Below are positions 1 through 52,398 of a stretch of DNA of 52,398 bases, one piece after another. Below the pieces are notes generated by a model, which was not told the origin of the DNA, made no database searches, and worked only from the letters and a program-made list of their open reading frames with translations. The stretch covers positions 1 to 52,398 of the forward strand of contig JAFRKG010000149.1 of assembly GCA_017431845.1 (NCBI GenBank). The letters are read 5' to 3'. Every line of letters begins with the position of its first letter. Positions within the stretch are counted from its first letter, which is position 1. Origin of the DNA: Methanosphaera sp. GTDB taxonomy: Archaea; Methanobacteriota; Methanobacteria; Methanobacteriales; Methanobacteriaceae. The position numbers and the translations under genes were made by a program.

Positions 1-131
1 ACTGCCAATACTACAATGACAAATTAAAACTCAACAACAGAACATGGACATGTCCACAATGTGGAAACACACATGACAGAGACATAAACGCAGCCAAAAA
101 CATACAACGAGAAGGATTAAAAAAAATATAA
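1..131 (+). pseudogene. TnpB (IS200/IS605 family OrfB) C-terminal end, cut by window edge
   Basis: Reading from base 3, the last 42 codons encode the C-terminus of a TnpB RNA-guided nuclease. A zinc-ribbon half (TWTCPQCG) is followed by the RuvC-III motif [11 protein letters not shown] and a short basic tail ending at TAA 129-131. The first zinc-ribbon half keeps one Cys near the window edge; the rest of the gene lies outside. TnpB is the accessory nuclease of IS200/IS605 transposons, guided by an omega-RNA made from the 3' end of its own gene and the element's right end, both of which follow here. Whether the gene is intact upstream cannot be seen, so 'partial' is all that is claimed. Confidence 0.85.
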
Positions 132-139
132 TTATATAA

Positions 140-238
140 ACAAAGTATTTTATATGTGAACCGAGGGTTTCCCGGAGATCGCCTGTACCACTTACTATGC
201 TTAGCATTAGCGGCAATTAGGCAGGAATCAAATGAAAA
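140..238 (+). ncRNA. Candidate TnpB omega-RNA (reRNA) scaffold
   Basis: Directly after the TnpB stop is a tract (core 155-230) much richer in G+C than its surroundings. It has the order usual for omega-RNA scaffolds of this TnpB type: a CCGAGGG/CCCGG segment followed by GCCTG and a later AGGCAGG that can pair with it (GCCT 181-184 with AGGC). By family knowledge the scaffold is processed from the tnpB 3' end and the guide is the sequence just outside the right end. The exact ends are estimates. Confidence 0.55.
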
Positions 239-270
239 ATACAATTACTCAATATGAGTGAGAATTGTAT
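239..270 (+). mobile_element. Right-end subterminal hairpin of the IS200/IS605 element
   Basis: An imperfect palindrome with arms ATACAATT + ACTCA (239-251) and TGAGT + AATTGTAT (255-259, 263-270). It has a 3-nt loop and a 3-nt bulge, about 13 paired bases. IS200/IS605 elements carry such hairpins close to each end as the binding site of the Y1 transposase TnpA. The element therefore probably ends within some 20 bases after 270. No TnpA gene is in view. Confidence 0.5.
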
Positions 271-559
271 TATGATGAAGAAAGGAAAATATTGAAATAA
301 AATATTTCCCTCTGTAAAAAAACTATATTTGGGTTATTACTCATATTTCCCTCAAAGCAAGGTTTTCTACAGAGCCGAAAACTATGAAAACCACAAAAAA
401 GTGAAAAAATATTATCAACTTTTGTTAAGTATGGATGAAATTTTTTATGTTGAAAACAAAGATTATAAAAAAGCAATAGCCGATGCCACTGTGTTAAATA
501 TAATTATAAATAGGTTGTCTCTGAAAATCCTCTGTTGATGATGTCAATTTTATATTTTT

Positions 560-690
560 TTAAATGAAAAAACTTAACTGAATATTAATAATTATTTTTC
601 TAAGTTCATCAACTATAATTATATCCTTGATTATTAATCCCCATTTGTTCCATAGAATGTCTTGAGTATCTTAAACAAAAATTTGAAGTA
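560..690 (-). pseudogene. Possible relic of RNA 2'-phosphotransferase (KptA/Tpt1) N-terminal region
   Basis: On the minus strand a short open stretch ending at 560 reads ...LRYSRHSMEQMG followed by NNQGYIIVDELRKI. It resembles the KptA N-terminal domain pattern 'SKFLS-LRH-PE-GL-D--G---V-EL'. There is no plausible start codon and no catalytic C-terminal domain; downstream on that strand lies the transposon end. It is read as a truncated remnant, perhaps broken by the insertion at 1-270. The region 271-560 also has a TTG-start ORF (329-538, plus strand) that I do not recognise and do not call. The match is short, so this is tentative. Confidence 0.3.
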
Positions 691-742
691 ATTATATACT
701 TAAAAATATATATTATGTAATAACTATTATTAAGTGATAAAC

Positions 743-1033
743 ATGATATATACTCTTGAAGAAATTAAAAATAAGTCCATTCCAATCATAAAATCTTTTG
801 GAATTAAACGTTTATGTTTATTTGGTTCTTATGCTAAAGGTATAGCAACTGAGGATAGTGATTTAGATTTTATAATGGATAAGGGAAGATTAAAAGGTTT
901 ACAATATATTTCATTAGTTAATGCTTTGGAAAAGGAATTCAAATGTCATGTTGATTTAATATCATATGATGGATCCAACAAAGAATTTATTGATAATATC
1001 AAAAAAGATGAAGTTCTCATATACGAAAGATAA
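743..1033 (+). CDS. MNT-type nucleotidyltransferase (antitoxin-like, HEPN/MNT system)
   Basis: A 96-residue minimal nucleotidyltransferase. It has the polymerase-beta-fold signature LFGSYAKG at about residue 30, followed by SDLDF, the G-S...D-x-D metal-binding motif. Proteins of this size are stand-alone MNT domains, usually paired with a HEPN ribonuclease that they neutralise by adenylylation. The ATG at 743 is preferred over an upstream GTG at 734 because that GTG lies inside the Shine-Dalgarno-like AAGTGAT. A TATA-like tract lies around 700-715. The expected HEPN partner is not co-directional; a broken HEPN-like relic converges on it from the right. The gene is intact by reading frame. Confidence 0.75.
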   Translation: MIYTLEEIKNKSIPIIKSFGIKRLCLFGSYAKGIATEDSDLDFIMDKGRLKGLQYISLVNALEKEFKCHVDLISYDGSNKEFIDNIKKDEVLIYER

Positions 1034-1055
1034 AGAAAAAAAGTATGAAATAATC

Positions 1056-1303
1056 TTAATCTTCTGCTTGTTCTATTTTTAATTTAACTACTTTTTCATC
1101 AATATACACCTAGCACTGTAATCAAATGTTTCTTTTAAAAATTGAGTACAATCCAAATTGCATATATGTTATACTCTAGTTTGTTAGTTTGCCCATACTT
1201 TTTGAAACTTTCATTCATAGTTCCTTTATGCCTAGTTGTGGAAAATCCTATTTTTATAAGCTATGTCATTGCAGCAGTACATGGTTATATGTAAACTCAG
1301 GTA
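1056..1303 (-). pseudogene. Frameshifted relic of a HEPN-domain protein (toxin partner of MNT)
   Basis: No long ORF is present, but joining minus-strand frames gives a coherent HEPN-like peptide. A TYNHV / TAAMT segment is followed by one stop, then LIKIGFSTTRHKGTMNESF. Next comes KYGQTNKLEYNIYA, a shift, NLDCTQFLKETFDYSA, a shift, and RVYIDEKVVKLKIEQAED with stop at 1056-1058. This follows the HEPN/UPF0332 pattern (AYYAA..ALL.K.GI..KTHKG...F...F.KTG.L......L...L.E.ADY.......E.EEAIE.AE). At least one stop and two frameshifts make it a pseudogene. Position next to an MNT gene supports the call; the convergent orientation is unusual. Confidence 0.5.
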
Positions 1304-1412
1304 TAGAAATATTAATTAAATTTGAATTAATTAATAAAAGCCATAAATAAATAGTTTTACATTTATATGTTCAATTATTATCTTATTTAGTTAAATAAAA
1401 GTATTATATCTG

Positions 1413-1459
1413 AAAAAAAGAGAATATTATGTTAAAAAAAGAGTTTTATTTTAAAAAAA
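1413..1459 (-). terminator. Triple oligo-T tract downstream of porB
   Basis: On the minus strand three separate T7 runs (complement of A7 at 1453-1459, 1434-1440 and 1413-1419) follow within 85 nt of the porB stop. Euryarchaeal intrinsic termination uses U-rich tracts without a hairpin, so this is a likely staged terminator of the por operon. Confidence 0.5.
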
Positions 1460-1495
1460 GGTAAGATGAAGTAGAGGAATAATTTGTTATTATAA

Positions 1496-2371
1496 TTATT
1501 CTGTTAATCCGAATTGTTTACTTTGTCCGTCTACGAATTTTTGGATTATTTCTATGTGTTCTTCATCTAAGTGTCTGAATCTTTTTTGTGCTTTGAGGTA
1601 TTCTTCGACTGGTAGTTTTTGGCTTGGTTTTACTGTTACTTCTATTTGTCCGTTTACTGCTTCGTATAGTAGCCACATGTGTGTGTCTACTGCGAGTTTT
1701 CCGAGTTTTACTGTTTTGTCTGGTGAGTATCCCCATCCTGTTGCACATGGTTGTAGTACGTGGATGTATGCTGGTCCTGGTGTTTCTGCTGCTTTTTTGA
1801 CTTTTGCCATTAGGTCTTGTGGGTGTGATATACATGCTGTTGCTACGTATGGTACTCCGTGTGCGACCATGATTGCTGCCATGTTTTTCTTGAATTTGTC
1901 TTCACCGAAGCTTTCTTTTCCTGCTGGTGAGGTTGTTGTGCTTGCTCCGTACGGTGTTGAACTACTTCTTTGTATACCTGTGTTCATGTATGCTTCGTTA
2001 TCGTAACATATGTAAATGATGTTTTGTCCTCTTTCCATTGCTCCTGATAATGATTGCATACCTATGTCGGTTGTTCCACCATCTCCACCAAATACTACTA
2101 TGTTGGTGTCTTCTTTTCCTTGTGCTTTTAGTGCTCCTTCTACTCCACTTGCTACTGCTGAAGCGTTTTCGAATGCTACGTGGATCCATGGTATTTCCCA
2201 TGCAGTTTCTGGATAAGGTGTTGTGATTACTTCTAGACATCCTGTTGCAGATACTGCTATGGTGTTTTCACCTAGTGCTTTGAGTGCTAGTCTTGCTGCT
2301 ATTGTTGCTCCACATCCTGCACATGCACGGTGTCCTGGTGCTAGGTATTCTTTTTCGTCTACTCCTTTCAT
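1496..2371 (-). CDS. porB: Pyruvate:ferredoxin oxidoreductase, beta subunit
   Basis: 291 residues, full length for archaeal PorB. It binds thiamine diphosphate: the [11 protein letters not shown] motif near residue 95 and the [10 protein letters not shown] segment that follows are the Mg-TPP signature. Cys residues in HRACAGCGA near the N-terminus and in [12 protein letters not shown] are those that ligate a 4Fe-4S cluster in this family. With PorA, PorC and PorD it catalyses reversible pyruvate + CoA to acetyl-CoA + CO2 with ferredoxin, used anabolically in methanogens. It is the last gene of porCDAB, 6 nt after porA. The porE/porF ferredoxin genes that follow in Methanothermobacter are not here. 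Confidence 0.93.
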
Positions 2372-2377
2372 TTTAAT

Positions 2378-3517
2378 CTACTCCCTTAATCCTATCCATT
2401 CTACATCTTTTGTAGGGTTTTCTGTTTTTGTTATGATATCTTCTATGTCTTTTGGTGTGATGTCTCTTCCACCTAATCCAAGTACATAACCGTATGTTTC
2501 ATTATCTACTGATGATTTTACATCTGTGTATAATGCTCCTCCTACTGAGAATGATACGTCTTTGTCTAGTACTGCTAGTTTTGCATCTTTTACTGCTTCT
2601 TTTAGTGCTTCTTTTGGGAATGGTCTGTATGATCTTACTCTTATTAGACCTATTTTTTTACCTGCTTCTCTTTGTTCGTCTATTACGTCTTTGATGGTTC
2701 CGCAGATTGATCCCATTGCTACTAGTATTATGTCTGCATCTTCGGATTTGTATTCTTCTATTAGTCCATAGTATCTTCCGAATTTGTCTCCGTATTCTTT
2801 TCCTACTTCTTCTATTAGTGCTTTTGAGTTGTTGATTGCTTGTTCTAGTTCGTATCTGATTTCTAGGTAGTGGTCTGGGTCTGCTAGTGTTCCTAGACTC
2901 ATTGGGTCTTCTGTTCTGAGGTATGCGTTTACTGCTTCGAATGGTGGTAGGAATTCGTTTGCTTCTTCTTGTGTGATTAGTTCTACTGGGTCTACTGTGT
3001 GTGTGAGTATGAATCCGTCTACACATACCATTACTGGTACGCATATTTCTGGGTTTTCTGCTATTTTGTATGCTTGTAGTACTGTGTCGAATGCTTCTTG
3101 TCCTGTTTCACAGAATATTTGTATCCATCCTGAGTCTCTTTCTGATATTGAGTCTTGTTGATCGTTCCATATGTTGATTGGTGCTGATAGTGCACGGTTT
3201 GCGTTTGCCATTACTATTGGTAATCTCATACCTGCTGCTGCGAATACTGGTTCGTGCATGTATGCGAGTCCTTGACTTGATGTTGCTGTGAATACTCTTA
3301 CCCCTGCACCTGATGCTCCTATTGCTGCACTCATTGCACTGTGTTCTGATTCTACTCTAATGTATTGTGAATCTAGTTCTCCATCTGCAACGTAGTCTGC
3401 TAGTTTTTCGGATATTTTTGTTTGTGGTGTTATAGGATATACTGGTATTACTGCAGGTCTTGCAAGTTTAACTGCTTCAGATATTGCTTCTGCTGATGAT
3501 ATTACTTTTACTACCAT
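2378..3517 (-). CDS. porA: Pyruvate:ferredoxin oxidoreductase, alpha subunit
   Basis: About 379 residues from the chosen start ([17 protein letters not shown]). The N-terminal domain has the YPITPQT motif that contacts pyruvate/TPP in 2-oxoacid oxidoreductases. The C-terminal part has the GSICGTIKD / RVRSYRPFP transketolase-C-like region. A longer in-frame ORF reaches 3574, but the ATG at 3517 is preferred. It overlaps the porD stop by one base (TAATG), has GGAGAGGGA just upstream, and begins where homologues begin. It forms the catalytic heterodimer core with PorB. Confidence 0.93.
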
Positions 3518-3759
3518 TATTCCCTCTCCATTGTTATTGCTTTTACTGGACATTCTTCTGCACAGATTCCGCATCCTTTACAGTAATCGTAGTCTGGATC
3601 ATATTCTAGGGATATGCATCCGTCTGGGCAGTATAAATAACAGATTCCGCATCCTATACATTTTTCTTTATCTGCAACTGGTTTGAATGTCCTCCAACTA
3701 CCAGTTTTGTTTCTCCTAGTGCTTCCAGGATCTCTTACAGCGGCTCCTATTGATTTCAT
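3517..3759 (-). CDS. porD: Pyruvate:ferredoxin oxidoreductase, delta subunit (2x[4Fe-4S] ferredoxin)
   Basis: An 80-84 residue ferredoxin-like subunit with two complete CxxCxxCxxxCP motifs ([12 protein letters not shown] and [12 protein letters not shown]). It passes electrons from the TPP intermediate to external ferredoxin. Two starts are possible: ATG 3771 with AAGGAG upstream, or ATG 3759 with GGTGA five bases upstream. The second gives the N-terminus MKSIGA that homologues show and is used here. It sits between porC and porA and overlaps the latter by one base. Confidence 0.92.
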
Positions 3760-3783
3760 ATTTTTCACCATTTTTCTCCTTAT

Positions 3784-4323
3784 TTATTCTACATTTTGTT
3801 CGTAGATATATTCTGTAGCTTTGAGGTTTGTTTCTGCTACTTTGCCTTTGAATGTTGATTTTATTGTAGTTAATAATGAATCAATAGATACTACTTGTGT
3901 TTTTGCTGATAAGTATCCTAACATTATAGTGTTTACTATGTTTCTTCCTATGTTGTCTAATGCTATTTGTGTTGCATCTACGGTGTATGTTTCAATATTT
4001 TGTTCTTCGAGTGATGGTATTACGTCTCTTGTTGTGTTTACTAATATTGCTCCATCTTTTTGTAAACCAGAAGTTAAGTCTACTACGTTTGCTAGTGTTT
4101 CATCTAGTACTACTACGTATTTTGGTTCGTATATTTGATATCTTCTTCTGATTGGTTCTTCACTTATTCTTGTGAATGCGGTTACTGGTGCTCCTCTCCT
4201 TTCAACACCAAAAGATGGGAAAGCTTGGGTGTATTTGTCTTCTTCAAATACTGCTTTTGCTAAAATTTCTGCAGCTGTTACAGCTCCTTGACCTCCCCTT
4301 CCGTGAAATCTTATTTCAATCAT
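3784..4323 (-). CDS. porC: Pyruvate:ferredoxin oxidoreductase, gamma subunit
   Basis: 179 residues from ATG 4323, chosen because GGAGG lies eight bases upstream and the product then starts [17 protein letters not shown], the family N-terminus. The ORF extends to 4344 without support. The FHGRGGQG motif and the following GVERRGAPV are hallmarks of the gamma domain of 2-oxoacid:acceptor oxidoreductases. First gene of the porCDAB operon. Confidence 0.92.
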
Positions 4324-4381
4324 TGAGAAATTCCTCCAAATCATCTCATAATTATTTTTTTTTCGTGAATAATAATGGTGG

Positions 4382-4391
4382 ATTTATATTT
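4382..4391 (-). promoter_or_regulatory. Putative TATA box of porCDAB
   Basis: The minus strand reads AAATATAAAT here, about 60 nt upstream of the porC start. This places a predicted transcription start near 4360 and a short leader. In DNA this AT-rich the motif alone is weak evidence. Confidence 0.3.
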
Positions 4392-4724
4392 TGTATGTTG
4401 TTTTTTCAAATATCCACACTATAATTAATCATGATAAATAGTTATGTTTTTTATTATATTTAAAATTGTGGTTTGGTATTAAAATATGTTTAATTTTTTG
4501 AAAATTTAATAATCAATATCAAATCTAAGGAGAGTAAAATAAAAAATTGATAAAAAATTTACAAAAAAATGAAAAAATAATAAAAACTATAACAATATAG
4601 GTAAGAAAAAATAAATAATTTATAGAAAAGGTACATAAACATACATGATAAATCATTACAAATTAAGTAAAATAAAAAAAAAGATAAACAAAAAAAACAA
4701 GAAATAACAACAATAAAACAAAAA
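4392..4724. other. AT-rich intergenic region between divergent porC and the DHPS-like gene
   Basis: About 330 bases with no credible ORF. The right half (4550-4720) is extremely A-rich on the plus strand, matching the base skew of the following gene's 5' half. It ends in the GAGGTGAT ribosome-binding site of that gene. I see no repeat or RNA structure. Confidence 0.5.
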
Positions 4725-4727
4725 GAG

Positions 4728-6320
4728 GTGATAAAAATTAAAGTATTAATAATCACAGGACAACAAGCAGAAACACTAATAAGAAAAAACCTCAAAAACT
4801 ATACAAAACACGAAATATACCTAAAAGTAATACCAATGCCCATAGCAGCATTCATCACACCAAAAATAATAATTTATCACCTGAAACAAAAAAACATACT
4901 AAACTCATTAAACAACAATAACACAACACCCATAGACAACATAGATATGATAATAACACCAGGACTAATAAGACAAGACACAACAGAAATAGAAAAACAA
5001 CTGAAAATAAAAGCATACAAAGGACCAAGCAATGCCGCAGACCTGAAACTAACATTAGACATAATAGACAAAATAGAACTTTCAACAAACACCCCCGCAG
5101 ATAAACTAATACGAGACCAACAATACCAGGAAGCAATAAAAACCATAAAAAACTATGAAAACCCAGAACACATAAAACAATTACTGGAAAAAAAAGGAAA
5201 CATACAAATAAACACCTGCCCAGTAGGACCTGACTTTCCAATGAGAATACTCGGAGAAATAGCCAATGCCCCACAATTAACAGACAAACAACTACTAAAC
5301 AAAGTACAATACTACCTGGACTCCGGAGCAGACATGATAGACATAGGCATGCACGCAGGAGAAAACAATCCCCAACAAGCACACCACATGATAAAACTAA
5401 TAAAAGACAACTATGATACAACAGTAAGCATAGACACAATGAACACAAAAGAAATAAAAGAAGGACTGAAAGCAGGAGCTGACATGGTACTTAGCTTAGA
5501 TCATGGAAACTATGAAAAAGTAATCAACGACATCAAAGATTACGATGCAAAAGCCGTGATAATACCAACCAACTATAAAACAGGATACATACCAAAAACC
5601 GCAGAAGAAAAGGTTCAATCCCTAGAATCATTAGACAAAAAATGTCACAACATAACCACAATAGCAGACCTATTACTAGACCCGATAAACAGTCCATCAT
5701 TAACCGAATCAATACAAGCATATAAAACATACAGGGAACAAAACCCATACAAAACAATGTTCCTAGGAATAGGAAATGTATCCGAACTATTAGATGCAGA
5801 CAGTAACGGAGTTAATGCAGTATTAACTGGTATAGCAATGGAAATAAACATTAACATATTATTCACGCCAGAAAGCAGTCCAAAAACAAGGGGAAGTATA
5901 AAAGAATTAAAAACCGCATCAGACATGATGTTCCTTTCAAAAATTAAAAACAACATACCAAAAAATTTGGGAATAAATCTAATACAATACAAGGACCAGT
6001 ATGCTAAAGACGATGTTAATATAGATACGAATGATATTCCAGAAATTAAAGCAGTAGCTGATGGAAAATTTATACCAGACACAAGGGGCAGTTTCAAGAT
6101 AATAGTATCTGATGGATTAATAAAGGCCATACATTACAAAGATTATGTTAAACATTGCGTTATTACCGGGACAACTGCCAGAGCAATATATGAGGAAATA
6201 TTACGAAGAAATATGATTAGTAGAATGGAACATTCAGCATATCTGGGCATGGAGCTTGAAAAAGCAGAAATTGCACTAAAATTAGATAAAACATATATTC
6301 AAGATTTTCCAATATTCTAA
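4728..6320 (+). CDS. Dihydropteroate synthase-related (pterin-binding) protein
   Basis: About 530 residues, matching the archaeal DHPS-like family (MJ0107-type), which carries a pterin-binding TIM barrel with extra N- and C-terminal regions. Barrel signatures: NTCPVGPDFPMRILGE near residue 155, SGADMIDIGMHAG near 200 and SIDTMNTKEI near 235, the counterparts of DHPS substrate loops. The exact substrate in methanogens is not settled; a role in tetrahydromethanopterin metabolism is an inference. The GTG at 4728 lies within the Shine-Dalgarno GAGGTGAT. Homologues begin like MK(V/I)LIITG, which would need the ATT at 4737 as start. Third-position bases are almost only A/C in the first 750 bases and shift to A/T later. 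Confidence 0.82.
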   Translation: MIKIKVLIITGQQAETLIRKNLKNYTKHEIYLKVIPMPIAAFITPKIIIYHLKQKNILNSLNNNNTTPIDNIDMIITPGLIRQDTTEIEKQLKIKAYKGPSNAADLKLTLDIIDKIELSTNTPADKLIRDQQYQEAIKTIKNYENPEHIKQLLEKKGNIQINTCPVGPDFPMRILGEIANAPQLTDKQLLNKVQYYLDSGADMIDIGMHAGENNPQQAHHMIKLIKDNYDTTVSIDTMNTKEIKEGLKAGADMVLSLDHGNYEKVINDIKDYDAKAVIIPTNYKTGYIPKTAEEKVQSLESLDKKCHNITTIADLLLDPINSPSLTESIQAYKTYREQNPYKTMFLGIGNVSELLDADSNGVNAVLTGIAMEININILFTPESSPKTRGSIKELKTASDMMFLSKIKNNIPKNLGINLIQYKDQYAKDDVNIDTNDIPEIKAVADGKFIPDTRGSFKIIVSDGLIKAIHYKDYVKHCVITGTTARAIYEEILRRNMISRMEHSAYLGMELEKAEIALKLDKTYIQDFPIF

Positions 6321-6356
6321 TATATAAGAAATTTTAATAGGTAGGAGAAAAATAAT

Positions 6357-7322
6357 TTGACACAAAATGTTTGTACTCAATGTGGATATGAACATGTAGT
6401 TATCCATAGAAAATATAATGGTCAACGATTATGCAGTTCATGTTTCCGAAAATCAATAGAAACAAAGGTTTTAAAAACTATAAAGAAACAAAAATTAATC
6501 ACCAAAGGTGATAAGGTACTGGTTGGCTTATCCGGTGGTAAAGATAGTGTTGCTTTATTGAAGATTCTTAACATTCTTAAAGAAAAGAATATTATTGAAT
6601 TAGAAGCCGTTACAATAGATGAAGGCATATCCGGTTATCGTGAAGAAGGTGTGAGGATAGCAAAGGATGTGGCAGAAAAATTAAATATTAAACATCATAT
6701 CATATCATTTAAGGACAAATATAAGTTTACAATTGATAAGATTATGGAAGTTGAAGCAAAAGAGGAACATCCTCAGCATGCATGCACATATTGTGGAGTG
6801 TTCCGTAGACAAATATTTAATCAAACTGCCCGAGAAGTTAATGCAACAAAACTTGCAACTGGACATAACCTTGATGATGAAACACAAAGTATCCTGATGA
6901 ACTATCTTGAAGGTAATGTTAACAATATGGTTCGTATAGGATATAAGACAGAATCACGTGATGAAAGATTTACTCAGAAGATTAAGCCATTACGAGAGAT
7001 TCCAGAAAAAGAGATTGGCCTGTACGTTTTAGAAAGTGGATATGAAGTTCACTTTGATGGATGTCCATATGCACATGAATCATTCCGTATGGAAATTGGG
7101 GACTTTTTAAGAGAAGCTGCTCTTAAACATCCGACAATAATGTACTCTACCTTAAATGGTTTTGAAAAAATTAAGCCTGCTATTAAAACTGATTATTTGA
7201 ATAATTATAAAGGACAACCAAATAAAACTTGTACTCGTTGTGGAGAACCATCTTCACAGGACGTGTGTAAGTCTTGTAAATTTTTAGAAAAAATACATGA
7301 AAAACTAAAAACAGAGGAATAA
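6357..7322 (+). CDS. TtuA/NcsA-type tRNA 2-thiouridine synthetase (Fe-S, PP-loop)
   Basis: 321 residues, TTG start behind GGTAGGAG. Order: N-terminal zinc finger (CTQCGYE...CSSCF), PP-loop ATP pyrophosphatase motif GLSGGKDS near residue 58, CTYCGVFRR near 140 and GCPYAHE near 230, and a C-terminal zinc ribbon (CTRCG...CKSC). The central Cys residues would hold the catalytic 4Fe-4S cluster. The ATGHNLDDE motif is typical of this family. It activates tRNA uridine (U34 or U54) by adenylation for thiolation. A ubiquitin-like sulfur carrier gene starts 4 bases after its stop, a strong functional pairing. Confidence 0.85.
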
Positions 7323-7326
7323 TAAT

Positions 7327-7527
7327 ATGAGCATAAAATTAATAAATAAAAGTGATGTTAAAGAAATAGAATTTACAGAAAATACAAGTATTGAAACAAT
7401 TCTTAAAAATGAGAACATTCCTATTGAAACTGTAGTTATCAAACAAAATGGAGATACTGTAACTGAAGATGAGATTGTTAATGATAATGATGAAATAGAA
7501 ATTATTAAAGTAATTTATGGTGGATAA
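7327..7527 (+). CDS. MoaD/ThiS/SAMP-like ubiquitin-fold sulfur carrier
   Basis: 66 residues, beta-grasp type, ending in the obligatory Gly-Gly (VIYGG) that is adenylated and converted to a thiocarboxylate. The preceding NDNDEIEIIKVI matches the last strands of ThiS/MoaD/TtuB. It starts 4 bases after the TtuA-type gene with GAGGAATA as ribosome-binding site, so the two are almost certainly co-translated. It is inferred to be the TtuB/SAMP2-like sulfur donor for tRNA thiolation, possibly also a protein modifier. Confidence 0.82.
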   Translation: MSIKLINKSDVKEIEFTENTSIETILKNENIPIETVVIKQNGDTVTEDEIVNDNDEIEIIKVIYGG

Positions 7528-7541
7528 ACATAATATTACAT

Positions 7542-8708
7542 TTATCTTCTTTTTAATATTTTATCCAAATCTTTTAAAAATTTATCAATGTGTTCCTTTT
7601 TTACATGTGGCATTAACACTAACCGGATTGCATATGGATATTCTGCTACTGAAACATGCCAATCCAGTTTAAGTAATTCTTGTTTTAATGAATCAACATC
7701 CATACAATCTGTTTTGAATGATATTAAATTCAGTTCGGGTTTACATATTACACTGATATTCTTCATTGATTGTAATTTCTTATAGGTGTATTGTGTTAAA
7801 TTAATTGTGTTTTTAACTGTTTTTTTATAACCCTCTTTTCCATAATGGTTAAGTAAGGTCCAAGTGGCTGCTGTAGCTGCACCAGTTCGGGTGCCAACTA
7901 TTGTTGTCTGTTTATCTTTAGTAAGATATGGTGTTTTAACTGAAAGTAAATCCAAATGTTCTTTATGCCTGAATATTATTCCACCAGCAGGTACAGGTGC
8001 AAGTCCCATTTTATGAGGATCTATTGTCATAGAAGATACACCCGGGCATTTAAAGTCAAAATTTAATTGAACACTATTTTCATTATCTAAAAAGGGTAAT
8101 ATGAAGCCGCCAAGAGCAGCATCCACATGTAAATAAATATTATGTGAAGAAGCTATTCTGGAGATTTCCTCTATATCATCAACCATACCCAATTCAGTAG
8201 TACCTGCAATAGCAACAATAGCCATAGTATTCTCAGTAATCAAATCCTCTATTTTTGAAACATCCATCTTATAGTTATCATCCAAGGGAACATAAACCGG
8301 TTTCAATGACAACATAGAAACTATCTTCTTAAAAGAAAAATGAGCACTTCTCGGCAAAATTACCTCAGGAATACCATCACGGCGTGATTCATACAAATAC
8401 TTTGCTACACACATAGCCATAATATTAGCCTCAGTACCACCGGTAACTATATGCCCCGCAGGATTAGATAAATGCAATAATTCACCAAGAATAGAAATAA
8501 CTTCCCGTTCCATAATAGCTGTTCCCTTAAATAAACCAGGATCTCCAAGATTTGTTTCGATAAACATTTTATAAGCTTTCATAGCAACAGGATCAGGTTT
8601 AGTACACATAGAACCTAATATTCTACCTGATTCATAATGTAAATCCATATCATAAAATTCGGATAATTTTTTAAAAATTTCATCTTCTGTTAAACCATGT
8701 TCTAACAT
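7542..8708 (-). CDS. mfnA: L-tyrosine decarboxylase MfnA (methanofuran synthesis)
   Basis: 388 residues from ATG 8708 (MLEHGLTEDEIFKKL), which has AGTGATGT just upstream; the ORF reaches 8744. A PLP-dependent group II decarboxylase: TGGTEANIMA near residue 92, VDAALGGF near 195 and the Schiff-base lysine in SMTIDPHKMGLAP near 225. In methanogens MfnA makes tyramine, the first building block of methanofuran, and can also act on aspartate to give beta-alanine for CoA. Convergent with the sulfur-carrier gene, 14 bases apart. The 5' half lies in an A/C-rich plus-strand domain and the 3' half does not. Confidence 0.88.
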   Translation of the reverse strand: MLEHGLTEDEIFKKLSEFYDMDLHYESGRILGSMCTKPDPVAMKAYKMFIETNLGDPGLFKGTAIMEREVISILGELLHLSNPAGHIVTGGTEANIMAMCVAKYLYESRRDGIPEVILPRSAHFSFKKIVSMLSLKPVYVPLDDNYKMDVSKIEDLITENTMAIVAIAGTTELGMVDDIEEISRIASSHNIYLHVDAALGGFILPFLDNENSVQLNFDFKCPGVSSMTIDPHKMGLAPVPAGGIIFRHKEHLDLLSVKTPYLTKDKQTTIVGTRTGAATAATWTLLNHYGKEGYKKTVKNTINLTQYTYKKLQSMKNISVICKPELNLISFKTDCMDVDSLKQELLKLDWHVSVAEYPYAIRLVLMPHVKKEHIDKFLKDLDKILKRR

Positions 8709-8894
8709 TACATCACTAAACCTAATAGAATTATAATACAACAATCATAAGATACTAAAAAAATGGAGTATCTCTTAAAACTAATAACTATACTGTAAAT
8801 ACAATATTATTTTATACTACAATATTTGTTATTTAAAATTAAAATATCTTAAGAAAAAATCATTAAAGGTAAAGGGTGGTGAAGAGTGTTAAAT

Positions 8895-11201
8895 TTATTC
8901 ATTTTTTAAAACTTTTCTAGCTGCATCAAGCATAATTCTCTTTTCTACTTTAGCAACTAATTTTCTTATTGTTGGAACTGCATCAGTATTTGCTGAAATA
9001 CTGCTTATTCCAGCTTCAACCAATTTTTCAACAATTTCTGGTTTACTACCTGCTTGTCCACAGATACTTGTAGTTACTCCTGCTTCATTACATTTTTCAA
9101 TTACATGCATGATTAATTTTAGTACAGCAGGATGTGCTTCTGTGTAATGTTTTGCAACTAACTCATTATTTCTGTCTAATGCAAGAGTATATTGTGTTAA
9201 ATCATTTGTTCCAAAACTTACAAAGTCAAGGCCTTCTGCGATGAAATCTTCTATGATAAGTGCTGATGCTGGAGTTTCAACCATCATACCAAAGTCTACA
9301 TCAACATGTGGTATTAAACCTACTGATTTAGCTATTTCTTTAGCATCATGAAGTTCGGAAGGTTTATGTAATAATGGTAACATTACACCAATATTTGTGT
9401 ATCCTTGGTCATGTAGTTTTTTAATAGCTTTGAATTCTGCTCTGAGAATGTCTGGTTGATCTAATTCTCTTTTTATTCCTCTCCAACCTAACATTGGGTT
9501 TGCTTCGTCAGGTTCGTTTTCTCCACCTTCTAAAGTTTTAAATTCATCGGTAGGTGCATCGAGTGTTCTGTACCAAACTGTTTTTGGATAGAATACGTCA
9601 ACTACTTTGAGTATGTTATCAACTAATACTTGTACTAGTTCATCTTCTCGGCCTTCATCAATAAATTTGTATGGTACTATTCCTGTTGCAAGCATCATAT
9701 GCTCTGTTCTGAGTAATCCTACACCGTCTGCTCCTGTAGCGTAAGCTTTTTGTGCTGCTTCAGCCATACTTACATTTACTTTAACATCAGTAACAGTTAT
9801 TAATGGTGCTGCAGAGGTTGTGGCTTGTGCTTCTTCATTTGAAGCATCGTCTTTGTTTCCTCCAAATGCTCCTTCGAATACTATACCTTTTTTACCATCT
9901 ATTGTTACTTGGGTATTTTCTTCGAGGATTGTTGTTGCTTCACCTGTTCCTGCTACACATGGTATTCCTAATTCTCGGGATATGATTGCTGCGTGACAGG
10001 TTACTCCACCTTCATCAGTTACTATACCGTTTGCTCTTTTCATTGCTGGAACCATGTCAGGAGTTGTCATAGTAGTGACTAGAATGTCTCCATCGAGGAT
10101 TTTATCGAGTTCATCTAGTTTTTTGATGATTTTAACTGTACCTGATACTAATCCAGGACTTGCTCCTAAACCTCTGGTTAATATAACTCTTTCTTCTTCA
10201 TCATCTAATGATTCATTGTTTTTGTCTTCATCGATGTTGTCTAGAGTTGTGATTGGTCTTGCTTGAAGCATGAATACTTTATCGTTTTCTATACCCCATT
10301 CAGTGTCCATAGGTGCACCGTAATGTTTTTGTATTCTTCTTCCAAGTTGGGTTAGTTGTTCTAAATCTCCATCAGTTAGTACACGTTCATCTTTTTTGTC
10401 TTCTGGAACTTCTATTTGTACTGTTGCACCGGTTTCTGGGTCTTTGGTAAACATTGTTTTTTTGGTGTTTATTCTGTATGATTTGATTTCATCATTTGCT
10501 TTATCATACCTGCATGTATCAGGTGTTACTGTACCGGATACTACACCTTCTCCTAGTCCCCATGCACCTTCTATGAGCATTTCTTCTTCCCCGGTTGATG
10601 GGTCTACTGTGAACATTACTCCAGCTTTTTCAGAGTTAACCATTTGTTGAACTACTACTGCTATTAATACTTTTGAATGATCAAAGTCATTTTCAGCCCT
10701 GTAGAATATTGCTCTAGCTTCGAATAAGGAAGCCCAACACATTCTTACATTTATTAATACATCATCTATTCCGCTGATGTTTAGGTAAGTGTCTTGTTGA
10801 CCTGCGAATGATGCGTCAGGTAGGTCTTCTGCTGTTGCAGATGATCTTATTGCTACTACTACATCATCTTTTTCTACATCTAAACATAGTTTGTTATATG
10901 ATTCTATGATAGCATTTTGGATATCATCAGGAATTGGTGTGGTAACTATTAGATCTTTTATGTCTTCTGCTACTTTTTGTAATTCACTTGTGTTATTGAT
11001 ATCTAGACTTGCTAGCATTGCATTTATTTGGTCTACAATTCCAGTTTCTGTGATGAATTTTTGATATGTTCCTGCTGTGATAACAAAACCGGGTGGTACT
11101 GGAATTCCTGCATTTGTTAATTCTCCAAGGTTAGCTCCTTTACCTCCAGCTACAGGAATATCATCCTTTGAAAGCTGTTTAAAAAACTCAACATAGTTCA
11201 T
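8895..11201 (-). CDS. ppsA: Phosphoenolpyruvate synthase
   Basis: 768 residues, typical PpsA length. Order: N-terminal ATP-grasp domain (GGKGANLGEL near residue 20, AIRSSATAEDLPDASFAGQQDT near 120). Then the swiveling phosphohistidine domain with GGVTCHAAIISRELGIPCV (catalytic His) near 400. Then the PEP-binding barrel with GADGVGLLRTEHM and, near the end, SFGTNDLTQYTLALDR and SICGQAGSKPE. It converts pyruvate + ATP to PEP + AMP + Pi, the step from PorABCD-made pyruvate towards gluconeogenesis. ATG 11201 (MNYVEFF) is preferred to an upstream GTG. Confidence 0.93.
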   Translation of the reverse strand: MNYVEFFKQLSKDDIPVAGGKGANLGELTNAGIPVPPGFVITAGTYQKFITETGIVDQINAMLASLDINNTSELQKVAEDIKDLIVTTPIPDDIQNAIIESYNKLCLDVEKDDVVVAIRSSATAEDLPDASFAGQQDTYLNISGIDDVLINVRMCWASLFEARAIFYRAENDFDHSKVLIAVVVQQMVNSEKAGVMFTVDPSTGEEEMLIEGAWGLGEGVVSGTVTPDTCRYDKANDEIKSYRINTKKTMFTKDPETGATVQIEVPEDKKDERVLTDGDLEQLTQLGRRIQKHYGAPMDTEWGIENDKVFMLQARPITTLDNIDEDKNNESLDDEEERVILTRGLGASPGLVSGTVKIIKKLDELDKILDGDILVTTMTTPDMVPAMKRANGIVTDEGGVTCHAAIISRELGIPCVAGTGEATTILEENTQVTIDGKKGIVFEGAFGGNKDDASNEEAQATTSAAPLITVTDVKVNVSMAEAAQKAYATGADGVGLLRTEHMMLATGIVPYKFIDEGREDELVQVLVDNILKVVDVFYPKTVWYRTLDAPTDEFKTLEGGENEPDEANPMLGWRGIKRELDQPDILRAEFKAIKKLHDQGYTNIGVMLPLLHKPSELHDAKEIAKSVGLIPHVDVDFGMMVETPASALIIEDFIAEGLDFVSFGTNDLTQYTLALDRNNELVAKHYTEAHPAVLKLIMHVIEKCNEAGVTTSICGQAGSKPEIVEKLVEAGISSISANTDAVPTIRKLVAKVEKRIMLDAARKVLKNE

Positions 11202-11365
11202 TTGTAACACTCTTCTTTATAATTTTATTCCATTATTAATGATTTATATAACAATTTTTAAAGGATTATTAATCAATTATGTTAAATAATTGATGTTTAT
11301 ATAAATTCGACTATTTATTCTATTATTAAATCCTTTCATTCTAGTTATGTGATTTTTTGGTTTTT

Positions 11366-11851
11366 TTAGAATTGAACAAGGTCATGTCCTTTGTCAACTA
11401 CTAATTTACAGGATACTGGTAATTTCATTGCAGCTCTGTAAAGTGCTGTTTTTGCACTTTCGAAGTCTTTCACATTTACGTATGCTGTGATAACTTTTTG
11501 GTTTTTACGTACTAATGCTTCTGAACTAACTGCTTTACCAAATGCTCCTCTCATTCCACTTTGTACCCTATCTGCACCTGCTCCGGTTGCCATTGGGTTT
11601 TCTCTTACTATGTGGTGTGGGTATACTCTGATTTTTAATCTGTATCCGAGTTTACCTGTGGTTCTTTGTAAGTATCTGTTAGATGCAACCCTTGCTGCTT
11701 CTAATGAGTTGTGTGATAAATGAGTGTGATCTTTTACTGCTAATGAGATTTCTAGTGGGAAATCTTCTGATAAGTTACCCATATCATATTGTACAATTTT
11801 TGATGCTGGGATTTTTCTAATATAATCTTTTCTTGTGTATGGTCTTACCAT
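11366..11851 (-). CDS. rpl10e: 50S ribosomal protein L10e (uL16)
   Basis: 161 residues, highly conserved across archaea/eukaryotes: [11 protein letters not shown] at the start, [19 protein letters not shown], and the [16 protein letters not shown] loop that reaches towards the peptidyl-transferase and tRNA-binding region. The ribosome-binding site GGAGGACA is a good match. Monocistronic by spacing (160 bases to ppsA). Confidence 0.95.
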
Positions 11852-12082
11852 TCTATTGTCCTCCGTTTATATATTCATTTTTTCATCATATTTTATGTGA
11901 AAAATTTTTTAATAATACAATAAATAGTATTCTATTAAAAATATCGATTATTTATATTAATCGAATATACTAGTTTATGATTTGTTAAAGATATTATATA
12001 TAAATTCTGTTAATAATTTTTAGGAACATTATTCATAATAAGGTGTATGAAATTATTAGTATTGAAAAACAAAGTTGTAATT

Positions 12083-12307
12083 ATGAAAATTAAAACTAAA
12101 TTAACTTTTAATTACATTAACAGAAAATATGCAGAAATTGCTTATCAATCATTATATCCCGATAATGAAGGTTTTGTTGAATCATATGTTGATGATAAAA
12201 AATTAGTTTGTATTATTGAGAATGAGAATATTTCCACTGTTTTAAATACTGTTGATGATTTAATTCAGTGCGAAAAAATGATTGAAATGACTTCAGAAAT
12301 TATATAA
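12083..12307 (+). CDS. pcc1: KEOPS complex subunit Pcc1
   Basis: 74 residues (MKIKTKLTFNYINRKYAEIAYQSLYPDNE...). It fits the small two-helix/three-strand Pcc1 fold: a beta strand, then a helix around IAYQSLYPDNE, then strands, then a C-terminal helix NTVDDLIQCEKMIE. Pcc1 dimerises KEOPS, which makes t6A37 in ANN-decoding tRNAs with Kae1/Bud32. The ORF extends to ATG 12047, directly after AAGGTGT. The shorter start matches usual Pcc1 length and N-terminus, but neither start has an ideally spaced ribosome-binding site. Confidence 0.72.
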   Translation: MKIKTKLTFNYINRKYAEIAYQSLYPDNEGFVESYVDDKKLVCIIENENISTVLNTVDDLIQCEKMIEMTSEII

Positions 12308-12316
12308 AAAAGATAG

Positions 12317-12337
12317 TTTTAGGGATAATACCTAAAA
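12317..12337. terminator. Bidirectional hairpin between pcc1 and the FKBP gene
   Basis: Perfect 7-bp arms TTTTAGG (12317-12323) and CCTAAAA (12331-12337) around a 7-nt loop fill the 33-base gap between two convergent genes. On either strand the 3' arm is A/T-rich, consistent with a shared terminator. Confidence 0.5.
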
Positions 12338-12340
12338 ATC

Positions 12341-13102
12341 TTATTCTTCATCTTCAGGTAAAACTTCAGGAATTTCTTCTTCTTCAGTTTCTTCTGGAGT
12401 GTTATCTTCGAATTCATCTATGAATTGAACTTTTTCTATTTCTTCAATGTTTTCATAGATTTCTCTTGCTACTCTGAATTTTGAGAGTGTTACTTCTTGT
12501 GAGGTTCTTTGGTCGAATCCTGCAATTAATCCTAAGTTGATTTTTGCAATATCGTCTTCAAATTCGATTTTTGCTTCATCTAAGTTTAAATTAGGGTTTC
12601 CGTAGTATACTTCGATTAATCCTTTAATTTTTTCTTCGTTGTCTTCGATTTCTTCAACTATTTCTAATTCGTATACTATGTCTTTTCCTGCTAGTTCATG
12701 GTTGAAGTCTACTCTTACTCTTCCACCATCTACTGTTCTTACTATTCCAGGGTTTCCTTCAAATGATAAAGGCATTCCTACAAATGGTTTGATGTTTTGT
12801 TTTTTGAATTCTTTCATTGGTATTAGTTGTATTTTACTTGGATCTCTTTTACCGAATGCATCTTCTGCTGCAATTTCGACTGTTTGTTTGTCTCCTACAT
12901 CTAATTTTTGGATTTCTTCATGTAATTTTGGTAAGAGTTGACTTGATCCTACAGCTAAAACCATTGGATGGTAATCTTTATCTGGATTTGCTATTCCTGC
13001 TTCTTCTGCAACTTCTTGGTATGTTGTGTCGAATACGTCTCCAGTTTCTTTTACTTTACCTGTGTAATTTAATCTTATGAAAGCTTTATCATTTATTGCC
13101 AT
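12341..13102 (-). CDS. FKBP-type peptidyl-prolyl isomerase (SlyD-like, long archaeal form)
   Basis: 253 residues. The N-terminal FKBP domain (FIRLNYTGKVKETGDVFDTT near residue 9; VGDKQTVEIAAEDAFGKRDP near 70) is interrupted by an insert-in-flap domain (VGMPLSFEGNPGIVRTVDGGRVRVDFNHELAGK). A C-terminal domain follows, ending in a very acidic Glu/Asp tail. This is the archaeal long FKBP class that acts as prolyl isomerase and holdase chaperone. Its first 10 bases overlap the end of the upstream nucleotidyltransferase gene, so the two are co-transcribed and probably coupled. Confidence 0.88.
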   Translation of the reverse strand: MAINDKAFIRLNYTGKVKETGDVFDTTYQEVAEEAGIANPDKDYHPMVLAVGSSQLLPKLHEEIQKLDVGDKQTVEIAAEDAFGKRDPSKIQLIPMKEFKKQNIKPFVGMPLSFEGNPGIVRTVDGGRVRVDFNHELAGKDIVYELEIVEEIEDNEEKIKGLIEVYYGNPNLNLDEAKIEFEDDIAKINLGLIAGFDQRTSQEVTLSKFRVAREIYENIEEIEKVQFIDEFEDNTPEETEEEEIPEVLPEDEE

Positions 13103-14208
13103 ATTTTTCCATTATCTCCTTGTAAATTATTTTTTAAGTTTTGTTCAAATTTTTTTAGAACTTCTTTATTTTTATATCCTAATACTCTGATTTTTTGTGG
13201 ATAACTATTTATATATTTATGTACTTCATCCTTAAAAATACCTACTTCTAATACACTTAATATTCTTTGTTTTCTATGTGTACTGAATCCTTGTGTGATG
13301 TTTTCTATTACTTCTTTTATTGTGTTAAATGGCCTGTTTTTGAGTATATTGTCCACTGTTTGTGAATCTATTAGATTTAGGTTATTTAAGTCTTTTTCAG
13401 AGAAATTGTTGACGTTATTTAGTAATTGATTAGTTGCTCTTGTATCATGTAATGGTGCGTGGTCATCAGAGATTTCTTTTTTTAGTATGTTTATTGTTTC
13501 TTGAGGTAACATGTCATCTAATTCGTCTACTTGTCCGTTTGATACTAATTGTCTAATTTTGGTTCCGCTTACATTTTCTAATCTTGGTACAAAAATAAAT
13601 TTGTTCTTAAAATTAAAGTTTATCTTAGTTAAAGATTTGGATAAAGAAACAATAACATAATCATCATTGCTTAATTTACCTTCAAGAAGCACCTTTTTAT
13701 CTTCCATTGAAACAATTTTGTATGGTTTTGGTGCAACACCTTTACCATTATTTATGTAGTCCAGTATTATTTTAAATTCAGGATCTTGACTAATATATCC
13801 CCTAGGAATATAATCTGCATTCAAATATTTAAACATCAAAGACAAACAAAGAGAATATTGACCAGAACCCATAATACCCATAGGAGGACCCTCCACCGCA
13901 ATATCAGCCCCCAACTTAATAGCCAACTCAGCACGCTTATGACGAGTCATAATATAAGGCAAACCCCTACCATTACGTTCAAACAAACCTGGAATAACAG
14001 CAACAAACAAAGCATCAGGATGTAACCTTTTAGCTTCACTCATACAAAATAAATGACCATTATGTAAAGGAGAATACTCAGTAAAATCAGCAATAACCGG
14101 AGTTATATTCTCAGTACCAACCAACTTAAATGAAGGAGAAAGACAATCCTCCCTAAATTGTTTTTTATCTCTAACAATAATATCCTCAACAAATTTTTCC
14201 ATTTGCAT
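13093..14208 (-). CDS. HIGH-type nucleotidyltransferase (TmcAL/YlbM-like)
   Basis: 371 residues. The adenylyltransferase core starts near residue 40 with FTEYSPLHNGHL (the HxGH nucleotide-binding motif). It continues with RHKRAELAIKLGADIAVEGPP and VSGTKIRQLV near residue 220 (the S-x-x-K-I-R motif). This layout resembles HIGH_NTase1 proteins such as TmcAL, which in bacteria ligates acetate to C34 of elongator tRNA-Met. Whether the archaeal protein does this is unproven. The C-terminal 100 residues look like helix-hairpin-helix repeats (DLNNLNLIDSQTVDNIL), suggesting nucleic-acid binding. It overlaps the FKBP gene by 10 bases. The coding sequence crosses a sharp base-skew boundary near 13790. 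Confidence 0.65.
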   Translation of the reverse strand: MQMEKFVEDIIVRDKKQFREDCLSPSFKLVGTENITPVIADFTEYSPLHNGHLFCMSEAKRLHPDALFVAVIPGLFERNGRGLPYIMTRHKRAELAIKLGADIAVEGPPMGIMGSGQYSLCLSLMFKYLNADYIPRGYISQDPEFKIILDYINNGKGVAPKPYKIVSMEDKKVLLEGKLSNDDYVIVSLSKSLTKINFNFKNKFIFVPRLENVSGTKIRQLVSNGQVDELDDMLPQETINILKKEISDDHAPLHDTRATNQLLNNVNNFSEKDLNNLNLIDSQTVDNILKNRPFNTIKEVIENITQGFSTHRKQRILSVLEVGIFKDEVHKYINSYPQKIRVLGYKNKEVLKKFEQNLKNNLQGDNGKIWQ

Positions 14209-14318
14209 AAAAAATCAACCTAACAAAAATTTTAAAGATATATAACAATTTGTAACATATATTATTAATAAGTAAAGAACAAATAAGGAAACCCAAAAAA
14301 ATAAATGAGGACATAACA

Positions 14319-15608
14319 ATGTCAAATATAATATTAAAAAACTGTAAAACAATAGACAACAAAATTATAAACCTCATAATAGAAGATGGAAAAATAAAAA
14401 AAATAACAAAACAACTACTAAGCTCAGATAAAACAACAGACAAAATAATAAACATAAAAGAAAACATCATCATCCCAGGACTAATTGACACACACGTACA
14501 CCTAAGAGATCCGGGACTAACACATAAAGAAAACTGGACAACAGGAAGCCAAGCAGCAGCACATGGAGGATACACCACCATAATAGACATGCCAAATACC
14601 AGTCCATTAACCAACACACTAAAAAACTTTAAAGAAAAAAAAGAAATAGCCAAAAATAAATCCTATGTAGACTATGCACTACATGCAGGAGTAAAAACAC
14701 AAAAAGATGTTAATGAAATTCTAGAAGAAAAACCCGCATCATACAAAATATTCATGGACCTACACAGTAACCACGAATTATTCGAAATGTTCAAATACGT
14801 ATCAAAAACAGGTAAACCATTAAGCTTACACTGTGAAGACAAAACATTAGTCGATTATAACATTAAAACATTAAGCAGCAATCCAGAAAATGATAAAAAA
14901 ACCATAACATACAGTTATGCAAGAAGTGCACTAGCAGAACTAATAGCAGTAAACAGAGCAATAGAATATGCCAAACAATTAAACTTACAACTACATTTAT
15001 GTCATATCAGTACTAGACAAACACTAGAACTGATAAGAGAAGCAAGAACCAAAATAAATATAAGCATAGAAGCTACACCACACCACATATTCTTAGACAA
15101 CAGCACATATGAAACATATGGAATAAAAGCAAAAACAAATCCTCCACTAAGAGATAAAAATTATAACATTAACATAGAACACTTGAAAGAATTTGATTCA
15201 ATAGGAACCGATCATGCACCACACACACTAGAAGAAAAACTGAAGAACACATGGACTAGTGCTGCAGGAATACCAGGACTAGAAAACACACTACCATTAT
15301 TATTAACAGAAGTAAACAATAATCATATTACATTACAGGAAGTAGTGCGATTAATGAGCACTAATCCGGCAAAAATATTCAAAATTCCAAATAAGGGAGA
15401 TATACAAGTAGGATATGATGCTGATATAACAGTACTTGATATGAAACTTGAAGGAAAAATAGATACTGAAACTTTTTATACGAAAGGCAAGTACACACCA
15501 TTCGAAGAAAGAGAGTATACTGGTAAGAACATAATGACTATAAATAGGGGAAATATTATTTGTGAAAATGATGAAGTTATAAAATGTGAAAATAAGTATG
15601 TGTATTAA
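14319..15608 (+). CDS. pyrC: Dihydroorotase
   Basis: 429 residues, class I (metal-dependent amidohydrolase fold). Metal ligands: DTHVHLRDPG near residue 60, the carbamylated lysine in SYKIFMDLH near 145, HLCHIS near 228 and GTDHAPH near 300. The NPPLRD segment contacts substrate. It closes carbamoyl-aspartate to dihydroorotate in pyrimidine synthesis. Divergent from the HIGH-nucleotidyltransferase gene; no other pyr gene is nearby. The first two thirds use almost exclusively A- or C-ending codons, unlike many neighbours. Confidence 0.93.
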   Translation: MSNIILKNCKTIDNKIINLIIEDGKIKKITKQLLSSDKTTDKIINIKENIIIPGLIDTHVHLRDPGLTHKENWTTGSQAAAHGGYTTIIDMPNTSPLTNTLKNFKEKKEIAKNKSYVDYALHAGVKTQKDVNEILEEKPASYKIFMDLHSNHELFEMFKYVSKTGKPLSLHCEDKTLVDYNIKTLSSNPENDKKTITYSYARSALAELIAVNRAIEYAKQLNLQLHLCHISTRQTLELIREARTKINISIEATPHHIFLDNSTYETYGIKAKTNPPLRDKNYNINIEHLKEFDSIGTDHAPHTLEEKLKNTWTSAAGIPGLENTLPLLLTEVNNNHITLQEVVRLMSTNPAKIFKIPNKGDIQVGYDADITVLDMKLEGKIDTETFYTKGKYTPFEEREYTGKNIMTINRGNIICENDEVIKCENKYVY

Positions 15609-15627
15609 AAATTTCTAAACTCCACTC

Positions 15628-15634
15628 TTTTTTT
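15628..15634 (+). terminator. Oligo-T terminator after pyrC
   Basis: T7 run preceded by CCACTC, 20 bases after the pyrC stop; typical of euryarchaeal U-tract terminators. Confidence 0.35.
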
Positions 15635-15730
15635 ATTAATTAAAAATTTACATTTACTTTTTATAAAATATTTATTCCACAATATTGTAGAGTTATAATT
15701 AGTGGAAATTTAATTAAAATAATTGATGTT

Positions 15731-15737
15731 AAAAAAA
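15731..15737 (-). terminator. Oligo-T terminator for the structured RNA and/or mrtBDGA
   Basis: The complement of an A7 run gives T7 on the minus strand, about 35 nt beyond the closing helix of the structured element at 15772-15949. It could end both that RNA and mrt read-through transcripts. Confidence 0.35.
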
Positions 15738-15771
15738 TAGTTGTTCTAAAGAGAATAAACATAAAGGTAAT

Positions 15772-15949
15772 AGTTTCCGATGTATGAACTATAATCCCTT
15801 AATTCCCAGTAAAAGTATAATAATAGTTTGAATTATCGGAAAATGCAGACCGTACCTCGTCTACGAATGTAATACGGGTCGTACCTTGCGATTCCAATAT
15901 ACTAACTATTATTGAATATATTTCAATACTTAAAGTTTACTCGGAAACT
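15772..15949 (-). ncRNA. Candidate structured RNA (~180 nt) downstream of mrtA
   Basis: A segment richer in G+C than its surroundings, with nested complementarity. The closing helix is nine perfect pairs, AGTTTCCGA 15772-15780 with TCGGAAACT 15941-15949, and continues inward (GTA/TAC, AACT/AGTT). Inside are a 10-bp helix (15819-15828 with 15904-15913), TCGGAA 15836-15841 with TTCCAA 15892-15897 (one GU if minus-strand RNA), GCA/TGC (15845-15847 with 15887-15889) and GACC-GTA/TACGGGTC (15848-15854 with 15873-15880). The helices nest into one rod. The minus strand is preferred because a TATA box sits about 25 nt before 15949 and a T7 run follows. It does not show RNase P, SRP or 5S hallmarks. 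Function unknown. Confidence 0.5.
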
Positions 15950-15971
15950 TCACTATTATATATATTCCTTG

Positions 15972-15982
15972 TTATATATAAA
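15972..15982 (-). promoter_or_regulatory. TATA box of the structured RNA
   Basis: The minus strand reads TTTATATATAA. Its centre is about 27 nt upstream of base 15949, the first base of the closing helix, which is the spacing expected between an archaeal TATA box and the transcription start. It lies about 35 bases after the mrtA stop. Confidence 0.4.
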
Positions 15983-16014
15983 TGATACCTTTATATTCGT
16001 AAATTATTACCCGC

Positions 16015-17673
16015 TTATAATGCAGGGTTAATTAAGTCACGTTCTCCGCTAGGCATGAATTCTCTAATTGCACCTTTTGCAATACATGCTCTTGGGTTAG
16101 CCCAATCGAATGTTAAGTTGTTGTCTGCAAATGCAACTTTGATTAATGGGTTAAGTGCAAATGCGTCTCCTCTTGCTGCGTGAGGTGCTTGAGCAATACC
16201 TGCATATTCAGGTTGGTGACCTACGTTCATTGCGTAGTTAGGGTAGTTAGGACCTCTTAATTCGTGGATGAGACCTTCGTCACTTCTTATGGATAAGGAG
16301 TTGGATGATCCACATTGATCTTGTAAGTCGTAACCGTAGAATCCTAATCTGCTGTGTCCTTCTTTGTGTAATAATTGACTTAAGTACCATCCGTTTACAC
16401 CTGCGTTAGAGTTAGCAGTTGCGAATGCTACTGAACAACCTGCACCTGCTGCAGCTACACATGCTCTTTGTGATCCACCGAAGTGGTCTTCGAGTGCTGC
16501 TGGGGTTTCGTATTGTTCTAATGCGTAAAGGGTTACTTCACTTGCAATGTCTCTTACTACTTCTGTTGAAGCTTCAGCTTGACATAATCCACCATAGTTT
16601 TTCTCTACATAGTCTTTACCGTAGTATACGAAGTCGTCTAAGATTTCGTCAGTGTATGCTGCTGTAGCATATTGTGTGAATCCTACACCACCAGACATGT
16701 ATGAACCTAACCATACTTGGTCGTATAATGGGGATGCTGCACCGATTACTTCTAATGAGATTTTTGCAGGGTCATCTGATACTCTGCTAGTTTGTACCAT
16801 ATCAGAAATTGCACCGAAGGTTACTCCTCCAGGTTCGTTAGGACCTCTTGCTCTTCTTGCTGGCATTGCACTAGCCATAGAGATTACGTCTGCGTGTTTT
16901 GCTGCGTATGAGAAATCTGCAATTGCTGCTTCTCCTGCACATAATTTGTATGCAGAGATGAAACTCATACCGATTTGCATAGCAGACCATCTTGAGGTGG
17001 TACCACCGTCACAAGCACGTACTACTAATGTAGGTACTCTTGATACTTGGTATGTTTTTTTACCTATGTATTTTTTGAGTTGTTCTGCTTGTTCTTCAGG
17101 GAATTCTTTGTTGATGTCGATTACGAATCTTGAATCTAATTGATCTACTAATTCGTCGTCACCAGAGAATACTTTTGCGTAGGAATCTACTACTAATCCT
17201 GGGTCTACTTCTACCATGTGTTCTTGTACTACTGCTCCTCCAGGGAGTGCGTGGTTGATTGTTTCTAAGTACTCGTTGATTGTTTCAGGAGTTACTTCTA
17301 CACCTAACCTTTGTTCAAGTACACCGTGAGCTGTATCCATACCTACGATAATTGTTCTTTTTATATCGTCTACTAATTGTTGGATAGCTGAGTTGTTACA
17401 GAAGTGAAGGTCGTCCCCTTCTACGTATGTGTCTGTTCCAGATACTTGGTATGCCATTAATTTTCTTTGTCCGAGAGGTACACCTATGTCTGGGTTGTAG
17501 AATGGTAATCCTCCACGAGCTTCCATAGCTTTTTCTGCTTGTTCATTAAATTCTCTTTTTCTTGCGGATTGTTCCCATCCACCATAGCAGTAATATTTAG
17601 TGTTTTGTTCTTCAGGGTCTTCATCAAATTTTTCTTGTAAAGCCTTTAAGAATAATTTTTTCTCATCTACCAT
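16015..17673 (-). CDS. mrtA: Methyl-coenzyme M reductase II, alpha subunit
   Basis: 552 residues, full-length MCR alpha. The sites that carry modified residues in MCR are present: YAAKHADV (N-methyl-His), [12 protein letters not shown] (5-methyl-Arg, target of Mmp10), [14 protein letters not shown] (Gln site, nickel F430 contact), [17 protein letters not shown] (thio-Gly and S-methyl-Cys regions). [13 protein letters not shown] and [16 protein letters not shown] are also diagnostic. It catalyses methyl-CoM + CoB to methane + heterodisulfide. Isoenzyme II is inferred from the B-D-G-A gene order without mcrC. It overlaps mrtG by one base (TAATG). The start has AGGTGG upstream. Confidence 0.95.
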
Positions 17674-18470
17674 TAGTTACCACCTAATTTACTTTGTAAA
17701 TCGTCGTTGAATACATCTAAACCATATCCACCAGCAGTTCTTGCAAAGTGTACTTCTTCTACTACTTTAATAACTTCTGGGTCGTCTCTTAAACTTACGT
17801 TATCATATCTGTAAATAGTTGTGATTTCTTTAAGTTTGTCTTCTGGTAATGGTTCTCCTACTGATATAGGTTCGTCGAGTTCTACACCTACTTGGTTTTT
17901 TACGTATTTAACTACTCCTTCATCTTCATCATATACGTATCTTTGTAATGCGTCGAACATTAAACCGTTTTCATCGAGTCTTAATGAGTGACCGTGTACT
18001 GTTGCTCCTCTTAATCCAGTTTTTGCTGGGTCGAAGAATTCGGATTCCATTAATAATTTGGAAGTTTCTTCTAAGTCGGATTCTCTCATTTCTACTACTT
18101 GTCTTCCTGAGAGTGTACCTGTGTCTACTCCTCTGAATCTTCTCATGTATGATCTTGCTCTGTCGTATGGTTGAGCTGGTGCGTTATACATTGAGTCTGC
18201 GAATTGTACGTATCTTATACGAATTCCTTTTTTTGCTCCGTCGATTGGTTCTACGAAGTCTTTCATATCATCTGCTTCAAAGTCCATTTCATCGAGAGGT
18301 GGGTGTACTGTTTTGTAACCTTCCCCTGGGTTTCTGTGACTTAAAAGTTTTACTATATCGTCATCTGCAATACTTCTTAGTATTTCGAGTTCATAATCTG
18401 GGTTTAAGTGTTTTCTACGGTTTTCCGCAATTTTACTTTCCCCAGGATAAAATTGTACGTCATATGCCAT
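17673..18470 (-). CDS. mrtG: Methyl-coenzyme M reductase II, gamma subunit
   Basis: 265 residues, usual McrG size. It begins [21 protein letters not shown] and contains [44 protein letters not shown], the conserved core. Its C-terminal part ([18 protein letters not shown]) lines the active-site channel. It forms the alpha2beta2gamma2 enzyme with MrtA/MrtB. Six bases separate it from mrtD. Confidence 0.95.
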
Positions 18471-18476
18471 TTACAA

Positions 18477-18983
18477 TCACCTGATATATCTAACAGTTTC
18501 TGATGATTTTGCGTTTGGATCTACTAATCCTATTAGTCTTGAATCTATTTTGTCTTCAAATCCTTCACCGTATTTCATGTAATCTGAAACGGAAGTTTGA
18601 GTTTTATTAAATATTCCAACTTTAATATCATAACCAAAGTTTAGAGTATTATCCAAAATTTCATCAGCCTTTTCTACAAAATCTTCAAGATTGTCTAATT
18701 GGACTGTTAAAATGATTTCACCAACAGAAACACGTAGTGGAACGTCGTTACCTTTTACGTTGATAGTTTTTCTATCTGTATGGTTAACTGGCAATCCCTT
18801 TGCTGGACCAAAGTTAACTATTGTAGGTAAGGATTCACCATTAAGTAATACTCTTAAAACTCCTTCCAACTGCAATATTTGGTTTAATATTTTTTCAGTT
18901 GTTGTTGGTTTTAATATCCTATATGGAAAAATTTTCACATCAGTTGCTTTAATGATATTTTGTTCTTCTACTTCTGCTGACAT
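18477..18983 (-). CDS. mrtD: Methyl-coenzyme M reductase operon protein D
   Basis: 168 residues of the McrD family: IFPYRILKPTTTEKILNQI near residue 18, GLPVNHTDRK and the C-terminal GLVDPNAKSSETVRYI. McrD is not part of the mature enzyme and is thought to act in assembly or activation of MCR. It lies between mrtB and mrtG as in all mrt operons. Confidence 0.9.
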   Translation of the reverse strand: MSAEVEEQNIIKATDVKIFPYRILKPTTTEKILNQILQLEGVLRVLLNGESLPTIVNFGPAKGLPVNHTDRKTINVKGNDVPLRVSVGEIILTVQLDNLEDFVEKADEILDNTLNFGYDIKVGIFNKTQTSVSDYMKYGEGFEDKIDSRLIGLVDPNAKSSETVRYIR

Positions 18984-18998
18984 TATTTAACATCCTAC

Positions 18999-20327
18999 TT
19001 AGATTTTATCTTTTATTTGACTTGCTCCTTCAGCAACATATTTTACTGGTTCTCTTAAATTGTCTACACTACCATATACTTCTCCAACTAAAGCAGATGT
19101 TGCTTCTACAGAGAACATTTGTGTACCTGAATCTAAGGACATTGCTGCTGTATCACATGGAATTGCGTATCCTTTACTGTGTCTTGTTACTACGTGGTTA
19201 CCGTTGAAGATACCTGGTCCTCCTCCACCGTATATACCGTGTGAGAAGAAACTCATACCTACACCTACACCCATTACTCTACCAAAGTCTACACCAGGTA
19301 AACCTGCTTCGTATTCGAGAATATCGTTGAAGTATAGGATGGATGATGCGATACCTTGTGCTGCTCTTGCTGCACCTACGTTTACGATAACGGAAGCTAC
19401 GAGACCTGCTGCTGCATATGCGTTCCATAATGCCCAGTCAACTGGTTCATATAATTTGTATCCGGAAGGTAATGTTTCTTTTACTTTGATTACTCCATCG
19501 TCTAATGCTCTTGCTAATAATGCTACTACTACATCTCCAAGAGTTCCTTTACCATTTTCTTTAACTAAATCGTAAACTAAGTTGTTTGCGTTTAATCCTT
19601 GGAATGCTAAACCTAATAAGTGGCTTCTTTCGAATGCACCTATTGCGTCACCCATTTCGAATGTTGCAGTTTGTTCAAGGATGGATGATAAAGCTACTGC
19701 GTTAAGAGTGTTTTTCTTAGTGATTGCTACTACGTGGTTAGCACCAATGTTTCTTAGGCTGTATCCTAAACCTTCAAGGTGAGTTGTTTGACCTAAAAGG
19801 GTTGTGATTGCTCCACCTAATTTTACGTTATGTGGGTATCCACCCATAGCAGCTGTTTTAATTTCTGATGCTTGATATTTGTTAATATCAAATGTATCAA
19901 GAATAGCTTGGATTAAAGCTGAACCTGTTGCTAATGGTGCTACAGAATAGTCACCAGAAACAGCTAATCTTTCTGATGGTACTTGTACTAATACTTGTTT
20001 TCCACCATTTAATAATTCAAGGTTGAAATCATCATCAGCGTCAACTTTTAACATTTTTGACATTTTGTCTGCAATTGCATCTGCATTTCCTACGATATCT
20101 AATTCTAATTCCCTACCAGGAATAAAGTTTGCTTTTCCACCGTAAGCACCGTTTGCTAATGATTTTTCTATTCCTGCAAGGTTTACAGCAACAGAACGCT
20201 TAATTTCTTGTATAATATTTTTAATTGTAGGGTTTACTACTGGACTAATTGCTTCTAGAGGTACTTGTTCTTCTAAAAGTTTTCCATCTACCCCATATAA
20301 ATCTATTTTGTCTTCATATGTTGGCAT
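18999..20327 (-). CDS. mrtB: Methyl-coenzyme M reductase II, beta subunit
   Basis: 442 residues, complete. It begins [29 protein letters not shown]. The C-terminal half carries YNFD-equivalent [47 protein letters not shown], the part that closes the channel and contacts coenzyme B. First gene of the operon, with AGAGGTG nine bases before ATG. Confidence 0.95.
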
Positions 20328-20387
20328 TTATATGTACACCTCTTAAAAAGTATATTCATTAAGAAATGAAATTATCATATTCATTCC

Positions 20388-20400
20388 GGGTTATAATTTT
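20388..20400 (-). promoter_or_regulatory. Putative BRE/TATA promoter of mrtBDGA
   Basis: The minus strand reads GAAAAATTATAACC: a purine-rich BRE-like run and TATA-like core about 65 nt upstream of mrtB. This predicts a start near 20365 and a short leader containing AGAGGTG. Confidence 0.4.
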
Positions 20401-20917
20401 TCTTATTTTCCTTTTCACATTACTTAATATTGTAAATATTCAACAATATTTAGTTGGTAAAAATATTGATGAACCAGTACTGAGTAATACGTGTTTTTAT
20501 GCATACGCATAGTGAAAAAGATTAGCGATTTACTTTAATAAGAAAAAAATATGTCCCTCCAACTATCTAAAAATACATTTCCATAATTGTGTTCAAATAT
20601 TTATACAAAAGAACACTCCAAAGGAGTAATTTAACCGTTTATAGTACGTTTATTAGAGTAATACAAATATAAACATTACTTTGAATATTTTGTATACTAG
20701 TTTTCTATTTGTAATAAATATTCTTACATTTGAAATATATAATAAAATAAACATATAAATGTTTTCAAATTTTAATTAAAAAAAATAAAGTAATTATAGA
20801 AAAAATAGAGTATTAAATTTTATAATAATTATTAAAAATATTTAGTTTATCCTAAAAATTATGGTATTCTTAGTTTGAAAAAAAATAATTAATAATTAAT
20901 AGTAGAATAATAAAATT
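20401..20917. other. mrt upstream region with several short palindromes
   Basis: About 500 bases without a gene. Visible elements: CAATATTT/AAATATTG (20444-20451, 20461-20468), CAGTACTG (20475-20482), TATGC-ATAC-GCATA (20498-20511) and ACTCC-AAA-GGAGT (20615-20627). The mrt isoenzyme is regulated by hydrogen supply in Methanothermobacter, so some may be operators. None matches a site I can name. Confidence 0.35.
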
Positions 20918-20929
20918 GTGGAGAAAAAA

Positions 20930-21853
20930 ATGATAAAAAATATTCTAGAAAATATTGATAATAACGAAATTAATCTTGAAGATATCAGTTACTTGTGGAA
21001 TGAAAAGAATGAAAATAATAAGAAATTAATAATTAATCATATACAAGAAAACCTAAATGATTTCAAAATCACATATGAAGGCAATATTTATTATCCAACT
21101 ATTTATAAGATTGAAGATAATTGTCCAACATGTGGTTATAGGACACCGATTTCAAGACAGAAATATACGGAAGAATTTATAGTTAAAAATATTGAATATA
21201 AATTAAACGGAATATCAAATTATAATTTCAGTGGTATTAATTTTTAAAATAAAGATATTACTGGATTAAGAGAGTTATTTATAATTTTAAATTACTTAGA
21301 ACATTTAAATTTAAATATTAATGTTGCATTATCAAATTATGATAATTTAAAATATTTGAAAAAATATGAGTTGAATTCAATAATTTACAATCCACTCGAT
21401 TTTTCATATAAAGATAATAATGATAATAATGATAATTTTAATAGCAAGTATGAAGAACAAGTAATCAGATACATTAAAGAAAATATGAGTATTAAGGTTA
21501 CATATGTATTAACTTTAAAATATAATGAAAGTCATCATGATATCTTCAACATAATTGAAAGAATAAAAAAATTAAATGTTGACTATATAGAAATAAGAGG
21601 TTTTGATCCATTTGTAGATTCACCCGAGGAATACAACCCTCAATATTCAAAAGAATTTATATTAAAAATAATTATTTTATTGAGATTATATTTACCAAAT
21701 GTTGAATTAAAAATACAATATGCAACAAATGAGAACAACTATTTAGAAGATTATATCAAACTTGGTATAAATACGATTACTGGAATTTATACAAATAATA
21801 TGGGCAAAAAATTAGAAAATATTGATAAAATACAGGAATTAGAAAAAAAGTAA
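20930..21853 (+). pseudogene. ORF interrupted by one in-frame TAA (possible radical-SAM-like protein)
   Basis: Two open segments (to 21247 and from 21248) lie in one frame, separated only by TAA at 21245-21247. Read through, the product is about 307 residues. The first part contains NCPTCGYRTPISRQKYTEEFI near residue 70, then YNFSGINF. The second part has repeated strand-helix units (LNINVALSNYDNLKYL, VTYVLTLKYN, YIEIRGFDPFVDSPEEY, VELKIQYATNENNY), as in a biotin-synthase/radical-SAM-like barrel. No complete CxxxCxxC is visible, so the family is a guess. The start at ATG 20930 has GGAG six bases upstream. It lies between mrtB and mvhA, where mvhB is found in relatives. Confidence 0.5.
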
Positions 21854-21875
21854 TACTTTTTAATAAAAAAGTATT
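21852..21875 (+). terminator. Hairpin terminator after the interrupted ORF
   Basis: Perfect 10-bp arms AATACTTTTT and AAAAAGTATT with a 4-nt loop, overlapping the stop codon. On the other strand it is equally stable, so it may work both ways. Confidence 0.5.
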
Positions 21876-22402
21876 TATCCTACCACATACATAATAATAA
21901 TTGTAGAAGGTAATAAAAAAATTAAAAAAAGTATGATATTATGTTCTACAATCTAATCTTAAAATGTATAAACTAAAAAATTAATTCATTTCCCCCTATT
22001 AGAAAAACTCCAAAAATAAATAATTTAAAAATCTCAAAAAATACATCACTACATTAAGAAAAGTAAAAAATCATAAATGTAGAAAAAATGTGTTAAACAC
22101 AATTGTATAAACCTTAATGAAGAAAAAAAATTGACTTAAAAAGATAATCCAAAGTCAAAAATTTCTTTAAAAGAGAAAGTGTTCAAGTAAAATCAACTAT
22201 TTGTAATGAAAAAGGAAAGAATTATTTTTATATAATTCTTATTTAATTATTTTTTTTGAACCATACTAATTTTAAAAACAAAAAATAACTATAATAAAAA
22301 ATCAAAATCCATTAATACTTATTAAAAACCGAATAAAAATAAGATAATCAAAAAACAACTCTGAAAAAAAAATGTTTCATAATAAAAATAGACTTTATAA
22401 AA
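21876..22402. other. A-rich intergenic region, no gene seen
   Basis: About 530 bases of very A/T-rich DNA between the interrupted ORF and the mvh terminator. All six frames are closed at short intervals and no relic of mvhB is readable. Confidence 0.5.
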
Positions 22403-22452
22403 TAAAAAAAAGCATAGTAAACATTAGTCAAGTATAAAACTCATACTATGCT
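22403..22452 (-). terminator. Hairpin plus T-run downstream of mvhA
   Basis: On the minus strand AGCATAGTA (complement of 22444-22452) pairs perfectly with TACTATGCT (complement of 22411-22419), and the 3' arm runs straight into T8. The 24-nt loop contains a second, competing stem. This looks like a bacterial-style intrinsic terminator, less common in archaea. A further small hairpin (ATCTTC/GAAGAT, 22551-22566) lies nearer the mvhA stop. Confidence 0.5.
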
Positions 22453-22586
22453 ACTATGTCCCTAAAGTATTATTTTAGTCAAAAAATAACATAAAGATGA
22501 ATACATCATCAAAAAATGAATGATTGAAGAAGAACTTCAAATCATCATTGATCTTCGATAGAAGATTTGTACTTATTTTAGTTTAT

Positions 22587-24020
22587 TTATATTTTTTTAA
22601 CTAAGTTACCCATATGATCATATACTTCAACAGTGGATAATCTCATTTGAGTATCTAATTGGTGAGTTGCACATGATAAACATGGGTCGTATGCACGGAT
22701 AACCATTTCCATTAAGTTGAATATTTTATCATCTACTTCTACACCAGGTTTTATGTAAGTGTTTGCAACTTGTTGAATACCCATTTCCATAGCTGGGTTG
22801 TTTTGTACTGTAGCTACTACGATGTTTGCTTCAGTTACTAAACCGTTTTCATCTGTTTTGTAGTGGTGAGTTAATGTTCCTCTTGATGCTTCAACTATAC
22901 CTACACCTTCACCGGTGATTTGGCTTCTGTCGATAGCTCCAGGACGTTTTTCTCCACTTAAGTCTCCTTCAAGACCGTCAACTGCTAATTCTGCAGATGC
23001 GATTAATTCGATGAGTCTTGCTGGGTGGAATAATAATGTTTCTTGTGGACATTGACCAAATGTTGCTCTGAAGTCGTCTAATAATTTTTGAGATTCAGGT
23101 GCTTCATCTGGCATTTTTTTACATGCGTTTAATCTTGATAAAGGAGCTACTCTGTATACACCTTCAGGGTATCCGATATCTTTGATGTAAGGGAATTTTA
23201 ACCAGGAGTATGGTTTTACGCCTTCTGCTATGTAGTCTGTGTAATCTTGTGGTGCAAATTCAGCATATTCTGCTCCTTGTTTGTCAACCATTCTTACATT
23301 ACCGTTGTACATGTCCCAACTACCATCTTTTTTACTTACTAAACCAGTGTGGTAAGTTTCAACATAACCTAATGTTTTGATTAAGTCCATGTTTTCTTCA
23401 AAGATAGGTTGTGCTGCATTCCATGTATCCCATGAAAGTTCAAGACATTCTTTTGCTTTTGCTAAGTTGTCTTTTTGTTCTTCATCGGTTAATTCTGTGG
23501 TAATTCCACCAGGTGTGTTTGATACTTGGTGAATTGGTCTTCCACCGATAGCAGTTACAATATCTTGTGCATTTCTTCTTAATGCTAATGCTTTTTTAGC
23601 TAATTCAGGATAGTCTTTAATTATTTGGAATACGTTTCTAGTTTTTCTGTCTTTTCCACCGATGAAATCAGGTGCAGATAAGAAGTAGAAACTTAATGTG
23701 TGAGAGTGTATAACTGATGCCCAGTTCATGATTTCTCTCATTTTGTATGCTGCTGGAAGTATTTCATCATCGTTGTAACCAAATACTTGGTCACATGCTT
23801 TAGCTGCAGCTAAGTGGTGTTGTACATCACAGATACCACAGATTCTAGGTACGATTCTTGGTACTTCTTCGATTGGTCTTCCTTGTAAGAATTTTTCAAA
23901 TCCTCTGAATTCCATTACGTGTAATTTAGTATCTTTTACGTTTCCTTCTTCATCAAGGTCTACTGTAATTTTTGCGTGACCTTCAATCCTGGTTACAGGT
24001 TCTAATGTTAATTCTACCAT
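22587..24020 (-). CDS. mvhA: F420-non-reducing [NiFe]-hydrogenase, large subunit
   Basis: 477 residues. Nickel ligands are in [12 protein letters not shown] near residue 60 and DPCLSCATH near 450. A 24-residue tail after that His would be cleaved by the maturation protease. The N-terminal RIEGHA motif is typical. With MvhG and MvhD it takes electrons from H2 to heterodisulfide reductase in flavin-based bifurcation. GGAGG lies upstream of the ATG. All ligand positions use ordinary Cys codons (no selenocysteine). Last gene of mvhDGA; the polyferredoxin gene mvhB that usually follows is absent. Confidence 0.95.
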
Positions 24021-24040
24021 TTATTTTAGCCTCCTACAAT

Positions 24041-24958
24041 CTAATCTCTAAGTTTTAATGGGATTAAAGCTGCTGGTAATGTGTATGTGTAGAATGTTCC
24101 TACAATATCTTCTACTTGGTTAGCAACTTCTTCAGGGTCGATTTCTTTATCGTTTTCTACACCGAAGTCAGATCCTATAGCACTTATCATTTTTGCTCCA
24201 GCATCTAATACTTTGTCGGTAGGACCATAACATCCTCTACATGGAGTGTCTACTGATGGACATTGTGCTCCACATAATGGTCTTGTTGCAGGACCTAAAC
24301 AAATTATTCCTTGAGGTACTAAACATAAGTCTTTGTCGGTTGGTCCAACTTCCCAAGGTCTTTTGATGGTGTCCATTGCCATACCCGTAGGTGGTTTTTC
24401 TCTTTCACATACGTCACATAAGTTGTTATCAGGGATTTCTGGAGTTTCTCCTTTAACTAATGCAATGAGTACTTGTGCGATTACGTCGGATTTTGGTGGA
24501 CATCCAGGTAATGCTGCGTCTACTTTAATTACATCACTTAATGGTCTTACTCTGCTTTCTAAGTGAGGTACTGCTTCGTTTGGTATGATTCCATCTGGGT
24601 TAACTGTTGAGCATGAGTTTATGTATGCTTCTGTTGTTAATTCGTCGTTGGTGTGTAAGTTTCCAAGTCCTGGAACTCCTCCGAATTCTGCACATGATCC
24701 GTATGCTACTACAAAATCAGCTTTTTCTCTTAATACTTCAGCTAATTCTTTGTTTTCGTCGTTACGGATTCCACCTTCGATTAATATGATGTCCATTTCT
24801 GGAATTTCATCGTATTTTGTATCCATAAGTACAGGACTGAATTCGAATTCTGCAACTTCTAATACATCTAATAATAATTCGTGTAAATCTGTAAATGCAA
24901 TGTGACATCCAGAACATCCACCGAGCCACATAGTTCCTATTCTTTTTTTATCTGCCAT
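24041..24958 (-). CDS. mvhG: F420-non-reducing [NiFe]-hydrogenase, small subunit
   Basis: 305 residues with the small-subunit Fe-S Cys pattern: WLGGCSGCHIAF near residue 12, GSCAEFGG near 92, LPGCPPK near 150, and the C-terminal group ICLGPATRPLCGAQCPSVDTPCRGCYG near 220-245. It relays electrons from the NiFe site through three clusters to MvhD. Four bases after mvhD, GGGGGAAT upstream. Confidence 0.95.
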   Translation of the reverse strand: MADKKRIGTMWLGGCSGCHIAFTDLHELLLDVLEVAEFEFSPVLMDTKYDEIPEMDIILIEGGIRNDENKELAEVLREKADFVVAYGSCAEFGGVPGLGNLHTNDELTTEAYINSCSTVNPDGIIPNEAVPHLESRVRPLSDVIKVDAALPGCPPKSDVIAQVLIALVKGETPEIPDNNLCDVCEREKPPTGMAMDTIKRPWEVGPTDKDLCLVPQGIICLGPATRPLCGAQCPSVDTPCRGCYGPTDKVLDAGAKMISAIGSDFGVENDKEIDPEEVANQVEDIVGTFYTYTLPAALIPLKLRD

Positions 24959-24962
24959 GTAC

Positions 24963-25391
24963 TTATTCCCCCTCTGCTAATTGTGCTTTTAGTGGTGAAG
25001 GACCTAATTCTTCAATTTCTGCAGTTACTCTTCTAATGGTACTTGCGAATTTTTCTCCTTCTGAAGCTGAAATCCAGTCGTGTTGTACTCTTTGTTTTTC
25101 GATTCCGAGTTCATCTAATAATCTGTAGATTAATCTCATTCTTCTATCGAATTTGTAGTTACCTGCATCGTAGTGGCAGTCTCCCATGTGACATCCACCG
25201 ATAAATACTCCGTCTGCTCCTTCTCTTAGAGCTTTGAGTATGAATTGAGGTTCAATTCTTCCAGAGCACATTACTCTGATCATTCTTATGTTAGGTGGGT
25301 ATTGCATTCTTGATGTTCCTGCAGTATCTGCTCCACCGTAACAGCACCAGTTACAACTGAAAACGATTATTTTAATATCGTCGTTAGCCAT
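24963..25391 (-). CDS. mvhD: Hydrogenase delta subunit (MvhD, [2Fe-2S] linker to Hdr)
   Basis: 142 residues from ATG 25391 ([22 protein letters not shown]), preceded by GGAGGAAAAATA; the ORF extends to 25439 without support. Conserved Cys are in [18 protein letters not shown] and GCHMGDCHY, which bind the cluster linking hydrogenase to HdrA. First gene of mvhDGA. Confidence 0.93.
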
Positions 25392-25518
25392 TATTTTTCC
25401 TCCTATTATAAAAACATGATTATTTAACTTAATAACCATTTAAAATTCTAAATGATTTGACATTTAAATTTAATAATTTAAACACGTGTTATTGTACTAT
25501 TAAACATAACGTCTTTGA

Positions 25519-25530
25519 GTACAATTGTAC
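25519..25530. promoter_or_regulatory. Perfect 12-nt palindrome GTACAATTGTAC in the mvh promoter region
   Basis: Perfect dyad, with further TTGTAC/ATGTAC half sites at 25492-25497 and 25545-25550. It lies just downstream of a TATATAA-like box (25556-25563, minus strand), so it would cover the predicted mvh transcription start. This position suits a repressor operator; the protein is unknown. Confidence 0.4.
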
Positions 25531-25555
25531 AATTAACTAAAATAATGTACAGTTA

Positions 25556-25563
25556 TTATATAA
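25556..25563 (-). promoter_or_regulatory. Putative TATA box of mvhDGA
   Basis: TTATATAA on the minus strand, about 170 bases upstream of mvhD. A perfect 19-nt dyad (CTTTATTAT-T-ATAATAAAG, 25564-25582) lies immediately upstream of it. A leader of about 140 nt would follow. Confidence 0.3.
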
Positions 25564-25759
25564 CTTTATTATTATAATAAAGGTTATTTTATAGGAAAAA
25601 CCGTTAAGTTTAAATATGATGAATGTAATTTTTTTGTTTTTTTGTGAAAATATTTGGATTAATGTTAATCTAAATAATTTTTGTTAAGGCTTATTTGGGT
25701 TATTGAGGCTTTTTCCTATTTTTTTGATTTTTTATTTTTTTGTTGAAAAATGTTGAAAA

Positions 25760-25777
25760 CTTTAGGTTAACCTAAAG
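25760..25777. promoter_or_regulatory. Perfect 18-nt palindrome resembling a DtxR/IdeR iron box, upstream of sufCB
   Basis: CTTTAGGTTAACCTAAAG is a perfect dyad containing TTAGGTTAACCTAA. This is very close to the half sites of DtxR/IdeR-family operators (TTAGGTTAG-CTAACCTAA). A weaker dyad GATTAA-TG-TTAATC lies 90 bases upstream (25657-25670). It sits about 30-50 bases upstream of a TATA-like box for sufCB. Iron-dependent control of Fe-S assembly is a reasonable inference. Confidence 0.5.
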
Positions 25778-25808
25778 AAAATATCATGATTTAACATGAA
25801 AATATACT

Positions 25809-25818
25809 GTATAAATAT
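25809..25818 (+). promoter_or_regulatory. Putative TATA box of sufCB
   Basis: GTATAAATAT; the predicted start about 25 nt downstream (near 25838) falls at the centre of the 28-nt palindrome that follows, leaving a leader of about 120 nt. Confidence 0.35.
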
Positions 25819-25825
25819 AGAAATA

Positions 25826-25853
25826 ATTAACAATGTTATATAACAGTGTTAAT
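25826..25853. promoter_or_regulatory. 28-nt near-perfect palindrome at the predicted sufCB start site
   Basis: Arms ATTAACA (25826-25832) and TGTTAAT (25847-25853) flank the perfect inner dyad TGTTATATAACA (25834-25845). Thirteen of 14 base pairs match. It could be a repressor operator over the start site or a leader hairpin. Confidence 0.45.
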
Positions 25854-25960
25854 ACAACATTTAAAAGATATCAATACTAAAAATAATAACAACAAAGATA
25901 AAGCTTTTTTATATTTTAATAAAAAATATAATTATTTTAAATTATAGTTTTGGTGATGAA

Positions 25961-26695
25961 ATGCTACTTGAGATATCTGACTTAGAAGTAGAAGTAGAAG
26001 GAAAAAAAATACTAAAAGGAGTAAACCTCAACATAAACGAAGGAGAAACACACGTACTACTAGGACCAAACGGTGCAGGAAAAAGTACATTATTCATGAC
26101 AATACTCGGATTTCCAAAATACGAAGTAACAAAAGGAAAAATAATCTACAAAGGCAAAGACATAACAAAACTAGAAACACATGAAAGAATAGCCTTAGGA
26201 TTAGGAGTAACATTCCAAAACCCACCAGCAATAAGAGGAGTAAAACTAAAAGACTTACTGAAAATTGTTGACAAACATGAATACAAAACAAACGATGAAC
26301 TAGACGAAGAAGTAGTAAAATTAGGCGAAAGATTAAAATTAAATAACGACTTCCTAGAAAGAGATGTAAACTTAGGATTCTCCGGAGGAGAAGTCAAAAG
26401 ATCAGAACTACTACAATTACTAGCTCAACAACCAGACTTCATAATGTTTGATGAACCAGATTCTGGAGTAGACATAGAAAATGTGGAATTAATATCCAAA
26501 GAAATAAGCACATTACTAGGCCAAGATGATGAAAACACAACAAAAGGCGGATTATTAATCACACACTTAGGATACATATTAAGGTTTGTAAAAGCTACAC
26601 ACGCACATGTACTAATAGATGGAAAAATAGCAAGAACTGGCAATCCAGAAGAAATAATGACTGATATAAGAAAATCAGGATTTGGAGATATGTAA
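25961..26695 (+). CDS. sufC: Fe-S cluster assembly ATPase SufC
   Basis: 244 residues, ABC ATPase. Walker A GPNGAGKST near residue 38, Q-loop FQNPPAI near 87, signature LGFSGGEVKRSE near 142, Walker B FIMFDEPDSGVD near 163, H-loop LITHLG near 200. It powers the SufBC scaffold. GGTGAT lies three bases before ATG. sufB begins one base after its stop. Only SufB and SufC are present, the minimal archaeal SUF system. Confidence 0.94.
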   Translation: MLLEISDLEVEVEGKKILKGVNLNINEGETHVLLGPNGAGKSTLFMTILGFPKYEVTKGKIIYKGKDITKLETHERIALGLGVTFQNPPAIRGVKLKDLLKIVDKHEYKTNDELDEEVVKLGERLKLNNDFLERDVNLGFSGGEVKRSELLQLLAQQPDFIMFDEPDSGVDIENVELISKEISTLLGQDDENTTKGGLLITHLGYILRFVKATHAHVLIDGKIARTGNPEEIMTDIRKSGFGDM

Positions 26696-26696
26696 T

Positions 26697-27914
26697 ATGG
26701 TTTCAATAAAAGATAAAGCAGAAAAAGCAATAAATAAAGAAGCAGCTATAGGAGCAGACATAGATTTAAACGAATATGAAGCTGCAGATGTAGAAGCACA
26801 CGAACATCTAGATTCATTAGATGACTTAGCAAAATCAGACAAAGAAACATTAACAAGTGTAGGAATGATGACCGATGAAGAAGATAGATCAGCATCATTT
26901 CTACAAATGGACCAATCAGAAGTATTTGTAAACAACATGTTCCCAGGCGTAGAAGTAATGGGAACCGCACAAGCACTGGAAAAATATGATTGGTTAGCAG
27001 ATTACATGTGGAATGCAGTACAAGTAGACGCAGATAAATATACTGCAACAACAGAATTAGGAGCAACAAGCGGATACTTCATAAGAAGCCTACCAGGAAC
27101 AAAACTAGAATTACCTATACAAGCATGTATGTACATCGGTGATGATGCAGTAAGACAAACAGCACACAACATCATCATAGCAGAAGAAGGTTCCGAAATA
27201 AACATCATAACAGGATGTTCCACAGCAGCACACGTAGACAATGCAGCACACATAGGTGTATCCGAATTTTACCTAAAAAAAGATTCAAAAATTACATTTA
27301 CAATGGTACATAACTGGGCAAAAGAAGTGGATGTAAGACCAAGAACCGGTGTAATCATGGACGATAACAGTACATACATCTCCAATTATATACTAGCACA
27401 TCCAGTACGTAACCTACAAGCATACCCTACAGCATATGCAAACGGAGAAAACACAAAAGTATTTTTCCAATCCATACTAGCAGGAAAAGAAGACTCCGTA
27501 ATAGATCAAGGTTCAAGAACAGAACTAAACGGAATCAACTCACAATCAGAAATGATTACAAGAGCAATATCCGAAGATGAATCCACAATCATTACACGTG
27601 GAGACTTACATGGAAAAGCTCATGAAGCAAAAGGTCACCTAGAATGTATGGGATTAATATTATCTGATGATTCAAAAATATACTCCATACCTGAATTAAG
27701 AGGAGACTGTACAGATATGGAATTATCTCACGAAGCAGCAGTGGGAAAAATAGCTGAAAACGAAATACAATATCTAATGGCACGTGGATTAACTGAAGAT
27801 GAAGCTGCATCAATGATTGTAAGAGGTTTCCTAGATATTGATATTAAAGGATTACCTGAAGAATTAGCAAAAGAAACTAAAAACATCATGGAAATGAGTA
27901 TGGACGGAATGTAA
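26697..27914 (+). CDS. sufB: Fe-S cluster assembly scaffold SufB
   Basis: 405 residues, SufB/SufD fold rich in beta-helix strands (SEINIITGCSTAAHVDNAAHIGV near residue 170; GDLHGKAHEAKGHLECMGLILSD near 305). The C-terminal ELRGDCTDMELSHEAAVGKI holds the conserved Cys/His used for cluster assembly. ATG 26697 is chosen, with GGAGAT eight bases upstream; an upstream TTG is inside the sufC reading end. It forms SufB2C2 without SufD. Confidence 0.93.
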   Translation: MVSIKDKAEKAINKEAAIGADIDLNEYEAADVEAHEHLDSLDDLAKSDKETLTSVGMMTDEEDRSASFLQMDQSEVFVNNMFPGVEVMGTAQALEKYDWLADYMWNAVQVDADKYTATTELGATSGYFIRSLPGTKLELPIQACMYIGDDAVRQTAHNIIIAEEGSEINIITGCSTAAHVDNAAHIGVSEFYLKKDSKITFTMVHNWAKEVDVRPRTGVIMDDNSTYISNYILAHPVRNLQAYPTAYANGENTKVFFQSILAGKEDSVIDQGSRTELNGINSQSEMITRAISEDESTIITRGDLHGKAHEAKGHLECMGLILSDDSKIYSIPELRGDCTDMELSHEAAVGKIAENEIQYLMARGLTEDEAASMIVRGFLDIDIKGLPEELAKETKNIMEMSMDGM

Positions 27915-28040
27915 ATTCTTTCCAAATTTATTTTTTAAATAAACTCCAAAAAATAGACTTATTTTTAATATAATAAAATTTTAATAAAAAAAGTTGTTTA
28001 TAAAATAATCCTAAAGATTATCTTATTAATATATCCAATA

Positions 28041-28310
28041 TTATCCTGAGATAATTATAAATTCACCGACTTTTTCAACCTTACCAAATGGTACAATAAG
28101 TAAATCGCCCTTATGTTTTGCACCTTTTACTTTAACATTTCTTTCAGATTCCGTTCTAATTACGATGTCAGTGATTTTTCCAGTTTTTTCATCTATAGTT
28201 AATTCATCGAGAACACCTAAGATACGAGCATTACTAGTAGCTACTTGATACCCTTTGATATCTGCCCATAACTTTTCTTCTCCTTTAATTAATTCCCTTT
28301 CATTAGTCAT
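28041..28310 (-). CDS. PRC-barrel domain protein
   Basis: 89 residues with a single PRC-barrel (KGYQVATSNARILGVLDELTIDEKTGKITDIVI...GDLLIVPFGKVEKVGEFIII). Small stand-alone PRC-barrel proteins are common in methanogens; relatives are RNA-processing or photosynthetic-reaction-centre accessory domains. The specific role is not known. AGGTGG lies upstream of ATG. Convergent to sufB; no operon partner. Confidence 0.85.
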   Translation of the reverse strand: MTNERELIKGEEKLWADIKGYQVATSNARILGVLDELTIDEKTGKITDIVIRTESERNVKVKGAKHKGDLLIVPFGKVEKVGEFIIISG

Positions 28311-28398
28311 TATTGTCCACCTAAAGTTTTTATAGTTACTATGTTGATAACAATTATGATATGATTTATGTAATCTAAACTATATATAACTTAGTTTG

Positions 28399-28989
28399 TT
28401 AATGAAGATATTTTTCAGATAAATCAAGATCATGTATAGTATTTATGTTAAATGCTAACTCCACATTTTTTGATTCATAAATTGTTTGATCTTGCTCATC
28501 ATTATTTGCTAATAATAAATTCACACCTGTTGGAACTAAACCATCAAATACCAATGTCGGCGTTATACCATGTTTTTCAAATAAAAATTCCGGAACTGAA
28601 ACACACATAGCCGGTTTTTTTCTTTCAAAATAATGTTCAAATACATCATCCAATTGTTCACCTGTAACAAATGGTAAATCAGCAACAATTGTCATAATCA
28701 CTTCATCTTCTTCCACATAATCCCTATTAGATAAAACTTCTGATAAATCCTCAATGTATCCTATCCCTGAAGTTTGAATTATGTTAACTGGAAAATCTTC
28801 AAGATACTGTCTAGTTAGGGGCGTGTTAGGACTTACTGCAACCAATATATTATCAACATAATTAGAATTTTGTAATGCATCAATAACATGATTAATCATT
28901 GTTTTATTATTTACTTTAATTAATGGCTTTTCACAATCTATATCCATCCTTGTTCCTTTCCCGCCAGCCATAATTAATGCAGTTGTCAT
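28399..28989 (-). CDS. cobY: Adenosylcobinamide-phosphate guanylyltransferase CobY
   Basis: 196 residues from ATG 28989. A nucleotidyltransferase fold with ALIMAGGKGTRM at the N-terminus (GTP-binding loop) followed by CEKPLIKVNNKTMI near residue 20, and VADLPFVTGEQLD near 100. This is the archaeal replacement for CobU, giving adenosyl-GDP-cobinamide for corrinoid synthesis. The corrinoid is the prosthetic group of MtrA nearby. A molybdenum-cofactor MobA-like function is the main alternative, but length and motifs fit CobY better. Confidence 0.78.
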   Translation of the reverse strand: MTTALIMAGGKGTRMDIDCEKPLIKVNNKTMINHVIDALQNSNYVDNILVAVSPNTPLTRQYLEDFPVNIIQTSGIGYIEDLSEVLSNRDYVEEDEVIMTIVADLPFVTGEQLDDVFEHYFERKKPAMCVSVPEFLFEKHGITPTLVFDGLVPTGVNLLLANNDEQDQTIYESKNVELAFNINTIHDLDLSEKYLH

Positions 28990-29100
28990 AAACTTCACAT
29001 CCTATATTCTAGTATATTATCTAGTTTATATTTAAATTTATAAAAGTTTATATATTAAGAAATTAATAGAATAAGTAGAAAATTTAATCAGGAGAAAAAA

Positions 29101-29964
29101 ATGTTAGAAAATTTAAAGACAGTCATATTATTAGGTTTTATGTCCGCTATTTTAGTAATAATATGTGGATTTATAGGACATCTGTTTAATTTCAGAGGAT
29201 TAGGTATACTAATAGGATTAGTCTTTGCAATTATTATGAATTTTTCATCATATTTTTATAGTGATAAAATTGCCCTAAATTCATATAATGCTAGGATAGT
29301 AACTGAACAAGAAGCTCCAAATTTACATAGAATTGTTGGAGAGTTAGCTAATAATGCAGGTATTAAAAAGCCACGAGTTGCTGTTATAGACTCAAGAGAT
29401 CCTAATGCTTTTGCAACAGGACGTAATCAAAGCCATGCAGCAATTGCAGTTACTACAGGAATTTTACAGTTACTTGATGAAGACGAATTAAGAGGTGTTC
29501 TTTCACATGAAATGGGACATATTAGAAATAAAGATATTCTTATTAGTTCAGTAGCTGCTACCGTTGCAGGTATGATTGTAGCAATTGCTAATTGGGCACA
29601 GTATGCATTCCTATTCTCAAATAATGAGAATGGTCTTGGTGATGTTGTCGGTGCTATCTTATTAGCCATTCTTGGACCAATAGCTGCTTCCATTATACAG
29701 TTAGCAATAAGCAGATCCAGAGAATTTAAAGCTGATGCAACTGGTGCTGAAATTTGTGGTAATCCTCTTGCTCTTGCCAGTGCTTTGAGAAAATTAGAGT
29801 TTGGAACTACCCAGCATCCAATGAACAATGCTAAGAGTACTGATGCACACATGTTTATTGTTAATCCATTCGGTAATGCTTCCACTAAATTAAAAAATTT
29901 ATTTTCAACTCATCCTGAAACTAGTGAGAGAATTAGAAGATTAGAAGAATTAGCTAGACAATAA
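29101..29964 (+). CDS. htpX: Membrane zinc metalloprotease HtpX
   Basis: 287 residues, M48B family. Two N-terminal membrane helices (residues 5-50), zinc motif LSHEMGHIRNKD near residue 137, two further hydrophobic segments (148-170, 182-200) and the third ligand in RSREFKADATGAEI near 210. It degrades damaged membrane proteins. GGAGA lies upstream of ATG. Divergent from cobY. Confidence 0.92.
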   Translation: MLENLKTVILLGFMSAILVIICGFIGHLFNFRGLGILIGLVFAIIMNFSSYFYSDKIALNSYNARIVTEQEAPNLHRIVGELANNAGIKKPRVAVIDSRDPNAFATGRNQSHAAIAVTTGILQLLDEDELRGVLSHEMGHIRNKDILISSVAATVAGMIVAIANWAQYAFLFSNNENGLGDVVGAILLAILGPIAASIIQLAISRSREFKADATGAEICGNPLALASALRKLEFGTTQHPMNNAKSTDAHMFIVNPFGNASTKLKNLFSTHPETSERIRRLEELARQ

Positions 29965-29982
29965 TTCTTTATTTCTATTTTT

Positions 29983-31344
29983 TTATTTCTTTTGTTTTCT
30001 TTGTTGCATTATACAAAACCCGTTCTTGGAACCACCTATTGGATTTACTGGTGTTCCCAGTGAATTCATGCATCTTGCCATCATTAATGCACCTAATGCT
30101 AATCCATCTTGAACAAAGATTATATTAAATTCGTTTTTTAAATATTTATTTATTAATTCTGGTTTTTGTCCTGTGGTTCCGGCTCTTCCGGTTATACCTA
30201 TAGTCATATTCTTTGTTACTAGGTTTAATTTTTTTGTTTCATCGATTAATCGTTTAATATAATATGCATAAAAGTAGTCTATTTGTATCATTACTTGATT
30301 TATGTTATTAATATCAGTTAATTGTTTGAATTTTTCTATTAATTTGTCCTGATTATTGATTTTTGTTCCTATAATCTTGGTATTGTTGTCATTATTGTTT
30401 GATGAATGTACACTTACTAAACCGAATTCATTTATGTTTGTTGGAACTTGCATAATATCAACATGTTCATGTAATTTTAATGTATTGTTATGTAATTCTT
30501 CATCATTTAATTGAATGTTATTTTGATAATTATCTAGATCTATAGTGGAATGTTTTTGTTCAATAACACCACATCCCCTTAAAATAACATCAGAAATCCC
30601 ACCAGCCAAACCAACAAAATTACATAATAAATTAGCATAAGGTTTTGAATCATCAATAACCTGACCAGCCAGTGTAGTGCCCATATCAATAGAAATTACA
30701 GGATTACGAAAATCAACTGAAGAAGATTTTGAAGCCAATTTTATACCAGCAGTAACTAAATCCCCCTCCATCTCATTTGCAAGCACACCCGTCACTTTTG
30801 GCGGAGATACACTTACTACAGACCCATCAAATTTAACCGTGTTAAAAAAAGAAAATTTACGAATATGCTCCGGAATATTATTTATAGAAAAAGGTGCAGT
30901 CATCTGAGAAGGTAAAATACCTGCATCTAAACAAGCATCAGACAAAGCTTTAATAATCAAACCAACCTCATCTGAAAGATTAGATATTGCAACAACACCA
31001 GTAGATCTTACAACAAAATCCAAATCTTTAACCGTGAGATTTACTTGTTTTACACAATCAAGTATACATTTAGTTATTGCTTCAGTAATAGCTTCCTTAG
31101 ATAAAGGTTTATCCCAAATAGTATGACCAAAAATTTCCTCATCATCCAATGGAGGTCTTATACTTCTAGTTAAATTAACGACTTTATTAATTTGATAACT
31201 TTGATTAGATTTAACATTCGTAGTAACAATGATAGACTTTATAGTAGTGTTACCTAATTCAACAGAAAGTACTGTATAAAATTGATCTTTTAAATCTGAC
31301 GGATCGAATTTGGAAAAAGATACTTGTTCATACATAACAATCAT
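29983..31344 (-). CDS. Methanogenesis marker protein 14 (probable)
   Basis: 453 residues, apparently cytosolic. It has an actin/hexokinase-like phosphate loop (VLSVELGNTTIKSIIV near residue 25), a second one (PVISIDMGTTLAGQVI near 215), GLAGGISDVILRGCG near 245 and GITGRAGTTGQKPELI near 385, so an ASKHA-type ATPase fold is likely. Size and position next to mtrH suggest methanogenesis marker 14; the function is not established. ATG 31344 overlaps the mtrH stop as ATGA, implying coupling to the mtr operon. The first 780 coding bases lie in an A/C-rich plus-strand domain that ends abruptly near 30560. Confidence 0.62.
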   Translation of the reverse strand: MIVMYEQVSFSKFDPSDLKDQFYTVLSVELGNTTIKSIIVTTNVKSNQSYQINKVVNLTRSIRPPLDDEEIFGHTIWDKPLSKEAITEAITKCILDCVKQVNLTVKDLDFVVRSTGVVAISNLSDEVGLIIKALSDACLDAGILPSQMTAPFSINNIPEHIRKFSFFNTVKFDGSVVSVSPPKVTGVLANEMEGDLVTAGIKLASKSSSVDFRNPVISIDMGTTLAGQVIDDSKPYANLLCNFVGLAGGISDVILRGCGVIEQKHSTIDLDNYQNNIQLNDEELHNNTLKLHEHVDIMQVPTNINEFGLVSVHSSNNNDNNTKIIGTKINNQDKLIEKFKQLTDINNINQVMIQIDYFYAYYIKRLIDETKKLNLVTKNMTIGITGRAGTTGQKPELINKYLKNEFNIIFVQDGLALGALMMARCMNSLGTPVNPIGGSKNGFCIMQQRKQKK

Positions 31345-32273
31345 AATAAATTTTTATATGGATGTGTATCAACAGGACTGATATTAAGTTCTTCATTTGC
31401 TTCTGAAATAAACATATCAGTCATGGCACATGCCGTGAATGCTTTCTCAGTATTTTCTATAGGACCAAATAATACAAAGTCTCCCCCAACCATTTGTTGA
31501 ACTATGTTTGCACCAATATCACATACTGGCCATACATCAGGATTTTCTTTTTTATATTGTTTAATCCATTCCCAAGCAGATGGAACATTATGCACCCCAC
31601 TACCAGCAGGATAACCCCATTTACTTTTTTCTTTTAAAGTTGTTTTTATTGCTATTCCCCCACCTTGACCAAGAGGTGTTACAGCAACATCCATCAATGG
31701 TTTAATTATACCACAATCACTTGCAATATCCAATAACCCTTTTTCAAGAATTCCTGAACCAGTTTCCCATAAATCCATTTTTCCATCAGATCCAGGTTTT
31801 GTTGGATTAAATCCAAGAACAATTGAAGAGGTAATATCAGAATTAGTTAGTGCTTCTATTTCCTCATCATCTATAGACATATTTATAGAATTATAAATTG
31901 TTCTTTCAGCAAGCCCTATTTCTGTAACATACTCAGAACCTACAATTCTTGCTTCGGATGCTGTTGAATCTATGAGAAATGGTGCTTCACTTACTTCACT
32001 AACAAAATCTATGTATTTAACTATTGCTTCAGAAGTAGCACCAAATATTTGTATTAATGCAGGATTTCCTGTTTTATCAGACATTTCATCCATTTTGTTT
32101 AATAAGATTTCTGCCTTTTGTTTATCAAATATACCTTTACTTTCATCACTGATTATGTTATGTCCTGCATAGAAGATTGTACCTGCTAATGCTGTAGGAT
32201 ATTCACCAGGTTGTCCACCTATTTTTGCACCATAAATATCAAATACTTCTTGTTTTTTTTCAAATTTAAACAT
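31341..32273 (-). CDS. mtrH: Tetrahydromethanopterin S-methyltransferase, subunit H
   Basis: 310 residues, TIM-barrel methyltransferase. MtrH transfers the methyl group between tetrahydromethanopterin and the Co(I) corrinoid of MtrA. Conserved: YGAKIGGQPGEYPTALAGTIFYAGH near residue 14, LIDSTASEARIVG near 100, VLGFNPTKPGSDGK near 155 and TPLGQGGG near 200. AGGGGAA lies upstream. Last of mtrEDCBAFGH, overlapping the next gene by four bases. Confidence 0.95.
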   Translation of the reverse strand: MFKFEKKQEVFDIYGAKIGGQPGEYPTALAGTIFYAGHNIISDESKGIFDKQKAEILLNKMDEMSDKTGNPALIQIFGATSEAIVKYIDFVSEVSEAPFLIDSTASEARIVGSEYVTEIGLAERTIYNSINMSIDDEEIEALTNSDITSSIVLGFNPTKPGSDGKMDLWETGSGILEKGLLDIASDCGIIKPLMDVAVTPLGQGGGIAIKTTLKEKSKWGYPAGSGVHNVPSAWEWIKQYKKENPDVWPVCDIGANIVQQMVGGDFVLFGPIENTEKAFTACAMTDMFISEANEELNISPVDTHPYKNLL

Positions 32274-32289
32274 AATATTTCCCCTTTTT

Positions 32290-32484
32290 TTAGATTATGT
32301 GAAATTTCAGCAGGATTATTATGAATATTAATGCTATAATAACACCATATAATATTCCCATATCTCTTCCTAACCTTTTACCTGCTTGTTGAGAGAATTC
32401 ACTATGTGATTCTTCAACTTTCTCTTCTAATTTATCTAATCGCTCCCGGATAATAGCCATATCCTCTTTAAGATTATCTGACAT
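32290..32484 (-). CDS. mtrG: Tetrahydromethanopterin S-methyltransferase, subunit G
   Basis: 64 residues with an amphipathic helix ([19 protein letters not shown]) and one C-terminal membrane helix ([18 protein letters not shown]). ATG 32484 overlaps the last base of the mtrF stop (TGATG) and has GGGAGG six bases upstream. A TTG at 32487 is the alternative. Confidence 0.9.
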
Positions 32485-32672
32485 CAAAATCCTCCCTTGT
32501 AATAAAGAATAGGTAACCCAACAAGCAGTACTGTTAACATAAACCCTATTAACATACCCTTGATTCTAGTATCATGGACGCCAGAATTTAATCGTTGATT
32601 ACGACCAATTAATTGAGTTTTATATTCTATGGATTCAGTTACTTCTTTAATATTGTTTATAATAGTTTTCAT
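32484..32672 (-). CDS. mtrF: Tetrahydromethanopterin S-methyltransferase, subunit F
   Basis: 62 residues. The soluble N-terminus ([22 protein letters not shown]) resembles the C-terminal part of MtrA, and one membrane helix ([18 protein letters not shown]) follows. Start overlaps the mtrA stop as ATGA. The A-F relationship (some lineages have fused copies) is known for the family. Confidence 0.9.
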
Positions 32673-33436
32673 AGTCTTAAACTCCAGAATGTTAATAGCA
32701 TGAATATTAATGTTATTATAAATCCTATAACAATACCTTCTATTTTACCTGAATAGTATCCATTATTAAATTTTTCAATGCTTCCAATTTCTTTAATTTC
32801 TGATTGCATTAGTCTTATTCTTGTTTCAATACCTGTAAGATATAAAGAAGACTTGTCCATAGTGGCATTTGAGGTCATACCCAATTGATCATATTCTGTC
32901 TCTTCTTCAGTTTCATCTTCTTCTTTTTCGTTTAAATGAATTATCATTGCATCGTCATCATAAGCACCAGGATCATTTGCTATGCATTCTTTAATTTTTT
33001 CGGAGATATCACTGATATTTTCATTGTTTATCATACTTATGATAGACATTTGTTTTTGAAATCTTTCAACGGCTTCAACTGTTAAATTCTCTACAAAGGG
33101 TATTGCTCCAGGTGATCCTATGATTGATTTTGTATCAGGATCTATACCATTCTCATATAATGCTTCCAGAGTTTTTCCAGTTATATGGCCTTGAACTTCT
33201 GAACCACAGATTATTAAGAAGCGTAGGTTTGGATTGGATATAGTGTTTGTAACTAATTTTTCTATACCTAAATTTTCTGTGTGCAATGGTCCTGCTATTG
33301 CCGCCCCGGCTTCTACTATTTCTTCATTCATTTTTGAACCTAACGTTACTACTGCTACAGGACATTGAGCATCACCCACTGCATAATCTCCCGTTTCTAA
33401 GGGCCATCCATCTATTACATCTTTTTTTTCAACCAA
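32669..33436 (-). CDS. mtrA: Tetrahydromethanopterin S-methyltransferase, subunit A (corrinoid protein)
   Basis: 255 residues with a cytosolic corrinoid domain and one C-terminal membrane helix (IVIGFIITLIFMLLTFW). A TTG at 33436 is preferred to the ATG at 33445. The ATG abuts its Shine-Dalgarno, whereas TTG has AGGGGAT six bases upstream and gives MVEKK, the N-terminus of characterised MtrA. With this start the axial ligand in SEVQGHITG becomes residue 84, the number known for Methanothermobacter. An acidic linker (residues 165-180) precedes the part resembling MtrF. Confidence 0.93.
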   Translation of the reverse strand: MVEKKDVIDGWPLETGDYAVGDAQCPVAVVTLGSKMNEEIVEAGAAIAGPLHTENLGIEKLVTNTISNPNLRFLIICGSEVQGHITGKTLEALYENGIDPDTKSIIGSPGAIPFVENLTVEAVERFQKQMSIISMINNENISDISEKIKECIANDPGAYDDDAMIIHLNEKEEDETEEETEYDQLGMTSNATMDKSSLYLTGIETRIRLMQSEIKEIGSIEKFNNGYYSGKIEGIVIGFIITLIFMLLTFWSLRL

Positions 33437-33452
33437 TAATTTCATCCCCTAA

Positions 33453-33758
33453 TTATATTAATAGTAAAATCATAATTAATGCAATTATAACTCCTAAAAC
33501 TATGTTAGTAATTAAACCTGCCTTGTAATATACTCCTTCCCTACCTGATTTAGATAATCTGGATATTGAGGATGAATCATGAGATGATTCTAAGTCAGAT
33601 ATGGCATTTTCAAGTTTATCAAGTTGCAACATGACTTCATCAGTTGGAAATACTTGTGTTTTATGTGCACCTTCATTGTTGGATGTGCCTAATACTCCAG
33701 TATTAACATCTAATGTTAAATTATCATCTATAATTATTTTTGATGTTTCGATTGTCAT
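33453..33758 (-). CDS. mtrB: Tetrahydromethanopterin S-methyltransferase, subunit B
   Basis: 101 residues with a soluble N-terminus (ETSKIIIDDNLTLDVNTGVLG), a helical stretch QLDKLENAISDLE and one C-terminal membrane helix (LITNIVLGVIIALIMILLLI). Two bases after mtrC, with GGTGATGGGGAG upstream. Confidence 0.92.
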   Translation of the reverse strand: MTIETSKIIIDDNLTLDVNTGVLGTSNNEGAHKTQVFPTDEVMLQLDKLENAISDLESSHDSSSISRLSKSGREGVYYKAGLITNIVLGVIIALIMILLLI

Positions 33759-33760
33759 GA

Positions 33761-34546
33761 TTAATTCTCCCCATCACCTTTTGGCCATAATCCATAGCTT
33801 TTTATGGATGCTGCTTGATGTTTTGTATAATTTAGGTATTTTCTGAATGATATAAACCATCCCACTAAGGATATTATTAAATATAAAATCCAATATTTTG
33901 ATGTTAAAATGCTTATTGTTGAAATGATTATCAAGATAAGAAATGTATTTGACAATGCTAAAGTTAATGTTCTATATTGATCTTCATTTGGTCCCATACA
34001 TGCATTATAAGGCTGTTGTATTGCCATTATAGCCATAATCATTAATATAATTATTATTCCTGATTGTATAATATTTTCATAGATTATTAATGGATTGTAT
34101 GTTTGTGCTATTAAAGTTGACATTGCACTAATTAATAGAACAGAAGAGATGGTTATAGAAATGAAAGATTTAGTTAAAATTTCTACTTGAATTCCAAATA
34201 TATGCTTACATATTAATGATATGAATAATGCTAAAATTATGGCAAATATTATGCTACTTATTGGAAAGAGCATCATTTGATTTATGTATATTGATAGTGT
34301 AATTGCCAACAAGTAACTAATTAATCCTACCGATGATAATAAATAAACTATTGATGGTACTCCAGTTCCTAAACTATACTTACCTATATGACGTAGTGTA
34401 TTCGTTCCGAATACTGTTGCTATTGCCGCAAGAACAATAGATAATAATCCACCCAATAAATTTATATTAGATGCATATATACAGAATAATCCTCCAATTA
34501 TACTTATTAACATCAATATTTGATTCGGTATTAAGTCATCAGACAT
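33761..34546 (-). CDS. mtrC: Tetrahydromethanopterin S-methyltransferase, subunit C
   Basis: 261 residues, integral membrane protein with about seven to eight hydrophobic segments; the conserved NACMGPNEDQYRTL loop lies near residue 182. With MtrD and MtrE it forms the membrane part thought to move sodium ions. Its ATG lies 8 bases inside the mtrD end. Confidence 0.93.
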   Translation of the reverse strand: MSDDLIPNQILMLISIIGGLFCIYASNINLLGGLLSIVLAAIATVFGTNTLRHIGKYSLGTGVPSIVYLLSSVGLISYLLAITLSIYINQMMLFPISSIIFAIILALFISLICKHIFGIQVEILTKSFISITISSVLLISAMSTLIAQTYNPLIIYENIIQSGIIIILMIMAIMAIQQPYNACMGPNEDQYRTLTLALSNTFLILIIISTISILTSKYWILYLIISLVGWFISFRKYLNYTKHQAASIKSYGLWPKGDGEN

Positions 34547-35252
34547 AACTTAACCCCCATACTATTAGAACATAAACTAGAGACAATACTATTGAAATTA
34601 AAAAGCATGACAAAAACCCTGAAAGAAATTTTTGTTTAAACTTTTCATCATTAAATCCTTGGATTGTTCCACCTATATTATATGAAGCAACAACTGCCAA
34701 TATGAAGAATAGTACTAAAGACAATATTGTTGCAATAGTACTTACATGAGTAATATCCCGCATAAAGAGTATTAATTCAGAGTATAATGAATTAAATGCT
34801 AAAGTTCCACCAAATCCACCGAGACCTGCACCTATTAATCCACTTACAAATGATACTGTTGGTATTCCATGACCTGTTGTTCCAGGACTCACATATTCTT
34901 CTTGTTCAAATCCAGTGAATGGATCTTTTTCAAAAGTTGATGAAGCTAATGGTACACCAACCCCATAAACATGAATAATATTCGAGAAAAACATAGTTAC
35001 TGCTATCATAAGCATTGAACCTATTACTCCCGAAAGTAACATCACATATGTTGGCTGATTTATGAATGTTAAAGCAGATAATATTCCTGTAACACCCATA
35101 CCAATTGTTATCATAGGTGCACCAGTAGGAATTCCTGCAGAGGTCGATAATGCTGCAGGAGCACCACCCACAGGTATAAAATGAACTCCTATACCTATAA
35201 GTGTTGAACCTATGATTAAACTAAGTAATAATTCTAATAACAAGATATTCAC
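34539..35252 (-). CDS. mtrD: Tetrahydromethanopterin S-methyltransferase, subunit D
   Basis: 237 residues, about six membrane segments. Family motifs: GVHFIPVGGAPAA near residue 22 and PGTTGHGIPTVSFVSGLIGAG near 122. The GTG start directly follows the mtrE stop and lies within the Shine-Dalgarno AGGTGA. A TTG three codons later is a possible alternative. Sodium-translocating module together with MtrC and MtrE. Confidence 0.93.
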   Translation of the reverse strand: MNILLLELLLSLIIGSTLIGIGVHFIPVGGAPAALSTSAGIPTGAPMITIGMGVTGILSALTFINQPTYVMLLSGVIGSMLMIAVTMFFSNIIHVYGVGVPLASSTFEKDPFTGFEQEEYVSPGTTGHGIPTVSFVSGLIGAGLGGFGGTLAFNSLYSELILFMRDITHVSTIATILSLVLFFILAVVASYNIGGTIQGFNDEKFKQKFLSGFLSCFLISIVLSLVYVLIVWGLSYV

Positions 35253-36125
35253 CTATTTTTCAAATTTCCCATATTTTAAACGAGATTTTCTTTCAAGAAT
35301 AATGTTCAATACTAAAAATATTATTATTATACATACTCCTACCAACAAACCTCCCTGTATCCCAAATACGAGGTATATCCAGAAGTTTAAGAAGATAATT
35401 ATTCCAAAACATAACCCAGTTACAGGTCCTCCAAATTTAGAACAAAAATTTACAACATCAATGGATTGTCTTGAACCTAAAGCAGATTTAGTTGTAATGT
35501 TACCATTTAATGATACAGGTATTCCACATCCAAACTCTGATGATTGATACAATTTTTCAGCACCATAATGAATGTCACCTACTGCTGAACCTATAGATCC
35601 TAGGGATAAACCCAGTAATAATGACATTACAGGCAATGCTACAGGTATTACAGGATTTAATAGATTTGTCATAATATAAGATAATAATGTTATCGAAAAT
35701 ATGCTTATATATGCATGTGCAGCCATAATCGGAACATGTTTATATATCACATCCAAGAATAATGGTTGGTTATACAATGCTTGACTTGTTATTCTACCCA
35801 TGTATGAAGTAATTGACAAAACTACCTGAACCAAAGTAGCAATAAAAGTTGCAATTAATAATACCAACACTAATGGATAATTTAAGGACAATAATACACT
35901 ACATATAACCCCTGCAATAGTAGCCATTGTTCCAACAAGTAATGGTTCACCTGAAACAGCCCTATTGAACAGTTTATGTAAATTTCCAATTTGTGGTGCT
36001 AATTGGACCTGAGAATTAGGATTGCTTGTTGATGCAACATCTGATTCCAAATCTTCAAACATTCCAGCAACTATAGCAATTAAACCCATGAAAACCGTGA
36101 GCATTAAATTATAAATTAAATCCAT
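35253..36125 (-). CDS. mtrE: Tetrahydromethanopterin S-methyltransferase, subunit E
   Basis: 290 residues with about six membrane helices. Motifs: GMFEDLESDVASTSNPNSQVQ near residue 21, LHKLFNRAVSGEP near 49, GSIGSAVGDIHYGAEKLYQ near 175 and FCSKFGGPVTGLCFG near 232. MtrE is the likely core of the sodium path (a buried acidic residue in helix regions is characteristic). It lies 11 bases after mcrC, as the second gene of the transcript. Confidence 0.94.
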   Translation of the reverse strand: MDLIYNLMLTVFMGLIAIVAGMFEDLESDVASTSNPNSQVQLAPQIGNLHKLFNRAVSGEPLLVGTMATIAGVICSVLLSLNYPLVLVLLIATFIATLVQVVLSITSYMGRITSQALYNQPLFLDVIYKHVPIMAAHAYISIFSITLLSYIMTNLLNPVIPVALPVMSLLLGLSLGSIGSAVGDIHYGAEKLYQSSEFGCGIPVSLNGNITTKSALGSRQSIDVVNFCSKFGGPVTGLCFGIIIFLNFWIYLVFGIQGGLLVGVCIIIIFLVLNIILERKSRLKYGKFEK

Positions 36126-36136
36126 AATATCCCAAG

Positions 36137-36739
36137 TTAGTTACCATAAGTGTGAATAGTATTTTCTACTTTGTCTATGATTTCATCCAATTTGCTTTGT
36201 GTACAAGTTTCACCACGAATTACATCAGTAATTAATTCAACAATCGTTCCCTTAGTTTCTGGTTTTTCGGGCATCACAGCTTTCGTTTTAACACCAATTC
36301 TTGCAAAATCTTCGTAATCCACAGGGTACTGTGCGATTATTATTACAGGTTTATTAATATTTTTTAGAACATGTTTAGCTTTATGAATTATATGATTTTT
36401 CACTCCACCAAAATGTATTAAAACTACTTGATGTCTGTTCATTTGTGAAATTTCCTTCGGTGTTACACCAAATAAACCTTGACCTCCACCAGATGGTGTG
36501 TCTTTAGGTACACCAGAACCAGCATTTAATACTAATGTACTTGTCTGAATGTTTGCTTCCCTTAAAGCGAAAGTTATTTCACAAACAGGTTTTGTAATAT
36601 GTCTTCGTCCTGGTGACATAGCTACTGCCAATAATTCATCACCACACTGAGCATATGTACCTCTCTGTGCTATTCCTCCCCCTTCACCTATTCCTCTGGT
36701 TTCTCTACAATCTACGATATGAGTACTTTTCCCTATCAT
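36137..36739 (-). CDS. mcrC: Methyl-coenzyme M reductase operon protein C, orphan
   Basis: 200 residues of the McrC family: [25 protein letters not shown] near residue 7, [21 protein letters not shown] near 41, [27 protein letters not shown] near 71. McrC is part of the ATP-dependent complex that reductively activates MCR. In relatives the gene sits inside mcrBDCGA, followed by mcrG, mcrA and then mtrE. Here it stands alone, 11 bases before mtrE, with no mcrB, D, G or A on either side. It probably now serves the mrt isoenzyme. Confidence 0.9.
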
Positions 36740-36764
36740 AATTACACTACCTTAAAAATATTAT

Positions 36765-36796
36765 ATCAGATGTTTCTTAATAATAACTTATCTGAT
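36765..36796 (-). promoter_or_regulatory. Inverted repeat in the mcrC-mtr leader/promoter
   Basis: Perfect 7-bp arms ATCAGAT (36765-36771) and ATCTGAT (36790-36796), 18 bases apart. They span the predicted transcription start given by the minus-strand GATATAAC box at 36804-36812, which has an A-rich BRE-like run before it. Operator or leader hairpin of the operon encoding the sodium-pumping methyltransferase. Confidence 0.4.
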
Positions 36797-36885
36797 TTAC
36801 TTAAGTTATATCTTTTTTCAATAATAATTTGTTCCCAGTTAATCATACGATAATATTAAAAAATATAATAAAGAAATAATTACTT

Positions 36886-38127
36886 ATGCAAATTATGGCG
36901 GATGTAGGTGGAATACCTGGAAAAAATTGTAGAGGCTTTTGCAAATATTGTTATTTCAAAAATGTTAAAGAGACCAAAATACTTGGTTGTAAACATTGCC
37001 CACCAGGACAAGTGGGCTGCCCTCATTGTACAACCGATACTAACATGACTCGTGACTATTTTCCTGCATACCAAGTATTAGCTTCATTACAAACCAACAT
37101 TTTCCAGACACAAATTCCACAAAATACTATGGTAAATATTACTGGTGATGGTGATGTAAGTTGTTATCCTGATTTACTGAATTTAACTTCAGGAATTAAT
37201 GATTTAGGACTGCCCATACATTTAGGATATACTAGTGGAAAAGGTATTGATGATCCACAAATAGTGGATAAATTAATAAATAATGGAGTTATTGAAACAA
37301 CATACACTGCTTTTTCAACAGATCCTAAGTTACGAAGAGAATGGATGAACGATCCCACACCTGAAGCTTCAGTAAGTGCACTTAAACGTTTTTGTGAATC
37401 ATGTGATGTTCATGCTGCTTCAATCATTATCCCCGGAGTTAATGATGGTGAGGAATTGGCTCGTACCTGTGAAGATTTAGAATCATGGGGTGCTAAAGCA
37501 CTTATTTTAATGAGATTCGCAAATAATCGTAACCAGGGTTTAATATTAAATGATGAACCTATTATTCCAGGTATTGACCAACAAGCATTGGACGAATTTG
37601 AACAACTTGTTATTGACACATCAAAAGAATATAATTTAAGAGTAACTGGAACTCCAGTATGTGATCCTGAAACTGATAGTCCTTATGCATTATCCAAAGA
37701 TAAAAATAAGGAGTATCTTGAAATACTAACTCCTATTAAAGCAGAAGCAACTATTATAACCAGTAAAATTTCTGCCAAATATATCAGTAAAATAATTGAT
37801 AATTTAGGTGCTTCCGAGCATGTTAATGTTGTTGCTACAGAACAAGAAATTGCTTGTCTGATAACAGAAGAGGATTTGAGACAAATAGATTTAGATGAAG
37901 TGAAGGATACTGTGATTATCCCTGGACGATGTTTTGTTCATGATATGGTTGCAGAAGAGATATTTCGTAGCGACGGTAAATTCCGGTTGATTCATAGAGG
38001 TCCTGATTTATTAACAGCTGATGGTGAAATGAGTGGAACATTAACTAAGAAGGATGTTTTAAAACAAGAGCTGTATGCTTTTGAAGATTTAATTGAATTA
38101 ATTAATTATATTGGAGTTAAGTTTTAG
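36886..38127 (+). CDS. mmp10: Mmp10, radical SAM arginine C-methyltransferase of MCR
   Basis: 413 residues. Radical-SAM cluster motif CRGFCKYCYF (CxxxCxxC) at residues 15-22, followed by the extra Cys group CKHCPPGQVGCPHC near 36-47. GDGDVSCYPDLLNL near 93 marks the SAM site. Mmp10 methylates the conserved active-site-proximal arginine of the MCR alpha subunit (present in mrtA as [12 protein letters not shown]). It is a B12-dependent radical SAM enzyme. Divergent from mcrC-mtr with 146 bases between, which fits shared control of MCR maturation. Confidence 0.88.
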   Translation: MQIMADVGGIPGKNCRGFCKYCYFKNVKETKILGCKHCPPGQVGCPHCTTDTNMTRDYFPAYQVLASLQTNIFQTQIPQNTMVNITGDGDVSCYPDLLNLTSGINDLGLPIHLGYTSGKGIDDPQIVDKLINNGVIETTYTAFSTDPKLRREWMNDPTPEASVSALKRFCESCDVHAASIIIPGVNDGEELARTCEDLESWGAKALILMRFANNRNQGLILNDEPIIPGIDQQALDEFEQLVIDTSKEYNLRVTGTPVCDPETDSPYALSKDKNKEYLEILTPIKAEATIITSKISAKYISKIIDNLGASEHVNVVATEQEIACLITEEDLRQIDLDEVKDTVIIPGRCFVHDMVAEEIFRSDGKFRLIHRGPDLLTADGEMSGTLTKKDVLKQELYAFEDLIELINYIGVKF

Positions 38128-38137
38128 AGGGTTCATC

Positions 38138-38869
38138 ATGAAGGGAAAAATTATTGGTGACATATTAGTTGTTAAAAAGGAACCAGAGGATATTGATGAA
38201 ATTATAAAGTTGCCTTATATTAATAATATTGTGAAATTAGGAACTATACACGGTCAAAAAAGAGAACCCACAGTTGAAATGATTTATGGTAATTCTACCG
38301 AAACGATTCATAAAGAGAATTATTGTAAATTTAAAATTGATGTTGCTAAGGTTATGTGGTCTAAGGGAAATACTGGTGAACGCTTAAGAATGAGTAAATT
38401 ACCTGAAAATGATGAAGTGATTGTAGATATGTTTGCAGGTATTGGTTATTTCACTATCCCTATGGCTGTCCATTCAAAGCCTAAAAAAATTTTTGCTATT
38501 GAGATTAATCCGGTTTCTTATAATTTTTTATGTGAAAATGTTAAGCTTAATCATGTGGAGGATATTGTTGAACCTATCCTTGGAGACTGTGGTGAACAAG
38601 ATTTTAATCATGTAGCTGATAGAATTATGATGGGTTATATTGGTGGGACTCATCATTACTTAGATAGTGCTATGCAATACATTAAGGAAGGTGGAATTAT
38701 TCATTACCATGAATCTACTCCCGAACCTATATTGTTTGAACGTCCCGTTAATAGAGTGCGAGAAGCTGCTGAAAAAGTTGGTAGAACTATTGAAGTTTTG
38801 AATAAAAGGAGTATTAAGAAGTATTCCCCTGGTGTTTATCATACTGTTGTTGATATTAAGATTAATTAA
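38138..38869 (+). CDS. taw2: tRNA wyosine aminocarboxypropyltransferase Taw2 (Trm5/TYW2 family)
   Basis: 243 residues from ATG 38138, with GAGGG upstream. A Rossmann SAM domain: VDMFAGIGYFTIPMAV near residue 95, AIEINPVSYNFL near 120, and MGYIGGTHHYLDSAMQYIKEGGIIHYHE near 170. The HYHE ending rather than the Trm5 NLP motif points to Taw2. That enzyme adds the aminocarboxypropyl group of SAM to 4-demethylwyosine at G37 of tRNA-Phe. Trm5 (m1G37) is the alternative. It overlaps the convergent cofG by 8 bases. Confidence 0.82.
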   Translation: MKGKIIGDILVVKKEPEDIDEIIKLPYINNIVKLGTIHGQKREPTVEMIYGNSTETIHKENYCKFKIDVAKVMWSKGNTGERLRMSKLPENDEVIVDMFAGIGYFTIPMAVHSKPKKIFAIEINPVSYNFLCENVKLNHVEDIVEPILGDCGEQDFNHVADRIMMGYIGGTHHYLDSAMQYIKEGGIIHYHESTPEPILFERPVNRVREAAEKVGRTIEVLNKRSIKKYSPGVYHTVVDIKIN

Positions 38870-39956
38870 TTTGTCTTTGTAGTTTTACTGTTTTTTCATA
38901 TACTTTTTCTTTTAAATATTTTTTATTTATGAATTTTTCATAAACTGGTAATCTTTCTTTAACTGTGTGGTTGATGTTGTTTAAACTATTTTTTAATTCT
39001 GCTATTTTTGGCCATTCATTTTCAGGATTCACATAATCAATTGTTATTGGTGATATTCCTCCTAAATCATTTGCTCCGCATAGTACAAAGAAATTTATTA
39101 AATCATGATTTAAGTTTGGTGGTATTTGAATACTTACATCAGGAAACATTATTGCAGAGAGTACTGTTAATTTTAATAATTCGATTACTGAAGGCTCAGG
39201 ATAATTTGCCATTGGAATGTTTTCCTTTGGTGTGAAATTTTGAAGTATTAATTCTTGGATGTGATTGTATTTGTCATGTAATTTTCGTATTTCAAATAAT
39301 GAGTCTATATGATCATCAGTTGTTTCTCCTATCCCTATAAGTAATCCTGTTGTGAATGGTATTTTTTCTTTACCTGCATTTTCGATGTATTTTAATCGTT
39401 TTGCCGGATTTTTACCTGGACTGTCTTTATGAACTATGGTTTTCATTAATTGTTTGTTTGTTGTTTCTAACATTAATCCCATGGATGCATTTACTTGGGA
39501 TAATTGTTTTAATTCTTTTCGTTTTAATATGCCCATGTTTGTGTGGGGTAATATTTCATATTTTTCTAATGCTTCTTCGGATAGATTGTAAACATAATCT
39601 ACCATTGATTCATAGCCATAATTGTTTAGTGTATTTTTTACTATTTCATTTTTGTCTGCTGATTCACCGAACGTGAATAATGCTTCTGTACATCCATGTT
39701 TTTTTGCTTTTTGCAGGTTGTTCATTACTGTTTCTTTATTCATCAGTATAAATTCTGCCTCATCTGCATCTTGTTTGAATGTACAGTACCCACAATTATT
39801 TTGACATATGTGTGTTAGGGGTAGGAAAATATTTTTAGAATAAGTAATTTGGTTGCTTTGTTTGTTTTGATTTAAATATTTTATACAATCAAGATAGGTG
39901 TTTAAGTCTGAAGATAATAATTGTTTTGCTTCTGCTTTTGAAATATTATTATACAT
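38862..39956 (-). CDS. cofG: 7,8-didemethyl-8-hydroxy-5-deazariboflavin synthase, CofG subunit
   Basis: 364 residues from ATG 39956, chosen for AGGTGAT four bases upstream. Radical SAM motif CQNNCGYCTF (CxxxCxxC) near residue 50. GESADKNEIVKNTL near 97, GLMLETTNKQLM near 160, TGLLIGIGETTDDHI near 205 and CGANDLGGISPITIDYVNPE near 310 are CofG/FbiC-N signatures. With CofH it makes FO, the F420 precursor. CofH is not in the window. Alternative starts GTG/ATG lie within the ribosome-binding site. Confidence 0.9.
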   Translation of the reverse strand: MYNNISKAEAKQLLSSDLNTYLDCIKYLNQNKQSNQITYSKNIFLPLTHICQNNCGYCTFKQDADEAEFILMNKETVMNNLQKAKKHGCTEALFTFGESADKNEIVKNTLNNYGYESMVDYVYNLSEEALEKYEILPHTNMGILKRKELKQLSQVNASMGLMLETTNKQLMKTIVHKDSPGKNPAKRLKYIENAGKEKIPFTTGLLIGIGETTDDHIDSLFEIRKLHDKYNHIQELILQNFTPKENIPMANYPEPSVIELLKLTVLSAIMFPDVSIQIPPNLNHDLINFFVLCGANDLGGISPITIDYVNPENEWPKIAELKNSLNNINHTVKERLPVYEKFINKKYLKEKVYEKTVKLQRQIN

Positions 39957-39993
39957 AAACATCACCTAAAAAAAATAGAGTATGATTCTCTTC

Positions 39994-40434
39994 TTATTCA
40001 ACTAATCGAAGAATCATTGTTTCAACAAACATTGGTCCAAAACCGGATTTATCTGTATATAATACTACATATACTGCTAAATTTTCTATTTGTCCAATAA
40101 CATATTCAGCATTAAACCCTGTTGATTCAAATACTTGTTTAATTTTTTCAATACCTTCTAATCCATTGGCTTCATCATAAACTTCTTCTGTTTTTCTGAA
40201 TATTCCATCAACCTTATCCGTTATTTCTCTTGCTTTATTGGATTCTTTTTCTATGTTTTTAATTTTAAAGTGTTCAAACATTTCTAATAGTTTAGGTAAC
40301 ATTTCATCTTTTTCAAATTTGTTATGAGTTTTACCTCTAATAATCATAGATTCGGTACTATGAACTACAGGTTTACATCCTTCAAAAGCATCTAAATACT
40401 CCATTATTGGTCTTGACATTTGCATTACTTCCAT
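39994..40434 (-). CDS. Unrecognised small methanogen protein (possibly DUF2120)
   Basis: 146 residues, no signal peptide or membrane segment. A helical middle (KLLEMFEHFKIKNIEKESNKAREITDKVDGIFRKTEEVYDE, shown only as a highly charged coiled-coil-like tract near residues 47-88) separates two beta-rich ends, the last being ENLAVYVVLYTDKSGFGPMF. Size and content resemble a Methanobacteria-restricted DUF, perhaps DUF2120, but I cannot confirm this. GAGGAGAT precedes ATG. It lies 9 bases downstream of mptA in the same direction, so probably in its operon. Confidence 0.6.
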   Translation of the reverse strand: MEVMQMSRPIMEYLDAFEGCKPVVHSTESMIIRGKTHNKFEKDEMLPKLLEMFEHFKIKNIEKESNKAREITDKVDGIFRKTEEVYDEANGLEGIEKIKQVFESTGFNAEYVIGQIENLAVYVVLYTDKSGFGPMFVETMILRLVE

Positions 40435-40443
40435 TTTATCTCC

Positions 40444-41385
40444 TCACATATTAAATTCATTTTTTAATTCACCAAATGATGCAACTTTTTCTGCATATGC
40501 ATTATGTTGATGTATACTTTCTTCATTAACTTGTTTTATTGTTACCATAGAATTATTAGGTAAGTCAGAATATTTTTCAAGTAATCCCATAACCATATTT
40601 CTTACACAATCTTCTACAAATACGGGATTTTCATGAGCATTCATAACAATTTTATTCTCATCAGGTCGTTTTAGTATTTCGCATACTGGAGAACTCATAG
40701 AATCTTGTATTATCTTTATTAAATCATCCACATTCACATCTTGATTTTCGGATACTTCCAATAATATGGTTCCAATTCCCCTTTGATTATGAGATGCAAA
40801 AGTAACTGCTTCTAAAACCTTTTCTGTTGTTTCTTCGTCTAAAAATTGTAATAGTTTTTCTTTTGATGCCTGTTCTACTGATTCTTGTGCACATGGACAT
40901 ACTGTCATACCAACTACTTCAGCACCTATCATTTTACGAACTGAAATTTTACCTGTTTCATCTTTTGTTGCAATTGCTCTTGCTATAATATTAGTTGTTT
41001 CTTGTGTTTTTTTTCGTGTAACCGGAGAATATTTATTTATTATGTATTCACTTTTTGCTTCTGTTTCAGCCCGTAATGCATATTCATGTTTTTCAAGTAG
41101 TCTTTTTACTAAGTTTGCACAGATAGTTTCTATATGAATTTCTCCCTGATTTGCTGATTCATCAATAATTTCTGTTATTGCTTCAGGGTTTCTTGACATA
41201 TGCACTCCTTTTTGTGTGCTTGGTAAATCAACAAAAGCATTGAATTTCGGCAGTAATATAATTGGTCTTTTATTGTCTCTGTTTATTTTTAATAATTTTT
41301 TTACACCTGTTACTCCAACTCTTGTTAGTGATATTGGTGCTTTAGGTTCTTTGTCTTGTGTATCCGGAAATTCTTTTATAGTCAT
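40444..41385 (-). CDS. mptA: GTP cyclohydrolase MptA (GTP cyclohydrolase IV)
   Basis: 313 residues, Fe(II)-dependent archaeal GTP cyclohydrolase (COG1469). SLTRVGVTGVKKLLKI near residue 19, VDLPSTQKGVHMSRNPEA near 51, GMTVCPCAQE near 155 (metal/zinc site), FASHNQRGIGTI near 190 and the C-terminal NEESIHQHNAYAE. It opens GTP to 7,8-dihydroneopterin-2',3'-cyclic phosphate, the first step of tetrahydromethanopterin synthesis. GGAGAG lies upstream. Confidence 0.92.
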   Translation of the reverse strand: MTIKEFPDTQDKEPKAPISLTRVGVTGVKKLLKINRDNKRPIILLPKFNAFVDLPSTQKGVHMSRNPEAITEIIDESANQGEIHIETICANLVKRLLEKHEYALRAETEAKSEYIINKYSPVTRKKTQETTNIIARAIATKDETGKISVRKMIGAEVVGMTVCPCAQESVEQASKEKLLQFLDEETTEKVLEAVTFASHNQRGIGTILLEVSENQDVNVDDLIKIIQDSMSSPVCEILKRPDENKIVMNAHENPVFVEDCVRNMVMGLLEKYSDLPNNSMVTIKQVNEESIHQHNAYAEKVASFGELKNEFNM

Positions 41386-41532
41386 TAAAATAATCTCTCC
41401 TAATTATTTACGAAAAAATATGATTAATATTTATTATATTGTGTAATATTTTATTTCAATATTTAGTATAATAATAATTTTTATAAAAATAGTATTTTTG
41501 AGTGAAAAGTTTAAAATAAAAAATAATTAGAA

Positions 41533-42042
41533 TTAATCATCGAAGTTTATCATGGATGAATTTAATTCTTCTTTAACTATGTTTAAGACAGTTTGTGTGT
41601 ATGTTTTTGTTACGTGTTCTTCTTTTAATAATAATTTAATGAATTTGTTTAATTCAAATGTGTTTCTGAATTTTGCTATTATTATTCCATCAAATTGTCC
41701 TGTTACATCATAAACGGCTAATAGGTTGTTCTTGAATTCTTCTTTTTCTATTAAATGAGATACTGTTCCACCTTTTATTTCTATACCAATAATTGCGGTT
41801 AAATGAAATCCTAATTTTTCATGATCTATTACTGGTACGAATTTACTGATTATTCCTGATTTTGTTAGCTTATCAACCCTATTATGAATTGTTCCTACAG
41901 ATACCCCTAAATCTCTAGAAATTTTCCTGTATGATTTCCTCCCATCGACACTTAATAATTCTAAAATGCTTTTATCTAATGAATCCATTGATAAAGCCAT
42001 ATTTTCAGGTTCTACATTGTATTCTGTTATTTCTTGAGCCAT
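41533..42042 (-). CDS. Lrp/AsnC-family transcriptional regulator
   Basis: 169 residues. N-terminal winged helix-turn-helix (LDKSILELLSVDGRKSYRKISRDLGVSVGTIHNRVDKL near 22-60) and C-terminal RAM/ligand domain (GFHLTAIIGIEIKGG, then VYDVTGQFDGIIIAKFRN near 110). A 20-residue extension before the HTH is longer than usual. Its target is unknown; no amino-acid biosynthesis gene is adjacent. Monocistronic by spacing. Confidence 0.88.
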   Translation of the reverse strand: MAQEITEYNVEPENMALSMDSLDKSILELLSVDGRKSYRKISRDLGVSVGTIHNRVDKLTKSGIISKFVPVIDHEKLGFHLTAIIGIEIKGGTVSHLIEKEEFKNNLLAVYDVTGQFDGIIIAKFRNTFELNKFIKLLLKEEHVTKTYTQTVLNIVKEELNSSMINFDD

Positions 42043-42475
42043 ATTATCCCCTAAGATTTTTGTATTAAATTAATTGTTAAATATTATTATTATAAGATTA
42101 ATCGTATATAAACCTTTTTAAATTTATGTAATAAATAAAGAAAATAATATTTTTTTATATAATTTTTTACATAATTATGAAAAAAATACCACAACAAATA
42201 GATAAAGATTATAAATAATATTATCAAAAAATATTAAAAAGAACAAAATAGCCCATTTAGACAAAAAATTATAATAAATATATACACTTTATAATCAAAA
42301 ACATCAAATTAAAATAAAAAAATATAACAAAATAACCCAATAACACAACATAAAAATAACATATTACAAAAAAAGTATATAACGAAAAAATAATAAAAAA
42401 ATATTAAAAAATGAACCAACAAATATTAAAAATAAATAAGATTTTCAAAACAAAAAAAAAATCGGGTGAAAATTA
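42043..42475. other. A-rich intergenic region upstream of a secreted-protein gene
   Basis: About 430 bases, divergent promoters of the Lrp gene and of the gene at 42476. The plus strand is extremely A-rich from 42110 on. It ends with GGGTGA before ATG 42476. No ORF, repeat or RNA structure seen. Confidence 0.5.
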
Positions 42476-43168
42476 ATGAAATGGTACATTGCTTTTATAG
42501 TAGTCATACTCATATTAGTAGGTTTACTATATGTTTCAACATCCACATCATCAGAAAACATTGAACCACTAGGAAGACTAGCATTTGTAAAAATAGCAAA
42601 TCCTGATATGTACCCAGAACATGTACATGCAAATCTTTTAGCACAATATGCAGAAGAAAGAAATTCACAATGTGCTATTGTATTACACTATGCAGGTAGT
42701 TCAAATTATAGAAATTTCATGAATGGAAAAGTATATATTATAGAAATGGCATTCATGGATACAGCAGGAGCACAAGTAGACATTGACTGGAACCAAGTAC
42801 TTGATTATGGTATAAATGGAGTTCCAGACAATAAATGGGATTACAAAGTAGATGGTGAAATCTATGATCGTTTTGAAGATGCATGGGCAAGAGTTTTAGA
42901 AATGGCCAAACAACAAGGACAACAAGGACCAATACCAATGGTTTGGCATGGAACTGTTAGAGAAGGAAGTATTTTCATCAATCCAGGATGTGGATTCCCA
43001 TTATATTACCAAGTATGTTCAAAAGAATTTGGACACTTCGGAGGAATAATGCGAGCAGCAACAGGATCAATATTCCCATACTTTAACAACCCATACAGAG
43101 CATACGAAATAGAACACGCATCCGAGTTACAATACTATTACACACACAATATGTTAAACTATGAATAG
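42476..43168 (+). CDS. Unrecognised exported or membrane-anchored protein
   Basis: 230 residues. An N-terminal hydrophobic segment (YIAFIVVILILVGLLYVS, residues 4-21) with a preceding Lys makes a signal anchor or signal peptide; the rest is outside. The outer part is rich in aromatic residues and has few Cys (NPGCGFPLYYQVC). I do not recognise a family. Segments such as VWHGTVREGSIFINPGCGF and SKEFGHFGGIMRAATGSIFPYF look well conserved and compact, so an enzyme or receptor-like domain is possible. Start supported by GGGTGA. Confidence 0.65.
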   Translation: MKWYIAFIVVILILVGLLYVSTSTSSENIEPLGRLAFVKIANPDMYPEHVHANLLAQYAEERNSQCAIVLHYAGSSNYRNFMNGKVYIIEMAFMDTAGAQVDIDWNQVLDYGINGVPDNKWDYKVDGEIYDRFEDAWARVLEMAKQQGQQGPIPMVWHGTVREGSIFINPGCGFPLYYQVCSKEFGHFGGIMRAATGSIFPYFNNPYRAYEIEHASELQYYYTHNMLNYE

Positions 43169-43185
43169 TAAAATAATAATACTAT

Positions 43186-44358
43186 TCACACTTCCTTACC
43201 CAATTTTTCTTCCTTAATTTTAATAATTAATTCTTTCAATTCATCAAGTGGCATATCAGTTCTCATCCCAGTCAATTTAAAATGAGTTCTGGAAATAAAA
43301 TATCCCCTATCACGTATCTCATCAATAACATCATTCATTTTAGGAGAACTAATTTTTAAAGATTTACAAATTTTATGAATATCATAAAAAGTTATAGGAC
43401 CCTCTGATTCATCCAAACATAGATTAAACAGTTTCAACAAATCCTCTTTCTTGTTTAATTGTAATTCATCAGTAGTTTCAATCATATTTTTAATAAACTC
43501 CTTATCAGATATATGTCCTAACCATAATGGTCCAGCAACAACATATTTTTCACCACACACAGGACAAGTATCTTCTACTGGAGGAACATAACCTTTAAAT
43601 GACTGTCTATGCAAACAATGAGGACAATGAGCAATAAACCCAATATTTTCTAACGACCTATTAGTGGCTTTACCCCCACGTTTTACAGTAGCATAAATTC
43701 TCATATAATGCTCAGTACTATGAGAAAATAATACATGCATATACTTCTGGTTAACTGCCAAATTACGAGCAATAAATGCCAACAATATCCTTATACCATT
43801 TTCATGACAATACTCCGTTTTCTGAGGTTCCGCACCATATTTCCTGATACAAGGATCATGGTAAGTTCCACATAAAGCAGAAGTATCTGTTGCACTAATA
43901 CAAATCAAACCACCAGGACGTATGTTAATTGCTGTTGATTGTGTGAACATTGACGGAGTACCAAAAGGATCAATATCCACTACATCAAAAAGACCCTTAT
44001 TTGACTGAAGCAGAACATTAGCATCATTTTTTTCTACATCAACATTAGTAATTCCATTTAATTTCATATTATTTTTAGCAATCTCAACCGCCAACGGATT
44101 TACATCACCTACAAGAACCCTTTCTACACCAGGTATTTCTTTAGAATATCTTGCCCCACGAATACCAGTACCACCAAAAGCATCAAATATAACAATATCA
44201 TGATCCAAGGATTTCCTATACTGATTCAAAACCACAACAGAAATATCCCTATTCAATTCCATTACAGGATTATAAAATACTGGTGCCTTAGCAGAAACTT
44301 TTTCAAAATCCGGTACTTCTATTTTTACTAATCCCTCTTCAATATAATGAGTATCCAT
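43186..44358 (-). CDS. trm1: tRNA (guanine(26)-N2)-dimethyltransferase Trm1
   Basis: 390 residues. SAM domain FDAFGGTGIRGARYSKE near residue 58, VGDVNPLAVEIAKNNMKLNG near 83, catalytic VDIDPFGTPSMF near 128. AlkB-like T-D-T-S-A-LCG near 155 and a zinc finger (CPHC...CPVCGEKY near 250-275) follow. It makes m2(2)G26 in tRNA. AGGAG lies upstream. The whole gene lies in a strongly A/C-rich plus-strand domain, so its own codons end mostly in T/G-complement bases. Confidence 0.92.
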   Translation of the reverse strand: MDTHYIEEGLVKIEVPDFEKVSAKAPVFYNPVMELNRDISVVVLNQYRKSLDHDIVIFDAFGGTGIRGARYSKEIPGVERVLVGDVNPLAVEIAKNNMKLNGITNVDVEKNDANVLLQSNKGLFDVVDIDPFGTPSMFTQSTAINIRPGGLICISATDTSALCGTYHDPCIRKYGAEPQKTEYCHENGIRILLAFIARNLAVNQKYMHVLFSHSTEHYMRIYATVKRGGKATNRSLENIGFIAHCPHCLHRQSFKGYVPPVEDTCPVCGEKYVVAGPLWLGHISDKEFIKNMIETTDELQLNKKEDLLKLFNLCLDESEGPITFYDIHKICKSLKISSPKMNDVIDEIRDRGYFISRTHFKLTGMRTDMPLDELKELIIKIKEEKLGKEV

Positions 44359-44560
44359 CCTACTTAACTCCTAATTAATTATTAATATTAAATCAATTCA
44401 CTAGTTTTAATGTTTGAAGAAAATTGCTAATATACTTTAAAGCTGAAAAATAATAATATACAAAAAAAATTATTAATTAATAATAAGATATTAAATAAGT
44501 AATGAATGATTAATGAAATTAATTCAAGAATGAATACAAAACCTAAGGAAGGGTATCTTT

Positions 44561-45652
44561 ATGATAAATATAGCAAAACCAATAATTAGTGATGAAGAAA
44601 TAGAAGCAGTTACAGAAGTTCTTAAATCAGGAATGCTTGCACAAGGACCAAAAGTAGCAGAATTTCAGGAAAAATTTGCTAAATATTCTGAAGCAAAACA
44701 TGCAATTGCAACAAGTTCCGGAACAACAGCATTACATACTGCCATTGTTGCAGCAGGAATAGAAGCAGGAGATGAAGTAATTACAACACCATTCACTTTT
44801 GCAGCAACATCAAATTCAATATTATACTCTAATGCAAAACCTGTATATGCAGATATTAATCCAGAAACATTTAATCTAAATCCTGAAAAAATTGAAGAAA
44901 AAATAACAGATAAAACTAAAGCAATAATACCAGTACATCTTTATGGTCAGCCAGCAGATATGGATCCAATACTTGAAATAGCTGAAAAACATGATTTAAA
45001 AGTCATTGAAGATGCTGCACAAGCCCATGGAGCAATATATAAAGGTAAAAAAATAGGTAGTTTAGGTGATTTTGGCTGTTTCAGTTTTTATCCTACTAAA
45101 AATATGACCACAGGAGAAGGTGGAATGGTCACAACCAATGATGATGACCTTGCAGAAAAGGCAGGAATGGTACGTGCTCATGGAGAAAGTAAAAGATATG
45201 AACAATCATTACTCGGTTACAATTACCGTATGACAGATATTGCTGCTAGCATTGGATTAGTACAACTAAAACACATAAATGAATTTAATAAGAAAAGAAA
45301 TGAAAATGCAAAATACCTCTCTGAAGGATTAAGTGATGTTAATGGTATAACTACACCAAAAATAGATGATGACGTCACCCATGTATTCCACCAGTACACT
45401 ATTCGAGTATCCAAGGATAGAGATGCTTTCAAACAATACCTAACCGATAATGAAATTGGAACAGGAGTACATTATCCTATTGTACTATACAAACAACCAT
45501 ATTACCAGAATATTGGACTTACAGGAGATTGTCCTGAAGCAGAACTTGCAGCTAGCCAGGTAATTTCATTACCAGTTCATCCTTCATTAACGACCAGTGA
45601 ACTGGATACAATTATTGAAACAGTAAAAAAAGGTTCTGAAGAATTATTATAA
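44561..45652 (+). CDS. DegT/DnrJ/EryC1/StrS-family sugar aminotransferase
   Basis: 363 residues, PLP enzyme. [15 protein letters not shown] near residue 52, [11 protein letters not shown] near 150, and the Schiff-base lysine in [17 protein letters not shown] near 178. The C-terminal part has [14 protein letters not shown] and LPVHPSLT. It aminates a keto-sugar nucleotide for surface polysaccharide or glycan synthesis. The exact sugar is unknown, and no glycosyltransferase genes are adjacent. AAGGAAGG precedes ATG. Confidence 0.9.
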
Positions 45653-45685
45653 ACATTAACACCCAATTATTCATTCTTTTTACTA

Positions 45686-45692
45686 TTTTTTT
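45686..45692 (+). terminator. Oligo-T run between the aminotransferase and the second TtuA-like gene
   Basis: T7 run 34 bases after the stop and 15 bases before the next start; probable U-tract terminator, which would make the following gene dependent on read-through or its own start. Confidence 0.25.
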
Positions 45693-45707
45693 AGGAAAAC
45701 TGTTATT

Positions 45708-46577
45708 ATGAAAATTGAAAAAAATTCATTTAATAAATATGTTGAAGAAAATGTTTTTACCACCATTGAAGAGTATAAACTAATTAATGAAAATGAAAAG
45801 ATTATGATTGGTGTTTCTGGTGGAAAAGACAGTATTTTAACTCTTCATATGATACATAATTATAGAAAGAAGATGGATTTGAATTTTAATATTGAAGCAG
45901 TATGTATCGATGAAGGAATAGCAGGTTATCGTGAAGAAGGAATAAAAACTGCAAGAAAAAATTGTGAAAAACTAGATATACCTTTAACTGTTTATTCATT
46001 TAAAAAGGAATGGAATTATTCATTAGATGAAATACATAATTTATATAAAAGTACTTGTATGCCTTGTGGTGTTTATAGAAGATATTTATTAAATAAAATT
46101 TCTGATGAACATGAATGTGATAAAATAGCTACAGGACATAACATGGATGATGAAATTCAATCATTCCTCATGACTTTTGCACGTAATGATCAGAACAAAT
46201 TCCCTAAGTTTGGACCTAAACTTAGTAAGATTCACGAAAATATGGTACCGCGTATTAAACCATTATGGAAACTTCCAGAGAAAGATGTTGGAATATGGTG
46301 TGTGGTTAATAATATTCCTATTCATGATGAAGAATGTCCTTATTCAGTAACATCACTACGTAGTGATGTGAAATCATTATTAAATAGACTTGAAGAACAA
46401 CAGAAAGGAACTAAGAATAATATTTTCAAATCATTTATGAAAACATTTACTCTTAAACAAGAAAAAGTTAAATTAAATTCATGCGAAATATGTGGCCAGC
46501 CAACTGCTAAAAGTCCTTGTAAAGCTTGTGAAATGACAAAAGAGATAAGTGAACTTATAACTCATCAGCAGTTCTGA
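45708..46577 (+). CDS. Second TtuA/TtcA-type PP-loop tRNA thiolase
   Basis: 289 residues, paralogue of the protein at 6357-7322 but without the N-terminal zinc finger. It keeps the PP-loop GVSGGKDS near residue 36, YREEGIKTARKN, CMPCGVYRR near 122, ATGHNMDDEIQS near 144, ECPYS near 210 and a C-terminal CEICG...CKAC ribbon. All Fe-S Cys are present. It probably thiolates a different tRNA position or uses a different sulfur donor; no carrier gene is attached. Its last 23 bases overlap the convergent DUF1922 gene. Confidence 0.82.
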   Translation: MKIEKNSFNKYVEENVFTTIEEYKLINENEKIMIGVSGGKDSILTLHMIHNYRKKMDLNFNIEAVCIDEGIAGYREEGIKTARKNCEKLDIPLTVYSFKKEWNYSLDEIHNLYKSTCMPCGVYRRYLLNKISDEHECDKIATGHNMDDEIQSFLMTFARNDQNKFPKFGPKLSKIHENMVPRIKPLWKLPEKDVGIWCVVNNIPIHDEECPYSVTSLRSDVKSLLNRLEEQQKGTKNNIFKSFMKTFTLKQEKVKLNSCEICGQPTAKSPCKACEMTKEISELITHQQF

Positions 46578-46770
46578 AGATTGAACCACCATATATCTCT
46601 TCTTGCATGTCCTGCACTCCCTGTATTGCCAAATCTATAGAATCTGCTATTTTTAGTATTCTTCTTTTTTTTACATTTAATGTTTTTCCACATGTACATT
46701 TTTTTGTTTTAACTCCCTCTTTTGAGTATAATACTCTTCCACAGTCACAACGATATAATAAATATGTCAT
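46555..46770 (-). CDS. DUF1922-type zinc-ribbon protein (MTH1184-like)
   Basis: 71 residues. It begins MTYLLYRCDCGRVLYSKEGVKTKKCTCGKTLNVKKRRI, with CxC...CxC forming a compact zinc ribbon, followed by one long helix (IDLAIQGVQDMQEEIYG). This matches the structurally solved Methanothermobacter protein MTH1184; function unknown. Sixteen bases after the TraB-family gene in the same direction, so probably co-transcribed. Confidence 0.82.
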   Translation of the reverse strand: MTYLLYRCDCGRVLYSKEGVKTKKCTCGKTLNVKKRRILKIADSIDLAIQGVQDMQEEIYGGSIFRTADEL

Positions 46771-46785
46771 ATTATCATACTTCCT

Positions 46786-48120
46786 TCATATGCCTAAAAT
46801 TGCTTGTAAGTAAGGTAAGAATACATTATTAATTGTTATTAAAACTCCTATTGTACATCCAAGATTTGTACCTAATACTACTAGTATTACCCTAAACAAC
46901 TTGTTATGCCATAAGTCTCCAAATGATTCAAAGTCTGCTAGTTCATGAAGATCATCAAATCCTACTTTTCGTAGTTTTCCTTCAACTATACCTGAAAACC
47001 ATCCTGCTGCGAGTAACGGGTGTATAACTGTTATTGGTGCTACAAGCATAGCCACTATTGCGGATTGTATTTTTGAACCGGACAATAATGATCCTATAAA
47101 TGCTCCTCCTCCTGCAAATATTAAATAATTTATTAAACCTCCTTCTATATTAATACCCTGAAAAAATGCTATTATGAATATTAGTATAAAAATTATAGGT
47201 ATTGAATAAATTATTATTTTTGTTATTGAAAATCTGGATTCTTTGACGTAGCTTAATGTTTCTATATCTGGTATTGTATCAGGATTATTTAAGAATGTTT
47301 GTATTCCTGATTTGTGTCCTGCACCCACTACTGCTACTACATTCCTGTTTTCAAGACTTTTAAGATTATATGCCATGTAAGCATCTCTTTCATGTACTAA
47401 TGCATTATATCCTCCAGGAGAAGCTTCTTTAAAATATCCCATTACTTCTTGTATTGTGTCTTCTTGTTTTAATCGTTCTATTTCTTCTTCGAATGAACCT
47501 TCTTCTTCATCATCCCCTGATAAGAAGGATGTTATTAGTTCCCATACAAATGTTAATTTTTCTTTAAATGTCATTCCTTTAATTGTTCTTTTTAATGTAA
47601 TTTGTATGTTTCTGTCTATTAATGCTATTTCAGCATTTACTTCTTGTGCTATTTTTGCTGCTTCTAACATTTCTGAACCTGGTTTAACACCTACGTCATC
47701 ACCCATTTTTCTTTGTGTGTGTGCTAGGAATGTAGTTACTAATGTTACTACTAAATTTGATGATTTGAGTAGTGATTTTAGGTCAAATTTTTCTTCTTGT
47801 TTTATTCCATAACTTTCATTCACTAATGTTTGGTATCTTCCCGTGTCTAATTCAATTGCTACTATTTCAGGTTTTTTATCATAAATTGTTTCTCTTACAG
47901 TATCTATGCTTTTTTCTGATATGTGTGCTGTTCCTACTATTTCAAGTGATGGTTCTAGTATAGGTTCTATTATTTCTGATTCTTCAACAATTTCATCTTC
48001 GTTAAATGATTCATCTGTTTGTTCGGGAATGATAATATCTTCTTCTTTTTCATCATTTTTCGGATACACTCTTGTTATAGGTGGTAGTTTATAGTTTCTT
48101 TCATCGTAATTTTCGTTCAT
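46786..48120 (-). CDS. TraB-family membrane protein
   Basis: 444 residues. An acidic, probably disordered N-terminus (residues 15-55) precedes the TraB/TIKI-like domain. That domain has EIVGTAHISEKSIDTVRE near 61, VAIELDTGRYQ near 87 and NVVAVVGAGHKSGI near 258, with the GxxH and E residues of this metal-binding fold. Four or more C-terminal membrane helices follow (residues 300-440). Homologues were first named for pheromone shutdown in Enterococcus; the archaeal role is unknown, possibly a membrane protease or ion-linked protein. GTGAT precedes ATG; comB ends 12 bases upstream. Confidence 0.82.
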   Translation of the reverse strand: MNENYDERNYKLPPITRVYPKNDEKEEDIIIPEQTDESFNEDEIVEESEIIEPILEPSLEIVGTAHISEKSIDTVRETIYDKKPEIVAIELDTGRYQTLVNESYGIKQEEKFDLKSLLKSSNLVVTLVTTFLAHTQRKMGDDVGVKPGSEMLEAAKIAQEVNAEIALIDRNIQITLKRTIKGMTFKEKLTFVWELITSFLSGDDEEEGSFEEEIERLKQEDTIQEVMGYFKEASPGGYNALVHERDAYMAYNLKSLENRNVVAVVGAGHKSGIQTFLNNPDTIPDIETLSYVKESRFSITKIIIYSIPIIFILIFIIAFFQGINIEGGLINYLIFAGGGAFIGSLLSGSKIQSAIVAMLVAPITVIHPLLAAGWFSGIVEGKLRKVGFDDLHELADFESFGDLWHNKLFRVILVVLGTNLGCTIGVLITINNVFLPYLQAILGI

Positions 48121-48132
48121 GTTATCACGTGC

Positions 48133-48837
48133 TCATATTAGTATTATTTTACCATCAATAAATGAGGGTACATTTTTTGTTGTATTTATTGATTTGCTAA
48201 TTTCAATATCTTCAAATGCACCTAATTCTTTCAGTCTTGTTGCACTTTCAGAGGAATCTATTAAATTTTTAGATATTTCTTCATCATTAGATATCATGTA
48301 TGCTACTTGTGCTGATTCTGTTAATTCTAATGATATATCTTCTTTTTCAGCTATTTTTATTATTTCTTTGATTATTATTCCTGCTCCGACACAATCTTCT
48401 ATAGTGAATTTTTGTTTTCTTCCTGCCATAATCAAGTTTATTTCATTATCTGCTAAGTCTAATGCTTTATGAGCTACTGCACTTGCATTTATTGCTGTTC
48501 CTATTAATATTTTGGTATTCTTATCATTTTCTTGTACATTATTGATTACTTTTGTCCCATTAGTAGTTTTTAGTACTAATGTTTTTGATGTGAAATCATT
48601 TATTGAATGTGGTGAATTTGAAAGATCGAAATTTTCTATTTTTTCAGCATTTTTTTCACCAGCAAGTATTGCTTGAACATTTTGTCTTAATTCAAATGCT
48701 TGTTCTTCACTGTTAACTGGTATTACCTCTTCAAATGTGTTTAAAGCTAGAGTTATTGTTGTACTAGCTCTCAGTAAATCTATTATTATTGCCACATCGT
48801 TTGTATCGGAATTATATAGTGTAACATTTATTTTCAT
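48133..48837 (-). CDS. comB: 2-phosphosulfolactate phosphatase ComB
   Basis: 234 residues. VAIIIDLLRASTTITLAL near residue 15, ILAGEKNAEKIENFDLSNSP near 57, LVLKTTNGTKVI near 87 and AGRKQKFTIEDCVGAG near 138 are ComB motifs (Mg-dependent acid phosphatase). It makes sulfolactate in the phosphoenolpyruvate route to coenzyme M, so this organism keeps at least this step of CoM synthesis. AGTGAT precedes ATG. First gene of comB-traB-DUF1922. Confidence 0.9.
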   Translation of the reverse strand: MKINVTLYNSDTNDVAIIIDLLRASTTITLALNTFEEVIPVNSEEQAFELRQNVQAILAGEKNAEKIENFDLSNSPHSINDFTSKTLVLKTTNGTKVINNVQENDKNTKILIGTAINASAVAHKALDLADNEINLIMAGRKQKFTIEDCVGAGIIIKEIIKIAEKEDISLELTESAQVAYMISNDEEISKNLIDSSESATRLKELGAFEDIEISKSINTTKNVPSFIDGKIILI

Positions 48838-48981
48838 TAAATCACTAAATTATTTTTGTGTATGTCTTATATACTATTATATTATTATTTGTATTATTTC
48901 AATAGTTTTATCATTTACTAATAATAGAAAAAAACTTTTACTAATACAAATATAGTAATAATCAACTAATGGATTAATGAT

Positions 48982-49509
48982 ATGATGAAAATTATTACAA
49001 CTCCCATGTGTGAAGATGTTTTAAGAATATCTGGATTAACGGATTACCAAGTTGTTAAACCTAATGAGATAAAAGATGCTGATTTGGCCATTTTATTATC
49101 TGAAACAAAAACAGATATTCCTACATTAAAGATTAAATTAAACACGTACTCCCAATTATATGAGAGTATTAATGCAATATGTGAAAAGTTTAATTTGAAA
49201 GCCAATGATTACATAGTGGATAATATAAAGAAATCTATTAAGAAAAATTCTGAAAAGAAAATGCATAGAGCAAATATTAAAGTGAAAGTTTACAGTAACT
49301 TTATTAAAGATACCGTACTAGACATGGGTTATACTGTTTGTGATAATGAATATGATTATGTTGTATGTCCAGATTATTTAGAAAATACTGTGACTAATAA
49401 AAAAAACTTAATTATTATACCCTCACATAAAAATGTTTCAACCAATATTATTGAAAGGATTAATGAACGATACAACTTACTGGAGAGAGAATTATGTATG
49501 AAACACTAA
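48982..49509 (+). CDS. Unrecognised protein coupled to methanogenesis marker 7
   Basis: 175 residues, no membrane segment or Cys cluster. It looks like two small alpha/beta units: [18 protein letters not shown] at the start, [20 protein letters not shown] near 27, and [20 protein letters not shown]...[11 protein letters not shown] near 98-130. A second ATG three bases later is possible. Its last 16 bases overlap the marker-7 gene, a strong sign of joint function. I do not recognise the family. Confidence 0.65.
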
Positions 49510-50402
49510 CATATACTGGTGGTATTCATAAAAATTATGAAATTGAAGAATTAATTGAAGATCTTGGTGGGTTTATTTTACAAAAAAATGAATCACAACT
49601 AGATATTACATTCACACTTGCAATACCTGCAGAAGATGTTGATAAAGTCGAGATTAAAGCAAAAGAATTACTTGGAGAAGTAGAAATATCTCCCTTAGCT
49701 AGTACTGAAATTGCTGTTGTATCTCCTACTCTAGCCAGACAACATCTTCCCCATGCAGCTTGTGATATTGCCGAATATCTTAGAAGATATGGAACAAAAA
49801 CCAATATGATAGGTCTTGCAAGAGGTGCTGGGAAAGGAATTTCACAGATTAGTAAACCTGAAAAGGATTTGATTGAAGAACATGATCTTGCAATTTTCTC
49901 ATTGGGTAGTTTTGAAGATTGCATACGTAAAAAAACACACTTATTTGAGGATATAGATATTCCAGTGATTGTTGTTGGAAGTCCTGAATTAGATGCAGAA
50001 GAAATAAATGCAAATGCATATGTTTCAGGTTTTGGAAGAATTCCCAGAAGATTAAAACGTGGTGAAAATATTAGGGCTTTAAGGAAATTAGCCGGAATTG
50101 CAGAAGAAATTATTGCAAAACAAAAAGAAGATCTTTCAGATGATCCTCTGATAATTTCACCAATAATTGCTAAAATTGGTATTGAACGTAGCGTAGATGA
50201 AGTAGCACATATCAATTCTCCTATGGCCATAGTTAGTCAACTTGATGGGGTACGCGTAAAATTACCATATGATGAGTTCCATGAGGAAATTGCTAATGTT
50301 GAAGTTGAAGGATATAGATTAGGAGATATTGCTGAAATTAAGAAATCTAAGATGTATGATCACATATTAGTGAAGATATTGCCTGAAACATCTTTAATTT
50401 AA
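49494..50402 (+). CDS. Methanogenesis marker protein 7 (probable)
   Basis: 302 residues, cytosolic. Diagnostic-looking segments: [37 protein letters not shown] near residue 75 (shown as the conserved [14 protein letters not shown] core), [14 protein letters not shown] near 112, [20 protein letters not shown] near 178. Marker proteins are found in essentially all methanogens and cluster with MCR maturation genes; the exact role of marker 7 is not settled. ATG 49494 with GGAGAGAG upstream. Overlaps the preceding gene by 16 bases. Confidence 0.68.
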
Positions 50403-50418
50403 ATTTTAACCCCCAACC

Positions 50419-50425
50419 TTTTTTT
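50419..50425 (+). terminator. Oligo-T terminator after marker 7
   Basis: CCCCCAACC followed by T7, 17 bases after the stop; typical euryarchaeal U-tract terminator. Confidence 0.4.
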
Positions 50426-50549
50426 ATTGTATTATATTATTTAATAAACTTATTTTCCCATATGATAAAATTAATATAGTTAACTTAATTATTCATCATT
50501 AAAAAATATAATTATATAAAATTATTGAATTTAATGAAGGAATAATATA

Positions 50550-51410
50550 ATGGCACACGAACATGGCGCAAATTTATCTGATGAAGATAAAAAAGCAATA
50601 ATGGAACAAAATATTAATATTACCCGTAATTTAGCTAATATTAAATATAAAGTAGCTGTAATGAGTGGTAAAGGTGGAGTTGGAAAATCTACTGTAGCAG
50701 TTAACCTTGCACAAGCTTTTAATGCTATGGGTTACAAAACTGCCATATATGATGTTGACATCCACGGACCTAATGTTCCAAAAATGTTAGGAATAGAAAA
50801 TGAATCATTAAGTGTTAAAGGAAACAAATTAGTACCTGTTGAAACTGATGATGGATTACTTGTTGCATCAATGGCATTTCTTATTGAAAGTAACGGTTCA
50901 CCAATTATATGGAGAGGACCACAAAAAACTGGTGCAATAAAACAATTAATATCTGATGTTGCTTGGGGTAACATTGATGTTATGATATTTGATAATCCTC
51001 CAGGAACTGGAGACGAACCTTTAACAGTCCTTCAGATGATACCTGATTTAGATGCTGCCGTTATGGTAACAACCCCTAGTTCTGTATCAGAAGAGGATGT
51101 AATTAAATGTGTTGGTATGACCAGGATGTTAAATATTAAAAATATAGGGTTAGTAGAAAACATGTCATACTTTGAATGTCCACATTGTGATGAAAAAATT
51201 AATTTATTTGGAGACTGTAAAGGCAAAGATTTTGCTGCAGCAATGGATGTTGACTTCTTAGGAGATTTACCTTTCAGAACAAAAGTATCCGAATCTGCTG
51301 ACAAATATGAAGTACCAATAGTAAAATCAGAACCAGAATCACAAGCAGCACAGGGTTTCTTTGATGTTGCTAAAGAAATTGAATCTAAATACTTTAATAA
51401 AGATGAATAA
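50550..51410 (+). CDS. Mrp/NBP35-type P-loop ATPase (Fe-S carrier)
   Basis: 286 residues. The deviant Walker A VMSGKGGVGKSTVAVN near residue 38, YDVDIHGPNVPKMLG near 67 and FDNPPGTGDEPLT near 150 are Mrp/ApbC signatures. CPHC near 210 is the CxxC that binds a bridging 4Fe-4S cluster in the dimer. It transfers clusters to target proteins, complementing SufBC. GAAGGAAT precedes ATG. Monocistronic, with a T7 run (51427-51433) downstream. Confidence 0.9.
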   Translation: MAHEHGANLSDEDKKAIMEQNINITRNLANIKYKVAVMSGKGGVGKSTVAVNLAQAFNAMGYKTAIYDVDIHGPNVPKMLGIENESLSVKGNKLVPVETDDGLLVASMAFLIESNGSPIIWRGPQKTGAIKQLISDVAWGNIDVMIFDNPPGTGDEPLTVLQMIPDLDAAVMVTTPSSVSEEDVIKCVGMTRMLNIKNIGLVENMSYFECPHCDEKINLFGDCKGKDFAAAMDVDFLGDLPFRTKVSESADKYEVPIVKSEPESQAAQGFFDVAKEIESKYFNKDE

Positions 51411-51426
51411 TTTTTTCATCTGACTA

Positions 51427-51433
51427 TTTTTTT
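51427..51433 (+). terminator. Oligo-T terminator after the Mrp-type gene
   Basis: T7 run following TGACTA, 16 bases after the stop. Confidence 0.35.
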
Positions 51434-51666
51434 AAAAATAATTATAATAATGAATATCTTTTTTTGAATTTTTTCTGCGTAATTATTTATTTTTAATATA
51501 TTTGTCAATTTTCCCAAAATAATTTTATGATAATGAATAGATATGTCTTCAAGAAATATTCAAAAATATTTAATAAAAATTAATGATAATGGAATTAATT
51601 AGTAAATAGATATACTATAACATTTAACAAAATATAATATATCATAAAAATATGAGGAAAAATAAA

Positions 51667-52101
51667 ATGGTGAAATACGTACCTGATTATTATAAAATAT
51701 TAAAAATTAATACCAATGCAAATAAAAAAACTATTAAACAAGCTTATAAAAGATTATCTAAAAAATATAGTCCAGAAAATAATAAATCAAATCGTTCACA
51801 GAAAATGTATAAACTAATACAGGATGCATACATAGTTTTATCCGATGATAAAAAAAGAAAAAAATATGATAAAATCCTAAACAATGCTAATAATAATAAA
51901 TCTGAAAAAAAAGTTAATGTTAAAAAAGCAGCGAATTTAGCTAGTGATATAAAAGATAATTATGATCTCATTTCCAAATTATTCAATTTTGGTACTAATG
52001 CAATGAAGGGAAAAGGATTGTTAACAGGCACTAATATCATTATTGGTAGTGCTATGGCAGGTTATGGAATTAAAAAAGGCCGTGATTATATGGCTAACTG
52101 A
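51667..52101 (+). CDS. J-domain-like protein lacking the HPD motif
   Basis: 144 residues from ATG 51667, chosen because GAGG in the upstream codons is well placed; ATG 51652 would add five residues. Residues 6-70 follow the DnaJ J-domain: YYKILKINTNANKKTIKQAYKRL (helices I-II), then SPEN where the HPD tripeptide should be, then MYKLIQDAYIVLSDDKKRKKYD (helix III-IV). The C-terminal 60 residues end in a Gly-rich hydrophobic stretch (GLLTGTNIIIGSAMAGYGIKKG), perhaps membrane-associated. Without HPD it should not stimulate Hsp70 in the usual way. Confidence 0.8.
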   Translation: MVKYVPDYYKILKINTNANKKTIKQAYKRLSKKYSPENNKSNRSQKMYKLIQDAYIVLSDDKKRKKYDKILNNANNNKSEKKVNVKKAANLASDIKDNYDLISKLFNFGTNAMKGKGLLTGTNIIIGSAMAGYGIKKGRDYMAN

Positions 52102-52147
52102 AAAAGAAAAAATAAATAGTTATATTTAATTAATGAGATTAATAATA

Positions 52148-52264
52148 TTAATTAAGCAACCACAATACTTTTTCATATGAATTAATTTTGATAATTCCTC
52201 TTTTTTCCATATAATCCTCTTTTGTTCCCTTGTATTTAATCATGTTATATGAATTATTTTCCAT
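52148..52264 (-). pseudogene. Short ORF, possible remnant of a larger protein
   Basis: 38 codons on the minus strand (MENNSYNMIKYKGTKEDYMEKR...VLWLLN). The open frame continues upstream without a start for a few more codons (ADSLRHLKKI). Amino-acid composition looks coding-like, but I recognise no family and no ribosome-binding site is present. The rest of 52102-52398 is AT-rich with nothing supportable. Confidence 0.25.
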
Positions 52265-52398
52265 AATTTTTTTTAGATGCCTTAAAGAGTCAGCATATTA
52301 CTTTTTAATAGAAAACCTAAAATATGTTATATCAAAAAATATTTTAATTACCAAAGGTTATATAATATAGAAGAACATATAATATAATTATAAAAAAA

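Follow-up and report, generated by a model that had tools for sequence, protein, structure and literature searches.

Judging from sequence comparison, the minus strand between mrtA and pyrC of Methanosphaera sp. carries a real, conserved structured RNA, and we give about even chances to the reading that it is a structured 3′-UTR element of the mrtBDGA message. Within the genomes searched, the element is confined to Methanosphaera. The window, i.e., the whole stretch of DNA that was analysed, is 52,398 nt long. An earlier note on it had proposed an undescribed structured RNA of about 180 nt at 15772..15949; homologues and covariation were found and no Rfam family fits, so that proposal stands, whereas its length does not, as an outer helix makes the RNA about 240-270 nt long and places both ends beyond that interval. 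MCR, the methane-making enzyme, is one of the most abundant proteins in methanogens, and to our knowledge little is known about the control of its message. A conserved, covarying RNA attached to the MCR operon would provide a concrete starting point for learning how MCR levels are set in gut methanogens.

The genes around the element are the following.

18999-20327, minus strand: mrtB (ORF and NCBIfam profile above cut-off)
18477-18983, minus strand: mrtD (ORF and NCBIfam profile above cut-off)
17673-18470, minus strand: mrtG (ORF and NCBIfam profile above cut-off)
16015..17673, minus strand: mrtA, which encodes the MCR alpha subunit and comes last in the B-D-G-A operon (ORF and NCBIfam profile above cut-off)
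14319..15608, plus strand: pyrC, convergent neighbour of the RNA element (TIGR00857, 385 bits over the cut-off)

The NCBIfam profiles that pass their cut-offs for the MCR operon in the window are TIGR03256, TIGR03257, TIGR03260 and TIGR03259, and the operon lacks a C gene, which we take to mark the MCR-II (mrt) type. An MCR alpha gene is present in 18 of the 20 genomes of the genus, 15 with one match and 3 with two matches that cover different parts of the protein, and thus the MCR operon appears to be single in the genus. No MCR alpha match was obtained in G001 and G002 (rated 97% and 91% complete), probably owing to assembly or binning gaps.

The element itself comprises the following parts, listed from 5′ to 3′.

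15986..15998, minus strand: U, 5′ arm of the outer closing helix (window fold, permutation test, double changes)
15950..15985, minus strand: internal hairpin holding the TATA-like TTTATATA (15982-15975), with arms 15985-15973 and 15964-15950 (fold and arm covariation)
15938..15949, minus strand: S, conserved 5′ strand with partner B or, alternatively, A (near-invariant in the alignment; permutation test)
15813..15931, minus strand: rod, made of P2 (15931-15926/15818-15813), P3 (15913-15902/15830-15819) and P4 (15899-15892/15841-15834) (fold and covariation)
15845..15889, minus strand: near-symmetric hairpin of the apical core, whose bulged A residues are invariant (covariation and model R2)
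15802..15815, minus strand: A, the conserved CUUUUACUGGGAAU, alternative partner of S (complementarity)
15772..15784, minus strand: B, 3′ partner of S, where S:B is the closing helix of the earlier note (fold and covariation)
15757..15769, minus strand: D, 3′ arm of the outer closing helix (window fold, permutation test, double changes)
15731..15737, minus strand: T7 run (sequence; a T5-T9 run occurs in 15/15 rows)

These parts are nested, with the outer helix U:D enclosing the small hairpin, the S:B helix, the long rod and the apical core. From end to end of the outer helix, the element measures 242 nt in the window and 240-258 nt in the 15 rows used for the helix tests, which leave out G000 (same species as G010 and identical over the 201 bases compared) and G012, whose outer elements are unrecognisable and which was kept in the core model. 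Compared with the same-species G010 (L009), the window is identical over 201 bases, with one T different near 15757-15759, and has a T7 where G010 has a T8.

The earlier note had named a folding excess over dinucleotide shuffles, homologues in Methanosphaera and compensating base changes as checks, and all three were found. The 178-nt interval 15772..15949 gave z scores of −3.35 (minus strand) and −3.59 (plus strand), and a 284-nt stretch gave −3.91 and −3.78, respectively, with 0 of 200 shuffles as low on either strand in both cases. Folding energy alone therefore does not discriminate between the strands. On the minus strand, the cells from P3 to the core show 36 G-U and 1 A-C, figures that rise to 50 and 5 when all 45 modelled pairs, S:A and P2 among them, are counted. 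Because each of these G-U pairs would turn into an A-C mismatch if the plus strand were the RNA, we assign the RNA to the minus strand, with a count that is tilted that way by a structure itself chosen by folding the minus strand. The mid-element is indeed richer in G+C than its surroundings (0.35-0.37 vs. 0.16-0.23 in the AT-rich gap towards pyrC), as had been remarked.

In a DNA search, 15 of the 20 genus genomes matched at E ≤1.2e-12; these 15 include the own genome and one of the same species. A covariance model (R1), built from 14 rows with S:A in its structure, matched 17 of the 20, including G011 (outside the model) at E 3.9e-23 and G012 at E 1.2e-5. On 118 other genomes of the family, R1 gave one match, at E 0.095 (G067/L054), which lacks the core, has an unrelated fold behind mcrA and was rejected as a homologue. 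A core model (R2, 16 rows) with strict filters found 17 of 151 genomes of the phylum, every one Methanosphaera, and no element in the 131 others; with laxer filters, the best score among 11 other-genus genomes was E 0.96 (G127). By these searches, the element appears confined to Methanosphaera among the genomes covered. The three genus genomes in which it was missed are G001 and G002, which hold no mrtA, and G013, which has mrtA with no detectable element. Behind mrtA of G013 lies a strongly folded stretch (L058 900-1500, minus strand; z −5.1, 60 shuffles), which was rejected as a homologue since it has zero sequence match to the element. In G012 (L053/L057), the core hairpin is kept in a different, longer scaffold, with a predicted helix closing near its end. 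An MrtA tree (17 rows, 12 from the genus) groups G012 with G011, whose element is complete (support 95/91), so that the outer part of G012 has probably been altered secondarily; the same tree gives no resolved placement for G013. A mobile-element inverted repeat was also considered and rejected, as the genome has one strong match only (next best E 0.124) and the site behind mrtA is fixed. No viral contig had an exact match to the core pattern.

Among its helices, U:D is, on the comparative evidence, the best-supported covarying one. It forms 13 bp in the window (15998-15986/15769-15757) and 11-19 bp per row. This helix was spotted by eye outward of the first interval and then tested in all combinations of U and D across the species. 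The mean energy was −15.9 kcal/mol when both arms came from one species and −9.9 kcal/mol when they were swapped, with 0 of 10,000 permutations as good, in a test that ignores the species tree; control segments farther downstream gave 7938, 9219 and 2294 of 10,000, and the control pairs S:D (273/10,000) and U:B (785/10,000) came out lower than expected. Double changes occur in 17 of 19 columns of U:D; the double-change columns of U:D, of the hairpin and of S:B use each row's best duplex, so that the permutation test alone controls for the choice of pairs. The 9-bp closing helix of the earlier note does have its arms, AGTTTCCGA/TCGGAAACT at 15772-15780 and 15941-15949, but it does not close the structure, being enclosed by U:D. 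This S:B helix covaries as well (15/10,000 permutations as good; 8/5,000 in another run), mostly through length changes and with a single double-changed column.

The rod carries further covariation. The 10-bp helix 15819-15828/15904-15913 and the helix 15836-15841/15892-15897 noticed at first are present in both sequence and fold, and a 3-bp helix noted with them was located at 15889-15887/15847-15845. For the apical arms 15848-15854/15873-15880, a folded hairpin exists, but covariation gives a different pairing, namely 15885-15883/15850-15848, 15881-15874/15860-15851 with a bulged A, and 15872-15869/15864-15861. In alignment A1 (14 rows), P3, P4 and the core together have 30 pairs; these are standard in 97.4% of cells, and 13 of them show double changes, vs. 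a shuffle mean of 4.3 and 0 of 500 shuffles as high; slid control structures gave standard pairs in 29-44% of cells and 1-5 double-changed pairs. The double changes are distributed as 1 among the 8 pairs of P3 and 12 among the 22 pairs of P4 and the core. P2 has none and is misaligned in 3 of 14 rows. When S:A and P2 are included, 45 pairs are standard in 96.5% of cells, and the 9 pairs of S:A show zero double changes. The core alone (16 rows) has 20 pairs, paired in 97.8% of cells, 11 of them with double changes (0/500 shuffles), as well as 19 invariant columns. GUACG is present on both core strands in the window, and each strand in most rows reads A-GGU-A-CG-RYC with nearly symmetric bulged A residues, a symmetry that suggests a two-fold symmetric protein as a putative binder. 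The core lies 124-141 nt behind the mrtA stop in the usual loci and 213 nt behind it in G012.

The position of these helices argues for a 3′ UTR. mrtA lies directly upstream on the same strand in every holder of the element (17/17), and the distance from the mrtA stop to the start of U is 16 nt in the window and 8-25 nt across the 15 rows. The element can therefore be read as the 3′ UTR of the message from mrtBDGA, and the gap leaves no space for a promoter between stop and U. The interval from stop to U has no T5 run in 13 of 15 rows. A promoter within the mrtA gene is conceivable. Folds predicted from the stop codon form U:D in 14 of 15 rows, L051 being the exception. All 15 rows have a T5-T9 run whose first base lies anywhere from 1 nt within D to 19 nt beyond its end, and the T7 run (15737-15731) is probably the 3′ end, or terminator U-tract. 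The earlier note had placed this run right after the last paired base; the run is there, but it starts 34 nt past 15772 rather than directly after it. In the proposed mechanism, RNA polymerase would read from mrtA into the element, the outer helix would form near the U-tract where the transcript ends, and the folded rod would shield the 3′ end of the MCR message. A putative protein on the invariant, nearly two-fold symmetric bulged-A core would tune message stability or output, and after cleavage, the element could persist as a stable RNA of about 260 nt. Counting against a plain 3′-end stabiliser, the sequence conservation in S, A and the core exceeds what such a role needs. Counting against the 3′-UTR reading as such are the invariant TTATATA described below, the mrtA of G013 without the element, the L051 fold without U:D, and the 19 nt between D and the T run in the window.

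Appreciably less probable, while still a serious contender, is an independent small RNA of about 210 nt that would be transcribed from the TATA-like sequence at 15982-15975, start near 15950, end at the T run, and act in trans. TTATATA is invariant in 15/15 rows, 32-34 nt before the G of S, while adjacent columns vary, and this points to a promoter that would give rise to a second, shorter RNA. The T run near the end of the element also fits. The convergent pyrC leaves no downstream gene for cis control in most genomes, and folding from near that start still gives the rod. However, the best covarying helix uses U, which lies upstream of the TATA box, so that an RNA started at the box would be without one of its arms. 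In addition, the TATA segment itself covaries as a hairpin (2/10,000 permutations as good; double changes in 3 of 12 listed columns), and from this covariation we conclude that the TATA-like sequence is the 5′ arm of an internal hairpin, possibly in a double role as promoter and hairpin arm. The earlier note had read a TATA box about 25 nt before the first paired base; TTTATATA is present at 15982-15975, but the first covarying paired base lies upstream of it. Between the two origins that the note left open, a processed 3′ UTR thus fits better than an independent promoter. A convincing archaeal TATA box can evidently be an RNA hairpin arm, which calls for caution in promoter annotation in AT-rich archaea.

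It is unlikely, though conceivable, that both transcripts exist as two isoforms, such that mrt read-through RNA would fold U:D and S:B, the TATA-started RNA lacking U would fold S:A, and the promoter would set the shape. In 15/15 rows, A and B are each complementary to S, with 0-2 of 200 shuffles as good for S:A. When folded from near S, S:A is predicted to exceed S:B in 14 of 15 rows, and when folded from the stop codon, S:B exceeds S:A in 13 of 15 (exceptions L022 and L051), making a two-state RNA possible in these models. However, the expected pairs of S:A number fewer than 2 in 5 of the 14 rows, where S is mostly self-folded, S:A was found without covariation (6106/10,000 permutations as good in 15 nearly invariant rows), and energy models are no proof of a switch. 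The terminator hairpin V:D (V lying between A and B) that would accompany S:A is predicted in most truncated folds, but was rejected at 3577/10,000 permutations (inner arms 6411, outer arms 1661). With longer arms that include the end of A, 259/10,000 and 397/5,000 permutations were as good, leaving this longer V:D a weak candidate. RNAalifold gave zero pairs on the 3′ part of the element; that stretch is too variable for a plain alignment. A bolder and slightly less likely version holds that one sequence behind the apparently sole MCR operon would yield the two RNAs (read-through with U:D and S:B vs. TATA-started without U and with S:A), whose ratio would report mrt transcription and feed back on synthesis of the methane enzyme via the core protein.

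We regard as improbable an ordinary terminator hairpin of the mrt operon with no further function. The outer helix does lie near the T run, directly behind the operon, and 4 of 16 stretches behind mrtA in other genera also fold (z ≤ −2.6), some of them containing coding sequence or tandem repeats, so that a folded 3′ region behind mrtA is not unusual. However, the element has no match in the genomes from which those stretches come, and a terminator has no need of the 19 invariant core columns. In another genus (L087), a tandem array of CTAGAA-type units behind mrtA, z −8.1, was seen, where the array probably inflates the folding score. A plus-strand RNA (the 3′ UTR of pyrC) or a DNA-level repeat is very improbable, since, even though the plus strand also folds better than its shuffles, the G-U and A-C counts given above favour the minus strand within the bias stated there, the single genome copy argues against a dispersed repeat, and in G016 an extra ORF parts the element from pyrC while the element stays behind mrtA. 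This same-strand ORF of G016 (L056 3656-4318) encodes 220 aa with an N-terminal Cys motif and Asn/Gln/Tyr-rich repeats, and the spacing is too short for such an ORF at the other loci where pyrC was found.

Returning to the element as a 3′-UTR structure, its comparison with described RNAs gave no counterpart: Rfam has no matching family, and the literature searched yielded no description of it. Rfam 15 has 0 matches at the gathering threshold in the whole window, and with E up to 10 on 15680-16030, a nos_TCE fragment was the sole match (18.8 bits vs. 60). No description of this RNA appears among the literature matches listed (e.g., the best 20 of 63 and the best 10 of 537), nor in the matching passages of PMC7776873 and PMC8040213; the latter mentions 5 archaeal candidate structures, so an earlier listing of this RNA is possible. 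The main text of PMC2864571 contains no word starting with Methano.

We note likenesses to, and differences from, several known systems. First, archaeal RNase P RNA (RF00373) is likewise a structured archaeal RNA of similar length (model of 288 positions), but the genome's own copy lies on another contig, C172 (155.7 bits). RF00373 has no match in the window, and neither do the archaeal SRP RNA and 5S rRNA families at gathering score, consistent with the remark in the earlier note that hallmarks of these three RNAs are lacking. Second, in the expression platforms of riboswitches, one strand has two alternative partners, as S may have here. The switching of S is a prediction, however, and the downstream gene that a riboswitch controls in cis was not found, pyrC being convergent in all 15 holder loci where it was found; the contigs of the 2 remaining holders end, and in G016 the extra same-strand ORF intervenes between the element and pyrC. 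Third, 3′-UTR-derived small RNAs occur in bacteria and archaea, and the element resembles them in being structured, in its place after an operon, and in having a terminator-like U-tract and possibly an internal promoter, whereas it is unlike any Rfam family in sequence and fold and is known from sequence alone. Fourth, archaeal 3′ ends are formed by a U-tract and the factor aCPSF1 (PMC8716108), and the element likewise has, in 15/15 rows, a T5-T9 run at its end or close to it; in the parts of that paper that we cite, the U-tract and the factor are the only components, whereas here a long covarying fold with a conserved core precedes the U-tract.
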